Part shown: positions 1 to 57,941 of the stretch, piece by piece
Layout of the letters: each line of letters opens with the position of its first letter
Position numbering within the stretch: the first letter of the stretch is position 1
Assembly: GCA_948468385.1 (NCBI GenBank)
Contig: CAOKHZ010000028.1
Coordinates: 1 to 57,941, forward strand
DNA length: 57,941 nucleotides
DNA from: an uncultured Faecalicatena sp.
GTDB lineage: Bacteria > Bacillota > Clostridia > Lachnospirales > Lachnospiraceae
Reading direction: 5' to 3'
The notes under the pieces: generated by a model
Told to the model about the DNA's origin: nothing
Seen by the model: the letters and a program-made list of their open reading frames with translations, nothing else
Databases searched by the model: none
Program-made: the position numbers and the translations under genes

Positions 1-145
1 TTATCTATTACTTAATTCGCTATCTAAAACTAACGGATAACTATCAATTATCCATCAAAAATGGTGTCGTGTGGCTTGAAACTTGTGGAGGGGCAAATAA
101 AAAACGGAGAGAGGTAATGGAAAAGCTGTAAAGGTTGAAGTTACG

Positions 146-210
146 ATTAAATAAATAATTAAATAATTAAATAATTAAATAATTAAATAATAATTAAATG
201 ATGATTAAAT
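146..210. repeat. AT-only tandem repeat upstream of the AlbA_2 gene
   Basis: About five copies of the 8-mer ATAATTAA run head to tail (about 154-189) and then degrade into ATTAAATG-like units. The array ends just before the -35 box of the next gene. It could be a binding array for the adjacent DNA-binding protein or an UP-like A/T tract; both are guesses. Confidence 0.7.
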
Positions 211-211
211 G

Positions 212-240
212 TTGTTTAAAATGACGAAAAGGAATATACT
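212..240 (+). promoter_or_regulatory. Sigma-A promoter for the AlbA_2 regulator
   Basis: TTGTTT (212-217), a 17-bp spacer and TATACT (235-240). The predicted transcript starts near 247, so the leader would hold little more than the GGAGGTG ribosome binding site at 247-253. Confidence 0.6.
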
Positions 241-260
241 GTACATGGAGGTGTATGGCT

Positions 261-1553
261 ATGAACATTGGTATGGAAACGGAATTGGTGGAATTTAAAA
301 AGTCAACGGGTGAATTGAAGGAAGGGATGATTTCGCTTGCGTCGATGCTAAATAAAAATGGGAAAGGTGTTTTATATTTTGGCGTGAGAAATGATGGAGA
401 AATTGTTGGCCAGCAGATCGGGGATCGTACCTTACGCGAAATTTCGCAAGGGATAGCCGTTGCAATTAAACCGCAAATTATTCCGGTAATCGTCATGGAG
501 CTGCTTGATGAGAAAAACGTGATAAAAGTTAGCGTAGAGGGGGAAGAAAAGCCGTATTCGGCGTACGGAAAATATTACATGAGATCAGCAGACGAAGATA
601 GGGAAATATCACCGCAACAATTGCGCGGGCTGATGTTGGGAGTATCGAATTCTATTGTAAATATTGAGTCCAACAATCAGGAATTGACGTTCGAACAGTT
701 GAAAACATTATATGTGGGAAAGGATTTGACGCTTCGCGAGAATACCTTTAAATCAAATTTGAATCTTTTGACACGAGATGGAACGTACAATTTGATGGCG
801 GGCATTTTGGCGGACGTTAATAGTTATTCCATTAAAGTGGCGGTGTTTCGTGGGACGGATAAAACGAACCTGGTTAAAAGGAATGAATATGGCTATAAGT
901 GCATGCTTGTGGCGGCAAAGCAGGTGCTGGACTATATGGAGGCATTGAATGACACGGTGGTGGATATGGGCGGCAGCCTTAGAAAGGAAAGTAAACTGTT
1001 TGATTTCGCATGCTTTAGGGAGGCATGGTTAAATGCATGTTTGCATAATCGGTGGTCAAGACAGACGCCCCCAGCCGTGTACGTGTATGATGATCGGATT
1101 GAAATTTTGTCGGTGGGAGGGCTACCGGACGGGCTTGCGCTGGAAGAATTTTATGAAGGGAAAAGCAAGCCAGTAAATCTCGAACTTCAGCAGATTATGG
1201 TTCAATTGGATTATATAGAGCAGACGGGGCATGGCGTTCCGTTAATCGTATCCAGATATGGAAGAGACGTGTTTGACATTACTGAGAATTTTATAACGGT
1301 CACGATTCCACTGAACAAGGGCAAGATGGGAAAAATGGATAATGTGAAAATGGAAAACGAGTCGTTGGACGTGGTAGATAAAAAAATACTTGCGTTAATG
1401 AAAGAAAATGGCGATATCACGGTGAGTGAAATCAGTAAGCGGCTTGGAGTGTGCATGACTACGGTGACAAACCGAATTCGCCGATTGAGGGAGGGGCGTG
1501 TTATTGAAAGAAAGGGTTCCAAGAAAAAGGGATGGTGGAAGGTTTTGGAATAA
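261..1553 (+). CDS. AlbA_2/Schlafen-type DNA-binding regulator with C-terminal winged helix
   Basis: This is a probable transcriptional regulator of the group often labelled putative DNA-binding protein or RecG-like. The N-terminal 110 residues fit the AlbA_2 (Schlafen-like) fold, with the early ELVEFKKS segment and the GKGVLYFGV strand near residues 34-42. The middle has a GHKL-like helix and loop (FREAWLNACLHNRWS, about 252-266; RIEILSVGGLPDGL, about 279-292). The last 60 residues are a winged helix with SEISKRLGVCMTTVTNRIRRL as recognition region. GGAGGTG lies 7 bases before the ATG at 261, whereas an ATG at 255 would almost touch it, so 261 is preferred. The gene stands alone with its own promoter behind an AT repeat. 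Family is fairly certain; target genes are unknown. Confidence 0.85.
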   Translation: MNIGMETELVEFKKSTGELKEGMISLASMLNKNGKGVLYFGVRNDGEIVGQQIGDRTLREISQGIAVAIKPQIIPVIVMELLDEKNVIKVSVEGEEKPYSAYGKYYMRSADEDREISPQQLRGLMLGVSNSIVNIESNNQELTFEQLKTLYVGKDLTLRENTFKSNLNLLTRDGTYNLMAGILADVNSYSIKVAVFRGTDKTNLVKRNEYGYKCMLVAAKQVLDYMEALNDTVVDMGGSLRKESKLFDFACFREAWLNACLHNRWSRQTPPAVYVYDDRIEILSVGGLPDGLALEEFYEGKSKPVNLELQQIMVQLDYIEQTGHGVPLIVSRYGRDVFDITENFITVTIPLNKGKMGKMDNVKMENESLDVVDKKILALMKENGDITVSEISKRLGVCMTTVTNRIRRLREGRVIERKGSKKKGWWKVLE

Positions 1554-1680
1554 TGAACAAGCTGGATGGCGAGTGAAGTAAGAGTACGACATTTTGGTTT
1601 CGATATTGGAAACGGCAATCGCGGAGAACAAGGTGGTCATTCATTTCGGAATTTGAAGAGCGGGGCGATTTGAGTTTTAT

Positions 1681-1708
1681 TCAAGGGGGCTTGCCTCCCC
1701 CCTTGCAA
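1681..1708. terminator. Hairpin between convergent genes
   Basis: CAAGGGGG (1682-1689) pairs with CCCCCTTG (1698-1705) around an 8-base loop. It separates the AlbA_2 gene from the convergent DUF952 gene and may stop transcription from both sides, although neither side has a strong T tract. Confidence 0.45.
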
Positions 1709-1711
1709 AAT

Positions 1712-2065
1712 TTATTCATCCTTGATGTCTTCAAATTCTGGATTTTTCACATAATCCCCATTTTCATTTCGTAGGAAAGGCAGTACGCGCATGACGGAAT
1801 CGGTGTTGATTTCCCCGTAAACATGGGGATAGGCTCGTCCGCAGTGGTCGCCGTCCTCGTATTTTATTTTGGGAACCAGTTTGTTTTCGTCGATGCATAA
1901 AAGAACCAGTGGTTCCGTGGTTTCCCTAAAATTTGGGGCGATTCGCCAGAAGTAGGCGACGGGGGAGCAGTGGATGAAGCCCCATTGTTTTATGTCTTGC
2001 GTTCCGAAGGAGGGTTGCCGTTTTGCTTCGTTCCAAGAGGATTCTTTCATACAATGTAAAATCAT
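1712..2065 (-). CDS. DUF952 family protein
   Basis: A 117-residue soluble protein with the hallmarks of DUF952: an N-terminal MILHCMKESSWNEA segment, the GFIHCSP motif (about residues 29-35), an LVLLCID strand, and a C-terminal half with G-R-AYPHVYGEIN, matching the family pattern G-x-PHIYGPLN. The ATG at 2065 is preceded on its strand by GAGGAATAGG. DUF952 members are small proteins of unknown biochemical function, fold-related to ADP-ribosyl-handling enzymes in some classifications; no activity can be claimed here. It lies just downstream, on the same strand, of a decayed GDSL hydrolase gene and may share its transcript. Confidence 0.8.
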   Translation of the reverse strand: MILHCMKESSWNEAKRQPSFGTQDIKQWGFIHCSPVAYFWRIAPNFRETTEPLVLLCIDENKLVPKIKYEDGDHCGRAYPHVYGEINTDSVMRVLPFLRNENGDYVKNPEFEDIKDE

Positions 2066-2154
2066 GTCCTATTCCTCACTTTCCAGAAAGGGCATGTGCC
2101 CTTCCATACATACTGCATCCGGCGGCAGCCGCACACCGGATATTATGGAAAATT

Positions 2155-2492
2155 TTACTCAAATAGTTTCATCAGTACTTCCGCGTACACCTCATGTCCT
2201 TCGATGCCGGGATGGTTGACCTTGTTGGCCATCAGTTCCTGCGGGGGCATGGTAATCAGGTTTTCAAAATGTCCTGCGGTGACGCTGTCCCCCAGTCCGA
2301 CGCTGACCGGTTTTTGCGTTCCAGTCCGTCTTCGTCGAGGCCACCGCACAGGATTCCGGCGACGGAGCCTTGGTTCGTTTCCATGACCTTCATGAAGCGG
2401 GTCTGCCTGGCCGGACTTTCGTTGTGAAATTCCCTAGCAAGTTTTAAGAAAAGATCAGCATAGGGTTGTCTTGCGTGAAACGTGGTTTTCAT
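2155..2492 (-). pseudogene. Decayed SGNH/GDSL hydrolase gene (frameshift and internal deletion)
   Basis: Reading from the ATG at 2492 (AGGAAGG ribosome binding site upstream), the frame gives MKTTFHARQPYADLFLKLAR and continues to GLDEDGLERK. It then goes out of frame at a T-run on the + strand (2311-2315); one additional A on the minus strand would restore KKPVSVGLGDSVTAG, which holds the GDS nucleophile block of SGNH hydrolases. Soon afterwards the sequence jumps to NHPGIEGHEVYAEVL, which resembles the C-terminal D-x-x-H block. The roughly 100 residues expected between these blocks are missing. So both a one-base deletion and a large internal deletion are visible, and no functional enzyme can be made. 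The hydrolase substrate cannot be inferred. Confidence 0.7.
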
Positions 2493-2699
2493 GTCGTGAG
2501 CCTTCCTTGCTGTTGTTCGGCAGAGAAGTTTGTTGCTCGTGTGTATTATACCAAAATGCATACCGTAAGACAATGTAAGAAATTGCACGGATGTATCACA
2601 AAATTGCTCAATTATATGTAATTGAAAAAATGAAGAACCAGTTTACACGTGAAAAAATCCTCGGAATGTATGGATTATAAAAGGTTAATAAATATATTA

Positions 2700-2728
2700 T
2701 TGCAGATACTATCTGAAAGTGGTACAAT
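2700..2728 (+). promoter_or_regulatory. Sigma-A promoter for the membrane protein at 2849
   Basis: TTGCAG (2700-2705), exact 17-bp spacer, TACAAT (2723-2728). It lies about 120 bases before the chosen start. Apart from this promoter, the interval 2493-2848 shows only A/T-rich sequence with no supported gene. Confidence 0.65.
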
Positions 2729-2848
2729 CCTAAAAGAAGGCGCATGATGGAAAATGTTGGTCGCCTGCTCGATTGGCGTTACATGCGTGCTTGTTTTTTT
2801 GTTGACACTATGCTGGCAGGGGGATTTGACAAAGTTAGGGAGGACGTT

Positions 2849-4484
2849 ATGAAGAAAAAGGGAACATGGAAACTGGTTGCGGTGTTAGGAGTTCTTTTGG
2901 TGGCCGCGATTTACTATTATCTTGCGTTGCCTGCGATTAATTTGCATTCCGCGGACATGTGGATGTTTATCATGATGATGATTGTAATTGTGGCGGCGGC
3001 ATATATCTGGAAGAAGAAGCCGACGAAGGACGAGGCGAGAAAGTCGATGCCGTTGAAGGTGATTCTCGGCTCGTTGGTCGTTGTCGTCGTCGTTTACCTG
3101 GTGGGGAGTCTTTTATCCTCGCCGATTATCAATGCCAAGAAATATCAGGAGCTTTTGGCCGTGGAGGAGGGTGATTTCGCGACGGACGTCGAGCAGCGGT
3201 CGTTTGACCAGATTCCGCTTCTGGATCGGGATTCGGCGACGATTTTGGGAAACCGCAAGATGGGAAGCATGGTGGACATGGTGTCGCAGTACGAGGTGGA
3301 TGACTTGTACAGCCAGATTAACTATCAGGATCGTCCGGTTCGGGTTTCGCCGCTTCGCTATGCCAGCCTGATTAAGTGGTTTACCAACGTCGGCACGGGA
3401 ATTCCGGCTTACGTCAAGATTGACATGGCGACGCAGGAAACGGAGCTTGTGAAACTCCCCGAGGGCATGAAGTATACGACGAGCGACCATTTTAACCGGA
3501 ACATTTACCGTCACTTGCGTTTCAAGTATCCAACGTATATTTTCAACGAATTAAGTTTCGAGATTGACGAAGATGGGACTCCGTATTGGGTATGCCCGGT
3601 CAAGAAGTTCAACATCGGGTTGTTCGGCGGCGTGACGATTGGGCGCGTGGTGCTGTGTAACGCGATTACCGGCGAGTGCGTTGATTATGCGGTGGAGGAC
3701 GTGCCGCAGTGGATTGACAGGGCGTACTCGGCGGACATGCTTGTGGAGCTTTATAATTATTATGGAACGCTCAAGCACGGGTATTTCAACAGTATCCTCG
3801 GACAGAGGGATTGCCTGATGACGACGAGCGGGTACAATTATCTGGCACTTGAGGACGACGTTTGGGTGTACACCGGCGTGACGAGCGTGACGGGCGACCA
3901 ATCCAACGTGGGATTCGTGCTCATGAACCAGAGGACGATGGAGGCGAAGTATTATAAGGTGGAGGGCGCGACGGAGTCGTCCGCGATGTCCTCCGCGGAA
4001 GGCCAGGTGCAGAACTTGAAGTATAAGGCGACGTTCCCGTTGCTTCTCAATATTTCCGGTGAGCCAACGTATTTTATCGCGTTGAAGGATGACGCGGGCC
4101 TGGTAAAGAAATATGCGATGGTGAACGTGCAGCGATATCAGATCGTGGCCATCGGCGATTCGGTCAGTGACTGCGAGGATGCTTACACGAAGCTGATGTA
4201 TCAAAGCGGCATCAAGGAAGAAAGCGGCCGACACCAGAGAAGTGTTGACGGCGGAAGGAAAGATTGCCAAGATCGCGCAAGGGGTAATAGATGGAAATTC
4301 CCATTATTATATCATGCTGGAAGATGACGACCAGATTTATGACATTTCGGTGGTGGACTTTATCGATGTCATTCGCTATGACGTGGGCGATTTGGTGACG
4401 ATTGAATATAAGGAGAACGCGAATACGAACATGGTACTTTCCTTGACCGGAGGCAAGGTGGAGGGCGACGGCGCGTCCGATTGA
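2849..4484 (+). CDS. Membrane protein of unknown function, frameshifted near its C-terminus
   Basis: The start at 2849 (MKKKGTWKLVAVLG) is preceded by GGGAGG; the frame is open further upstream, but those residues look non-coding. Three membrane segments are visible at about residues 7-25, 36-53 and 69-91, followed by a large soluble part with no motif I recognise. Near 4221-4223 the frame breaks: dropping one A from the AAA run turns KEESGRHQ into KEEAADTREVLTAEGK, which continues in the next frame to 4484 with a compact acidic, beta-rich tail (YIMLEDDDQIYDISVVDF). The tail is clearly coding, so the intact gene is one unit of about 545 residues. The lesion may be a real mutation or an assembly error. 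No function is assigned. Confidence 0.6.
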
Positions 4485-4494
4485 CGGCTTCGCT

Positions 4495-4535
4495 AAAAAA
4501 CAAGGGACGGGTATTTTCCCCGTCCCTTTGTTGCT
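4495..4535. terminator. Rho-independent terminator, convergent
   Basis: CAAGGGACGGG (4501-4511) pairs with CCCGTCCCTTTG (4519-4530). It is preceded by six A and followed by TTGTTGC. It lies between convergent genes and can serve both strands. Confidence 0.75.
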
Positions 4536-4607
4536 TGCGTCATACGAATTGTTCCGTGTTTCCACGGTTTAGAAGCACTTTAAATCTGTTTTTTCCATAA
4601 AAACAAG

Positions 4608-5030
4608 TTAGCTTAGTACGTTGTACGCCGGGTTGTCGATGTCTGCGATGGCGCTTCTCTCGGCACTGACGCTTATGTAGAACTCGATGTTGGTCTGCTT
4701 CGAAATCTTATCCAGCTTCTGCATGAAGGTGGGGAGGCTGTCGATGGTGATGTCGGCTTGTTTTAACACGCCGTCAATGAAAATCGTCTCAATGTCATGG
4801 TTTCCGGCGACCATGCCATATAAAAATCCAACCAGTTCCTCTAATGTCGCGATGTCCTTGTAGTCATCCATGCAAATCGCGCGCACGTTGAAGTTCACGC
4901 TGCAGGTGTCCCTATGGCTCTTTTTGATTAATACGATGTTGCCGTTTGATGACTTGACCTTCTCATTGGCAAGTGCGATAATTTGTTGTGTCTTCCCGCT
5001 TCCTTTAGGACCTGTGATTAAATTTACCAT
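4608..5030 (-). CDS. Small P-loop ATPase-like protein
   Basis: A 140-residue protein that starts directly with a beta strand and Walker A loop (MVNLITGPKGSGKT, residues 1-14). It also has a Walker B-like IETIFIDG (about residues 80-87) and a later strand-Ser segment (FYISVSAE). It looks like a minimal single-domain NTPase with no added DNA-binding or membrane part. The ATG at 5030 is chosen because AAAGGAGAG precedes it on the minus strand; the frame is open upstream, but that part spans the promoter. Such short ATPases are sometimes named after PilT or ParA-like families in Clostridia, but nothing here supports pili or partition. Its partner is unknown. Confidence 0.7.
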   Translation of the reverse strand: MVNLITGPKGSGKTQQIIALANEKVKSSNGNIVLIKKSHRDTCSVNFNVRAICMDDYKDIATLEELVGFLYGMVAGNHDIETIFIDGVLKQADITIDSLPTFMQKLDKISKQTNIEFYISVSAERSAIADIDNPAYNVLS

Positions 5031-5105
5031 AGCGAATCTCTCCTTTATGTAAGTAAATGTAGTTTTGAGTTTCCAAAATAATCTCCGCTCAAAATTTATA
5101 AATAC

Positions 5106-5134
5106 ATTATACACGAAAGATGCGAATGTAACAA
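5106..5134 (-). promoter_or_regulatory. Sigma-A promoter for the small P-loop ATPase
   Basis: On the minus strand TTGTTA (5134-5129), a 17-bp spacer and TATAAT (5111-5106). It lies about 75 bases upstream of the start at 5030 and inside the longer open frame, which confirms that the longer frame is not the real gene start. Confidence 0.65.
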
Positions 5135-5256
5135 CTAAAAAAAGGATAAAACGTAAAAAATCTTGAAAACCAAAGTAAGCGCGTCTGGAAAACACCTTTT
5201 GGTCTTTCCGTCATATGATAAAATGACGATAAATTTAGAAATCAGGATGATGTGAC

Positions 5257-6030
5257 ATGAATATGGATGTTTTTGCCGGAATTATGATTCCGTTTGCCGG
5301 AACCACGCTGGGCGCGGCCATGGTCTTTTTTCTCAAAAAGGAGATGAACCTGCGGTTGCAGAAGACGTTGCTCGGGTTCGCGGCGGGAGTGATGATCGCG
5401 GCATCCGTCTGGTCCTTGCTGTTACCTTCCATCGACATGGCACGGGAGCAGGGGAAGATCGCGTGGGTTCCGGCGACGGTCGGTTTTTTTCTCGGAGTGG
5501 TATTTTTGATGGTGCTGGATGCGCTGACGATGCGTCTGACAAAGAAAAAGGAAGGGAGAAAAGGGGAGCTGAAGACAAATCGGATGCTAATCATGGCCGT
5601 CACGCTTCATAATATTCCGGAAGGAATGGTGGTTGGCGTGACGTTTGCCGGACTGCTGGCCGGAAACGAGTGGATTACGCTTGCAGGGTGCTTTGCTTTG
5701 GCGATTGGCATTGCCGTACAAAATTTCCCGGAAGGGGCGATTATTTCCATGCCGCTTACGAGTCGGGGAATGAGCCGGAAAAGGGCGTTCCTCTACGGGA
5801 CGGCTTCGGGAGTCATAGAGCCAATCGCGGCATTTGTCACGCTCCTTTTGACACAGTTGGTGTCGCTGGTGCTTTCTTACTTGTTGGCGTTCGCGGCGGG
5901 AGCGATGATTTACGTGGTTGTGGAGGAACTGATACCGGAGTCGCAGGAGGGGGAGTATTCCAGCCTTGGGACGATTGGCGTGACGGTCGGTTTTCTGGTG
6001 ATGATGATATTGGACGTCGCGTTGGGATAA
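5257..6030 (+). CDS. ZIP family divalent metal transporter
   Basis: A 257-residue inner-membrane protein of the ZIP (ZupT-like) family, which moves zinc, iron or manganese into the cytoplasm. About eight hydrophobic segments are visible. The metal-site helices carry LHNIPEG (about residues 117-123) and QNFPEG (about 155-160), and a late helix carries VEELIPE (about 221-227), all diagnostic of bacterial ZIP proteins. The charged loop MRLTKKKEGRKGELK replaces the His-rich loop of eukaryotic members. AGGATG precedes the ATG. It appears monocistronic, sitting between a convergent-free gap and the leuS promoter. The exact metal cannot be told from sequence. Confidence 0.92.
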   Translation: MNMDVFAGIMIPFAGTTLGAAMVFFLKKEMNLRLQKTLLGFAAGVMIAASVWSLLLPSIDMAREQGKIAWVPATVGFFLGVVFLMVLDALTMRLTKKKEGRKGELKTNRMLIMAVTLHNIPEGMVVGVTFAGLLAGNEWITLAGCFALAIGIAVQNFPEGAIISMPLTSRGMSRKRAFLYGTASGVIEPIAAFVTLLLTQLVSLVLSYLLAFAAGAMIYVVVEELIPESQEGEYSSLGTIGVTVGFLVMMILDVALG

Positions 6031-6078
6031 ATGGCTTTGCATTGGGTGGCGGCAGGCCACGAAAAGTAATATATTTAC

Positions 6079-6107
6079 TTGACTTATATTTTGATTTTCC
6101 TTATAAT
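6079..6107 (+). promoter_or_regulatory. Near-consensus sigma-A promoter of leuS
   Basis: TTGACT (6079-6084), 17-bp spacer, TATAAT (6102-6107). It is one of the best promoters in the window and gives leuS a leader of about 150 nucleotides. Confidence 0.8.
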
Positions 6108-6109
6108 AA

Positions 6110-6152
6110 CTTGTGTGCCGACACGCCTTGGTTTTGCGTGTCCGTACACAAG
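6110..6152 (+). promoter_or_regulatory. Hairpin at the 5' end of the leuS leader
   Basis: CTTGTGT (6110-6116) pairs with ACACAAG (6146-6152), and inside it GACACGC (6120-6126) pairs with GCGTGTC (6136-6142). A symmetric 3-by-3 internal loop and a 9-base apical loop remain. No T-box specifier/antiterminator consensus is visible. The hairpin may stabilise the 5' end or act in a different control. Confidence 0.55.
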
Positions 6153-6265
6153 GGCAAAAATATGGAAAGACAAATGCGAGGCCTTTTCGAGCGTGATTTA
6201 AAATGTGTCAGTTAAGCGTGGAAAGGCTTTTGGTTTTGAATGGTAAGGAAAGGCAGGAGAAGAAA

Positions 6266-8698
6266 ATGGCAACGAAGATTGTGTACAATCACAAGTCCGT
6301 CGAGCAAAAGTGGCGCGAGAAGTGGGCGAAAAACCCGGTGAACCCGCAGGTTGACGAGGAAGGTAACAAAAAGCAGAAGTATTATTGTCTGGACATGTTC
6401 CCGTATCCGTCAGGAAACGGGTTGCATGTGGGACATTGGAGAGGGTACGTCATCTCCGACGTATGGAGCCGTTACAAGCTGCAGCAGGGATATTATATCG
6501 TGCATCCGATGGGATGGGACGCGTTCGGGCTTCCTGCCGAGAACTATGCCATCAAGATGGGCGTGCATCCGGCCAAGTCGACGGCCGAGAATGTGGAGAA
6601 CATCAAGAAGCAGATTGACGAGATTGCCGCATTGTATGACTGGGACATGGAAGTCAACACGACGGATCCGGCGTTTTACAAATGGACGCAGTGGATTTTT
6701 GTGAAGATGTTCAAGGAGGGGCTGGCTTATGAGAAGGAATTTCCAATCAACTGGTGCCCGTCCTGCAAGACTGGCCTGGCGAACGAGGAAGTGGTCAATG
6801 GCAAATGTGAACGTTGCGGCGCGGAAGTGACGAAGAAGAATTTACGCCAGTGGATGTTGAAGATTACCGCCTATGCGGAGAGATTGTTAAATGATTTGGA
6901 CAAGCTGGACTGGCCGGAGAAGGTCAAGAAGATGCAGACGGACTGGATTGGCAAGTCTTATGGCGCGGAGGTGGACTTCGCGGTGGACGGACGCGATGAG
7001 AAAATCACGGTCTACACGACGAGGCCGGACACGCTTTATGGCGCGACGTTCATGGTGCTGGCTCCGGAGCATGCCCTGGCGGCGACACTTTCTACCGAGG
7101 AGACGAGGGAAGCCGTGGAGAAGTATATTTACGACGCGTCCATGAAGTCCAACGTCGACCGTTTACAAGACAAGGAGAAGACCGGCGTGTTTACCGGGAG
7201 TTACGCGATAAACCCGTTAAATGGCGCGAAAGTACCGGTTTGGCTGTCCGACTACGTGTTGGCGGATTATGGAACGGGAGCTATCATGTGCGTGCCCGCG
7301 CATGACGACCGTGACTTTGAGTTCGCGACGAAGTTTGGCATCCCGATCATTCAGGTCATTGCCAAGGACGGCAAAGAGATAGAAAATATGAGCGAGGCTT
7401 ATACCGAGGCAAACGGAACGATGATTAACTCCGGCGAGTGGAACGGCATGGAGTCCGCGGTGCTGAAAAAAGAAGCTCCGCATATTATAGAAGAGCGAGG
7501 GCTGGGAAGGGCCACGGTCAATTATAAGCTGCGCGACTGGGTGTTCTCCCGCCAGCGTTATTGGGGCGAGCCGATTCCGATCATCCACTGCCCGAGTTGT
7601 GGCAACGTGCCGGTGCCGGAGGATGAGCTGCCGCTTCGTCTGCCGGACGTGGAGTCTTATGAGCCGACCGGGACGGGCGAGTCACCGTTGGCCGGCATTG
7701 ACGAGTGGGTGAATTGTACTTGTCCGCAGTGTGGCGCCCCTGCCAAGCGGGAGACGAATACCATGCCGCAGTGGGCGGGGTCTTCTTGGTATTTCCTGCG
7801 CTACGTGGACAATCATAATGACGCGGAATTGGTGTCCCGCCAGAAGGCCGACGAGATGTTGCCGGTTGACATGTATATCGGCGGCGTGGAACACGCGGTG
7901 CTGCATTTGTTGTACTCGCGGTTTTACACGAAGTTTTTGTGTGACATCGGCGTGATTGACTTTGACGAGCCGTTCCAGAAGCTGTTTAACCAGGGCATGA
8001 TTACGGGCAAGAACGGCATCAAGATGAGCAAGTCGAAAGGAAACGTCGTTTCTCCGGATGACCTCGTGCGTGACTATGGCTGTGATTCCTTGAGGATGTA
8101 TGAATTATTCGTGGGTCCGCCGGAGTTGGATGCGGAGTGGGACGACCGGGGCATCGACGGCGTGAACCGTTTCTTGAAACGTCTTTGGAACCTGCTGATG
8201 GACAGCGAGGAAGCGAATGTCGAGCCTACGAAGGAGATGGTGAGGCTGCGTCATCGGATGATTTATGACATTACCACGCGTTTGGAGAGTTTCAGCCTTA
8301 ACACCGTGATTTCGGGATTCATGGAGTATAACAACAAATTTATTGAACTGGCGAAGAAGAGCGGCGGCATTGACAAGGAGTCGTTGGAGTCGTTTGCCGT
8401 GCTGTTGTCGCCGTTCGCGCCACATTTCGCGGAGGAAATGTGGGAACGGTTGGGGCATGATACGACGGTATTTCGGGCTGGCTGGCCGACCTATGACGAG
8501 TCGCAGATGAAGGATGACGAGGTCGAGGTGCCGGTGCAGATTAACGGCAAGACGCGCGCGGTCATTTCCGTCGCGGCGGATATCGACAAGGAGGGCGCGC
8601 TCTCGGCCGGAAAGGCGGCGGTCGAAGATAAATTGACGGGGAACGTCATCAAGGAGATTTACGTGCCGAAGAAGATTATTAATTTCGTGATGAAGTAG
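6266..8698 (+). CDS. leuS: Leucyl-tRNA synthetase
   Basis: Charges tRNA-Leu with leucine in the cytoplasm. At 810 residues it has the usual size of bacterial LeuRS. The class I signature HVGH (residues 54-57, inside PYPSGNGLHVGHWRGY) and KMSKS (about 586-590) are intact. The CP1 editing domain shows the TTRPDTLYGATF and GTGAIMCVPAHDDRD blocks. Cysteine pairs near residue 166 and again around 430-480 fit zinc-ribbon inserts. A longer frame begins at 6203, but AGGCAGGAG directly precedes the ATG at 6266 and MATKIVYNHKSVEQKW is a normal LeuRS N-terminus. It has its own promoter and a terminator behind it, so it is transcribed alone. Confidence 0.98.
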   Translation: MATKIVYNHKSVEQKWREKWAKNPVNPQVDEEGNKKQKYYCLDMFPYPSGNGLHVGHWRGYVISDVWSRYKLQQGYYIVHPMGWDAFGLPAENYAIKMGVHPAKSTAENVENIKKQIDEIAALYDWDMEVNTTDPAFYKWTQWIFVKMFKEGLAYEKEFPINWCPSCKTGLANEEVVNGKCERCGAEVTKKNLRQWMLKITAYAERLLNDLDKLDWPEKVKKMQTDWIGKSYGAEVDFAVDGRDEKITVYTTRPDTLYGATFMVLAPEHALAATLSTEETREAVEKYIYDASMKSNVDRLQDKEKTGVFTGSYAINPLNGAKVPVWLSDYVLADYGTGAIMCVPAHDDRDFEFATKFGIPIIQVIAKDGKEIENMSEAYTEANGTMINSGEWNGMESAVLKKEAPHIIEERGLGRATVNYKLRDWVFSRQRYWGEPIPIIHCPSCGNVPVPEDELPLRLPDVESYEPTGTGESPLAGIDEWVNCTCPQCGAPAKRETNTMPQWAGSSWYFLRYVDNHNDAELVSRQKADEMLPVDMYIGGVEHAVLHLLYSRFYTKFLCDIGVIDFDEPFQKLFNQGMITGKNGIKMSKSKGNVVSPDDLVRDYGCDSLRMYELFVGPPELDAEWDDRGIDGVNRFLKRLWNLLMDSEEANVEPTKEMVRLRHRMIYDITTRLESFSLNTVISGFMEYNNKFIELAKKSGGIDKESLESFAVLLSPFAPHFAEEMWERLGHDTTVFRAGWPTYDESQMKDDEVEVPVQINGKTRAVISVAADIDKEGALSAGKAAVEDKLTGNVIKEIYVPKKIINFVMK

Positions 8699-8708
8699 AG
8701 AGCGATAT

Positions 8709-8740
8709 AGGGAAGGTAAGTGATGCCTTCCCTTTCTTTT
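8709..8740 (+). terminator. leuS terminator
   Basis: AGGGAAGG (8709-8716) pairs with CCTTCCCT (8726-8733), followed by TTCTTTT. It stands 10 bases after the leuS stop. Confidence 0.8.
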
Positions 8741-8757
8741 CATGGGTGGAATTTAGT

Positions 8758-9474
8758 ATGAAAAAAAGAGAAGTCAAATTGTCGGGGAAGAAAATGATTG
8801 TAATTGTGAAGGGTTTGCTTTTGTTGATTCTGGTGGGGGTTTTGCTCGTGCTGTTCGTTAATTTTCATGTCAGCCGTGTGGCGGCGAAGGATTTCACGAC
8901 ACTTGAGGAGCTTTCCAGGGAAATAGAAGCGGGCGAGAGCGGGCCGGCGGATGCCGCCCTCGTGCTCGGGGCACAAGTGAAGCAAGATGGCAGTATGAGC
9001 CTGATGCTTAAGGAGCGCGTGGATATGGGAATCGAGCTTTATCAGGCGGGGGTCGTGAAGAAGTTGATTATGAGCGGAGATCATGGCCGGGTCGGTTACG
9101 ACGAGGTGAATACGATGAAGGACTATGCCATTTCCCAAGGGGTTCCTTCGGAAGACGTTTTCATGGATCATGCCGGGTTTTCCACCTATGAGAGCATGTA
9201 TCGGGCGAAGGAAATCTTTGAGGTGGAGAGCGTGGTGGTGGTCACCCAGCAATATCATTTGTACCGTGCGGTGTATGACGCGCGGGCATTTGGCATGGAC
9301 GTAACGGGCGTGGCCTGCGACACGGCGGTCTATCACGGGGACACGTACCGGAAGAGTCGTGAAATGTTGGCGAGACTGAAGGATTTTGGTTATACGCTTA
9401 TAAAGCCGAAGCCGACGTTTCTCGGGGAGGTGATTCCGGTCAGCGGGGACGGCAATGTGACCAATGACCGATAA
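8758..9474 (+). CDS. SanA/YdcF-like DUF218 membrane protein
   Basis: A 238-residue protein with one N-terminal membrane segment (about 14-36, KGLLLLILVGVLLVLF) and a DUF218 domain outside the membrane. Family blocks seen are DAALVLGAQV, the LKERVDMGIELYQAG helix, LIMSGDH, NTMKDYAISQGVP, TYESMYRAKEIF, VVVTQQYHLYRA and the C-terminal PKPTFLGEVIPVSGDG, which is typical of SanA rather than YdcF. SanA affects envelope integrity and vancomycin exclusion in enterobacteria; its biochemical role is not settled, and the transfer to Gram-positives is inference. GGGTGGAA lies before the ATG at 8758; a GTG at 8746 is less likely. It follows the leuS terminator, with no partner gene. Confidence 0.88.
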   Translation: MKKREVKLSGKKMIVIVKGLLLLILVGVLLVLFVNFHVSRVAAKDFTTLEELSREIEAGESGPADAALVLGAQVKQDGSMSLMLKERVDMGIELYQAGVVKKLIMSGDHGRVGYDEVNTMKDYAISQGVPSEDVFMDHAGFSTYESMYRAKEIFEVESVVVVTQQYHLYRAVYDARAFGMDVTGVACDTAVYHGDTYRKSREMLARLKDFGYTLIKPKPTFLGEVIPVSGDGNVTNDR

Positions 9475-9602
9475 ATGAGAACGAGGGTCGCCAGAAGTCC
9501 TGGGTGCACGATGGGGCGGGAGTATGTCGCGGATTCCGTGGGGACGGCAGGTGGGCGGACGGATTGACGGGGAACGTGTCACTCCGTGTCGTTTGTGCCA
9601 TG

Positions 9603-10310
9603 TCATGCCGTTTGTCCGGCGTGCATCACGAATTCTTTGAACAACGCCCGCATTTCCGGGGACTTGCGGTACATGCACTCGGGGTGCCACTGTACGCCGA
9701 TGGCGAAGGGGTGAGAGGGCATCTCCAATGCCTCGATCGTATTGTCCGAGGCGCGTGCGCAGACGGTCAACCCCTTTCCGGGCGTGTCGATGGTTTGATG
9801 GTGGTAGCTGTTGACGAATAGGTGGCGGCCGATATAGGTTCGAAGCTGGCTGTCCGGCATCACGCTGATGCGGTGGCTCACCTCGCTGCGCGCGTAAGAT
9901 TGTTGCATGTGGTCTAAGTGCTTGCCGGGCTGCAGGGAGATGTCCTGGTAAATCGTGCCGCCGCAGGCGACGTTGTAGACTTGCATGCCGCGGCAGATGG
10001 CGAAGACAGGTTTTTTCGTCTTCAGGATTTGTTTCATCAGGCGAATTTGAAATAAGTCCAGCGTGATGTTGGTCTTTCCGTTTCCGTTTTTAGGTTCCTG
10101 CCCGAAGAGCAGGGGAGTGATGTCATTTCCGCCGCAAAAGAGGAAACCGTCACAGAGGGAAATGTATTGTGACAGCATGTGGTCGGAGCGGATGAGCGGC
10201 AGGATGAGCGGGACGCCGCCGGAATAGCGCACGGCCTGGACGTAGGTGTTGGTGACAAATTGCCGGTCGCCTGACAGGCCGCAGACGACGGTGCCGATTT
10301 TAGGTTCCAT
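9603..10310 (-). CDS. Class I glutamine amidotransferase-like hydrolase (peptidase C26, PuuD-like)
   Basis: A 235-residue cytosolic hydrolase related to gamma-glutamyl-GABA hydrolase (PuuD). It shows the oxyanion segment GFLFCGGNDITP, the nucleophile elbow VFAICRGMQVYN (Cys), GGTIYQDI, VNSYHHQTI and the catalytic pair in GVQWHPE. The start at 10310 (MEPKIGTVVCG) has AGGAGAC upstream; the open frame continues further 5' without family likeness. Known members cleave gamma-glutamyl bonds; without puuABC neighbours the true substrate is open. The gene is transcribed away from an M19 dipeptidase, and both act on small peptide-like amides, which may be meaningful or chance. Confidence 0.9.
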   Translation of the reverse strand: MEPKIGTVVCGLSGDRQFVTNTYVQAVRYSGGVPLILPLIRSDHMLSQYISLCDGFLFCGGNDITPLLFGQEPKNGNGKTNITLDLFQIRLMKQILKTKKPVFAICRGMQVYNVACGGTIYQDISLQPGKHLDHMQQSYARSEVSHRISVMPDSQLRTYIGRHLFVNSYHHQTIDTPGKGLTVCARASDNTIEALEMPSHPFAIGVQWHPECMYRKSPEMRALFKEFVMHAGQTA

Positions 10311-10344
10311 GAAAGTCTCCTTTCGGTGTTTTACGGGTCTCAAA

Positions 10345-10403
10345 GTCATGTATTGACATGCCCTAAAGGACTAGCTTCGCGTCGCAAGCATGTCATCTAT
10401 GAC
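10345..10403. repeat. Inverted repeat in a divergent intergenic region
   Basis: The arm at 10345-10360 (GTCATGTATTGACATG) is nearly the reverse complement of the arm at 10389-10403 (CATGTCATCTATGAC), with the imperfect palindrome CTTCGCGTCGCAAG at 10375-10388 next to the right arm. It lies between the divergent C26 hydrolase and M19 dipeptidase genes and could be an operator or an mRNA hairpin. Confidence 0.5.
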
Positions 10404-10519
10404 CTTTTGCCCCTGGTATCATCATCATATGGATGATAGGATAGAATTATACATATTTTGGCAGGATTTTGATATTCTATTATGGAATGAAGTTCTATAA
10501 TAAAAAAGGAGAGGCTTTC

Positions 10520-10588
10520 GTGCCTTGGCGGCATGCCGCCTGGTTCGCGGGGCCTGGAAGCGGGTGGGACGATGATGAAACTTGTTGA
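10520..10588 (+). other. Possible 22-codon upstream reading frame
   Basis: A GTG at 10520 follows AAGGAGAGG and opens a short frame (MPWRHAAWFAGPGSGW...) whose stop at 10586-10588 overlaps the start of the dipeptidase gene. The strong ribosome binding site belongs to this frame rather than to the dipeptidase start, suggesting translational coupling. It contains the perfect palindrome GGCGGCATGCCGCC. Speculative. Confidence 0.25.
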
Positions 10589-11624
10589 CATGCATTGTGA
10601 CACGATTTATGAATTGTTACGAGGGACAAATGAGCAGACGCTTTTTCAAAATCACCTTTGCGTGGACATGGAAGGAATGAGGCGTGCGCAGACGATGGCG
10701 CAGTTTTTCGCGTGTTTCGTGGATGCGAAGGAGTGGGCGGACGCAAGCGGGCGTAAGCCGCGAATGCTTTCGCCAAACGACGGGGCAGTGTTGACCGGGG
10801 ATACCTGGGAGCGTGCGTATGCAAGGGTGCTTGAGATGTTAGAGCGGCTTGGCAAGGAGCAAAGTGATGAATTGAGACAAGTGTTTTCGTTTCATGAAAT
10901 GGAAGAAAACCGGCGGCAACACGTCATTTCGGCGGTGGCAACGGTGGAAGAAGGGGGCGTGTTAAACGAAAAAATTGAGCGGGTGGATGAATTATACCGA
11001 AAGGGCGTCCGCCTGATTACGCTTACATGGAATTATGAAAATTGTCTGGCGTATCCGAACAGCCGGGACGCGCGGGTGATGCAAGGGCGGTTGAAGCCGT
11101 TTGGACTCGAAGTGTTGCGGCGGATGAACGAACTTGGCATGGTCGTGGACGTATCACATTTGTCGGACGGCGGGTTTTGGGATTGTATCAAATATGGCGA
11201 GGATCCCATCGTGGCTTCTCATTCCAACTGCCGGGCGTTGTGCGATCATCCACGCAACCTGACCGACGAGATGCTCCGCGCGCTGGCGGCCAAAGGCGGG
11301 GTGGCGGGACTTAATTTCTATCCGGTGTTCCTTAAGAAAGAGGAGGAAAGGGAAGTCGAGGAGAAAAGAGAGGGTACAATATCTTTGCGTGAAATTGCCA
11401 GGCATGCGAGGCACATGATTGACGTGGCGGGGGAAGAGGCCGTGGCAATCGGAACGGATTTTGACGGGTTCGTGGCGAAGGACACAGCCGGCTACATTTC
11501 CCACGTCGGGGAGATGGAATCCGTCTGGGATGCGTTTGCCAAGGAGAAGATTACCCCGAGGCAGATTGATAAAATTCAGTCGCAAAACGCGTTGCGGGTG
11601 TTGAAGGAAGTGTGGAGGGACTAA
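10572..11624 (+). CDS. Membrane dipeptidase-type metallopeptidase (M19)
   Basis: A 350-residue zinc dipeptidase of the renal-dipeptidase family, probably cytosolic since it has no signal peptide. Binuclear-site blocks are visible: DMHCDT (H-x-D, residues 6-11), ITLTWNYENCLAYP, VDVSHLSD, VASHSNCRALCDHPRNLTDEML and IGTDFDGF. M19 enzymes hydrolyse dipeptides, including those with a D-residue at the C-terminus. ATG-ATG-AAA at 10572 is taken as start because family similarity begins with KLVDMHCDT; the frame itself is open from 10533. The next gene's open frame overlaps its end, but the real GH3 start is 72 bases later. Confidence 0.9.
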   Translation: MMKLVDMHCDTIYELLRGTNEQTLFQNHLCVDMEGMRRAQTMAQFFACFVDAKEWADASGRKPRMLSPNDGAVLTGDTWERAYARVLEMLERLGKEQSDELRQVFSFHEMEENRRQHVISAVATVEEGGVLNEKIERVDELYRKGVRLITLTWNYENCLAYPNSRDARVMQGRLKPFGLEVLRRMNELGMVVDVSHLSDGGFWDCIKYGEDPIVASHSNCRALCDHPRNLTDEMLRALAAKGGVAGLNFYPVFLKKEEEREVEEKREGTISLREIARHARHMIDVAGEEAVAIGTDFDGFVAKDTAGYISHVGEMESVWDAFAKEKITPRQIDKIQSQNALRVLKEVWRD

Positions 11625-11695
11625 GAGAAAGCTCTTGTTTTCGCGTAAAGCGACGGGGCTTGCGAGGTTTGTGGGAAAAGAAAGGATGGGTTACG

Positions 11696-14686
11696 ATGGC
11701 GAAAAAAGGATGGAAATTGGCGGCGGCCGCGTTGTCCGTAGGGGCAAATGCGGGAATCATGGCGGCGGTGAACGGCCCGCTTAAGAAAAACAAGAGAATG
11801 GTGGACAACATGGTCGGAGGAAACAAGGTTCGGATTGATTATGCGAATGCGGACTGCGCGGGTCTGGATTTGGATTATGATAAGCCGGATTATTCCAAGG
11901 AGAGCATCAAGCCGGCAGAGGCGCGTTTGGGTGCCGAGATTGCCGGGGAAGGCCTCGTGCTTTTAAAAAATGAAAATCATGCGTTGCCGATTCTTGGGGG
12001 AAGCACGGTCAGTTTGTTTAGCAGAAACGCCGTGACCGTTAGGGCGAAAGATACGATAACGGGTGGTCGGAACTTGAAAGTCATCTTTGAAAATGCGGGG
12101 ATGGGCGTGAACGAGACGTTGTGGAAGTTCTATAGCAAGGGCGCGGGGAAGTCTTACGGTCTGGGCAAGGGTTCCGTTGGTTTTGGCGACGGGGAGGATT
12201 TTCGGATTAACGAGTGTCCGCTGTCGGTTCTGGAAGACAAAGGCGTGTTGGAAAGCGCCCGTGGCACGGTGCCGGTGTACGTGTTGAAGCGGGTTGCGGG
12301 GGAAGGGCGCGACATGCCCCGCTCCATGTATCGGCATGCGGACATACTAGAAGACAAGGTGAAAAGCTATTTGGAACCGGATTCGGTGGAACTGGAGATT
12401 TTGGAGTACTTAAATGATCATTTTCAGAACGTCGTTCTGGTAGTCAATTCTAATGCGGCGTTGGAACTTGGCTGGCTTGCGGATTTTCCAAATATCACGT
12501 CGGTGGTTTTGGCACCGGACGGCCTGGAGGCGTTGCCGGACGTTTTGACGGGAAAGGTGAACCCTTCTGGTCGCACCGTGGACACGTTCGCCGCAAGGAC
12601 TTTGGCTTCTCCGGCGGCGCAAAATTTCGGGGATTATGCGTATTATAGAGAGGACGGGACACAGAGCAAGTATAATTATGTCAGCTATGCGGAGAATATT
12701 TACGTGGGATACAAATATTACGAGACGCGGTACGAGGATGTCGTGTTGAAGCGGGGCAATGCCGGGGAATATGACTATCGCAAAGAAGTCGTTTATCCGT
12801 TCGGGTACGGGCTTTCTTATACGACATTTGACTGGGGGCGGCCGAACGTCGTCTGGAACGGCAAGGAATGCAACGTGTCCGTCGAGGTGACGAACAGCGG
12901 CCATGTCGCGGGCAAGGACGTGGTGGAAGTCTACATACAGAGCCCTTATACGAAATATGACCAGAAGCACGGGGTGGAGAAAGCGTCCGTACAGTTGGTC
13001 GGATATGCCAAGACTCCGATGCTGGGCGTGGGAGAGAAGCGAACGGTGACGGTCACATTTACCGAAGAGCAGTTAAAGGCATATGACGCGAATCACGCCC
13101 GTACCTATATCCTGGATGCAGGAGAGTATTTCATCATTGCGGCAAGAAATGCCCATGACGCGGTCAACAATGTGTTGGCGGCGAAGAAAAAGACGATGGA
13201 TGACAAGATGACGGCAGAAGGGGACGCGTCCATGGTGGTTTCCTATGTGCCGGAAAATACGAAGGTGGACAAGAAACTCTATTCGACGGACGGCTACGGC
13301 AAGGTGGAGATTACCAACCATCTGGATGAGGCGAGAGGGGAGGTTCGCTACTTAAGCCGCGCGGACTGGACGGGGACGTTTCCTGTGCACGACGGGGAAC
13401 CGATGTCGGAAATCAGCACATGGGGCAATGAAATCAATGGTATTACGGATGATAACGCCCCGGCATCGTTTGTTTACGGAAAGACGATAACGGAGGAAGA
13501 ATTGGAAAAATTGGACGCGTTCGATTCGGGGAACCCGACGGACAAGTCGGATTTTGATGATAATATTGTCTACGGAAAGAAAAACGGGCGCGCTTTGATT
13601 GAATTGCGTGGCAAGGAATACGACGACCCGCTGTGGGAGGAGTTGCTCGACCAGCTGACCGAGGAGGAATACGAGCGTACCATCGGCGTTTCCGGATATG
13701 GTATTGAGGCGATTGAATCCGTGGGAATGCCATACTGTATGGACGGGGATACCGCGTCCGGCTTGATTTATGGCGGAACGGGAAGGTTTTTCCCTAATTC
13801 CATGACGCTCGCGCAGACGTGGAATCAGGAGTTGGCTTATGAATATGGCGTGATGATTGGCAACGAGGCGGTACTTGGCGGCCTGGCCGGGTGGTATGCC
13901 CCCTCGATGAACATTCATAGGACTCCGTATTCGGGAAGAAACGGGGAATATTATTCGGAAGACGCCTTTTTGTCGGGAGCCGTGGCGTCAAAAACCGTGT
14001 TGGGCGTGGCATCGAAAGGGGTTTATGCCTATATCAAACATTTTGCGTTTAACGACCAGGAAAACCATCGGGGAGACCGAAAAGGGCAGTATAGTATCGC
14101 GACATGGCTTCACGAGCAGGCGGCACGGGAGATTTACTTGCTTCCGTTTGAAATGTGCATGAAGGCGGGGGACGTTGACCTTGCCTATCTGAAAGAGACG
14201 CGGGACGGCTATGAAAACGCGGTCAAAAAGGTACGTGCCTGCAAGGCCGTCATGACCGGGTTCAACCGGGTCGGCCATACGTGGGTGGGCGGTTCGTATG
14301 CTCTGATTACGGAAATCGTCAGGAACGAGTGGGATTTCAAGGGCCTGATTATCACGGACAATGCCAATACGGGCGAGTTCATGGACGGCTACCAGATGAT
14401 TGAAGCGGGAGCGGACATTAAGCTGACCAACCTGCCGGAAGCGGCCAGGTTTGATTTCGACAGTCGGGACAAGGCACATTACTATTATGCACGGGAGGCC
14501 ATGCATCGTTTGTTGTACACGGTGGCAAACTCCAAGGTGATGAACGGGGCGATGCCGGGCGTGACATACAAGAGAGGGAAGACTTTGATGGACAAAATCA
14601 TATTGGCGGTCAATGCCGCATGCGGGGCGGGAATCGTCCTGGCCGTGCTGTCTATGTTAATTAGAGTGTTGCCAAAAAAGAAATAA
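11696..14686 (+). CDS. Glycoside hydrolase family 3 enzyme with reversed domain order and two membrane anchors
   Basis: A 996-residue beta-glycosidase-like protein. The usual GH3 order is inverted: the alpha/beta sandwich (GH3 C domain) comes first (about 60-300, AGEGLVLLKNENHALPILG), then a fibronectin-III-like domain (about 390-480, VEVTNSGHVAGKDVVEVYI), an insert, and last the TIM barrel (about 640-940). The barrel has GMPYCMDGDTASGL, APSMNIHRTPYSGRNGEYYSED, YIKHFAFNDQENHR and the nucleophile Asp in LIITDNANTGEF (about 887). Hydrophobic segments sit at both ends (about 5-22 and 966-990), the latter followed by PKKK, so the enzyme is probably held on the membrane. Reversed GH3 enzymes are known from Butyrivibrio and Ruminococcus. 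Substrate is not assignable. Confidence 0.9.
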   Translation: MAKKGWKLAAAALSVGANAGIMAAVNGPLKKNKRMVDNMVGGNKVRIDYANADCAGLDLDYDKPDYSKESIKPAEARLGAEIAGEGLVLLKNENHALPILGGSTVSLFSRNAVTVRAKDTITGGRNLKVIFENAGMGVNETLWKFYSKGAGKSYGLGKGSVGFGDGEDFRINECPLSVLEDKGVLESARGTVPVYVLKRVAGEGRDMPRSMYRHADILEDKVKSYLEPDSVELEILEYLNDHFQNVVLVVNSNAALELGWLADFPNITSVVLAPDGLEALPDVLTGKVNPSGRTVDTFAARTLASPAAQNFGDYAYYREDGTQSKYNYVSYAENIYVGYKYYETRYEDVVLKRGNAGEYDYRKEVVYPFGYGLSYTTFDWGRPNVVWNGKECNVSVEVTNSGHVAGKDVVEVYIQSPYTKYDQKHGVEKASVQLVGYAKTPMLGVGEKRTVTVTFTEEQLKAYDANHARTYILDAGEYFIIAARNAHDAVNNVLAAKKKTMDDKMTAEGDASMVVSYVPENTKVDKKLYSTDGYGKVEITNHLDEARGEVRYLSRADWTGTFPVHDGEPMSEISTWGNEINGITDDNAPASFVYGKTITEEELEKLDAFDSGNPTDKSDFDDNIVYGKKNGRALIELRGKEYDDPLWEELLDQLTEEEYERTIGVSGYGIEAIESVGMPYCMDGDTASGLIYGGTGRFFPNSMTLAQTWNQELAYEYGVMIGNEAVLGGLAGWYAPSMNIHRTPYSGRNGEYYSEDAFLSGAVASKTVLGVASKGVYAYIKHFAFNDQENHRGDRKGQYSIATWLHEQAAREIYLLPFEMCMKAGDVDLAYLKETRDGYENAVKKVRACKAVMTGFNRVGHTWVGGSYALITEIVRNEWDFKGLIITDNANTGEFMDGYQMIEAGADIKLTNLPEAARFDFDSRDKAHYYYAREAMHRLLYTVANSKVMNGAMPGVTYKRGKTLMDKIILAVNAACGAGIVLAVLSMLIRVLPKKK

Positions 14687-14718
14687 GGTAATAAATTAAG
14701 AGATATTTGCAACTTTCA

Positions 14719-14850
14719 AAAAGAGAGATTGTGCGAACGACTTTTGCACTGCGTAGATGAGACGAAAGAACGCGTCAGCCGATGCTGGCGCGTTCTTGTT
14801 TTAAAGGCTCATCGAAGCGTTTCGTGCAACGAAGCGAGCACAATCTCTTT
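14719..14850. repeat. Long nested imperfect palindrome with a terminator at its tip
   Basis: The outer arms AGAGATTGTGC and GCACAATCTCT pair (about 14724-14734 with 14837-14847), with TTGCAC/GTGCAA and GATGAG/CTCATC inside them, and the terminator stem at 14766-14802 at the centre. The whole 130-base block folds back on itself. It lies between the convergent GH3 and argG genes. Confidence 0.55.
14766..14802. terminator. Strong terminator between GH3 gene and argG
   Basis: AAGAACGCGTCAGC (14766-14779), loop CGAT, GCTGGCGCGTTCTT (14784-14797), then GTTTT. The stem is 14 bp with one G-T pair. It serves the + strand GH3 gene and may also stop argG read-through. Confidence 0.85.
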
Positions 14851-14882
14851 CGCGGAATTTTTGGTATCGATAGTGATTGTTC

Positions 14883-16103
14883 TTATTTCTCTAGTTCCTG
14901 CATTTTCATCGCGCGCACTTTCAGCGGCAGGCCGAAGAGGTTAATGAAGCCGTCCGCGTCGTGGTGGTCGTACAACTCGCCGGTGGTGAAGCTGGCAAGT
15001 GACTCGCTATACAAAGAATAAGGAGAAGTCTCGCCGGCTTTGATAATGTTTCCTTTATAAAGCTTGAATTTCACTTCGCCGGTCACGTACTGCTGGGTCA
15101 CGTCGACGAACGCCTGAATGGCCTCGCGCAGCGGCGTGAACCATTTTCCCTCGTATACGATCTGGGCGAACTTGTTGCCGAGGTCTTTCTTTACTTCGTA
15201 GGTGGCGCGGTCGAGCACCAGTTCCTCCAGTTGTTCGTGAGCTGCCATCAGGATGGTTCCGCCCGGTGTCTCGTAAACGCCGCGCGACTTCATGCCGACC
15301 ACGCGGTTTTCCACGATGTCTATGATGCCGATGCCGTGTTTTCCGCCTAGCTTGTTTAACTCGGCAATGATCTCAGAAACCTTCATCTCTTGTCCGTTTA
15401 AGGACTTCGGAACACCCGCCTCGAACGTCATGGTCACGTACTCGCCTTCGTTCGGAGCCTTTTCTGGGGATACGCCAAGCACCAATAAATCGTCATAGTT
15501 CGGCTCGTTTGCCGGGTCTTCCAGTTCCAACCCCTCGTGGCTGATGTGCCACAAGTTGCGGTCGCGGCTGTAGCTGTGCTTCGCGTCAAACGGAAGGTCG
15601 ATGCCGTGCTGGCGGCAGTATTCGATTTCGTCCTCGCGGGACTGCATGGTCCACACGTCGGTCATGCGCCATGGGGCGATGATCTTGATGTCGGGAGCGA
15701 GCGCCTTGATGCCAAGCTCGAAGCGAATCTGGTCGTTTCCTTTTCCCGTCGCGCCGTGGCAGATGGCCGAAGCCCCTTCCTTGCGGGCGATTTCGACCAG
15801 CCTTTTGGCGATGACCGGGCGCGCCATGGAAGTCCCTAGCAGATACTTGTTTTCATATACGGCTCCCGCTTTCACGCAGGGCATGATGTACTCGTCGCAA
15901 AATTCGTCGATGATGTTTTCAATATATAATTTGGACGCGCCGGATAATTTGGCCCGTTCCTCCAGTCCGTCCAATTCCTCGCCTTGCCCGCAGTCGATGC
16001 AGCAGCAGATGACTTCATAATCAAAATTCTCTTTCAGCCACGGAATGATGGCCGTCGTGTCCAGACCGCCGGAATATGCCAGGACTACTTTTTCTTTACT
16101 CAT
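14883..16103 (-). CDS. argG: Argininosuccinate synthase
   Basis: Joins citrulline and aspartate with ATP in arginine synthesis. The 406-residue length is normal for the family. The N-terminal PP-loop [15 protein letters not shown] (residues 5-19), the [13 protein letters not shown] block, [15 protein letters not shown] and the C-terminal [17 protein letters not shown] are all present. GGAGGTATTACC precedes the ATG at 16103. The gene is transcribed alone from a promoter that overlaps an ArgR-like palindrome. No argH follows; argCJBD lies 18 kb away with the same operator type, so pathway genes are split but probably co-regulated. Confidence 0.98.
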
Positions 16104-16141
16104 GGTAATACCTCCTAAACGTATGATTCGAACCAAGGACT

Positions 16142-16170
16142 ACTATACACCTTTTTGCATATTTATGCAA
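16142..16170 (-). promoter_or_regulatory. argG promoter
   Basis: On the minus strand TTGCAT (16170-16165), a 17-bp spacer and TATAGT (16147-16142). The -35 box lies inside the operator palindrome described separately. Confidence 0.7.
16155..16170. promoter_or_regulatory. Candidate ArgR operator of argG
   Basis: The perfect palindrome TTGCATAAATATGCAA (minus strand) covers the argG -35 box. It resembles the boxes before argC (TGCATAAAAATTCA and TGAATAATATGCAT), which fits binding by an ArgR/AhrC hexamer. No argR gene is in the window. Confidence 0.6.
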
Positions 16171-16181
16171 GAGAAAAGGCA

Positions 16182-17102
16182 CTATAGGACGAGGATAATT
16201 TCTCTGGCGGTTTCCGTTGGCAGACGATTTTGTACGTTGTCGGTTGGCAGGGGTGGGGTGAGCATGGGCTGCCATTTTCCTTCCTTGCGGTAAGCGGACG
16301 CGCTCATCCCGAACTGCCTTTCAAACATCTGGTTCAAGTAGCGGCTGCTGGAAAATCCGGATTCGATGCAAATGTCAAGGATGTTTAGCGAGGTCTTGCG
16401 AATGAGCCGTAACGCGTGCTCAAAGCGCAGGTGGTTGACATAATCTTGAAAGGACACGCCCAGGGTTTTCTTGATAAAATGGGAGACGTGAAAGGTCGTG
16501 ATGTTTTCCAGCCGCGCGACGTCGTCCAACGTAATTCGTTCGGTATAATGTTCCGCAATATAATCCGTGATACGGTTTAACCGCAACGTGCTGGCCCGTG
16601 TCAGTTCGTATTCTTTGGAACTAATCAAAACGCCGCCCCCCGCTGTTGCCAGATGGTAGAAGCAGTCAAAGAGGAGGGAGGCGCATTTTAGTTCGTAGCG
16701 CGTTTCTTCCCCATAATAGGCCTTGGCGCAGGAAATCAGGTCTGCATAGAGGGTTTGGTGAAGCGGCGTGCCGGGCGTGAGGATATTTTTGAACTGAATG
16801 CGTGACACGTCGGGACTTATGTTTTTATAGAATTCCGTATGTATCTGAAATGCCAGGATGAGGTTGCGCTTCCCGGTGCTTAAGAACGAATGGATTTGGT
16901 AGCGATTGATTACGTAGACGTCATTCTTATGCAGCTCGATTCGTTCTCGTTCCAGAATCAGTTCCACGTCCCCTTCCAGGATGAGTCCGATTTCCAGGTC
17001 GGAGTGTCCGTGCGGGTTGCGAGACTTCATTTCCACGAGAAATAATTCCAGATGGTTCATGGCATTGTGGTGGACGATTTCATATTCTTTCTGTTTTGTC
17101 AT
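16182..17102 (-). CDS. AraC family regulator with N-terminal cupin-like sensor
   Basis: A 306-residue regulator. The first 110 residues look like a small cupin sensor (HGHSDLEIGLILEGDVELIL, DVYVINRYQIHSF). The last 100 residues have two helix-turn-helix motifs: TLDDVARLENITTFHVSHFIKK and a second ending GFSSSRYLNQMFERQFGMSASAYRK. The start at 17102 is supported by CAGGAAAC upstream; the longer frame from 17156 is less likely. It diverges from the isomerase/kinase/aldolase operon, 235 bp apart, and is the natural candidate for its activator, probably binding a sugar. The intergenic stretch shows no strong consensus -35, which fits activator dependence. Confidence 0.9.
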   Translation of the reverse strand: MTKQKEYEIVHHNAMNHLELFLVEMKSRNPHGHSDLEIGLILEGDVELILERERIELHKNDVYVINRYQIHSFLSTGKRNLILAFQIHTEFYKNISPDVSRIQFKNILTPGTPLHQTLYADLISCAKAYYGEETRYELKCASLLFDCFYHLATAGGGVLISSKEYELTRASTLRLNRITDYIAEHYTERITLDDVARLENITTFHVSHFIKKTLGVSFQDYVNHLRFEHALRLIRKTSLNILDICIESGFSSSRYLNQMFERQFGMSASAYRKEGKWQPMLTPPLPTDNVQNRLPTETAREIILVL

Positions 17103-17337
17103 GGTTTTGTTTCCTGCGTATTTTTGATTTTTATGGTTTGTCGTTTCTATCGCCAATTTGTGGCAAGGGCATTCCCTTGTTCCAAGCTTTTTTCAGTGTA
17201 TCATTTTTTCTCATACATTTCAATGGAAAGTCACAAGCTTGGCATAGAAAAATCGCAACATTGTCATTTTACGTATCGCATAATCTGGTATAACTTTAGA
17301 TGAACACTTGACACGCAAGCATGAAAGGAGCAAAAAA

Positions 17338-18372
17338 ATGACAAAATTTAAGTTTTCCGTAGGACCATGGAACGTAAATACCGGGGAGGACGCTTACGGC
17401 CCGGCCACGAGAGAGGTAATTTCGAACGAGGAGAAGTATAAGAAATTTGCCGAGCTGGGATTCTCCGCAGTGCAGTTTCATGATGATGACGCGGTGCCGA
17501 ACATCAATGATTATACGGAAGAGGAAATCAAGGAAAAGGCCAGGGAATTGAAAAAGACGTTGGACAAATATGGCCTGGCGGCCGAATTCGTGGCACCGAG
17601 GCTATGGATGGATCCCCATACGCAGGACGGCGGTTTCATGAGCACGTCGGCAGAGGACAGGGAATACGCGATGTGGAGGGCATATCGTTCGATAGATATT
17701 GCAAATGAGCTGGGATGTGATATGATAGTATTGTGGCTGGCGCGCGAAGGGACGCTTTGCGCGGAGAGCAAGTCCCCGGTATGGGCGACGAAAATGCTGA
17801 TTGAGGCCATCAACAAGATGCTCGCGTACGACCCGAAGATTCGCGTCTGCATCGAGCCGAAGCCGAACGAGCCGATTGACAGGAGCATTTGCGGAACGAT
17901 GGGACATGTGATGGCGATTTCTGCCGCCACTACCGACCCGTCCCGTGTCGGAGGCAATCTGGAGAGCGCGCACGCCGTTTTGGCAGGGCTAGACCCGGCG
18001 CACGAGATTGGTTTCGCCATGGCCATGGGGAAGCTTATGACCGTGCACCTGAATGACCAGAACAGCATTCGTTACGACCAGGACAAGTCCTTTGGCGTGG
18101 AAAACCTGCGTCAGGCTTTCAACCAGGTAAAGGTTCTGAAGGAGAACGGATATGGCGAACATGGCGAGTACGTCGGATTGGACGTGAAGGCGATGCGCAC
18201 GACGAAGCAGGCGGACTGCTACAAGCATCTGGAGAACAGCTTGAACATTTTCAAGGCATTGGAAGAAAAAGTGGATCGTTTTGATTATGATTTCCAGAAG
18301 AAATGCGTGGAGAACCGCGACTTCGAGGCTTTGGAGATGTACGTGATGAATCTTCTGATGGGAATTGACTGA
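17338..18372 (+). CDS. Xylose isomerase-family sugar isomerase
   Basis: A 344-residue TIM-barrel isomerase that keeps the metal and proton-shuttle residues of class I xylose isomerase: AVQFHDDD (catalytic His region), CIEPKPNEP (Glu and Lys), GGNLESAHAVLAG (Glu, His), HLND and RYDQD (two Asp), and LDVKAMRT (Asp). It is shorter than the roughly 390 residues of actinobacterial enzymes. AAAGGAG precedes the ATG at 17338. It begins an operon with a PfkB kinase and a class II aldolase, with no FGGY xylulokinase, so a substrate other than xylose is plausible. The call as an aldose-ketose isomerase is firm; the specific sugar is not. Confidence 0.85.
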   Translation: MTKFKFSVGPWNVNTGEDAYGPATREVISNEEKYKKFAELGFSAVQFHDDDAVPNINDYTEEEIKEKARELKKTLDKYGLAAEFVAPRLWMDPHTQDGGFMSTSAEDREYAMWRAYRSIDIANELGCDMIVLWLAREGTLCAESKSPVWATKMLIEAINKMLAYDPKIRVCIEPKPNEPIDRSICGTMGHVMAISAATTDPSRVGGNLESAHAVLAGLDPAHEIGFAMAMGKLMTVHLNDQNSIRYDQDKSFGVENLRQAFNQVKVLKENGYGEHGEYVGLDVKAMRTTKQADCYKHLENSLNIFKALEEKVDRFDYDFQKKCVENRDFEALEMYVMNLLMGID

Positions 18373-18386
18373 CAAGGTGAAGGAAA

Positions 18387-19556
18387 ATGAGGAAAAAAGT
18401 AATTGCGGCCGGACATATTTGTCTGGATGTCACTCCGGTTTTCCCGGATAAAGAAGTAGAACGGCTGGGGGACTTGCTCCAGCCGGGAAAATTAATTCAC
18501 ATGGAGGGCGCGGACGTTTCCACCGGCGGTTCGGTGGCAAACACCGGGCTTGCCATGAAGCTTTTGGGAGCCGACGTTTCCCTGATGGGAAAAATCGGCG
18601 ACGACGCGTTCGGAAAGATGGTGCAAAGCATTTTTGAAGGATACGGTGCACAAGAAGGACTTTTGGTGGTTCATGGCGAATCCACGTCGTACTCCGTGGT
18701 GTTGGCGGTACCCGGGATTGACCGGGTTTTTCTGCACGACCCGGGGGCGAACGACACGTTTTGCATGGAAGACATTCCCCGGGAGCAGCTTGAGAGGGCG
18801 GCCTTGTTCCATTTTGGGTACCCGCCGTTGATGAAAAAAATGTACGAGGATGACGGAGCGGAGCTTGTGAATATTTTCCGCCGCGTCAAGGAATCCAAAG
18901 TGGCGACATCGCTTGATTTTGCCGCCATTGATCCGGCATCGGAAGCCGGGGCGGCCGATTGGGAAAAAATCTTGGAACAATTGCTCCCATACGTGGACTT
19001 TTTCGTGCCGAGCGTGGAAGAGTTGTGTTACATGCTTGACCGCGAGCGGTTCGCCGAGTGGCAGGAGCGGGCCGGGGGACGCGACATTACGGAAATCCTC
19101 GACATTGAAAAGGACGTTCGCCCGCTGGCCGAACAGTGCATGAGCTTTGGAGCCAAGGTGTTGCTGATAAAATGTGGCGCGCCGGGAATGTATTACCGCA
19201 CGGCGGGCAAAAACGCTTTGCGGAAAATCAGTGGTCGGGTGGAACTCGACGTGGGAGCCTGGGCTGACAAGGAAGGGTTTGAAACGAGTTATGTCCCGGA
19301 ACGGGTGTTGTCGGGAACCGGAGCCGGGGACACGAGCATCGCGGCCTTCTTGACGGCGGTTCTGGAAGGGTATCCGCCGGAGGAATGCATGCACTTGGCG
19401 ACAGCCACCGGGGCTTGCTGCGTGGCGGCTTATGATGCTTTGAGCGGCCTAAAAAGCTTTGATGAGTTGAAAGCGAAAATTGCAGCCGGGTGGCCGAAAG
19501 CAACTGGCATTGAACGCTTAAAGGAGGATTTGAACCATGTTGGTAAATATGAATGA
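18387..19556 (+). CDS. PfkB (ribokinase) family carbohydrate kinase
   Basis: A 389-residue sugar kinase. N-terminal substrate lid and sugar site: AAGHICLDVTPVFP and STGGSVANTGLAMKLLGADV (about 45-64). The ATP and anion-hole motif is LSGTGAGDTSIAAFL (about 309-323), with the catalytic Asp in GAGD. An insert near residues 220-245 (RFAEWQERAGGRDITEILD) lengthens it beyond a standard ribokinase. It starts 14 bp after the isomerase stop and overlaps the aldolase gene by 20 bp, so it is translationally linked. It likely phosphorylates the ketose made upstream. Its last codons carry a short repeat shared with the arg operon (see findings). Confidence 0.9.
   Translation: MRKKVIAAGHICLDVTPVFPDKEVERLGDLLQPGKLIHMEGADVSTGGSVANTGLAMKLLGADVSLMGKIGDDAFGKMVQSIFEGYGAQEGLLVVHGESTSYSVVLAVPGIDRVFLHDPGANDTFCMEDIPREQLERAALFHFGYPPLMKKMYEDDGAELVNIFRRVKESKVATSLDFAAIDPASEAGAADWEKILEQLLPYVDFFVPSVEELCYMLDRERFAEWQERAGGRDITEILDIEKDVRPLAEQCMSFGAKVLLIKCGAPGMYYRTAGKNALRKISGRVELDVGAWADKEGFETSYVPERVLSGTGAGDTSIAAFLTAVLEGYPPEECMHLATATGACCVAAYDALSGLKSFDELKAKIAAGWPKATGIERLKEDLNHVGKYE
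19494..19520 (+). repeat. Operon-internal repeat motif, copy 1
   Basis: 27 bases in the last codons of the PfkB gene that match 34938-34964 at 24 of 27 positions. The shared core is GCARCTGGCATTGAACGCTT. The copy lies directly before the AAAGGAGG ribosome binding site of the aldolase gene. Confidence 0.7.
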
Positions 19557-20490
19557 CGTACTGTATCCTGCAAAGAGGAACCATTATGGCGTCGGCTTGT
19601 TCAACGCGGTCAATCTGGAATTGGCTCGCGGCATCATCGGAGCGGCGGAAGCGACGCGGTCGCCGGTCATCATGGGCACGGCAGAAGTGCTGTTTCCATA
19701 CGGGCCTTTGGAGGAAGTGTCTTATTACCTGATTCCGATGGCGAAGAAGGCAAACGTGCCGGTCGTGGTTCACTTGGATCATGGCCTTCGAAAAGAGACT
19801 TGCCTGAAGGCGTTGGAGCTTGGCTTTACCTCCATCATGTATGACTGCTCCACGGATTCTTATGAGGACAACGTGCGCAAGGTGAAGGAGATGGCGGACA
19901 TCGCGCATTCTTATGGCGCGACGATCGAGGGCGAGCTGGGGCATGTCGGCGACAACGAGGGTTCTGCCGAAGGTTCTGACCAGATGGCGGATCCGTCCAA
20001 GTTTTACACGGATCCGAAGATGGCCAGGGATTTCGTGGGCAAGACGGGCGTGGACGCGCTGGCAATCGCGGTCGGCACGGCGCATGGAGCCTACAAGCTA
20101 CCGCCGAAGCTGGATTTCGAACGGATTCGTACGATTGCGAACACGGTCAGCGTGCCGCTCGTTCTGCACGGCGGATCCGGCCTTACGAACCAAGATTTCA
20201 AGCGTGCGATTGCCGAGGGCATCAGCAAGGTGAACATTTTCACCGACATCAATATCGCGGCGGTGGAAGCGGAATTTAAGAGGTTCACGAACATGAACAA
20301 GGGAATCATAGACTTGATTCCGGCGGCGGTCGAGGCGGTGAAGCAGGAGACGGAAAAGAAGATGCGGCTGTTTTCAAGCGATGGAAAGGCGGCGTTCACA
20401 AAAAAGGACGCGTCTTCCATGAACCAAGCCGAGTTGGAGAAATTGGTCGAGCTGGTGACGGTGCAGGTGAAGAAAGCGTTGGAGAGCTGA
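19537..20490 (+). CDS. Class II fructose-bisphosphate aldolase family protein
   Basis: A 317-residue zinc-dependent aldolase of the FbaA/GatY/KbaY group. It has FNAVNLELARGIIGAAE at the N-terminus, the zinc site VVVHLDHG (about 81-88), EGELGHVG, AVGTAHGAYK and the phosphate site VLHGGSGL, then NIFTDINIA. AAAGGAGG precedes the ATG, which lies inside the end of the kinase gene. It presumably cleaves the kinase product into dihydroxyacetone phosphate and an aldehyde. Sequence alone does not separate fructose-1,6-bisphosphate from tagatose or other ketose-phosphate activity; the neighbours favour a dedicated catabolic role over glycolysis. Confidence 0.93.
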   Translation: MLVNMNDVLYPAKRNHYGVGLFNAVNLELARGIIGAAEATRSPVIMGTAEVLFPYGPLEEVSYYLIPMAKKANVPVVVHLDHGLRKETCLKALELGFTSIMYDCSTDSYEDNVRKVKEMADIAHSYGATIEGELGHVGDNEGSAEGSDQMADPSKFYTDPKMARDFVGKTGVDALAIAVGTAHGAYKLPPKLDFERIRTIANTVSVPLVLHGGSGLTNQDFKRAIAEGISKVNIFTDINIAAVEAEFKRFTNMNKGIIDLIPAAVEAVKQETEKKMRLFSSDGKAAFTKKDASSMNQAELEKLVELVTVQVKKALES

Positions 20491-20495
20491 CATTG

Positions 20496-20587
20496 GCAAA
20501 AAAATAGCGTCCATGGGATTTCATAGGCGGTATTTTTTGCAGAAAACCGGGCTCGGTGTACGGATGCGTGTTGTCATCCCTACACCG
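20496..20587. terminator. Two consecutive hairpins between convergent genes
   Basis: First hairpin: GCAAAAAAATA (20496-20506) with TATTTTTTGC (20531-20540). Second: CGGTGTACGGATG (20554-20566) with CATCCCTACACCG (20575-20587). The first has U-rich 3' arm character and probably ends the isomerase-kinase-aldolase operon. Confidence 0.65.
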
Positions 20588-20635
20588 ATGCCATTGACAC
20601 TTATGAGCTACGAATCATATTTTTATTTGTCCGAG

Positions 20636-21406
20636 TCATTCCCCGAATCCGAGTATGCCCGAGAAGTTAACCGCGAAAACGTCTTCCACTTCCGGCAACA
20701 TCAAGGCGGTGACATCGTCAAACTCGGCCGCGTGAAATTCGATTTCGGCGCACATGTAGGCGGCGCCGTTGTCGCGGATGTCCGTGTACAAAAAGGTGAT
20801 GACCGGATTCTCGTTTTCATCCAGATAAGCCACGGGGCAGATTGCCAGCGTGTCATTGTCGTAGGAGGTGATTTCATCTGCCTCAGGAGAAAGATTGCGG
20901 TCTTCGAGCTGCTGAAGGTAGGTTTGCCTTAGCGTTTCATTGGCGTCAGTCGCGCCGGAGGCCTCCGCCATGTGCAGGCGGATGCTGATGCCGTGTGCCT
21001 TTCCCTGCAACGAGTCCGTGCGCTCTTGCACGTAATTTTCTTCGTATGGGACATAGCCGTCCCGTACCATGTCGGGGCGGAACAAGTCTTGATAGTAGCC
21101 CAACGCCATGTACTCGTATTCCGGGGCTTTTCCGTATAGACTTTGCAGACTTGCCAGAACGGCGTCGTCAGAAACGTTCGTGTTTCCAGCCATGTTGGAG
21201 TCGTCTGAATTGTTGGTGGCATCAGCCTTGTCCGTGTCGTCAGCTTTGTCCGCGTTCTCTTTCTTGTCCGTGGCATCGGAGTCGTCAGACTGCGTGGTGG
21301 AAGGGGTGCTTCCCGACGGGGAAGGTGCCTTGCCGACCTTGTCCGTGCAGGCCGTCATGGATAAAATCAAACCGAGTGTCAAAAGGAATAGCAATAACTT
21401 TTTCAT
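20636..21406 (-). CDS. Lipoprotein of unknown function
   Basis: A 256-residue exported lipoprotein: signal peptide MKKLLLFLLTLGLILSMTAC with the lipidated Cys at residue 20, then about 55 residues of Ser/Thr/Asp/Lys-rich linker (DKADDTDKADATNNSDDSN), then a globular domain rich in acidic and aromatic residues. The domain begins at about residue 80 (LASLQSLYGKAPEYEYMALGYYQDL) and ends with FDDVTALMLPEVEDVFAVNFSG. I do not recognise the domain. AAGGGAG precedes the ATG at 21406. It faces the aldolase operon and diverges from the GH43 gene. Confidence 0.75.
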   Translation of the reverse strand: MKKLLLFLLTLGLILSMTACTDKVGKAPSPSGSTPSTTQSDDSDATDKKENADKADDTDKADATNNSDDSNMAGNTNVSDDAVLASLQSLYGKAPEYEYMALGYYQDLFRPDMVRDGYVPYEENYVQERTDSLQGKAHGISIRLHMAEASGATDANETLRQTYLQQLEDRNLSPEADEITSYDNDTLAICPVAYLDENENPVITFLYTDIRDNGAAYMCAEIEFHAAEFDDVTALMLPEVEDVFAVNFSGILGFGE

Positions 21407-21447
21407 AACCAATTCTCCCTTGTCGTTTTTTCATTGTTCCATGATTA

Positions 21448-21476
21448 ACCATAGCATAGAAAGGCTTTGTACGCAA
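21448..21476 (-). promoter_or_regulatory. Possible promoter of the lipoprotein gene
   Basis: On the minus strand TTGCGT (21476-21471), a 17-bp spacer and TATGGT (21453-21448), 42 bases before the start codon. Confidence 0.4.
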
Positions 21477-21606
21477 GATGAAATTACAGTTAATAATCGT
21501 ATTTTTAACAAGAGAAAATTACAATAAAAAAACGTATTTTGAAATACAAGGGATGAAAAATGCACTATCATTATCAATGTTAAAAAAGAAAAGTCAGGAG
21601 GATACC

Positions 21607-22938
21607 ATGAAACAATTTGAAAATTGCAGAAATCCGGTTTTGCCTCCGTCGATTTGCATCGCTGACGGGGAGGCACACGTATTTTTGGACGGTCTGTACG
21701 TGTTTGGAAGTTGGGATCAATATTCGGACGATTATTGTAGCGAGGAGTACCTTGTCGTGTCCACGAAGGATATGAGAAACTGGATCGTCTATGACAAGTC
21801 GCTTGACGGGCGGGAGATTCCATGGATAACGGAGGGAAAAAAGACGTATTATGTCACGGACATGAACTTGCATGACCCGGCTCCGTTTTTTAAAAACATG
21901 GTGGAAGAGATTCAAAAGAAGTTGCCGAAAGAAATGCAGACTCCAATCGCTTCGGTTCCCAAGGAAGAACTCCCGGAATTTATTGATTTTGGACAATACG
22001 CGCAAAATCCGCACATGTTGTACGCGCCAGATTGTATCTATAAGGATGGGAAATATTATCTCTATTTTTGCACGAGCGGCAATCTGGAAGGCGTTGCCGT
22101 TTCAGACAAGCCCGAGGGACCTTATAAAGACCCGGTGCAGCTTCCGTGCGCGGGAATCGACCCGGCCGTCTTCATTGACGATGATGGAAAGGCGTATTAT
22201 TATTGGGGGCAATTTCGCGCGTCCGGCGTGGAACTGAACCCCGACATGGTTTCCTTTAACGAGGAAAATATTGTCCGTAGGATTGTGACGGAGGAAGGGC
22301 ATGGTTTCCACGAGGGGAGCTCCATGCGTAAACGAGATGGCATTTATTATTATGTGTATCCATGTATCTACCGAGACAACAAGCCGACGTGTCTGGCCTA
22401 TGCCACGTCCGGGAACCCGCTCGGGCCGTTTACCTATCGGGGCGTCATTATTGACAACGCGAAATGTGACCCGCAGTCTTGGAACATTCATGGTAGCATC
22501 GAATGTTTCGAAGGGCGGTGGTACGTGTTCTACCATCGGTCGTCGAAAAATGGCAAGTTTTCACGTCGGTTGTGCGTGGAGCCGATTTATTTTAACGAGG
22601 ACGGCACGATTGACGAGGTGAAGATGACCTCGATTGGCGCGGGAGAACCATTTGTCATGGACGAGGTGATACAAGGGTGGCGCGCTTGTGAGGTGGATGG
22701 CGGAGCTTATGTGACGGATTACGACCTCGTGATGAAGGATAAAAGCTCGGCGGTCATTCGTTATGTGAAAATAGACGCGCCCGTGAAGTCGGTGCGGGTG
22801 GAGAAGGATGGCGATGGAACGGTTGAAGTACGAATTGCGGGGAAGGATTGGCGAGAGGCCGGGAATGGCGTTGCCGAGGTCGAGCTGAGATGTACGGGGG
22901 ACGCGGTGGTACGTTCGATAACGATTGAAAAAGGATAG
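21607..22938 (+). CDS. Glycoside hydrolase family 43 protein
   Basis: A 443-residue five-bladed beta-propeller glycosidase of the GH43 type (arabinofuranosidase/xylosidase class). Family strands seen: DGLYVFGSWDQYSDDY, YAPDCIYKDGKYYLYFC (about 137-153), IDPAVFIDDDGKAYYYWG (about 190-207), HEGSSMRKRDGIYYYVY (Glu, general acid region) and SIECFEGRWYVFYHRSS. A C-terminal 90-residue beta-sandwich-like part (VIQGWRACEVDGG to the end) follows. No signal peptide is present, so it acts inside the cell on imported oligosaccharides. AGGAGG lies before the ATG at 21607. It is followed by a terminator and by two convergent AraC genes, which may control it. Confidence 0.9.
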   Translation: MKQFENCRNPVLPPSICIADGEAHVFLDGLYVFGSWDQYSDDYCSEEYLVVSTKDMRNWIVYDKSLDGREIPWITEGKKTYYVTDMNLHDPAPFFKNMVEEIQKKLPKEMQTPIASVPKEELPEFIDFGQYAQNPHMLYAPDCIYKDGKYYLYFCTSGNLEGVAVSDKPEGPYKDPVQLPCAGIDPAVFIDDDGKAYYYWGQFRASGVELNPDMVSFNEENIVRRIVTEEGHGFHEGSSMRKRDGIYYYVYPCIYRDNKPTCLAYATSGNPLGPFTYRGVIIDNAKCDPQSWNIHGSIECFEGRWYVFYHRSSKNGKFSRRLCVEPIYFNEDGTIDEVKMTSIGAGEPFVMDEVIQGWRACEVDGGAYVTDYDLVMKDKSSAVIRYVKIDAPVKSVRVEKDGDGTVEVRIAGKDWREAGNGVAEVELRCTGDAVVRSITIEKG

Positions 22939-22955
22939 GAAAGGCTTAGACAAGG

Positions 22956-23003
22956 AAAGAGGCGGCGTGACGTTTGATTTCACGCTGCCTCTTTTGTCGT
23001 TTT
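22956..23003. terminator. Terminator after the GH43 gene
   Basis: AAAGAGGCGGCGTGA (22956-22970) pairs with TCACGCTGCCTCTTT (22980-22994), followed by TGTCGTTTTTTT. It lies between convergent genes. Confidence 0.85.
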
Positions 23004-23019
23004 TTTCCTGCCGCGCGTG

Positions 23020-24207
23020 TCAAAGGTTCTGTCGGTATTCCGTCGGCGTCGTCCCGGTCATTTTATGGAAAATCGAGGTGAAATGACTGGGCGAGGAAAA
23101 CTGGAGTTTTTCGCTGATTTCCAACACGCTGATGCGCGGGTCGGTAAGAAGCATTTGCGCGTAGGCAATCCGTTTCTTCAAGATGTACTGGGTAATGCCG
23201 GTCTTAGTTTCTTCTTTAAATCGCCGGGTCAGATAGTATTTCGTGTAGCCTAATTCCTGGGCGAGGACGTCCAGATCAATTTTTTCCGTCAAATGCGTGT
23301 CAAGGTAATCCATGCATTTGCGAACGAGGGCGTTGCGCACGGGTTGTTGCTTGGCGTCATGGACGCGGCGGACAAAATCCTTGTACATCGTGAAGCCAAT
23401 TTGCTGAAGCTCCGGGATGGCGGTGGCCGCCTCAAGAGCCTGGATGTAATGATCGCTGCACGCGTAAGCGTTTTCCGGCGAATAGCCGCCTCGGATGGCG
23501 GCACGGGTGACGAGAGCCGTATAGACAATCATCTCGTCTTGAATCTGCCGTAGCGGATTGCCAGGAGACATGAGGCCGCATTGTACGAGTCCGGAGGGAG
23601 TCGGTAAATCATTCAGGTTCCCGTCTTCCACGCTTTTTAATATTAGACATTCGTATTGGTAGGAATTGTGTTGAACCATGTCCTTCGACGGTTCGGGGAG
23701 TTCGTCGTTTTCAAGTGGAAGCTGGTAGGCGACCTCTGATAACGCGATGACGTTTCCGGTCAGGGCATAGTAAAACTGGCAGGCGTAGTGGTTAAAAAAG
23801 AGCGGTGGAATGACGGGGATGTGCTCTAAAAGGTGGAACACGATTCGTTTTGCCTGCACGGACGTGTTCATGGCATCCATTTTTTCTTTCATAAAGTTTT
23901 CCGACGTGTGGGAGGCGCAGACCGGGCCGACGAGGTAGATGGATTCCAATGCCGAACCAGAATATGCGGGAACCACGAACCATAAGAATGACAACCCGTC
24001 GTAAAGAGAAAGTGGTTTGTCATTTTTCGCGACGTACTGCTTCATATAGTCAAAACAGTCGCTAAGTATGAATATGTCTTTCAGATGCTCTCCCATGGGA
24101 CAGTTGTGGGACAAAAGTTCCATGTCGCGGGAAAAATGCCAGGTATAAAGAGAGTCCGTCTTTAAAAATAGTTCTTTTATATAATCCAGCTTGTCGTTTT
24201 GATTCAT
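23020..24207 (-). CDS. AraC family regulator, large N-terminal sensor (first of two relatives)
   Basis: A 395-residue regulator: about 280 residues of sensory region without membrane segments, then a two-motif AraC DNA-binding domain (IDLDVLAQELGYTKYYLTRRF, and ISEKLQFSSPSHFTSIFHKMTGTTPTEYR). The sensor holds the block VYTALVTRAAIRGGYSPENAY, which is mirrored in the neighbour as ITTTLSTRAAIDGGLDHDTAY, so the two genes are relatives with the same layout. Such regulators in Lachnospiraceae often sit beside sugar uptake or glycosidase genes; here GH43 lies on one side and a solute-binding protein beyond the second regulator. The ligand is unknown. Confidence 0.88.
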   Translation of the reverse strand: MNQNDKLDYIKELFLKTDSLYTWHFSRDMELLSHNCPMGEHLKDIFILSDCFDYMKQYVAKNDKPLSLYDGLSFLWFVVPAYSGSALESIYLVGPVCASHTSENFMKEKMDAMNTSVQAKRIVFHLLEHIPVIPPLFFNHYACQFYYALTGNVIALSEVAYQLPLENDELPEPSKDMVQHNSYQYECLILKSVEDGNLNDLPTPSGLVQCGLMSPGNPLRQIQDEMIVYTALVTRAAIRGGYSPENAYACSDHYIQALEAATAIPELQQIGFTMYKDFVRRVHDAKQQPVRNALVRKCMDYLDTHLTEKIDLDVLAQELGYTKYYLTRRFKEETKTGITQYILKKRIAYAQMLLTDPRISVLEISEKLQFSSPSHFTSIFHKMTGTTPTEYRQNL

Positions 24208-24344
24208 GATGTTCCCCTATTCTGATGAAAAATAGTCTATATGAAAAATGCCGATTTCACTTTATCATTTCACCAAGTATAGCATCTTGCTATCAAAAAT
24301 TCAAGAAAAATGTTAAATAATTGTAAAACGTGTTAAAAAGAAGG

Positions 24345-24381
24345 TTACTTTTCACGGGGCTGTGCGCCCTGCCGCACGGCC
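24345..24381 (-). repeat. 37-bp dispersed repeat at the end of an AraC gene (copy A)
   Basis: Matches the reverse complement of 45854-45890 at 34 of 37 positions. It includes the stop codon of the AraC gene at 24345-24347 and about its last eleven codons, and holds the small hairpin GTGCG-GCAGGG-CGCAC. Confidence 0.75.
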
Positions 24382-25589
24382 GCATCGGTGTGGCGCTGAA
24401 TTGTATCGTCCTTCCGATACCGCATTGGAGTCATGCCGAATTGCTTTTTGAACGTGGTCTGGAAATGGCTCTGGCTGCAAAAGCACAAGTAATTGCTGAT
24501 GACGCTGATGGGCTTGTCCGTGTATTGCAGAAGTTTCCTTGCCTCTTCCAGCTTGCATCGGAGGATGAACTCCCCGATGGAGAAGCCCATTTCCCGTTTG
24601 AAATACGTTGAAAAATAGGAGCGGCTGAAGCCAACGTAATCAGCCACGTCATCAACCGTGACATGTTGGTTCGTGTTCTGTTGGATAAAACGAATCGCCT
24701 TTTGCATGCGGTCGTCGGACGAGGTGGGAAGTTTTGCCTCATATACCTTTTGGGCAAAGGTATAACCGATTTTTGATAATAACTCATAAAGACCGTCCAC
24801 GTTTTGCATTTGTTCGGCCATTTGTATGAGACGGTCCGAGAGCTGGTAGGCGGTGTCGTGGTCGAGCCCCCCGTCAATTGCCGCTCGGGTGGACAATGTG
24901 GTGGTGATAATGATGTTGTTTTTTAAGTTCCTAAGGGCAGTGGGACCGGTGGTTCCGGCGTGATATTGCGAGTCGTTGAGCTTGAGTTCATTGAAACCAT
25001 CAGGATTTCCGGTGCGTATCAGGTTCATGACGACGGATTCGATTTCGTAGGAATTATTATATAGGTATTCTTCTTTTTTCTGATAGATATCTTCCGCTAT
25101 ATGCGTGGAAAACAGAGGCTCGAGGGACTCAAACGGCAGGAAGTCCTGCAAGGAAAGCTTCTCATCGTGCAGGCAATAATTGAGGAAAAGCAGTTTGTTG
25201 ATAAACGCGCCCAGCGAAATCTGAGGGATTTTCCATAAAAAATTGCGAAAGGGTTCCCGCGCCTCTCGGGGAACGAGGTAGTCCTTGTATAGCTGGCGCA
25301 GCTCGGTTTCCAGAAAAGGAAAATTACTGAACGGCCCCCAAATAAGGAAAGCGGATGCAGGTCGCTCAAGGCGCAGGCCGCCATAGTAGGTGCCATAATC
25401 CGTGGCGCAGTGAAAGATGCGTTCATTGGATGAAAATAGGATGTCCAAATATTTTTTTGGCGGAGAGGTGAGGGGCGTTTGTCTTGGCATGCAAAATACA
25501 AGGCGGCTTTCTTTGTATAAATAAACTGGAACATTGAAATCAGGATAGTGCATTTCTAAAAAATCTGGAAGATTGTAGTTGTCAGTCAT
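24345..25589 (-). CDS. AraC family regulator, large N-terminal sensor (second of two relatives)
   Basis: A 414-residue regulator of the same build as its neighbour. The sensor covers about residues 1-300. The DNA-binding domain has VTVDDVADYVGFSRSYFSTYF and ISNYLCFCSQSHFQTTFKKQFGMTPMRYRK in two halves, each within the family pattern. The tail after MRYRK (AAVRQGAQPREK) is unusually basic and is encoded by a dispersed 37-bp repeat, so it is probably an add-on rather than part of the fold. GGAGAG precedes the ATG at 25589. It diverges from the solute-binding lipoprotein gene, whose transcription it most likely controls. Confidence 0.88.
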   Translation of the reverse strand: MTDNYNLPDFLEMHYPDFNVPVYLYKESRLVFCMPRQTPLTSPPKKYLDILFSSNERIFHCATDYGTYYGGLRLERPASAFLIWGPFSNFPFLETELRQLYKDYLVPREAREPFRNFLWKIPQISLGAFINKLLFLNYCLHDEKLSLQDFLPFESLEPLFSTHIAEDIYQKKEEYLYNNSYEIESVVMNLIRTGNPDGFNELKLNDSQYHAGTTGPTALRNLKNNIIITTTLSTRAAIDGGLDHDTAYQLSDRLIQMAEQMQNVDGLYELLSKIGYTFAQKVYEAKLPTSSDDRMQKAIRFIQQNTNQHVTVDDVADYVGFSRSYFSTYFKREMGFSIGEFILRCKLEEARKLLQYTDKPISVISNYLCFCSQSHFQTTFKKQFGMTPMRYRKDDTIQRHTDAAVRQGAQPREK

Positions 25590-25813
25590 AAAACTCTCCT
25601 TTTCGCGCGGTGTTTTTCTATAATCCCATTATAAATCTATTTGTCGGGAAAGAAAAGTATAAAAACATAAAAAGGAGAACGAATATGAAATATTTTGGCA
25701 TTCCGACACACTAAAATAAAAATGTAAAATGACAAGCTCTTGATAGAGGTCTAGGAAGTATAAGACAAGAAGTTTTCAAGAGGACGGACAATATCAAAGG
25801 AGGACGAAGATTT

Positions 25814-27766
25814 ATGAAAAGCAAAATCGTAAAAAGGCTGTTTGCCATCGGCTTGGCGGCGGTGATGACGGTCGGCATGCTGGCAGGATGTGGCGGGAAA
25901 GGCGGCTCCGGTGACGGCGGCTCATCCAATGGAGGGGCGAAGGATGCCAATTTTACCTGGTGGATTTATACGATGGACGGGAATGGTCTGTATTATGACA
26001 CTTATGATGACAGTCCGTCCGTGCAGTACATCAATGCCCAGTATTGGGACACGGAAAACGGCGGAATCGGGACGGAGGAAAACGGTACGAAGCTGAATTT
26101 GTCTTTCCTGGTACCGATTGCCGGTTCCGAGATGGACAACTTTAACACGATGATAGGAACCGAGGAATATCCGGAGATTTTAGATTTGAGTGCGTCTTCC
26201 GAGACTCCGCAGGCCATGCATGACAATGGGGTGTTGATGGATATTACGGAATATGTAGAGAATTATATGCCAAATTACTTGGCTTACCTGGATGCCAATC
26301 CAGAGCTCAAGCCCCTGGTGCAGGTGCAGGAGGATGACGGAAGCATTCATTATTATGCCATTTATGCGCTCGGAGACGGCGTGGAAAAGCCGTGGGAAGG
26401 AACCTGCTACCGCAGGGACTGGGTCGTGAAATATGCGGAGCCGACCGAGTACGTGTGGGATTGGGAGAGTGATTATGTCAAAGAAAACGGACATCCGGCC
26501 GTAACCCCGCTTGATGCGGCGGTCGAGGAGAAGAATCTGGAAGGCTGGAAGAAAAACGAGGTGACTTCCTTTACTGCGGATTATGGCGATAATCCGAATA
26601 ATGATTATACGGACAACGTGATTTTCCCGAGCGGTACTTCAGATCCGATTACCATCAGCGATTGGGAGTGGATGTTTGAGGCGTTTGAGAAAGCGATTGA
26701 CGAGAGGGGCTGGTCTGACAACAGCAGTGCATATTGTACGACGGTTACTTATGGCGGATATTTCTCTTTGGGTGACTTGGTATCCTCTTTTGGCGGAGGA
26801 ACAGGTTACTACTACGTGAAAGATGGGGAAGTCAGCTTTGACGGGGATTCTGATACATTTAAGACCTATTTGGAGTGTATGAACAACTGGTATGAAAAAG
26901 GATGGTTGGATTCTCAGTTCAGCACCCGTGCGGCGGACATGTTCTTTATGATTAATTCGGCAGGTGTCAATCAGGGTATGGTTGGTTTGTGGTGCGGCCT
27001 TAGCAGTACGTTGGGCGACATGCTGCGGGTAACCTGCCAGAATGAAGAGGATCAAAAGGACGCGTTTGTAATGGGATGTGCATTGCCAATCAATGACATG
27101 TATGGAAGCGAGAAGCAGATGTATGTCGAACCGGATGCAATGTATCAGAGCAGCAGGAAAGGAACGGCGGTCGGTATCACGAACAAGGCGGAAGAAAAGG
27201 ATTTGGCGGCGTTGTTTACATTCTTTGACTGGGCTTGCACAAGAGAGGGCGGAAAGGTTCTCTACATGGGATTAAATGAAGAACAAGTGAATTCCGTGGA
27301 TTTGAATCCGAATATTTTTGCGGACAATGATCTGAAATGTGCCTATGTGGAAAAGACGGACGAGGATGGAAAACCGGTTTATGAAAAGACGGTGAATGAA
27401 TCAAACCAGATTGTCTCAGCCATAACGGGATTACGAATGACCGTTGGTGTCAAGCTGACGGGGACAAATGGGGAATACACGATAGATAACGGAAATCCGA
27501 TCGTCGCTGAAAAAGCACAGGGACTTTGGGCGAAATATGTAAATACGGGTAATATCAGTGATTATTCGTCCTTGTTGAACGTGGAAGAATCCGAGCAACT
27601 CAGTAAGCTGCAGTCGGCCATTATTGAATACCAGAACATCAACGTGCCGGGCGTGATTACTGGCTCGATGACCTGGGAGGACTATGTGAAGGGACTGGAA
27701 TCCTTGGATCCGGAGTCCATCGTGCCGGTGTTGCAGAAGTACGTGGATTTGGCAAAGGCGGAATAG
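25814..27766 (+). CDS. Large solute-binding lipoprotein of an ABC transporter
   Basis: A 650-residue lipoprotein. The signal peptide ends in MLAGC with the lipidated Cys at residue 26, followed by a Gly/Ser linker (GGKGGSGDGGSSNGG) and a big bilobal domain. The domain opens with FTWWIYTMDGNGLYYDTY and has the aromatic-rich pattern of the LplA-like cluster of oligosaccharide-binding proteins. CAAAGGAGGACG precedes the ATG. No permease or ATPase gene follows, so it is an orphan binding protein that must use a transporter encoded elsewhere. Its position beside two AraC regulators and a GH43 enzyme suggests a plant or host oligosaccharide as ligand, which is inference. Confidence 0.85.
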   Translation: MKSKIVKRLFAIGLAAVMTVGMLAGCGGKGGSGDGGSSNGGAKDANFTWWIYTMDGNGLYYDTYDDSPSVQYINAQYWDTENGGIGTEENGTKLNLSFLVPIAGSEMDNFNTMIGTEEYPEILDLSASSETPQAMHDNGVLMDITEYVENYMPNYLAYLDANPELKPLVQVQEDDGSIHYYAIYALGDGVEKPWEGTCYRRDWVVKYAEPTEYVWDWESDYVKENGHPAVTPLDAAVEEKNLEGWKKNEVTSFTADYGDNPNNDYTDNVIFPSGTSDPITISDWEWMFEAFEKAIDERGWSDNSSAYCTTVTYGGYFSLGDLVSSFGGGTGYYYVKDGEVSFDGDSDTFKTYLECMNNWYEKGWLDSQFSTRAADMFFMINSAGVNQGMVGLWCGLSSTLGDMLRVTCQNEEDQKDAFVMGCALPINDMYGSEKQMYVEPDAMYQSSRKGTAVGITNKAEEKDLAALFTFFDWACTREGGKVLYMGLNEEQVNSVDLNPNIFADNDLKCAYVEKTDEDGKPVYEKTVNESNQIVSAITGLRMTVGVKLTGTNGEYTIDNGNPIVAEKAQGLWAKYVNTGNISDYSSLLNVEESEQLSKLQSAIIEYQNINVPGVITGSMTWEDYVKGLESLDPESIVPVLQKYVDLAKAE

Positions 27767-27791
27767 AAGAAAATGAAATTAGGGAATTAAT

Positions 27792-27822
27792 AGGGGGCGG
27801 TTATAAATACCGCCCTCTTATT
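27792..27822 (+). terminator. Terminator after the solute-binding protein gene
   Basis: AGGGGGCGGT (27792-27801) pairs with ACCGCCCTCT (27809-27818), then TATTT. It ends the solute-binding protein transcript; no permease gene lies behind it. Confidence 0.75.
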
Positions 27823-27979
27823 TGGAAACGGGTTATCCGTTACAATTTGGTTCGCGCTAAATGGTATCTCGGCAAGAGCGGATTCGTCAGTAAAAATAGA
27901 GTTGGGACTGGACTTTGTGAATTGAAAGTGCTATACTGACTACATTGTAAAAAATTTAACAAATAAGGAGACGAGGACT

Positions 27980-28723
27980 ATGTTAAAAGACAAAGTTGCA
28001 GTGGTAACCGGTGGTACCAGAGGCATCGGTTACGCCATCGTAAAGAAGTATCTGGAGAACGGTGCGAAGGTCGTATTGTTTGGCTCTCGTCAGGAGACGG
28101 TGGACAAGGCACTCGCGTCCTTGAAGGAAGAGAACCCGGACTGGGTGGTAGACGGCGCGTGCCCGAACTTGAAGGACGAGGCGGAGATGGAGAAGGCCAT
28201 CGCGGACGTGAAGGAGAAGTTTGGCAAGATTGACATCCTGGTAAACAATGCAGGAATCTCCGACAGCACCAAGATGGGCGATTACCAACCGGGACAGTTC
28301 GCCAAGGTCATCGACTTGAACGTGACGGCAATTTACAATGCCGTACAGCCTGCCGTGAAGATTATGAAGGAACAAGGATATGGTTGTATCATCAACACCA
28401 GTTCCATGGTCAGCAAGGTAGGACAGCCGGGCGGGGCTGCGTATCCGGCAAGCAAGTTTGCCGTGAACGGGTTGACGGTATCCCTGGCGAGGGAGTTAGG
28501 GCCGTTTGGTATCCGTGTGAACGCGGTGGCTCCCGGCATCACCAGAACCGACATGGTGGCGGCGTTGCCGGATCAGATGATTCAGCCGATGATCAATGCG
28601 ATTCCGCTACGCCGGATTGGTGAGCCGGAGGACGTGGCGAACTGCTTCTTGTTCCTGGCAAGCGATTTGGCGAGTTACGTGACGGGCGAAGTCCTCAACG
28701 TGGACGGAGCGATGTTGACCTGA
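27980..28723 (+). CDS. Short-chain dehydrogenase/reductase (SDR), classical type
   Basis: A 247-residue classical SDR. The cofactor loop is VVTGGTRGIGYA (residues 8-19), the NNAGIS motif is at about 89-94, the catalytic Ser lies in INTSSMVS (about 139), and Tyr/Lys in AAYPASKFAV (Tyr about 154, Lys 158). It ends with FLASDLASYVTGEVLNVDGA. ATAAGGAGACG precedes the ATG. These features fit 3-oxoacyl-ACP reductase, glucose dehydrogenase and hydroxysteroid dehydrogenase relatives alike, so the substrate is not called. The gene is alone between the solute-binding protein terminator and a non-coding stretch. Confidence 0.92.
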   Translation: MLKDKVAVVTGGTRGIGYAIVKKYLENGAKVVLFGSRQETVDKALASLKEENPDWVVDGACPNLKDEAEMEKAIADVKEKFGKIDILVNNAGISDSTKMGDYQPGQFAKVIDLNVTAIYNAVQPAVKIMKEQGYGCIINTSSMVSKVGQPGGAAYPASKFAVNGLTVSLARELGPFGIRVNAVAPGITRTDMVAALPDQMIQPMINAIPLRRIGEPEDVANCFLFLASDLASYVTGEVLNVDGAMLT

Positions 28724-29100
28724 ACGAAGACTGGCATTGGTGTACAAATGGACATGGAGTGCAATACTTTGCAGCAAGCTGCAGGGTATTGCACCCTCGC
28801 GGCAGTCGCCAAGGTCATGCAAGCACAAGGTGAATTGTCGCTTGCGGCAAGAGAAGGTGCCCTGGGGCATGACTTTGGCTCGTTGCTCGCGGGAATAAAA
28901 AGAAAGCAAGGTGTCGTGCCGAAGGGCGCGGCACTTTTGTCGTGGGGGATGTATTGACTGGGGTACATGCATCCTCTGGTCCAGTCGGTTCAATGACCGC
29001 ATCAGAGTCAAGCAGTAACACGGTAGAATATTATTTTGTCCCAATTTGAATTGAAATATAGAATTGGCAAGAGTTTTATGATAGAATGATTCCGGTAAAC
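28724..29100. other. Gene-free stretch with several strong hairpins
   Basis: No convincing gene. Visible structures: GTGCAATACTTTGCAGC with GCTGCAGGGTATTGCAC (about 28758-28793); GTGCCG with CGGCAC followed by TTTTGT (about 28917-28943), which looks like the terminator of the SDR gene; and CTCTG/CAGAG enclosing CGGT/ACCG (about 28973-29007). It could be a decayed gene, a small RNA, or a long 3' region. Confidence 0.45.
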
Positions 29101-29117
29101 TCAAGGAGAGCAAGAAT

Positions 29118-29355
29118 ATGGAAAACTTATATCTGGAAGATATTACGCTTTCAAATTATAGAAAATTCAATCAAAGTACGTTTGGACTGAATCGCCATAT
29201 GAATGTGTTGATTGGGAAAAACGCGGCCGGGAAAACAACAATACTAGAAGCGGTCAATGTAATGTTAGGAGCTTATAGGATTAGACGATATCACGGATGA
29301 GGAGTATTCGGGACAGAGTATAGAAGATATTACCGAGGATATCATATTTGTTTAG
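29118..29355 (+). pseudogene. Remnant of an AAA ATPase gene (RecF/OLD-like N-terminus)
   Basis: The start MENLYLEDITLSNYRKFNQS with AAGGAGAGC upstream, followed by MNVLIGKNAAGKTTILEAVN, is a clean N-terminus of a RecF/SMC/OLD-like ATPase with Walker A GKNAAGKTT. After NVMLGAY the frame is lost near 29275; one base out, it continues as GLDDITDEEYSGQS and then meets a stop at 29353. Further open sequence in that frame (MKDGKVYDNRMTG) suggests that decayed gene material extends towards 29450. The nuclease or effector part is gone. Relatives act in DNA repair or phage defence, so this may be the scar of an accessory gene. Confidence 0.65.
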
Positions 29356-29455
29356 ATTATGATTGCAATGAAAGATGGTAAGGTGTATGATAACCGAATG
29401 ACTGGTATTAGTTGTTCGGTTCATTTTGTGAAAAAAGACGGAAAGGGGTATTTCG

Positions 29456-32374
29456 ATGGGGGACACGTCCGGTAAGAAAGCAAAAAAGAAGATTTGTGCC
29501 GCACTGTTGGCCCATGTCGACGCGGGCAAGACCACGCTGTCAGAGGCAATGCTTTACTTGTCTGGCAGTATTCGAAAGTTGGGACGGGTGGACAACCAGG
29601 ACGCGTTTTTGGATACCTTTGAGTTGGAGCGTGAGCGGGGCATCACCATTTTTTCCAAGCAGGCGCGTTTTTCGACGGACGGGATGGACGTGACGCTGCT
29701 TGACACGCCGGGACATGTGGATTTTTCGGCCGAGATGGAACGTACCCTGCAGGTGCTTGATTATGCGGTTTTGATTATTAGCGGAGCCGATGGCGTGCAG
29801 GCGCACACGCAGACGCTGTGGAGGCTTTTGAAACGATACAAGATTCCGGTCTTTTTGTTTGTCAACAAGATGGATCAGGAGAAGGCCGACAAAGAAAGGT
29901 TGCTTTTTGAGTTGAAGCAACGGCTGGATGAAAATTGTGTGGATTTCAGCATGGATGCAGAGGCGGGAAGTAAGGCACAAGATGGCGAGTGGCCGCTTGG
30001 TGTATCAGGGGCAGAGGAATTTCTGGAAAGCGTCGCCATGTGTGACGAGGAGCTTTTGGAAACGTATTTGGAGAGCGGCCGGTTGGAGCGGGAGGAAGTG
30101 GCGAAGCGGATTGCAGGGCGAAAGCTCTTCCCGTGCTATTTTGGATCGGCGTTGAAAGTGTTCGGCGTGGAGGAATTGATACGGGGATTGGAAATGTATA
30201 CATTGCCCAAGTCATATCCGGATTCATTCGGAGCCAAGGTTTATAAAATCGCCCGGGACGCGCAAGGGACAAGGCTTACCTATCTGAAGGTGACGGGAGG
30301 GACGCTGAAAGTGAAGGACGTGCCGGTTGATGGGGAGAAGGTCAACCAGATACGTATGTATTCCGGGGCAAAATATGAGACGGTGAACGAGGTGAAGGCG
30401 GGAGAGGTCTGCGCCGTCACCGGACTTGGCAAGACGTTTCCCGGACAAGGGTTTGGTATCGAGCCAAAATCTGCCCTTCCCGTATTGGAGCCGGTTTTGG
30501 GATACCGTTTGGAACTGCCGCCGGACTGTGAGGTGCACCAGATGCTTTTAAAGCTGCGTCAACTGGAGGAAGAAGAGCCGCTTTTACACATTGTCTGGGA
30601 GGAAGCCCTGGGTGAAATCCATGCACAGTTGATGGGCGAGATACAAATCGAAGTGTTGAAGCGTTTGATTTGGGAGCGGTTTGGCGTGCGGGTGGAGTTT
30701 GGCGTTGGAAGCATTATATATAAAGAGACGATTGCCGCGCCGGTGGAAGGAGTGGGGCACTTTGAGCCGCTTCGTCACTATGCGGAGGTTCATCTTGTGT
30801 TAGAACCCGGCGAGGTGGGCAGCGGACTTGTATTTTTATCGGATTGCAACGAGGACGTGCTTGACCGCAATTGGCAGCGGTTGGTTTTGACTCATTTGGA
30901 AGAAAAAGAACATAAGGGGGTTCTGACCGGTTCGGCCATCACGGACATGCGCGTCACGCTGGTTTCCGGGCGCGCCCATCAAAAGCATACGGAGGGCGGT
31001 GACTTCAGGCAGGCGACGTACCGTGCCGTGCGGCAGGGGCTTATGAAGGCTAAAAGCGTACTGTTAGAGCCATATTACGAATTTCGTCTGGAGGTGCCGA
31101 CGGAGATGGTCGGTCGGGCACTTGCCGACTTACAGCGGATGAACGCAGATTTCGCGCCGCCTTCCGTGTCGGGAGAATTTTCCGTCCTGACCGGAGAAGC
31201 TCCGGTATCCGTCATGCAAGGATACCAGACGGAAGTGATTTCCTACACGAAAGGGAGGGGAAGGATTCTCTGTTCCCTCGAAGGCTACCGGCCTTGTAAG
31301 AACGCGGAGGAGGTCGTTGAAAAAATCGGCTATGACCCGGAGCGGGACACGGAAAATTTGTCGGATTCCGTTTTTTGTTCCCATGGGGCGGGTTTTGTGG
31401 TAAAATGGGACGAAGTGGAGCAATATATGCATGTGGAAGAATATCTGGGGCGTGCGAAAGAGAACGGGGCGGAGCAGGAACTCTGGAGTTTTTCCGGAAT
31501 GGAAGCCACTGGCCTTACTGAGACAAGTTCGAATGGTTTCGTCCGAACGGGTTCGTCCAAGGCGCGGTCTTCGGGCATTGTATTGTCCGAGGAGGACGAA
31601 CGGGAAATCGAACGGATGGCGTTAATCTCTCGGAAAAAGCGCGAGCAGGCATGCAAAAGGGAAATAAACGCCCGAAAAACGCGGGGCGAGGAGCCGAAAG
31701 CTCGAAGGAACGGCAAAGAGAGCGTGCATGACAAGGCAAATTTGGAGCGCAAGGAGAGTGTGTATCGTGTGGCGAAGATGTACGGCAAGGAAGATTTCGG
31801 GCGCAAGGAGTATCTTCTGGTGGACGGCTACAACATTATTTTCGCGTGGGAATCTCTTCGGGAGTTGGCGGAAGAAAACATGGATGCGGCCCGCGGCAGG
31901 CTGATGGACGTTCTTTGTAATTACCAAGGCATGAAAAAATGTAACCTGATTCTCGTGTTCGACGCGTACAAGCTGGAAGGATTTCCCGGAGAGGTGATAC
32001 AGTACCACAATATCCACGTCGTTTATACGAAGGAGGCGGAGACCGCCGACCGGTATATCGAGAAAGTGGCACATGAAATCGGCCGCAAGTACCATGTGAC
32101 GGTGGCGACCTCGGACGGGACGGAGCAGGTGATTATCCGAGGGCAGGGGTGCTACCTGATGTCCGCGCGGGAACTGGAGGAGGAAGTGGAGCTCCTCAAT
32201 CAGGAAGTTCGCAAGGAACATTTGGACAAGCCGACACGGGATAAAAATTATTTGTTTCATTATTTGAAGGAAGAGGACGCGAGCCATATGGAAGACATCA
32301 GGTTGGGACGCGAACGGGGACGAGTAGGCAGGGAAAAACATGGAGGGCAAAGAGAAGATGGGCGAGATGCGTGA
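29456..32374 (+). CDS. TetM-like ribosomal GTPase fused to a C-terminal YacP/Rae1-type NYN nuclease domain
   Basis: A 972-residue two-part protein. Residues 1-640 are an EF-G-like GTPase of the TetM/TetO ribosomal-protection group: G1 AHVDAGKTT, switch [14 protein letters not shown]3 [10 protein letters not shown]4 NKMD, then the later domains with [12 protein letters not shown] and ending in [21 protein letters not shown] basic linker (about 720-780, rich in Lys/Arg/Glu) leads to residues 780-950, a NYN/PIN-like domain: [67 protein letters not shown]. That domain matches YacP (Rae1), a ribosome-associated endonuclease in Bacillus. AAAGGGG precedes the ATG. proA starts inside its end. A role in rescuing or silencing ribosomes is inference. 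Confidence 0.88.
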
Positions 32375-33668
32375 CAATATGAATCTGGAACCGGGGAAGG
32401 AATCAAGGGCGGAAACAATAAAAAATGAAATCGAAGTGCTGGGACGGCGGGCAAAGGAGGCCTCCCGGACGGCGGCGAAACTGACGGCGGAAGAAAAGGT
32501 GCGCGGCCTTTTGTCGGTCGCGGCGGAGTTGCAAAGCCAGACAGAGTACCTTTTGGCGGAGAATGAGAAGGACTTGTGCATGGCAGAAGAAAAAGGGGTA
32601 AAGGCATCCTTGATAGACCGTCTTCGATTGAATAAGGAGCGGATTGCCGGTATGGCAGAGGGGCTTTCGCAGGTTGCCGCGCTAGACGACATTGTCGGGG
32701 AGGTTCTGGAGATGAAGAAGCGTCCAAACGGGCTTCGCATTGGGAAAATGCGGGTGCCGTTGGGCGTGGTCGGCATCATTTATGAGTCGCGTCCAAACGT
32801 GACGGCGGACGCGTTCGGACTTTGCTTCAAAACAGGAAATGCCGTGATTTTGCGCGGCGGCAGCGACGCCATCCATTCCAATCAGGCAATCGTCCACGTC
32901 ATCAAGGAGGGCTTGAGGAAGGAAAGGCTTTCGCAGGATCTGGTTCTTCTCGTGGAAAATACGGACAGGGAGAGCGTGAACGCGATGATGGGGCTGCGCG
33001 GGCTGATAGACGTTTTGATTCCTCGTGGTGGTGCGGGATTGATTGAAAACGTGGTAAGAAACAGCGTGGTGCCAGTCATTGAGACTGGTACGGGAAATTG
33101 CCACGTCTACGTCGACGAGAGCGCGGACTATTATATGGCGGCGGACATTATTGAAAACGCGAAAACGCAGCGGATGGGCGTGTGTAATGCCTGCGAGTCG
33201 CTGGTGATTCATGAGAAGGCGGCTCTGGCGGTATTGCCGATGATTGCGTCGTCCCTATTACGACACGAGGTGGAAATCCGTGGTGACGAACGGGCGCGGG
33301 AGATTTGCAAGGAAATTTTGCCGGCTACGGAGGAGGACTGGGGAAAAGAGTATCTGGATGCCGTCATTTCCGTAAAAATCGTTGATTCCATTGACGAGGC
33401 AATCGCGCATGTCAATCGTTACAACACGGGACATTCGGAGAGCATCGTCACCCGCGATTATGCGAACGCGTTGAAATTTCAGGACGAGGTGGACGCGGCG
33501 GCGGTGTACGTGAATGCTTCGACACGGTTTACCGACGGCTTTGAGTTTGGCTTCGGGGCAGAGATTGGCATCAGTACGCAGAAGCTGCACGCGCGCGGGC
33601 CGATGGGGTTGGAAGCGCTGACGACGACGAAATATATCATTTTTGGGAACGGGCAGATACGAGAGTAG
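32340..33668 (+). CDS. proA: Gamma-glutamyl phosphate reductase
   Basis: Second step of proline synthesis: reduces gamma-glutamyl phosphate with NADPH. The 442-residue protein has an aldehyde-dehydrogenase fold with [20 protein letters not shown] (about 137-156), [12 protein letters not shown] and the catalytic Cys in [15 protein letters not shown]. It ends [11 protein letters not shown]. The N-terminus overlaps the GTPase-NYN gene by 35 bp; an ATG at 32358 with GGAGG upstream is an equally good start. No proB is adjacent, so the kinase must be elsewhere. The overlap suggests co-transcription with the ribosomal fusion protein. Confidence 0.96.
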
Positions 33669-33700
33669 GAGTGTCGGCTTGCAGCGGAACAAGTGGAAAA

Positions 33701-33801
33701 TTGCATAATAAGACTTGTATTATGCATAAAGAAATGGGAATATGCATAAAAATTCAAATATTACTTGAATAATATGCATAGATAATGTATAATTATGCGA
33801 T
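33701..33801. promoter_or_regulatory. Cluster of candidate ArgR boxes before argC
   Basis: Several half-palindromic boxes: the inverted pair TTGCATAATAAG/TTATGCATAA (33701-33729), TATGCATAAAAATTCAAA (33741-33758), CTTGAATAATATGCATAG (33764-33781) and AATGTATAATTATGCGAT (33784-33801). The last two overlap the promoter. The same motif lies on the argG promoter. Confidence 0.65.
33765..33793 (+). promoter_or_regulatory. argC operon promoter
   Basis: TTGAAT (33765-33770), 17-bp spacer, TATAAT (33788-33793). Both boxes lie inside candidate ArgR operators, which fits repression by arginine. Confidence 0.8.
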
Positions 33802-33896
33802 GTTGAAAAAAGAACGCGTGTGGGTGACGCAGATTGTTCCTCAAGGCAGAGGATATGGAAACGTTGCCCTATCAGGGACGAGAGGAAGAAATTGAG

Positions 33897-34937
33897 ATGA
33901 TAAAGGTTGGAATTATTGGCTCCACGGGATATGCGGGGGCGGAATTGGTAAGGATTTTGACGATGCATAAAGAGGCGGAAATCGTATGGTACGGTTCACG
34001 CAGTTATATAGACAAAAAATATGCGTCCGTCTACCAAAACATGTTTCAGATCGTGGACGCGTCATGTATGGATGACAATATGGAGGAATTGGCGAATCAG
34101 GTGGACGTGATTTTCACGGCGACACCGCAGGGGCTTTGCGCTTCCTTGGTGAGCGAGGAAATTCTTTCCAAGGTCAAGATTATTGATTTGAGCGCAGATT
34201 TCCGTATCAAGGACGTGTCCGTGTATGAAAAATGGTATGGAATCACGCACAAGAGTCCACAGTTTATCAAGGAAGCGGTCTACGGCTTGTGCGAAGTGAA
34301 CCGCGAAGACGTGAAACGAGCCCGCTTGGTGGCAAATCCGGGGTGTTATACGACTTGTTCGATTTTGACCGCCTATCCGTTGGCGAGGGAAGGGCTGATT
34401 GACATGGATACGCTGATTATTGATGCCAAGTCCGGTACTTCCGGGGCGGGACGGGGGGCAAAGCTTCCGAATTTGTTTTGCGAGGTCAACGAAAATATGA
34501 AGGCTTACGGAATCGCCTCCCATAGGCACACGCCGGAAATCGAGGAGCAGCTTGGGTATGCGGCAGGAGAAATGGTTTTGATTAATTTCACGCCTCACCT
34601 GGTGCCGATGAACCGGGGGATTCTGGCGACGGAATACGCAAAGCTGACCCGTGAGGTCACTTACGAGGAAGTAAAGGCGATTTATGACCGATATTATGAG
34701 GACGAGAAGTTCGTCCGCGTGTTGGAAAGGGACGTGTTCCCTGAGACAAAGTGGGTGGAAGGCAGCAATTACGTGGATATCAATTTCAAGATTGACGAGC
34801 GCACCAGAAGAATCATCATGGTCGGGGCGATTGATAATTTGGTAAAGGGGGCGGCCGGGCAGGCCGTGCAGAACATGAACCTGATGTTCGGGCTGGATGA
34901 GGCAGAAGGACTTGATTTGGTTCCAATGTTTCCATGA
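33897..34937 (+). CDS. argC: N-acetyl-gamma-glutamyl-phosphate reductase
   Basis: Third step of arginine synthesis: reduces N-acetylglutamyl phosphate to the semialdehyde. 346 residues, type I. The NADP loop VGIIGSTGYAGAELVRIL (residues 4-21), the DLSADFRI block, the catalytic Cys in VANPGCYTTCS and the KSGTSGAGRG and HRHTPEIE segments are present. GAAGAAATTGAG stands before the ATG at 33897; the open frame goes on upstream but leaves the family pattern. It heads the operon argC-GNAT-argJ-argB-argD. Its stop codon is the first base triplet of an intergenic repeat. Confidence 0.97.
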   Translation: MIKVGIIGSTGYAGAELVRILTMHKEAEIVWYGSRSYIDKKYASVYQNMFQIVDASCMDDNMEELANQVDVIFTATPQGLCASLVSEEILSKVKIIDLSADFRIKDVSVYEKWYGITHKSPQFIKEAVYGLCEVNREDVKRARLVANPGCYTTCSILTAYPLAREGLIDMDTLIIDAKSGTSGAGRGAKLPNLFCEVNENMKAYGIASHRHTPEIEEQLGYAAGEMVLINFTPHLVPMNRGILATEYAKLTREVTYEEVKAIYDRYYEDEKFVRVLERDVFPETKWVEGSNYVDINFKIDERTRRIIMVGAIDNLVKGAAGQAVQNMNLMFGLDEAEGLDLVPMFP

Positions 34938-34981
34938 CCGGAAGCAGCTGGCATTGAACGCTTGGCGAAAAGAACTTCCTT
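34935..34981 (+). repeat. Operon-internal repeat motif, copy 2
   Basis: Begins at the argC stop codon (TGACCGGAAGCAGCT) and ends GCGAAAAGAACTTCCTT, 19 bases before the GNAT start. The same two ends bracket the argJ-argB spacer at 36684-36795, and its first 27 bases after TGA match the 3' end of the PfkB kinase gene. Confidence 0.7.
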
Positions 34982-35000
34982 AATAGAAAGGAAAACTATC

Positions 35001-35456
35001 ATGACGATACGTACGATGACGATTGAGGATTATGACGGCGTGTACGCGCTCTGGATGACCATCAAAGGCTTTGGCATCCGCAGCGTAGACGATTCCCGAG
35101 AGGGAGTCGAGCGGTTTTTGAAAAGAAACCCGACGACCAGCGTGGTGGCGGAAGCGGACGACGGGGCCATCGTGGGAGGGATTCTCTGCGGGTATGACGG
35201 CAGGCGGGGATGTTTGTACCACGTGTGCGTGCGGGAGGATTACAGACGGCATGGCGTTGGAAGGGCGATGGTCGTGCGGGCGATGGAAGAATTGAAAAAG
35301 GAGCAGATAAGCAAGGTATCCTTGATTGCCTTTTCCATCAATGACATCGGGAACGCGTTTTGGAACACGATTGGCTGGACGAAACGCGAGGATTTGAATT
35401 ATTATGATTTTGTGTTGAACGAAAAAAACATCACGGCGTTCAACAAGGAAGGGTGA
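35001..35456 (+). CDS. GNAT family acetyltransferase inside the arg operon
   Basis: A 151-residue single-domain acetyltransferase. It begins MTIRTMTIEDYDGVYALW, has GAIVGGILCGYDGRRGCLYHVCV, and the acetyl-CoA loop REDYRRHGVGRAMV with the R-x-x-G-x-G/A signature, then FSINDIGNAFWNTIGW. GAAAGGAAAAC precedes the ATG. It sits between argC and argJ, 7 bp before argJ. It could supply N-acetylglutamate to prime the ArgJ cycle, or modify the operon's product or another small amine. The priming role is suggested only by position. Confidence 0.88.
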   Translation: MTIRTMTIEDYDGVYALWMTIKGFGIRSVDDSREGVERFLKRNPTTSVVAEADDGAIVGGILCGYDGRRGCLYHVCVREDYRRHGVGRAMVVRAMEELKKEQISKVSLIAFSINDIGNAFWNTIGWTKREDLNYYDFVLNEKNITAFNKEG

Positions 35457-35462
35457 ATTAAA

Positions 35463-36686
35463 ATGGAAGTCATCAAAGGCGGCGTGACCGCGGCGAAAGG
35501 ATTTGAGGCGGCATCGGCTGCGGCAGGAATCAAGTATCAGGGCAGGGACGACATGGCCCTGATTTATAGTGAGAAACCATGCAAGACGGCGGGGGCGTTT
35601 ACGAGTAATTTGGTGAAGGCGGCTCCGGTCATGTGGGACAAAAAGGTGGTGGAGAGCGGCGAAAAATCACAAGCCGTCATTGTAAATTCAGGTATTGCCA
35701 ACGCTTGTACGGGGAAAGAGGGCTACGCGTATTGTAAGGCAACGGCCAAAAAGGCCTCGAAAGTGCTGGGCGTGAACGCAAAGGGCGTGTTGATTGGTTC
35801 CACCGGCGTAATTGGCATGCAGCTTCCGATGGAGCGGGTAGAAAAAGGGATTGAACTCTTGGCGGCGGCAAAGGCGGCCGGCATGGAGGCGGGAAACAGG
35901 GCGGCGAGAGCCATCATGACGACGGATACCGTGGAGAAGGAAGTGGCGGTGGCCTTGGAAATTGGCGGCAAGACCGTGACGGTAGGAGGCATGGCGAAGG
36001 GGTCGGGCATGATTCATCCCAATATGTGCACGATGCTTTCCTACGTCACCACGGACGCGGCGATTAGCAAAAAGGCGCTCGCCAAGGCGTTGCGCGAGGA
36101 CGTGAAGGACACGTATAACATGATTTCCGTGGACGGGGACACTTCGACTAACGACACGGTGCTCGTCCTGGCAAACGGCATGGCCGGAAATAAAAAGATT
36201 CGTTATGGAACGAAAGAATATAAACTTTTCGTGGAGGCGCTTCATTACGTTAACGAGACGTTGGCGAAGAAGATGGCCGGGGACGGGGAAGGAGCCACCG
36301 CTCTGTTCGAGATGCAGGTCATTCACGCGGCTACGAAGGAACAGGCAAAAGGATTGGCGAAGTCCGTCGTGGGTTCGAACCTGACCAAGGCGGCCATCGC
36401 CGGACACGATGCCAACTGGGGAAGGATTCTCTGTGCCATGGGGTACTCGGGCGTAAGATTTGACCCGCGAAAGGTAGACTTGTTCTTCAAAAGCGAGGCC
36501 GGCACGATACAAATCGTGGAAAATGGAAAAGGCCTTGACTTTGACGAGGGGGAGGCGACCCGCATCTTGTCGCGGCCGGAGGTGACGGCGGTTGCCGATT
36601 TGAAAGAAGGCGAGGCGCATGCCGCCGCCTGGGGATGCGACTTGACACATGGATACATTGACATCAACGCGGATTACCGCAGTTGA
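35463..36686 (+). CDS. argJ: Bifunctional ornithine acetyltransferase/N-acetylglutamate synthase
   Basis: Moves the acetyl group from N-acetylornithine to glutamate, recycling it. The 407-residue precursor splits itself in front of a Thr: the segment KGSGMIHPNMCTML (about 180-193) is the self-cleavage site with the nucleophile Thr after Cys. The N-terminal KGVTAAKGF-like opening, SGIANACTG, GSTGVIG, SVDGDTSTNDTV and GHDANWGRI blocks are intact. The C-terminus ends in NADYRS as usual. Presence of ArgJ means the cyclic acetyl pathway is used. It follows the GNAT gene by 6 bp and precedes argB by a repeat-filled 154-bp spacer. Confidence 0.97.
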   Translation: MEVIKGGVTAAKGFEAASAAAGIKYQGRDDMALIYSEKPCKTAGAFTSNLVKAAPVMWDKKVVESGEKSQAVIVNSGIANACTGKEGYAYCKATAKKASKVLGVNAKGVLIGSTGVIGMQLPMERVEKGIELLAAAKAAGMEAGNRAARAIMTTDTVEKEVAVALEIGGKTVTVGGMAKGSGMIHPNMCTMLSYVTTDAAISKKALAKALREDVKDTYNMISVDGDTSTNDTVLVLANGMAGNKKIRYGTKEYKLFVEALHYVNETLAKKMAGDGEGATALFEMQVIHAATKEQAKGLAKSVVGSNLTKAAIAGHDANWGRILCAMGYSGVRFDPRKVDLFFKSEAGTIQIVENGKGLDFDEGEATRILSRPEVTAVADLKEGEAHAAAWGCDLTHGYIDINADYRS

Positions 36687-36818
36687 CCGGAAGCAACTTA
36701 GTGAATCCGAGCAGAAGCGAAGGATGAACTTAGTGCGAGGCCGTTCTTTGAGATTAGCGAGACTGAAAGTCGAGCTTAGCGAAAAGAACTTCCTTGGCTG
36801 AAAGCAGCTTAATGAAGT
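36684..36818 (+). repeat. Operon-internal repeat motif, copy 3 (extended), between argJ and argB
   Basis: Starts at the argJ stop (TGACCGGAAGCAACTT) and contains GCGAAAAGAACTTCCTT at 36779-36795, followed by a second AAAGCAGCTTAATGAAG. Between them is an insertion with GTTCTTT (36743-36749) facing AAAGAAC. Read on the minus strand, it has GGAAGTT, CTAAGCTCG, AAAGAAC and CCTCGCA in the same order as the repeat at 57824-57861. Confidence 0.65.
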
Positions 36819-36840
36819 TTTGTGAAAAGAGGGCAAAAAC

Positions 36841-37740
36841 ATGAATGACAACATGCAACAATATTTGGACAAGGCGGAAGTGCTCATCGAGGCACTTCCC
36901 TATATTCAACGTTTTAATCGGAAAATCATCGTCGTCAAATACGGCGGCAGCGCCATGGTGGACGAGGAACTGAAAAGGCAGGTGATTCAGGACGTGACGC
37001 TCCTGAAATTGGTCGGATTCAAGCCCATCATCGTGCACGGCGGCGGCAAGGAAATCAGCAAGTGGGTCGGCAAGGTCGGCATGGAGCCGCATTTCGTGAA
37101 CGGCCTGCGGGTGACGGACGAGGACACGATGGAAGTGGCGGAGATGGTGCTGGGCAAGGTGAACAAAAGCCTCGTGCAATTGGTGGAGAGCCTCGGCGTG
37201 CGGGCAATTGGAATCAGCGGAAAAGACGGGGCGTTATTAAAAGTAGAGAAAAAATATTCCAACGGGGAGGACATTGGCTTCGTCGGGGAAGTGAAAGAGG
37301 TGAACGCGGACATTTTGTTTGACCTTCTGGAAAAGGATTTTCTGCCGGTTGTCTGTCCGGTGGGAATGGATGATGAGTATCAGACTTACAACATCAACGC
37401 GGACGATGCCGCGTGTGCCATCGCGCGGGCGGTGCATGCGGAAAAGCTGGCGTTTTTGACGGATATCGAGGGGGTATATAAAGATCCGAACGACTCGAAG
37501 ACGTTAATTTCCGAACTGTGGGTGGAAGAAGCGAAAAAGCTGATGGCGTCCGGTTATATCGGCGGCGGCATGCTGCCCAAGCTGCAGAATTGCATTGACG
37601 CGATTGAGAACGGGGTTTCACGCGTACATATCCTTGACGGGCGGATTCCGCATTGCCTTTTGTTGGAAATCTTTACGAACAAGGGAATCGGCACCGCCAT
37701 TTTGAACGGAAAAGAAAGCAGGTATTATCATGGTGAATGA
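36841..37740 (+). CDS. argB: Acetylglutamate kinase
   Basis: Phosphorylates N-acetylglutamate; usually the arginine-inhibited step in organisms with ArgJ. 299 residues. The N-terminal mobile helix ([21 protein letters not shown]) is the one that allows hexamer formation and arginine inhibition. VVKYGGSAM (about 32-40), [24 protein letters not shown] and the [12 protein letters not shown] loop are intact. GAGGGC before the ATG serves as ribosome binding site. Its last codons overlap the argD start by 11 bp. Confidence 0.97.
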
Positions 37741-38917
37741 AAAACTGATGGCGGCGGAGGAAAATCTGCTGCATGTCTACAATCGGTTTCCGGTGGCATG
37801 GGAGCGAGGCGAGGGGATGTACCTCTATGACACGGAAGGAAAGAAGTATTTGGACTTTGCAGCCGGAATCGCGGTAACGGGGCTTGGCTATGGAAACAAG
37901 AAATTAAATGACGCGATGAAGGCACAGATTGACAAGGTTTGCCATATCTCCAATTTGTATTATCATGAAAATGCAGGTGCGGCTGCAGAGGCGTTAAACA
38001 AGGCTTGCAAAATGGATCGGGTGTTTTTTACGAACAGCGGAACCGAAGCCGTGGAGGGCGCGCTTAAGGCGGCCAGAAAATATGCCTATACAAAGGAAAA
38101 CGGCCGTTTCGAGTTCATTGCCATGGAGGATTCCTTTCACGGGCGTTCCATCGGCGCCTTGTCGGTGACGGGGACGAGTGCTTATCGCGAGCCGTTCGAG
38201 CCGTTGCTGCCGACGGTTCATTTTGCCCAGTATAATGACTTGGACAGCGTGAAGGCATTGGTAAATGATAAGACCTGCGCCATCATTTTGGAACCCCTGC
38301 AGGGCGAGGGCGGCATCCATCCGGCGACGAAGGAGTTTATGGAGGGCGTGCGCGCACTCTGCGACGAGCATGACATGTTGATGATTTGTGATGAAATCCA
38401 GTGCGGCATGGGCAGGACGGGGCATATGTTCGCCTGGCAGGAATATGGAGTGAAGCCGGATATCTTGACGATGGCGAAAGCAATCGGAAACGGGTTCCCG
38501 GTGGGAGCGTTCGCCATGACGGAGGAAGTGGCAAAGTATTCGATGAAGGCGGGAGACCACGGTACGACGTATGGCGGGAATCCATTGGCCTGTATGGCGG
38601 TAAAGACCGTGTTGGAAATTTTTGCAGAAGAGCACGTCGTGGAACACGTACAAGAAATCGCACCGTATTTGTCGGAAAAACTGGCGTGTCTCGCGCAGAA
38701 ACATGATTGCGTCAAGGAGTGCCGGGGCAAGGGATTGATTCAGGGAATCGAGCTGGAACAAAGCAAGCCGGTAGGCGAAGTGGTGAAAAAGGCGCTTGAT
38801 TTAGGGCTGGTCATCATTTCCGCCAAGGGCAACACGATACGCTTCGTTCCGCCGCTGGTCGTGGAGAAAGAGCATGTTGACGAGATGGTGGAAAAGCTGG
38901 ATGCCGCATTACGGTGA
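37730..38917 (+). CDS. argD: Acetylornithine aminotransferase
   Basis: PLP enzyme that converts N-acetylglutamate semialdehyde to N-acetylornithine with glutamate. 395 residues. Class III blocks: [72 protein letters not shown], and the Schiff-base Lys in [15 protein letters not shown]. It ends the operon; its start overlaps argB, implying coupled translation. argF, argG and argH are not adjacent. Confidence 0.96.
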
Positions 38918-39045
38918 AGAATTGTGATACTGGGCATCAGATACATTTGCCGTGAGTATCTATGTATAAAGAACCCATCCATTTGGAAATACTAAGCAAA
39001 AAATACCGGCGCATGTCGTCGGCGAAGTTTGTGAGGTGTCAAAAA

Positions 39046-39477
39046 ATGATGGGTTTTTTGATTGCGCTTTTATCGGGCGCGTTGATGAGCGTACAAGGAG
39101 TATTTAACACGAAAGTGACGGAAACGACCGGGATGTGGGTCTCGAACGCTTGGGTTCAGCTGAGTGCTTTCGCGGTCTGCCTGATTGCGTGGCTTTTGAC
39201 CGGACGGGACAGCATTGCCGCACTTGGCCGCGTGGAGCCGAAATACATGTTGCTCGGCGGTGTGATTGGGGCGGGCATCACATGGACGGTTATCAAGAGC
39301 GTGGCGGAACTAGGGCCGGCCAAGTCCGCGCTCTTAATTGTTATCGCGCAGCTGATCGTGGCTTACGTGATTGAATTGTTCGGAATGTTCGGGATGGACA
39401 AGGAGCCTTTGGAATGGAGGAAGGTGGGAGGGCTTGTGCTGGCGTTGATTGGAATTGGGATTTTCCAATGGAAGTAA
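39046..39477 (+). CDS. YdcZ-type (DMT superfamily, DUF606) membrane protein
   Basis: A 143-residue protein with five hydrophobic segments: GFLIALLSGALMSVQGVFN, WVSNAWVQLSAFAVCLIAWLL, YMLLGGVIGAGITWTVI, SALLIVIAQLIVAYVIELFG, and VGGLVLALIGIGIF. It fits the YdcZ/DUF606 group of half-size drug/metabolite transporters, which usually work as dimers. GTGAGGTG lies upstream of the ATG at 39046; a frame open from 38962 does not look like protein of this family. It lies behind argD but with a gap; its substrate is unknown. Confidence 0.85.
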   Translation: MMGFLIALLSGALMSVQGVFNTKVTETTGMWVSNAWVQLSAFAVCLIAWLLTGRDSIAALGRVEPKYMLLGGVIGAGITWTVIKSVAELGPAKSALLIVIAQLIVAYVIELFGMFGMDKEPLEWRKVGGLVLALIGIGIFQWK

Positions 39478-39500
39478 AAACTTTCCCATATCTGTGAAAA

Positions 39501-39552
39501 GTAACGGCCGGTAACATTTTTGTAATAAATTTGTAATTTCCTATTGTAATTT
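39501..39552 (+). promoter_or_regulatory. Five phased GTAAY direct repeats before comEA
   Basis: GTAACGG (39501), GTAACAT (39511), GTAATAA (39522), GTAATTT (39533) and GTAATTT (39546): spacings 10, 11, 11 and 13. Direct 7-mers repeated about every 11 bp on one helix face are typical of OmpR/PhoB-family regulators. The last copy overlaps the -35 box. Confidence 0.6.
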
Positions 39553-39572
39553 TCGTTCGAATTCGTTACAAT
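39544..39572 (+). promoter_or_regulatory. Promoter of the comEA operon
   Basis: TTGTAA (39544-39549), 17-bp spacer, TACAAT (39567-39572). It overlaps the last GTAAT repeat. Confidence 0.65.
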
Positions 39573-39622
39573 AATAACAGCTGACATAAGGGGGCCTGCG
39601 CGGACATCGTGGAGGAAAAAAA

Positions 39623-40339
39623 TTGAAAGTCAGATGGAAAGTTGGACGGAAAGTCAGATGGAAGAAAAAAACGGCCCGGGTGTTTTTGCTGTTTGGAGCG
39701 GCCTGCGTCATGATGACGGGTTGCGGCGGCAAGGATGATGGGCGGGACGACGGGCTGGTCTCGTTTACTGCCCATGAGGCCGGGCAGGACGCGGGTGACA
39801 AAGAGTCAGGTTCTGAAGTCGGGCAGGATTCATTCGAAGAGGAGTCAGGACAAGAGGGGGATTCTGCCGAGGACGTTCCCGCGGATGAGGTTTACGTGCA
39901 CGTGTGCGGCTCGGTGAACAATCCGGGCGTATATAGGCTGAAGCCGGAGGCGCGGATTTACGAGGCTATCGAGGCGGCGGGCGGATTGTGCGACGACGCG
40001 GCCGCGGAGAGCGTCAACCAGGCACAAAAGGTCGAGGACGGACTGAAAATCTACGTGCCGGACAAGGAAGAGGTCGAGCACGGTTGGGAGGAGCCTTCGG
40101 GCATGTCGGACGTTTTCGGGGACGGAAGGCAGACGGACGTGTCAACTGCAAAGGTCAACGTCAATACGGCCACGGTCGAGGAGCTAAAGACATTGCCTGG
40201 CATCGGGGATGCCAAGGCGCAAAGTATCGTGTCATACCGCCAGACGAACGGGATGTTTCAAAGCATCGAGGACTTGATGAAAGTAGAAGGCATCAAGAAC
40301 GGCGTGTTTGACAAAATTAAGGATCAAATCACGGTGTGA
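39623..40339 (+). CDS. comEA: ComEA-like DNA-binding lipoprotein
   Basis: A competence-type DNA receptor of 238 residues. The start is a TTG with GGAGG seven bases upstream. A very basic N-terminus and hydrophobic stretch end in VMMTGC, a lipobox, so it should be lipid-anchored, whereas classical ComEA has a plain membrane helix. An acidic spacer (about 35-90) leads to an SLBB domain (VYVHVCGSVNNPGVYRL) and a helix-hairpin-helix pair (VNVNTATVEELKTLPGIGDAKA; LMKVEGIKNGVFDKI) that binds DNA backbone. comEC lies 3 kb downstream in the same direction. Confidence 0.9.
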   Translation: MKVRWKVGRKVRWKKKTARVFLLFGAACVMMTGCGGKDDGRDDGLVSFTAHEAGQDAGDKESGSEVGQDSFEEESGQEGDSAEDVPADEVYVHVCGSVNNPGVYRLKPEARIYEAIEAAGGLCDDAAAESVNQAQKVEDGLKIYVPDKEEVEHGWEEPSGMSDVFGDGRQTDVSTAKVNVNTATVEELKTLPGIGDAKAQSIVSYRQTNGMFQSIEDLMKVEGIKNGVFDKIKDQITV

Positions 40340-40375
40340 AGCCGTAGTCTAAAAAGGGAGTCGGGACAGGGGAGC

Positions 40376-41065
40376 ATGAGCAAGAAAAGAATCCTAGTGG
40401 TAGACGATGAAAAACTAATTGTAAAGGGAATCCGATTCAGTCTGGAGCAGGACGACATGGAGGTGGACTGCGCGTATGACGGGGAAGAAGCCCTGGAGTA
40501 CGCCAGAAACCAGGAGTACGACCTGGTGCTTCTGGACGTGATGCTGCCGAAGTTGGACGGGTTCGAGGTGTGCCAGCAAATTCGAGAATTTTCGGACATG
40601 CCGGTGGTGATGTTGACGGCGAAAAATGACGACATGGACAAAATACTCGGACTGGAATATGGCGCGGACGATTATATCACGAAGCCGTTTAACATCCTGG
40701 AAGTGAAGGCACGCATCAAGGCCATCATGCGCAGGACGATGAAGAAAGAGGAAAGCCATGTGGGAAGGACGCTGGTAAAGGGAACCATGCAGATTGATTG
40801 TGAGAGCAGGCGCGTTTTCATCGGGGAACGGGAGATCAACCTGACCGCGAAGGAATTTGACGTGCTCGAGCTCCTTGCCATGAACCCGAACAAGGTATAT
40901 AGCAGGGAAAATTTGCTGAATCTGGTGTGGGGATACGACTATCCGGGTGACGCTAGAACCGTGGACGTACATATAAGGCGGTTGCGCGAGAAGATTGAAA
41001 AGAATCCAAGCGAGCCGAAGTACGTGCATACGAAGTGGGGAGTGGGTTATTATTTCCAAGGTTAA
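40376..41065 (+). CDS. OmpR/PhoB family response regulator
   Basis: A 229-residue regulator. The receiver domain has the acidic pair in RILVVDDEK, the phospho-acceptor Asp at about residue 54 (VLLDVMLPKLDGFE), the Thr/Lys pair in VMLTAK and ITKPF. The C-terminal winged helix (about 130-227) has INLTAKEFDVLELLA, VYSRENLLNLVWGYDYPG, RTVDVHIRRLREKIE and the KWGVGYYF strand. It is followed by its histidine kinase 13 bp later. It may bind the GTAAY repeats in front of comEA and so control its own operon. The signal is unknown. Confidence 0.95.
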   Translation: MSKKRILVVDDEKLIVKGIRFSLEQDDMEVDCAYDGEEALEYARNQEYDLVLLDVMLPKLDGFEVCQQIREFSDMPVVMLTAKNDDMDKILGLEYGADDYITKPFNILEVKARIKAIMRRTMKKEESHVGRTLVKGTMQIDCESRRVFIGEREINLTAKEFDVLELLAMNPNKVYSRENLLNLVWGYDYPGDARTVDVHIRRLREKIEKNPSEPKYVHTKWGVGYYFQG

Positions 41066-41078
41066 ATTTGTTTCATTC

Positions 41079-42503
41079 ATGAAGAACAAGATATTCAAAA
41101 ACTTGCGGGTCAATATGATGTTCATGCTCATATTGATGGGCGTGCTGTCCGGGACGACCATTTATGTAGGGATTATTCAGGCATACGAGTCCCGGGCGGT
41201 TTCCCTGCGTACCGCCGAAATCCAAAATCAATGTACGATTCTCTGTGATCAATTATATAGTTATGGTTATCTGTCGGATAATTCTTCCGAGGTGATAAAT
41301 TCCAGCCTTGCGCAATTGACGAACATTTATAGCGGGCGCGTCATGATCGTCGATCAGGATTTGAAAGTGGTGAAGGATACATACGCGCTGAACGAGGGCA
41401 AGATTAACGTGTCGGAGAGCGTCGTTCTATGTATGCGTGGGCAAAGCACCAGTTATTATGACAAGAAGAACCATTATATTGAGGTGACGTCGCCCATCAT
41501 GGAGGGCGGGACGGACAAGATCGTCGGCGTGATGCTGGCAAGCGTCTCCACGGACACGATTGAGGACAGCCTGCGTATTTTTCACACGAAGGGAAGGTTG
41601 ATTTTGCTCGTGGTTTATATCCTCGTGACGGTGATGGCGACGCTTTTGTCCGAACAGATCGTGCGCCCCTTGAAGCGAATCACGCGGGAATTGGAAGACA
41701 CGACGGAAGGGTACGAGTGGGGCGGGTTGCATGAGGATACCTACGCGGAGACGAAGCAGATTGCGGACGCGTTTAACAAGTTGCTTTCCAGACTCCAGCA
41801 GATTGACCGGTCGCGGGAAGAATTTGTCTCCAACGTGTCCCACGAGTTGAAAACGCCGCTTGCGTCCATGAAGGTGCTGGCGGATTCTTTGGTATTCCAG
41901 GAAAACGTGCCGGTGGAGTTGTATGAAGAATTCATGCAGGACATCGGAAAGGAGATTGACCGGGAAAACGAGATTATCAATGACCTGCTTACGTTGGTGA
42001 AGATGGACAAGACGGCGCAGGATTTAAATATCAGGCAGACGAACGTCAATGACTTGTTGGAGTTGATTCTAAAGCGGCTGAAACCGATTGCCGAGAAAAA
42101 GAACGTGGAGATGGTGTTGGAAAGTTTCCGACCGGTGGTGGCGGAAATAGACGAGGTCAAGATGACGCTGGCGATTTCCAACCTCGTGGAAAACGCGATT
42201 AAGTATAATTCGGAGAATGGTTGGGTGCATGTGTCGCTCAACGCGGATCATCGATTCTTTTATGTCAAGGTGGCAGATTCTGGAATTGGGATTCCGAAAG
42301 AAGACCAGGAGCATATTTTTGAGCGGTTTTACCGGGTGGACAAGTCCCATTCCAAGGAAGTCGGAGGTACCGGGCTGGGATTGGCGATTGCCAGGAACGC
42401 CGTGCTGATGCACCGGGGATCGGTCAAGGTGTACAGCGAGGCGAACGAGGGGACGACGTTTACCGTCAGGGTACCCCTTCTATACCAGGTAGGCGTGGAG
42501 TGA
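41079..42503 (+). CDS. Membrane histidine kinase paired with the response regulator
   Basis: A 474-residue sensor kinase. TM1 at about 10-32, an extracytoplasmic sensor of about 135 residues, TM2 at about 170-192, a HAMP segment (EQIVRPLKRITRELEDT), then HisKA with the phospho-His at about residue 255 (VSHELKTPLASMK) and the ATPase domain: N box NLVENAIKYN, G1 VADSGIGIP, F box FERFYRVDKSHS, G2 GGTGLGLAIA. The ATG at 41079 has no good ribosome binding site of its own, so translation probably couples to the regulator's stop at 41065. Layout resembles PhoR/WalK-class kinases. Confidence 0.94.
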   Translation: MKNKIFKNLRVNMMFMLILMGVLSGTTIYVGIIQAYESRAVSLRTAEIQNQCTILCDQLYSYGYLSDNSSEVINSSLAQLTNIYSGRVMIVDQDLKVVKDTYALNEGKINVSESVVLCMRGQSTSYYDKKNHYIEVTSPIMEGGTDKIVGVMLASVSTDTIEDSLRIFHTKGRLILLVVYILVTVMATLLSEQIVRPLKRITRELEDTTEGYEWGGLHEDTYAETKQIADAFNKLLSRLQQIDRSREEFVSNVSHELKTPLASMKVLADSLVFQENVPVELYEEFMQDIGKEIDRENEIINDLLTLVKMDKTAQDLNIRQTNVNDLLELILKRLKPIAEKKNVEMVLESFRPVVAEIDEVKMTLAISNLVENAIKYNSENGWVHVSLNADHRFFYVKVADSGIGIPKEDQEHIFERFYRVDKSHSKEVGGTGLGLAIARNAVLMHRGSVKVYSEANEGTTFTVRVPLLYQVGVE

Positions 42504-42520
42504 AAGGTGGTGACGGGGAA

Positions 42521-43471
42521 ATGATGGCGGGAAGGCGGAAAAGAAAAGCTTGCCCGGTGGCTCTTTGCATCGTGCTTTGCATGGCGTTTTTGTTTTCGGC
42601 CTGCGCGAGGCGGATTGACGTGGAGCCGGGCGACGAGTTTATTTTTTGCTTGAACGGGGAGCGCACGGGTCTGGTCAGGGTTCGTTTTGAACTAAGCGAT
42701 GGGGAAACGCAAGAGCAGGTGGACGAGGTTTTGGAAGAACTTCGCAAACCGTCGGAGGACATCCATTATACCCCACCGATTCCGGAGGGAGTTCCGATCA
42801 AGGGAACTACCATAAATTACGCGGTGGCCACGGTGGACTTTGGCAAGGAATATGGCGAGCTTCCATCGTTGGAGGAGAAGCTGGTTCGTGCGGCGGTGGT
42901 GCAGTCCCTTTTGCAGATACCGGAAATCAGCGGGGTTTCTTTTACCGTGGAGGGGGAGAGCTTAAAAGATACAGACGGGAGTAAGATTGGCGTCATGAAC
43001 GAGAACGACTTCGTGCAGAATTATGGCGGCATGCTGAGTTCTTATGAGGAGACGACGCTGACGTTGTATTTTACGGACGAGAGCGGGGAAATGTTGGTGG
43101 CGCGCAATGTAAAGGTTCGCTACAACAGTAATGTTTCCCGTGAGAAATTAATTGTGGAAAAGCTGGTGAATGGGCCGGGAAAGGGAAGCGGGGCATACGC
43201 GACCATCAACCCGACGGCGACGCTCCTTAGCGTGACGGTGAAGGATGACACCTGCTACGTGAATTTTGACAAGGAATTCTTGTCCGGCGTCGATGAGGTG
43301 AAGCCGGAGACGGTGATTTATTCCATTGTCAATTCCCTGATTGCCGGGTCGTCGGTAAGCAAGGTGCAGATTACGGTGAATGGGGAAAAAAGCGTGAAAT
43401 ACATGGAAGCGGTTGATTTGTCCCAGCCCTTGGAATGGGACGGGTCTTTGATTAAAAATGAGGAGGACTAA
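42521..43471 (+). CDS. GerMN-domain lipoprotein
   Basis: A 316-residue lipoprotein with a basic n-region (AGRRKRKACPVAL) and the lipobox FLFSAC. Two GerMN-like modules follow: the first about residues 90-140 (INYAVATVDFGKEYGELP, VVQSLLQIPEISGVSFTVEG) and the second about 175-300 (LTLYFTDESGEML, VEKLVNGP, LLSVTVKDDTCYVNFDKEFL, IVNSLIAGSSVSKVQITVNG). The start at 42521 follows AGGTGG; the frame is open from 42500. GerMN domains occur in spore germination and cell-wall proteins. In Clostridia such a lipoprotein often follows a two-component pair, and it may act with that sensor at the envelope. Confidence 0.9.
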   Translation: MMAGRRKRKACPVALCIVLCMAFLFSACARRIDVEPGDEFIFCLNGERTGLVRVRFELSDGETQEQVDEVLEELRKPSEDIHYTPPIPEGVPIKGTTINYAVATVDFGKEYGELPSLEEKLVRAAVVQSLLQIPEISGVSFTVEGESLKDTDGSKIGVMNENDFVQNYGGMLSSYEETTLTLYFTDESGEMLVARNVKVRYNSNVSREKLIVEKLVNGPGKGSGAYATINPTATLLSVTVKDDTCYVNFDKEFLSGVDEVKPETVIYSIVNSLIAGSSVSKVQITVNGEKSVKYMEAVDLSQPLEWDGSLIKNEED

Positions 43472-43472
43472 G

Positions 43473-45851
43473 GTGAGGGAAAGGCCGTTGTGCATCGTGG
43501 CGGCTTTATTCCTGGCGGTACAAGTGTTCCTTGTCGGAGGGGCGGGCGTTTGTAGGGATCTCGCGCCCTCCGCGATGGAACAAAACGTTTGCGAGGGGGA
43601 CGACGTCCTGCTTTGCGGCCAGGTGTATCAAAGGGAAGAAAAAAGCGGTTATGACGTATATTATGTGAAGGAAAGTCAAGTTCAGGATTTCATGGAACCA
43701 TCAGGAATTCTTGTCTATGTCAGGCAGAACAATCCAGAAGAAGGACAAAACATTCAAAATCAGTCAATTGAAATAGGAAATGTCATAGAAGCGGCGGGAA
43801 CGGTTTCTTTTTTTGAGGAACCGGCGAATCCCGGTTGTTTTAATCAGAAATTTTATTATCAGAAACAAAAAATCCATGCCATGGTTTGGGCGAAAAGCGT
43901 GGAAATCAAAGAAACCAGGGGAAACGTCGTTTTTTCGTTGCAAGAAAGGCTGGCCAAGTTTCGGGGGGCGTGGAAAACTCTTTTGACAAATGCCATGGGT
44001 GAATATTATGGAAATAGCATGAGCGCCATTTTGCTGGGTGATAAAAGCGGATTGGACGCGGAAGTCAGAGAGTTGTATCAAAAAAGCGGAATCGGCCACG
44101 TTTTGGCGATTTCCGGCCTGCACATGACTTTTATCGGGATGGGGCTTTACAAGGTGCTCCGAAAGCTCGGCCTTTCGTTTCCGTTGGCCGGGGGAATCGG
44201 CGTGGCATTTTTATTGTGCTACACGCTGATGGTGGGGTGCGGCGTTTCGAGTCTGCGCGCCTTGATTATGTTCATGGTCTGCGTGGGGGCCGACGTGGCG
44301 GGACGGGACTATGACATCTGCACGGCCGCCGCGCTGGCGGCCGTGGCAATTGTCGCATGGCGGCCGCTTTACGTGCTGGACGCGGGATTTCTTTTGTCAT
44401 TCGGGGCGATTCTTGCCATCGCGCTGGTAATGCCGATATTGAAGGAGCAAACCGTGTTGCCGGGCGCGGTTTGCGCAAGTGTCGCTGTGCAAGTCGTGTT
44501 ATTGCCGGTGCAGTTATATTTTTATTATGAAATCCCGTCGTGGTGCGTGTTTTTAAATCTCCTGGTGGTTCCGTTGATGTCGTTGGTACTCGGAGCCGGA
44601 CTTCTAGGGTCGTTCTTGTACTTGTTTTGGACGGGGGGAGGGCAAGCTGCGTTTGCGTGTTGCAAGGGCGTGCTCTGGTTGTACGAGCGGCTTTGCTCGT
44701 TTACGATGGAGTTGCCGTTTGGAAGGCTGATTCTTGGAAAGCCGTCCGTTTGGGAGGTGGTGGTGTATTATGTTATATTGTTCGCGGGCGTTTTCGTGTC
44801 GATTCTGTGGCGCGAACGGAGATGTCAAATGAAGCGGAATGGCGAGACGGATATTGAGGGGACGAAGCCGGCCATGACGGCGGGAAGACGGCGAGACGGC
44901 GGGCGACTGGCGAAAACGCTGGGTGAACGGCGGTCGGTGAGCGTGTCAAGGTGGGTATTTACGGCATCCGTTCCCATGTTGGCGGTTTTGTTTTGCCTTG
45001 TTTGCTGGGGCGGCCACCAGAACGCGCGGGAAATTCAGGTGACGATGCTGGACGTGGGGCAAGGAGATTGCTTCTATATTCAGACGCCCGGTGGCGAACA
45101 TTATTTGGTGGACGCAGGCAGTACGAGCGAGTCCGACATTGGGAAATATCGGCTGGAACCGTTTTTGAAATCTAGGGCGGTGTCGTCGCTCGACTATGTC
45201 TTCGTCACGCACGGGGACGCGGATCACATTAGCGGAATTGAGGAACTGCTGGCCAACCAGAAATTGGGAATCCATATCAGGACGCTGGTGTTGCCGCCGG
45301 AACAAGTGATGGACGAAGCACTTGTCGGACTCGCGCGGCTGGCGGCAGAACACGGGACTCGCATCGTGACCATGCGGGCGGGCGAGCGCATCGTGCGGGG
45401 AAGGGGCGCGGTATCGAAGGAGGACGGCGCGTCGGAAAAGGTGGTCATGCTGACATGTTTGGCACCAGGCGCGGATTATGACGGGGAAACCGGGAACGAC
45501 GCGTCGCTCGTCCTGGCTTTGCGATATGGGGAGTTTGACATGCTCTTTACCGGGGACATTGGCAAGGAAAGCGAAGAAAAATTGTTGCAAGACGGCGCGT
45601 TGGAAGAATTCGAAGTGCTCAAGGCACCGCACCATGGCTCAAAAAATTCGTCTTGTGCGGAATTTCTGGAGGCCGTCTCGCCGCAAGTCATCTTAATCAG
45701 TGCCGGCAAAGCGAATTCCTATGGGCATCCTCATTCAGAGGCGGTGGAACGAATGAAGGAGGCGGGGGGCGAGATTTACTGCACGATTCAAAATGGGGCG
45801 GTCACGGTGTGCTCGGACGGGGAGGAGGTGTATTGTAGGAAGGCGGAGTGA
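43473..45851 (+). CDS. comEC: ComEC/Rec2 DNA uptake channel
   Basis: Forms the channel for single-stranded DNA during natural transformation. About 790 residues. An N-terminal OB-like DUF4131 region, the competence domain with many membrane helices from about residue 200 to 460 (IGHVLAISGLHMTFIGMGLY is the family signature), and a C-terminal metallo-beta-lactamase domain (about 515-790) with VTMLDVGQGDCFYIQ, THGDADHISG, LFTGDIGKESEEKLL and KAPHHGSKNS. A GTG at 43473 follows AGGAGG correctly; an ATG at 43458 inside the GerMN gene is the alternative. With comEA it implies uptake ability, though the comG and late genes are not in view. Confidence 0.95.
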   Translation: MRERPLCIVAALFLAVQVFLVGGAGVCRDLAPSAMEQNVCEGDDVLLCGQVYQREEKSGYDVYYVKESQVQDFMEPSGILVYVRQNNPEEGQNIQNQSIEIGNVIEAAGTVSFFEEPANPGCFNQKFYYQKQKIHAMVWAKSVEIKETRGNVVFSLQERLAKFRGAWKTLLTNAMGEYYGNSMSAILLGDKSGLDAEVRELYQKSGIGHVLAISGLHMTFIGMGLYKVLRKLGLSFPLAGGIGVAFLLCYTLMVGCGVSSLRALIMFMVCVGADVAGRDYDICTAAALAAVAIVAWRPLYVLDAGFLLSFGAILAIALVMPILKEQTVLPGAVCASVAVQVVLLPVQLYFYYEIPSWCVFLNLLVVPLMSLVLGAGLLGSFLYLFWTGGGQAAFACCKGVLWLYERLCSFTMELPFGRLILGKPSVWEVVVYYVILFAGVFVSILWRERRCQMKRNGETDIEGTKPAMTAGRRRDGGRLAKTLGERRSVSVSRWVFTASVPMLAVLFCLVCWGGHQNAREIQVTMLDVGQGDCFYIQTPGGEHYLVDAGSTSESDIGKYRLEPFLKSRAVSSLDYVFVTHGDADHISGIEELLANQKLGIHIRTLVLPPEQVMDEALVGLARLAAEHGTRIVTMRAGERIVRGRGAVSKEDGASEKVVMLTCLAPGADYDGETGNDASLVLALRYGEFDMLFTGDIGKESEEKLLQDGALEEFEVLKAPHHGSKNSSCAEFLEAVSPQVILISAGKANSYGHPHSEAVERMKEAGGEIYCTIQNGAVTVCSDGEEVYCRKAE

Positions 45852-45853
45852 TT

Positions 45854-45890
45854 GACCGTGCGGCAGGGCGCACAGCCTCGTGAATAGTAA
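45854..45890 (+). repeat. 37-bp dispersed repeat after comEC (copy B)
   Basis: Reverse complement of 24345-24381 with three mismatches. It lies two bases after the comEC stop codon and holds the small hairpin GTGCG-GCAGGG-CGCAC. Confidence 0.75.
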
Positions 45891-45900
45891 CGATCATCAG

Positions 45901-45950
45901 GCCCGATTTGGGCGAAACGTGCAAGTCGGGCTTGATTCTGTTTTTTTTTT
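45901..45950 (+). terminator. comEC terminator
   Basis: GCCCGATTT (45901-45909) pairs with AAGTCGGGC (45923-45931), then TTGATTCTG and ten T (45941-45950). It overlaps the holA promoter. Confidence 0.75.
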
Positions 45951-45960
45951 CCTATATAAT
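45932..45960 (+). promoter_or_regulatory. holA promoter giving a nearly leaderless transcript
   Basis: TTGATT (45932-45937), exact 17-bp spacer made largely of T, TATAAT (45955-45960). Transcription should begin near 45967, about three bases before the holA ATG at 45970. Confidence 0.65.
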
Positions 45961-45969
45961 AGTAACGCT

Positions 45970-46947
45970 ATGAAAAATTTGAATGAAGATTTGAAATCGG
46001 GACAATTAAAACAAGCCTACCTTTTGTTCGGGATAGAGGATTATTTGAAGCGGCTTTACCGCGATCGTTTGGTGAAAGCGTTGGTCGCCGAGGGCGACAC
46101 GATGAACTATGCCTATTTCGAGGGCAAGGGCGTGGATGTGAAGGAACTTGTCGACCTGGCAGAGACGATGCCTTTTTTTGCCGAGCGCAGGGTTATCGTG
46201 TTGGAAAACAGCGGGCTGTTCAAGAGCGGCGGAGCGGATTTGGCGGAGTACGTGGGGGAAATGCCGGAAACGGCCGCATTCATTTTCGTGGAGAGCGAGG
46301 TGGACAAGCGTGGAAAGCTTTACAAGGCGGTGCAGAAGAAAGGACGCGCCGTGGAGCTTTCGACGCAGGACGAGGGGACGTTGAAGCGTTGGATTGCGGG
46401 AAAAGTGAAGGATGAGGGAAAGAGAATCAATGAGCAGACGGTTCTTTATCTTTTGGGCAAGGTCGGGACGGACATGGAAAACATCACGAAGGAGTTGGAA
46501 AAGGTGTTCTGCTATGCCCATGGCCGGGACGAGGTGACAACAAAGGACGTGGACGCGGTCTGCGTGACGCAGATTTCCAGTCATATTTTTGACATGGTTG
46601 ATGCGGTCGCGGGGAAAAAGAGGCGTCGGGCGCTCGATTTGTATTATGACTTACTGGCGCTGAAGGAGCCGCCGATGCGCATTTTGTTTTTGATGGTGAG
46701 GCAGTTCCGCATTTTGTACCAGGTCAAGCAGTTCGACCGGAAAGGATATGGCCGCAAGGAAATTGCCGCGAAAGCGGGCGTGCCGCCGTTTGCAGTGGGG
46801 AAATATTTGGATCAGGCGAAGCTTTTGAAAGGCAAAGAAATAAGGGGCATTTTGGAAGACGCGGCGGACTTGGAGGAGCGGGTGAAGACCGGGCGGCTTG
46901 CGGACACGCTTGCGGTGGAGCTCTTTATCGTGAAGTATTCGGGATGA
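45970..46947 (+). CDS. holA: DNA polymerase III delta subunit
   Basis: Wrench subunit of the clamp loader, which opens the beta clamp. 325 residues. N-terminal KNLNEDLKSGQLKQAYLLFGIEDYLKRLY, ETMPFFAERRVIVLENSGLF (clamp-opening region), LSTQDEGTLKRWI, and the C-terminal collar helices (AAKAGVPPFAVGKYLDQAK, TGRLADTLAVELFIVKY). The ATG at 45970 fits the family start exactly, and no Shine-Dalgarno sequence lies in front of it; the -10 box is only ten bases upstream. comEC-holA order is common in Bacillota. Between holA and lepA the usual rpsT-gpr-spoIIP genes are absent. Confidence 0.93.
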   Translation: MKNLNEDLKSGQLKQAYLLFGIEDYLKRLYRDRLVKALVAEGDTMNYAYFEGKGVDVKELVDLAETMPFFAERRVIVLENSGLFKSGGADLAEYVGEMPETAAFIFVESEVDKRGKLYKAVQKKGRAVELSTQDEGTLKRWIAGKVKDEGKRINEQTVLYLLGKVGTDMENITKELEKVFCYAHGRDEVTTKDVDAVCVTQISSHIFDMVDAVAGKKRRRALDLYYDLLALKEPPMRILFLMVRQFRILYQVKQFDRKGYGRKEIAAKAGVPPFAVGKYLDQAKLLKGKEIRGILEDAADLEERVKTGRLADTLAVELFIVKYSG

Positions 46948-47041
46948 AGACATGGGGAACGTGCATGCCGCGCGAGAGTTGGAAGAGCGGGGAGAAAGGC
47001 GCGTGTTTCCGTAATTAGGAAAAGATGATGGAGGAAGAAAC

Positions 47042-48856
47042 GTGGCAGGAACAGATCAGGGCAAGATTCGTAACTTTTGTATTATCGCGCACATTGACCA
47101 CGGCAAGTCGACGCTGGCGGATCGGATTATCGAGCAAACGGGGCTTTTGACCAGCCGGGAGATGCAGGCGCAGGTTTTGGACAACATGGATTTGGAGCGG
47201 GAGCGCGGCATCACGATTAAGGCGCAGGCCGTGCGCACTGTCTATAAGGCCAAGGACGGGGAGGAGTACATTTTTAATTTGATTGACACGCCGGGACATG
47301 TGGATTTTAACTACGAGGTTTCAAGGAGCCTGGCGGCTTGTGACGGGGCAATTTTGGTCGTTGACGCGGCACAAGGCGTGGAGGCGCAGACGCTGGCGAA
47401 CGTTTATCTGGCGCTGGATCACGACTTGGACGTGGTTCCGGTCATCAACAAGATCGACCTTCCCAGTGCCGACCCGGAGCGGGTCAAGGAGGAAATCGAG
47501 GACGTGATTGGCTTGGAGGCGGACGACGCGCCGCTCATTTCCGCGAAGACCGGGCTGAACGTGGAGGATGTCTTGGAGCAAATCGTGAAAAAGATTCCGG
47601 CACCGGTCGGGGACGTGTCCGCTCCTCTGCGGGCGTTGATATTTGATTCGGTGTACGATTCCTATCGGGGCGTCATCGTGTTCTGTCGGATTATGGAGGG
47701 GACGATTTGCAAGGGTACGCCGATTCTGATGATGGCGACCGGAGCGAAGGCCGAGGTCGTGGAGGTCGGCTATTTCGGCGCGGGGCAGTTTATTCCGTGC
47801 GATTCCCTGAGCGCCGGGATGGTCGGCTATATCACTGCCAGTTTGAAAAACGTGAAGGACACGCGGGTGGGCGACACCGTGACCAATGCGGCTTCGCCTT
47901 GTAGCGAGCCGTTGCCGGGTTACAAGAAGGTCAATTCGATGGTGTACTGCGGCATGTACCCGGCGGACGGGGCGAAATATCCGGATTTGCGGGATGCCCT
48001 GGAGAAATTGCAGTTAAATGACGCGGCACTCCAGTTTGAGGCGGAAACGTCGGCGGCGTTGGGATTTGGCTTCCGTTGCGGATTTTTGGGACTGTTACAT
48101 TTGGAAATCATTCAGGAGCGGTTGGAGCGGGAGTACAATCTGGATCTGGTGACGACCGCGCCGAGCGTCATTTACAAGGTGTACAAGACGGACGGGGAAG
48201 TGATGGATTTGACCAATCCGACGAATTTGCCCGACCCGTCTGAAATCGAGTACATGGAGGAGCCGATCGTAAAGGCCGAAATCATGGTTACCTCGGAATA
48301 TATCGGAGCCATCATGGACTTATGCCAGGAGCGGCGCGGCGTGTATGAGAGCATGGAATATATCGAGGAAAAACGGGCGGTGCTGCATTACCGGCTTCCG
48401 CTCAATGAGATTATTTACGATTTTTTTGACGCGCTGAAGTCCCGTTCCCGTGGTTATGCCTCGTTTGATTATGAGATTGACGGATACGATCGTTCAGAAC
48501 TGGTGAAACTGGACATTTTGATTAACAAGGAAGAAGTGGACGCGTTGTCCTTTATCGTCCACAGCGGGACGGCGTATGAACGCGGCCGCAGGATGTGCGA
48601 GAAGTTGAAGGAAGAGATACCGAGGCAGCTGTTCGAGATTCCGATTCAGGCGGCGATTGGCAGTAAGATTATCGCCCGGGAAACGGTGAAGGCGATGCGC
48701 AAGGACGTGTTGGCGAAGTGTTATGGCGGCGACATTTCTCGGAAGAAGAAGCTTTTGGAGAAGCAGAAGGAGGGCAAGAAGCGGATGCGCCAGGTGGGCA
48801 ACGTGGAGATTCCGCAGAAGGCGTTCATGAGCGTGTTGAAGTTGGATGAGAAGTAA
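47042..48856 (+). CDS. lepA: Elongation factor 4 (LepA)
   Basis: Ribosomal back-translocase GTPase. 604 residues. G1 [14 protein letters not shown], switch [14 protein letters not shown]3 [16 protein letters not shown]4 NKIDLPSAD, then the EF-G-like domains and the LepA-specific C-terminal domain ([36 protein letters not shown]). The start is GTG with GGAGGAAG upstream. LepA followed by hemW and the hrcA operon is standard gene order. Together with the TetM-like fusion, the window encodes two EF-G relatives. Confidence 0.98.
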
Positions 48857-48930
48857 GGATGAGGAGCGCGTGGAAACCGGGCGGGAAGTAAGGATGAAGA
48901 GTGAAGAGCGCGGGGAAGCCAGACGGGAAA
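48843..48930 (+). repeat. Imperfect tandem duplication between lepA and hemW
   Basis: A unit of about 45 bases beginning AAGTAAGGATGA occurs twice (from 48850 and from 48887), each followed by GAGCGCG-like and CGGGAA segments. It places several possible ribosome binding sites before hemW. Confidence 0.5.
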
Positions 48931-48945
48931 GAAAGGGGAAATGGA

Positions 48946-50238
48946 GTGGATGGCAAAAATGGGGAAGAGGAATTGAAAAGACGATTAGAGGTTTATATCC
49001 ACGTTCCTTTTTGTGTCAAAAAATGTGCTTACTGTGATTTTTTGTCCGCCCCGGCGAGCGAGGAGGCGCGGCAGCGGTACGTGGACGCACTCTGCCTTGA
49101 GATTGGCGGTTATCGTCGGGAATATCATGATGCGTACAAGGCAGGGAATCCTACCCGATTGCAACTGCGTTTTCCGCTTGACGGGACATTTCATGACACG
49201 TACGTGGTGGATAGCATATTTTTGGGCGGCGGCACGCCGTCCATCTTGGATGGACGGCAAATCCGACAGATTTTTCAAAGCTTGCGGAAGACGTTTTCCG
49301 TTTCCCGAGATGCGGAAATCACCATCGAGGCCAATCCCGGCACAGTGACGGGGGAGAAACTTTCGGCGTGGAGGGAGGTCGGCATCAACCGTGTCAGCAT
49401 CGGATTGCAGTCGGCCAATGACGAGGAATTAAAATTATTAGGCAGAATCCACACCCATCATCAGTTTGAGGAAACATATGAAAGCGTGAGGGCGGCAGGA
49501 TTTACCAATGTGAACGTCGATTTGATTTCGGCGATTCCCGGACAGAGTGTGGAAAGTTGGCGTCAGACGCTTGAGAAGGTGGCGGCGATTTCGCCGGAAC
49601 ACATTTCGGCGTATAGCTTGATTGTGGAAGAGGGCACGCCGTTTTACGAGTATTTCGGAGAAGATAGGGAAAAAAGGAACGTGGCTGGTGAACGAACGAA
49701 ATTCGTCATGCCGGCATTGCCAAACGAGGAAGACGAACGGGAAATGTATCATTTGACGGAACGTGTCCTTTCTCCTTATGGGTATCACCGATATGAAATC
49801 TCCAATTATGCGAAGGAAGGGTACGCCTGCCGCCATAACCTGGGATATTGGGAGAGGCGGGAGTACTTGGGAATCGGCCTGGGAGCCGCGTCGTTCATGG
49901 GGCATAAGAGATATAAGAACACGTCGGATTTAGAACGGTACCTGGAAGCCTTGTTAGAAAAGGAGCGGCCGTTTTTGGCGGAGGAAGTTGAAAACTTAAC
50001 AGCGGCGGACGAGATGGCGGAGTTCCTCTTTTTAGGGCTTAGGAAGACACGGGGGATTTCCGCCTATGATTTTGCTGAGAACTTTGGCCGGGATATCGAC
50101 GAGGTTTATGGGCGGCCTTTGCAGAAGCTGTCCGCGGGAGGATGGCTAAAACGGGAAGGCGACCGCATTTTCCTGACCAGGCGGGGGATTGACGTCAGCA
50201 ACATGGTGTTCGTGGAATTCTTGGAACCGGAAGTTTGA
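48946..50238 (+). CDS. hemW: Radical SAM heme chaperone HemW (oxygen-independent coproporphyrinogen oxidase-like)
   Basis: A radical-SAM protein that delivers heme in related bacteria. The iron-sulfur site is CVKKCAYCDF (CxxxCxxC), with VYIHVPFC directly before it as in all HemW proteins. SAM-contact blocks are FLGGGTPSIL, ITIEANPGT, GINRVSIGLQSAND and VNVDLISAIPGQ. A stretch around YHDAYKAGNPTRLQLRFPLDG is longer than in many HemW proteins. Start is uncertain: GTG 48946 (AGGGG before it), TTG 48973 (closest to family start) or GTG 48901. It lacks the extra Cys of true HemN, favouring HemW. Confidence 0.93.
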   Translation: MDGKNGEEELKRRLEVYIHVPFCVKKCAYCDFLSAPASEEARQRYVDALCLEIGGYRREYHDAYKAGNPTRLQLRFPLDGTFHDTYVVDSIFLGGGTPSILDGRQIRQIFQSLRKTFSVSRDAEITIEANPGTVTGEKLSAWREVGINRVSIGLQSANDEELKLLGRIHTHHQFEETYESVRAAGFTNVNVDLISAIPGQSVESWRQTLEKVAAISPEHISAYSLIVEEGTPFYEYFGEDREKRNVAGERTKFVMPALPNEEDEREMYHLTERVLSPYGYHRYEISNYAKEGYACRHNLGYWERREYLGIGLGAASFMGHKRYKNTSDLERYLEALLEKERPFLAEEVENLTAADEMAEFLFLGLRKTRGISAYDFAENFGRDIDEVYGRPLQKLSAGGWLKREGDRIFLTRRGIDVSNMVFVEFLEPEV

Positions 50239-50263
50239 GGGGTCAAAAATACCTTTTGACTCC
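50239..50263 (+). terminator. Weak hairpin after hemW
   Basis: GGGGTCAAAA pairs with TTTTGACTCC around ATACC, with one G-T pair. There is no long T tract after it. It separates hemW from the hrcA promoter. Confidence 0.45.
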
Positions 50264-50390
50264 AATATCATCATCTTATGGTAATGGACAAAGTCTTGTC
50301 AGCAAGTTTGTTTTCCCCTATGAGACTTCGCATGATGAAAAACGTTACAATCTTTTTGAAAGAAAATCAATAAAAAATATATAAACAGTG

Positions 50391-50419
50391 TTGACAAATG
50401 CGAGTTTGGGTGCTATCTT
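50391..50419 (+). promoter_or_regulatory. Promoter of the hrcA-grpE-dnaK-dnaJ operon
   Basis: TTGACA (50391-50396), 17-bp spacer, TATCTT (50414-50419). The CIRCE element begins 16 bp downstream. Confidence 0.85.
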
Positions 50420-50434
50420 ATTAAACGTAAGGTG

Positions 50435-50461
50435 TTAGCACTCAAATAAAGGGAGTGCTAA
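50435..50461. promoter_or_regulatory. CIRCE operator
   Basis: TTAGCACTC (50435-50443), nine-base spacer, GAGTGCTAA (50453-50461): a perfect match to the HrcA binding element. It lies after the promoter and before hrcA, so HrcA represses its own operon until heat stress. Confidence 0.97.
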
Positions 50462-50489
50462 TAAAGAAAAGAGAAGGGAGGGGAAGCCG

Positions 50490-51542
50490 ATGAATACGGA
50501 GTTGAGCGACAGGCAGCACATGATTCTTCGGGCGATTATCCAGAATTATCTGGAGACCGGCGAGCCGGTAGGTTCCCGCACCCTCTCGAAGTCCATGGAA
50601 GTGAAGCTAAGTTCCGCTACGATTCGCAATGAGATGGCGGATCTCGAGGACATGGGATACATTTTCCAGCCCCACACCTCGGCGGGGCGGATTCCTTCGG
50701 ACAAGGGATACCGTTTTTACGTGGACAGCCTGATGGCCGACAAGGAGCAGGAGTTAAACGAGCTGAAGAACGTGATGCTGGAGAAGACCGACAAGATTGA
50801 GCGGGTGCTCAAGCAGGCGGCGAAAGTGCTGGCGACGAACACGAATTACGCGACGATGGTGTCCGCGCCGGTGAACAGGCGCAACACATTGAAATTCATC
50901 CAGCTCTCGCAAGTGGATTCGGAGCAGATTGTGGCGGTCATCGTGATGAGCGGCAACGTGATTAAGAATAAAATCATCGACGTTGACGAAGAATTTAGTA
51001 ACGAGACGCTTCTGAAGCTGAACATGCTTCTGAACACGACGCTCAACGGGATGTCCATCGAGGCCATCAACCTCGGGCTGATTGCCAGGCTCAAGGAGCA
51101 GGCCGGCATTCACAGCAAGGTGATAAGCGACGTGTTGGATGCGGTGGCGGACATTATACAAGTCGAGGAGGACATGGAAATTTACACGAGCGGGGCGACG
51201 AACATTTTCAAGTATCCGGAGCTTAGCGACAACCAGAGCGCGCAGGAAATCATTCATGCGTTCGAGGAAAAGCAACAACTCGCGGAGCTTGTCAGCGAGA
51301 CGCTTTCCGGTGAGGAAAACCACGGCATTCAAGTTTATATCGGGGACGAGGCACCGGTCAAGTCGATGAAGGACTGCAGCGTGGTGACGGCGACTTACGA
51401 GTTGGGCGAAGGGATGCGAGGCACGATTGGCATCATCGGACCGAAGCGGATGGATTATGAGCATGTCATGAGGACGTTGAAGACACTGCAGAACGAGTTG
51501 GACGCGATAAACCACAAAGAGGGTTCCACGCCGCCCTCATAG
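50490..51542 (+). CDS. hrcA: Heat-inducible transcription repressor
   Basis: Binds CIRCE and represses the chaperone operon; needs GroE for activity in Bacillus. 350 residues. N-terminal winged helix with LSDRQHMILRAIIQNYLETGEPVGSRTL and SSATIRNEMADLEDMGYI; then TSAGRIPSDKGYRFYVD, the GAF-like middle (VNRRNTLKFIQLSQV) and the C-terminal segment GMRGTIGIIGPKRMDYEHVM. AGGGAGGGG precedes the ATG. It begins the operon in the usual order. Confidence 0.98.
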   Translation: MNTELSDRQHMILRAIIQNYLETGEPVGSRTLSKSMEVKLSSATIRNEMADLEDMGYIFQPHTSAGRIPSDKGYRFYVDSLMADKEQELNELKNVMLEKTDKIERVLKQAAKVLATNTNYATMVSAPVNRRNTLKFIQLSQVDSEQIVAVIVMSGNVIKNKIIDVDEEFSNETLLKLNMLLNTTLNGMSIEAINLGLIARLKEQAGIHSKVISDVLDAVADIIQVEEDMEIYTSGATNIFKYPELSDNQSAQEIIHAFEEKQQLAELVSETLSGEENHGIQVYIGDEAPVKSMKDCSVVTATYELGEGMRGTIGIIGPKRMDYEHVMRTLKTLQNELDAINHKEGSTPPS

Positions 51543-51623
51543 GAGGCGGGGAGGATTCGTACCACGTAACATGCAGGCGTTCGTGAAGATAGAGAGTCAA
51601 AAGAACAGGAGGTATAGCAGCCG

Positions 51624-52346
51624 GTGGAAGAGAAGATGAGTCAGGAAGAAATGGTAAAAGAAGCCGTGGAAGAGGCGAAGGCCAAGGCAGCGAAGGAAGC
51701 GGCCGAGACGGCCGGCGGGGAAACGGCCGAGGCAGAAGAATCTGTGAAAGGCGTGGAAGAGGCGGCCGAGGTGGAAGAGGACGAGGAGATTGGCGAGGAC
51801 TCGGAAACCGGGGAGGACGAGTCGGACGCGGATCCAGAAGGGTCTTCGAAGGACAAGGCCGAGGGAAAGCCCAAGGGAAAGGGATTCTTCGGAAAGAAGA
51901 ACAAGAAGGACAAAAAGGATGAAAAAATCGAGGAGCTGACGGATCGGTTGACACGTCAGATGGCGGAGTTTGATAACTTTCGCAAGCGTACGGAGAAGGA
52001 GAAATCCCAGATGTACGAGATTGGCGCGAAAGATGTCATAGAAAAGATACTCCCGGTGGTCGACAACTTCGAAAGGGGCTTGGCGGCCGTGTCCGAGGAG
52101 GAGAAGACGAATCCGTTCATGGAAGGAATGGAGAAGATTTACAAGCATTTGATGACCACGCTGGAGGAGATTGGCGTCAAGCCGATTGAGGCGGCGGGGC
52201 AGGAGTTCAATCCGGATTTCCACAATGCGGTGATGCATGTGGAAGATGAAAGTCTGGGCGAGAACATTGTCGCCGAAGAACTCCAAAAAGGTTATATGTA
52301 CCGTGACCATGTGGTAAGGCACAGCATGGTGAAGGTGGCAAACTAA
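51624..52346 (+). CDS. grpE: GrpE nucleotide exchange factor
   Basis: Releases ADP from DnaK. 240 residues. A long acidic, low-complexity N-terminus (about 1-85, rich in Glu/Ala/Asp) and a basic patch (GFFGKKNKKDKKDEK) precede the coiled coil and beta domain. The coiled coil holds ELTDRLTRQMAEFDNFRKRTEKEK; the rest ends with GYMYRDHVVRHSMVKV, the family end. AGGAGGT lies 10 bases before a GTG at 51624; ATG 51636 is too far from it. The acidic tail is longer than in many GrpE proteins. Confidence 0.97.
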   Translation: MEEKMSQEEMVKEAVEEAKAKAAKEAAETAGGETAEAEESVKGVEEAAEVEEDEEIGEDSETGEDESDADPEGSSKDKAEGKPKGKGFFGKKNKKDKKDEKIEELTDRLTRQMAEFDNFRKRTEKEKSQMYEIGAKDVIEKILPVVDNFERGLAAVSEEEKTNPFMEGMEKIYKHLMTTLEEIGVKPIEAAGQEFNPDFHNAVMHVEDESLGENIVAEELQKGYMYRDHVVRHSMVKVAN

Positions 52347-52385
52347 AAGTAGTCAATAACCAATTCATGGATCAGTCAAAAATGA

Positions 52386-54302
<1,917 letters not shown>

Positions 54303-54328
54303 GACGGGGTTTTCTTCCCTAACAAAAG

Positions 54329-54369
54329 GAAATTCTACGGAACCGGAAAGGCTCCGTAGAATTTCTGTT
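54329..54369 (+). terminator. Hairpin between dnaK and dnaJ
   Basis: AAATTCTACGGA (54330-54341) pairs perfectly with TCCGTAGAATTT (54353-54364), followed by CTGTT. It probably ends part of the transcripts and lowers dnaJ output, or marks an RNA processing point. Confidence 0.6.
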
Positions 54370-54466
54370 AAAGAGTTGGGGGAAGGGGAAACGTGTATTT
54401 TTGAAATATGAAACGTGAATTGCGAAATATCGCACGTATCGTGCGGCAGATGAAAGGTAGAGGGTC

Positions 54467-55654
54467 ATGGCAGAGTCAAAAAGAGATTATTACGAGGTGC
54501 TGGGTGTAAGCAAGGATGCCGATGACGCGGCACTCAAAAAGGCATACCGCGTTTTGGCAAAGAAATATCATCCGGACATGAATCCGGGTGACGCGGAGGC
54601 AGAAAAAAAATTCAAGGAAGCATCCGAGGCATACGCGATTCTTAGCGATCCGGAAAAACGCCGACAGTATGATCAGTTTGGACATTCTGCATTTGAGGGT
54701 GGAGCCGGCGGTCCGGGTGGATTTGGCGGATTCGATTTTAACAGCGCGGATTTTGGCGACATTTTTGGCGACATTTTCGGAGATTTGTTTGGCGGCGGCA
54801 GAAGGGGCGGCCGTAGCAACGGCCCGATGAAGGGGGCAAATATCCGCAAGAGCATCCGCATTTCTTTCGAAGAAGCCGTTTTTGGCTGCGACAAAGAATT
54901 GGAAGTTGTGCTTAAGGATCCGTGTACGGCATGTAACGGTTCCGGTGCCAAGCCAGGCACGTCACCGGAGACTTGTCCGAAATGTGGCGGCAAGGGACAG
55001 GTGGTTTACACGCAACAGTCGTTTTTCGGCACGGTGCAAAACGTTCAGACTTGTCCGAACTGCGGCGGTTCGGGTCATGTGATTAAAGAAAAATGTCCGT
55101 CTTGTTCGGGAACCGGTTATACGTCTAGCAGAAAGAAGATTCAAGTGTCCATACCGGCAGGTATCGACCATGGCCAGAGCGTGCGTATCCGTGAAAAAGG
55201 AGAGCCGGGGGTGAACGGAGGCCCGAGGGGTGACTTGCTCGTGGAGGTCAACGTGGCCAGACACCCGATTTTCCAGAGGCAGGACGTGCACATTTTCTCT
55301 ACCGTGCCGATTTCGTTCGCGCAGGCCGCGTTGGGAGCGGACATCCGCGTGTCGACCGTTGACGGGGATGTCATTTATACCGTGAAGCCGGGCACGAAGA
55401 CCGACACGAAGGTGCGATTGAAGGGCAAGGGCGTACCGTCGCTTCGCAACCCGCAGGTACGGGGCGACCATTACGTGACGTTGGTCATCCAGACTCCGGA
55501 TAAGCTGAGCGCGGAAGCCAAGGAGGCACTGCGCAAGTTCGACGCGCTGGCGGGCAATACATTGAAACAAGAGGTGACACCGGACGAGTCCAAGAAAGGC
55601 AAGCGCAAAGGAAAAGGATTCATGGATAAAATGAAAGAAGCCTTTGACGAGTAG
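54467..55654 (+). CDS. dnaJ: Chaperone DnaJ (Hsp40)
   Basis: Co-chaperone that stimulates DnaK ATPase. 395 residues. J domain with HPD ([11 protein letters not shown], about 29-39), a Gly/Phe region ([19 protein letters not shown]), four CxxCxGxG zinc repeats ([32 protein letters not shown]) and the C-terminal beta domains. It ends with a Lys-rich tail. GAAAGGTAGAGG precedes the ATG. The 164-bp gap after dnaK holds a hairpin. Confidence 0.98.
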
Positions 55655-55665
55655 GTTTAAAGGTT

Positions 55666-55714
55666 ATGGGGCTAACTTTGGTGATTTACAATTCGAGTGC
55701 GAAGTTAACCCCAT
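55666..55714 (+). terminator. Hairpin after dnaJ
   Basis: ATGGGGCTAACTT (55666-55678) pairs with AAGTTAACCCCAT (55702-55714), one mismatch, with a 23-base loop. Only a short T-rich stretch follows. Confidence 0.5.
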
Positions 55715-55787
55715 TGTATATTTGGATGGTACCAAAGAGTAGATATATTAAGAAAAAATAAAGTGTGAAAGAATTATGTTTTTATAG

Positions 55788-55816
55788 TTGAATTGGTGGG
55801 ATGGTAGTGCTATAAT
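55788..55816 (+). promoter_or_regulatory. Promoter of the lipoprotein at 55861
   Basis: TTGAAT (55788-55793), 17-bp spacer, TATAAT (55811-55816). It lies inside the longer open frame from 55788, so that frame cannot be the true gene start. Confidence 0.75.
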
Positions 55817-55860
55817 GATACCGTTGTTTTATCATAATAAACACTATGGAGGAGGAAAGA

Positions 55861-56492
55861 ATGATGAAAGCAAAAAATGCGTGGCTGTTTTAGCCATGGC
55901 AGTAGTAACCTTGACGGGATGCGCATCCTTTGATGCCAGCGCTTACTTGAAAGCGATACTGGACAACAGCTACAAGAATGATTCCACTGCCTTTGTAGAG
56001 CAAAAGGTGGGAACTAAGGAAGAAGCGGCTGATTTGTACCAGCAGGGTATCGACGCGAATATGAGCCAGTTGTCTGGTTATACCATGGATGATGCCACGA
56101 AGGCAGAGATGGAGAAGCTGTTTGGTGACATTTATGCGGCTGCAGATTACACGGTTGGCGAAGCGGAGAAGGATGGTAAGAATTTTAACGTTACGGTTAC
56201 ATACCGCCCGATGACGCTGATGACGGATGCTACGGAAGCTTATATGGCGGCCATTGAGGAAAAGACGACCGAGCTTACCCAGAGGGCGATGAGCGGTGAG
56301 GAGATTTCCGATGAAGAAATTGAGAAAATGGCCATTGATCTTTATCTGTCCACGTTCAAGGATCAGCTTGCGAATATCCAGTATGGCGAGGAAACGAGCA
56401 TGGTTATCAGGATTGAGTTGACTGACAACGTGTATGCTCCGAACCAGACGGATTTGGCGAATTTCGAGGCAGCGGTACTTGGTATCGAGTAA
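55861..56492 (+). CDS. Lipoprotein of unknown function whose start codon is out of frame
   Basis: About 210 residues. The strong ribosome binding site GGAGGAGG (about 55848-55855) is followed by ATG-ATG at 55861, but that frame stops after eleven codons. The body of the gene is in another frame. Adding one A to the six-A run at 55872-55877 gives MMKAKKCVAVLAMAVVTLTG followed by CAS: a perfect lipoprotein signal with lipobox LTGC. The mature part is acidic and helical (EEAADLYQQGIDANMSQLSG, TELTQRAMSGEEISDEEIEK) and ends FEAAVLGIE. Fold unknown to me, although the region resembles small DUF5105-like Clostridial lipoproteins. The lesion could be an assembly error, phase variation or slippage. 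Confidence 0.65.
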
Positions 56493-56542
56493 GAGCGTGC
56501 TATTTTGTGTTGGAGTTTATGGAAATTTGAGTAGTGTTTTGT

Positions 56543-56569
56543 GATGCCGTGCGTATAACGCACGGCATC
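56543..56569. terminator. Perfect hairpin before the AI-2E transporter gene
   Basis: GATGCCGTGCG (56543-56553), loop TATAA, CGCACGGCATC (56559-56569). There is no T tract, so it may be a processing or stability element as well as a terminator. Confidence 0.55.
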
Positions 56570-56603
56570 TGACTAGGTAAAAAATTAAGGCAGAGAGGTT
56601 TTT

Positions 56604-57761
56604 ATGGAACTGAACAAGGATAATATGAAGAGAATGATGGGCATCATCTTGTTTGCGGCTGTCGTGGTACTGGCAGTCATTAAATTTGACGTCCTATATG
56701 CATATTCGGGACAAGTTCTGGGCATGCTTTACCCATTCCTGCTTGGCGGCGCGATTGCTTTCGTGATTAACTTGCCGATGCGTTTTTATGAGCGGCAAGT
56801 TTTTGAGAGTCGGTGGATGAAAAAAAGATTTCCCAGGCTTTCGCGGATGAAACGGCCTTTTTCCATGATTCTTGCGTTCTTCTCTGTACTTTTGGTAATT
56901 GTGTTCGTGGCGTGGATCGTGGTTCCACAACTCGTCTCCACCGTAAAGACGTTGGCGGAGGCGTTTCCCGTGTTTGTTGGCGAAGTGCGTGAGCTGCTTG
57001 AAAAAATTGCGGAGGACGTTCCAGAGGTGCAGAAGTTTTTGGCTTACCTCAATCCGTCCAAAATGGACTGGAAAAAGGTGATGGGCGCGGTCATTGACTT
57101 CATGCGCAACGGTTTTGGGGAAAATGTACTTGCCTCGACGTTCTGGGTGGCGGAGCGGGCAATCAGCAGCACGGTGAATTTCTTTATCGCGCTTGTGTTT
57201 TCTTTTTACATTTTGGCGCAGAAAGAAAAATTGGGCAATCAGGCTTCGCGCATGCTTAGGGCCTATACTTCTTCCAAGGTGTATGAGACTACGATGAAAG
57301 TTTGCCGATTATTGCATGACAATTTCAGCAAATTTATTACGGGACAATGTATAGAGGCGGTCATCCTTGGAACGTTGTTCGTCGTGTCCATGACGGTGTT
57401 CCGATTTGATTATGCGCTGATGATAGGAGTGCTGATTGCGTTTACCTCTCTGATTCCCATTGTCGGGGCGTTTATCGGATGCATTGTCGGAGCCTTTTTG
57501 ATTCTGGTGGTAAACCCGTTCCGGGCGGTGTTGTTCGTCATATTGTTCTTGGTGATTCAACAGATTGAGGGGAATTTGATTTATCCACACGTGGTGGGAA
57601 ATTCGGTCGGCCTTCCTTCCATCTGGGTGTTGGTTGCGGTCACGATTGGCGGCAGCTTGATGGGCGTGGTCGGGATGCTCGTGTTCATCCCGCTGATGTC
57701 CACGGTGTATGCGTTGCTTCGGGAGAGCGTAAACCGCAGGAATGCATTGAAGACGGATTGA
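56604..57761 (+). CDS. AI-2E family transporter (PerM/YdbI-like)
   Basis: A 385-residue membrane protein of the AI-2E (formerly UPF0118) family. About eight hydrophobic segments are seen, including MGIILFAAVVVLAVIKFDVL, the pair at LYPFLLGGAIAFVINLP, FSMILAFFSVLLVIVFVAWIV, FFIALVFSFYILAQKE, and a C-terminal group that holds LIAFTSLIPIVGAFIG, VILFLVIQQIEGNLIYPHVVG and GLPSIWVLVAVTIGGSLMGVVG. These latter blocks are family signatures. Members were linked to autoinducer-2 export or to sodium/proton antiport; which applies here is unknown. AGAGAGG precedes the ATG. Confidence 0.93.
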   Translation: MELNKDNMKRMMGIILFAAVVVLAVIKFDVLYAYSGQVLGMLYPFLLGGAIAFVINLPMRFYERQVFESRWMKKRFPRLSRMKRPFSMILAFFSVLLVIVFVAWIVVPQLVSTVKTLAEAFPVFVGEVRELLEKIAEDVPEVQKFLAYLNPSKMDWKKVMGAVIDFMRNGFGENVLASTFWVAERAISSTVNFFIALVFSFYILAQKEKLGNQASRMLRAYTSSKVYETTMKVCRLLHDNFSKFITGQCIEAVILGTLFVVSMTVFRFDYALMIGVLIAFTSLIPIVGAFIGCIVGAFLILVVNPFRAVLFVILFLVIQQIEGNLIYPHVVGNSVGLPSIWVLVAVTIGGSLMGVVGMLVFIPLMSTVYALLRESVNRRNALKTD

Positions 57762-57783
57762 CAGGAATGCGGCGGACATGCAT

Positions 57784-57941
57784 GTAAGCGTCTAAAAGAC
57801 AGACGCTAAGTGCTCGGTTAAGAGGAAGTTGCGCTGTCACTAAGCTCGAAAGAACCTCGCAAAGTGACCCGCAACTACATTCGCACGTAAGCGTCTAAAA
57901 GACAGACGCTAAGTGCTCGGTTAAGAGGAAGTTGCGCTGTC
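57784..57941 (+). repeat. Structured 103-bp tandem repeat running off the window
   Basis: A 55-base block (57784-57838) returns exactly at 57887-57941, period 103. Each unit begins with a perfect hairpin (AGCGTCT, 7-base loop, AGACGCT). A second fold pairs GTTGCG and GTCAC (about 57829-57839) with GTGAC and CGCAAC (about 57864-57875). Unit number is unknown because the window ends inside the second copy. Confidence 0.75.

Follow-up and report, generated by a model that had tools for sequence, protein, structure and literature searches.

The locus described here raises the question of what a single protein does when a translational GTPase of the EF-G/TetM type is joined in one chain to a Rae1/YacP NYN endonuclease. 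Its gene lies at 29456..32374 on the forward strand (to which all coordinates refer) of the window, by which we mean the whole 57,941-nt stretch analyzed, contig CAOKHZ010000028.1 of assembly GCA_948468385.1 from an uncultured Faecalicatena sp. (Bacillota; Clostridia; Lachnospiraceae). The open reading frame, whose GTPase, linker and endonuclease were assigned by ORF and Pfam analysis, starts with ATG, encodes 972 aa without an internal stop, and is preceded by a likely ribosome-binding site identified by eye (AAAGGGG, 29442..29448, 7 nt ahead of the ATG). Upstream, at 29118-29300 (+), a short ATPase-like gene remnant was seen by eye, with approximately 60 codons including a P-loop and then a stop. 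At the other end, proA overlaps the fusion by 17 or 35 nt depending on its start, with GGAGGG suiting an ATG at 32358. The preliminary description of this DNA had taken the overlap as a sign of stable expression; given that no neighbor gene generally recurred across 40 fused loci, with shared neighbors only in a few close relatives, it carries no meaning for the family.

The first half of the protein is laid out like EF-G, as a GTPase of five domains (G, II, III, IV, and V). The G domain (residues 15-246; 29498..30193; PF00009 GTP_EFTU, 7e-50) carries the motifs [23 protein letters not shown] and is followed by domains II and III (residues 260-416; 30233..30703), assigned from PF22042 (EF-G_D2, 260-327), from the fold, and from a PF14492 match (EFG_III, 346-416) that at 22.9 bits stayed below its cut-off of 27. 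Domain IV (EFG_IV, PF03764, residues 419-533; 30710..31054), presumed to be the A-site probe, and domain V (EFG_C, PF00679, residues 535-616; 31058..31303) come next. Alignment then placed a C-terminal module with the pattern SVFCxxG...YMH (residues 617-659; 31304..31432), which is common to the unfused GTPases discussed below and was not seen in two Tet controls. The linker (residues 660-785; 31433..31810) is largely predicted to be disordered, with pLDDT < 50 at 674-711 and 723-781, and holds a short low-confidence predicted helix (712-723; 31589..31624) around E717, a position conserved in the alignment. At this helix, the motif (D/E)ELxxIFxRTYG is found in half of the parsed relatives but not in the window protein, and linker length among the parsed relatives ranges from 64 to 207 residues. 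The linker had been called basic, which holds for its second half (net charge +10 over 724-785) and not for its full length (+4 over 660-785) or for the family, whose median is +0.5 (100 of 114 rows parsed by pattern, with the window counted twice).

The Rae1/YacP NYN endonuclease domain (residues 787-949; 31814..32302) was assigned from conservation, from solved Rae1 structures (5mq9, 5mq8), and from PF05991 (4.6e-53), where its 180.1 bits compare with a curated cut-off of 24.6; the structure prediction that had been recommended gave an NYN model within 1.8 Å of Bacillus subtilis Rae1. D790, N793, D836, D865, and D887, which we take to be the catalytic NYN/PIN residues, were kept in 45 of 45 fused rows and were also invariant in a set of 69 rows. 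The preliminary description had thus located the G motifs and three NYN blocks correctly, as confirmed by Pfam and motif alignment, and the loss of acidic NYN residues that it named as a reason to abandon the fusion did not occur.

We counted a genome as fused when its YacP domain lay in one open frame of at least 700 aa. The family sample comprised 150 genomes of the window's family, one per genus and including the window's own, of which 15 had no YacP domain and 135 had one: it was fused in 120, stand-alone in 9, and cut in 6 (G095, G140, G042, G135, G128, and G098), where contig ends, frame breaks or a split interrupt it. The class sample of 196 Clostridia genomes, again including the window's, held 67 fused, 3 cut, and 58 stand-alone cases, and 68 genomes without a YacP domain. 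A GTPase match was also present in all 120 family and 67 class genomes counted as fused, which amount to 186 distinct genomes in both samples combined, and all 40 fused loci opened for context encoded GTPase and NYN in one ORF. The same architecture in one open frame, free of any assembly join, in so many independent genomes bears out the claim of a single-chain protein and leaves no place for the suspected frame break between the halves; the fusion is no assembly accident. At phylum level, 13 of 199 genomes exceeded a strict GTPase threshold, one with a protein of the length of the unfused GTPases and 12 with open frames of 857-980 aa, which were counted by GTPase match alone and include those of the window's genome and of two further genomes in its class. 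Named hosts of the fusion include Lachnospiraceae, Oscillospiraceae, Ruminococcus flavefaciens, Intestinimonas, Anaerovorax, Fusibacter, and Butyrivibrio. Among the cut genomes, G042 has the fusion split into two overlapping ORFs (L091 5513-8198), one of 711 aa for the GTPase with its linker and one of 190 aa for NYN, representing either natural fission or a sequencing error, and G140 (L089) has the GTPase half in two frames. A gene labeled as encoding an NYN domain protein, with 37% identity to the domain in the window, was present in twelve Clostridioides difficile plasmid records (H3-H14, ∼97-150 kb).

The genome survey of fused against separate yacP, also recommended beforehand, revealed a widespread fusion that seems to exclude its free counterpart. 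The only YacP domain in the window's genome is that of the fusion, and the 186 fused genomes of the family and class samples yielded no confirmed separate stand-alone rae1. By chance, approximately 21 joint genomes would be expected in the class and 7.6 in the family sample, an estimate that counts cut genomes as fused and, like all these co-occurrence statistics, ignores shared ancestry. Ambiguous second signals were a contig-edge fragment in G039, a hit of 22 bits at a contig edge in G076, and a second hit in G285 that at 21 bits stayed below cut-off; G282 (61% complete) had two fused copies. Gene order points in the same direction. An RlmB-type ORF lay immediately upstream in 24 of 29 stand-alone rae1 loci, mostly with mrnC-, cysS-, and sigH-type neighbors, and was absent from the examined stretch of all 40 fused loci; these neighbor names, rlmB included, were assigned from the B. 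subtilis gene order. In B. subtilis, yacO (rlmB) and rae1 are described as adjoining and co-transcribed (PMC6613710). Seen from rlmB, cysS-mrnC-rlmB was followed by sigH without a rae1 match in 12 of 12 fused family genomes examined, among them the window's own (L164, G000 contig 41), which keeps the order cysS-mrnC-rlmB-sigH and lacks rae1 at its usual place after rlmB. Six fused genomes of other families had either rlmB then sigH without rae1 (four) or no sigH within reach (two). The control genome G024 had rae1 directly after rlmB, and none of four genomes without any YacP domain had rae1 there either. Overall, the fusion seems to replace stand-alone rae1.

Compared with Rae1/YacP of B. subtilis (PF05991; PDB 5mq8, 5mq9), the nuclease is here fused to a translational GTPase, its gene is neither stand-alone nor any longer beside rlmB, and the C-terminal end of the domain went unmatched in 50 of 113 fused copies (from sets of 45 and 68 rows that may share genomes). 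The profile behind this count was built from 29 stand-alone domains, and therefore favors them; it was matched to the end by all 29, and the 50 fused copies stopped within its first 90%. A conserved arginine near the domain end, present in 27 of 29 stand-alone rows and in 20 of 45 fused rows, adjoins B. subtilis R166 in the alignment, and a change of R166 to proline is reported among B. subtilis suppressor alleles interpreted as loss of function (PMC6613710). We infer that the changed end may represent a lost targeting element, redundant once the GTPase was present.

The GTPase half also has unfused relatives of approximately 650 aa, here termed T2 (L184-L199; a label coined in this study), which occurred in 15 genomes (5 family, 10 class), ten of them with stand-alone rae1; T2 was also present in five genomes without any YacP domain, and G270 had two copies. 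In a tree of 66 GTPase rows, the 45 fused proteins formed one clade (SH-aLRT 99), the 15 T2 proteins were its sister (89), and two classical Tet rows fell far away, in what is a quick tree without bootstrap and with a long-branch warning for distant rows. T2 proteins share the tip loops, the SVFCxxG...YMH module, and 42-49% identity over the matched part with the window's fusion, but stop before the linker and have no NYN domain. Within the family sample, free T2 was found in 0 of 126 fused genomes (cut genes included) versus 5 of 24 others. Class counts do not support an obligatory partnership between T2 and rae1, with T2 in 5 of 58 genomes with stand-alone rae1 versus 5 of 68 without any YacP domain (Fisher p 1.0). 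A tree of 74 NYN rows separated the 20 stand-alone domains belonging to other families (95/94) from the fused domains and the stand-alone domains of the window's family, with rows of other families among the family rows. As drawn, it needs three changes between fused and stand-alone states, not one; an AU test did not reject a single fused NYN clade (p 0.89), which scored higher. The stand-alone rae1 of G020 (L084) is nested among fused copies, perhaps by later fission. The fusion has one apparent origin, and in the simplest history it would have arisen once in or near the window's family, spread to other families, and been followed by loss of the free gene.

EF-G/TetM-shaped factors bind the ribosomal A site, and we consider that the fusion is probably a GTPase-delivered Rae1 that would enter the A site of stalled ribosomes, cut mRNA, and feed tmRNA rescue; tmRNA is present in the window's genome. 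According to PMC12320835, it is in the A site that Rae1 attacks mRNA, and the cut made there opens the way for tmRNA. A protein that docks on a stalled or drug-bound ribosome and cleaves RNA there had already been proposed, and given that stand-alone rae1 has been displaced, message cutting is the best-supported form of that proposal. The fusion might instead couple only the expression of two independent functions, an EF-G-like back-up factor and a Rae1 working as before. We regard this as unlikely: both halves do exist free, as in the T2 genomes with stand-alone rae1, and the linker is long and mostly predicted to be disordered, but free rae1 is displaced, free T2 is absent from fused genomes of the family sample, the linker keeps a conserved position at E717, and the C-terminal end of Rae1 has diverged after fusion.

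The GTPase had further been called TetM-like, which suits its layout and is at odds with its model scores, its loop III, and its clade. Among the NCBIfam matches listed (25 of 35 families), the best curated relative was the tet_protect model, and the fusion missed all Tet and EF-G cut-offs, scoring 436.4 against 775 for tet_protect, 297.7 against 1100 for M/W, 254.4 against 1420 for M, 281.1 against 1425 for Q, 327.5 against 900 for OtrA, and 300 against 659.4 for the EF-G model TIGR00484; the one T2 protein scanned missed the Tet and EF-G cut-offs too. The nearest solved relatives of domain IV were EF-G (5e-9), TetO (9e-5), and TetM (6e-4). Its loop III (residues 505-518, [14 protein letters not shown]; 30968..31009) is unlike that of TetM in the alignment, and the first histidine of the loop, His508, aligns with the EF-G tip histidine. 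All 15 T2 proteins and 110 of the 113 fused proteins carry the pattern GxxHxKHT. The TetM-type SPxSTPxDF, present in both Tet controls, occurred in 0 of 113 fused and 0 of 15 T2 proteins. Loop I (GHxEPxxHYAE) was present in 44 of 45 fused rows, the 68 of 68 further rows not being counted because they were partly retrieved by this stretch. The three features of the T2 clade, GHxEPxxHYAE, KHTxxxDF, and the SVFCxxG module, were found in 44, 45, and 45 of 45 fused rows and in 15, 15, and 14 of 15 T2 proteins. The fusion therefore resembles EF-G in domain layout, His508, and nearest solved domain IV, but at ∼28-30% identity and far under the EF-G cut-off. With Tet(M)/Tet(O) (PDB 3j9y, 4v6v), it shares an EF-G-like five-domain GTPase at ∼28-33% identity, but differs in tip loops I and III, clade, and scores, and adds the C-terminal module and NYN domain. 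Judged by these sequence features, the GTPase is not a tetracycline protein and is TetM-like in layout only.

It follows that a Tet-type ribosomal protection protein against tetracycline or another A-site drug, with an RNase added, is an improbable reading, although Atkinson 2015 (PMC4342817) proposes a resistance role, an Agathobacter rectalis plasmid carries a relative with a TetM/TetW/TetO/TetS family annotation, transfer of the fusion between families seems to have occurred, and tet_protect is its closest curated model among the matches listed. TetM loop III is described as the tetracycline-displacing part (PMC4750697, PMC7456112), with Pro509 overlapping the drug (PMC7456112); given that some changes in this loop are reported to be tolerated (PMC4750697), its absence from the fusion is not decisive. 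Most genomes of the window's family also have the fusion, and in at least nine of the fused ones (G047, G138, G122, G145, G032, G104, G028, G035, and G067) a protein of 643-644 aa with 33% identity, the length and identity of classical Tet rows, is encoded as well (e.g., G047 contig 24, G138 contig 1, and G035 contig 1). Drug-bound ribosomes are a doubtful target given that the GTPase is under the Tet cut-offs, lacks the TetM loop III, and forms its own clade beside unfused GTPases.

The GTPase would act in the ribosomal factor site, close to 23S rRNA, and mrnC and rlmB, the ancestral neighbors of rae1, are what we take to be rRNA enzymes. Even with these hints and the rRNA/tRNA maturation proposal for a YacP-like NYN domain cited in PMC4342817, it is quite improbable that the nuclease cuts structural RNA on the ribosome, in maturation or damage, rather than mRNA, the reported A-site substrate of the B. 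subtilis relative (PMC12320835, PMC6613710).

A GTPase-delivered Rae1 remains the best explanation on the basis of the anatomy, the intact nuclease residues, the EF-G-type fold with its G motifs, the displacement of rae1, and the lack of a TetM tip. In its GTP form, the protein would bind a paused or stalled ribosome at its vacant A site and place domain IV in the decoding center. Domain IV would leave upon GTP hydrolysis, and the NYN domain, tethered by the flexible linker, would enter the A site and cut the mRNA, which might then be handed over to tmRNA as a substrate or be degraded. The fusion would do the job of Rae1 with an added GTP-dependent choice of ribosome state, ribosome targeting having been taken over by the GTPase. 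Since domain IV and Rae1 are both expected in the A site, the order of events is a guess. More tentatively, and with rather less confidence than we place in delivery itself, the GTPase could sample empty-A-site ribosomes, hydrolyze GTP only on persistently stalled ones, and hand the decoding center to the tethered nuclease, a single chain thus selecting the ribosome, cutting the message, and readying the ribosome for tmRNA. Given that both halves are missing in 15 of the 150 family genomes, the function of the fusion is dispensable.

Tet proteins of ten clostridial species are reported to have gained a YacP-like NYN domain, with an RNase-based resistance mechanism proposed (Atkinson 2015, PMC4342817). 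Those proteins have the architecture described here and were classed there as Tet, possibly acting in resistance or as an rRNA RNase; our study adds the replacement of rae1, the non-Tet GTPase tip, the T2 sister clade, and the altered C-terminal end of the fused nuclease. The preliminary description knew of no functional account, and our literature search found no functional study of the fusion either, though key Rae1 papers lay outside its reach and may mention it. The architecture is known, and the new reading is that of a widespread GTPase-borne replacement of Rae1. For annotation, a protein common in Clostridia with a relative labeled as a tetracycline resistance gene can inflate resistome counts, and in the fused genomes with an additional Tet-length protein, automatic annotation may count two resistance genes, one of which is not of that kind. 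As to how Rae1 picks its ribosomes, a fused Rae1 together with the apparent loss of the free gene hints that its action is coupled to a factor-binding step. If our reading is true, an mRNA-cutting member would be added to the translational GTPases; on the more tentative sampling scheme, many Clostridia would use a dedicated pathway of mRNA surveillance and ribosome rescue, driven by a GTPase, instead of free Rae1.
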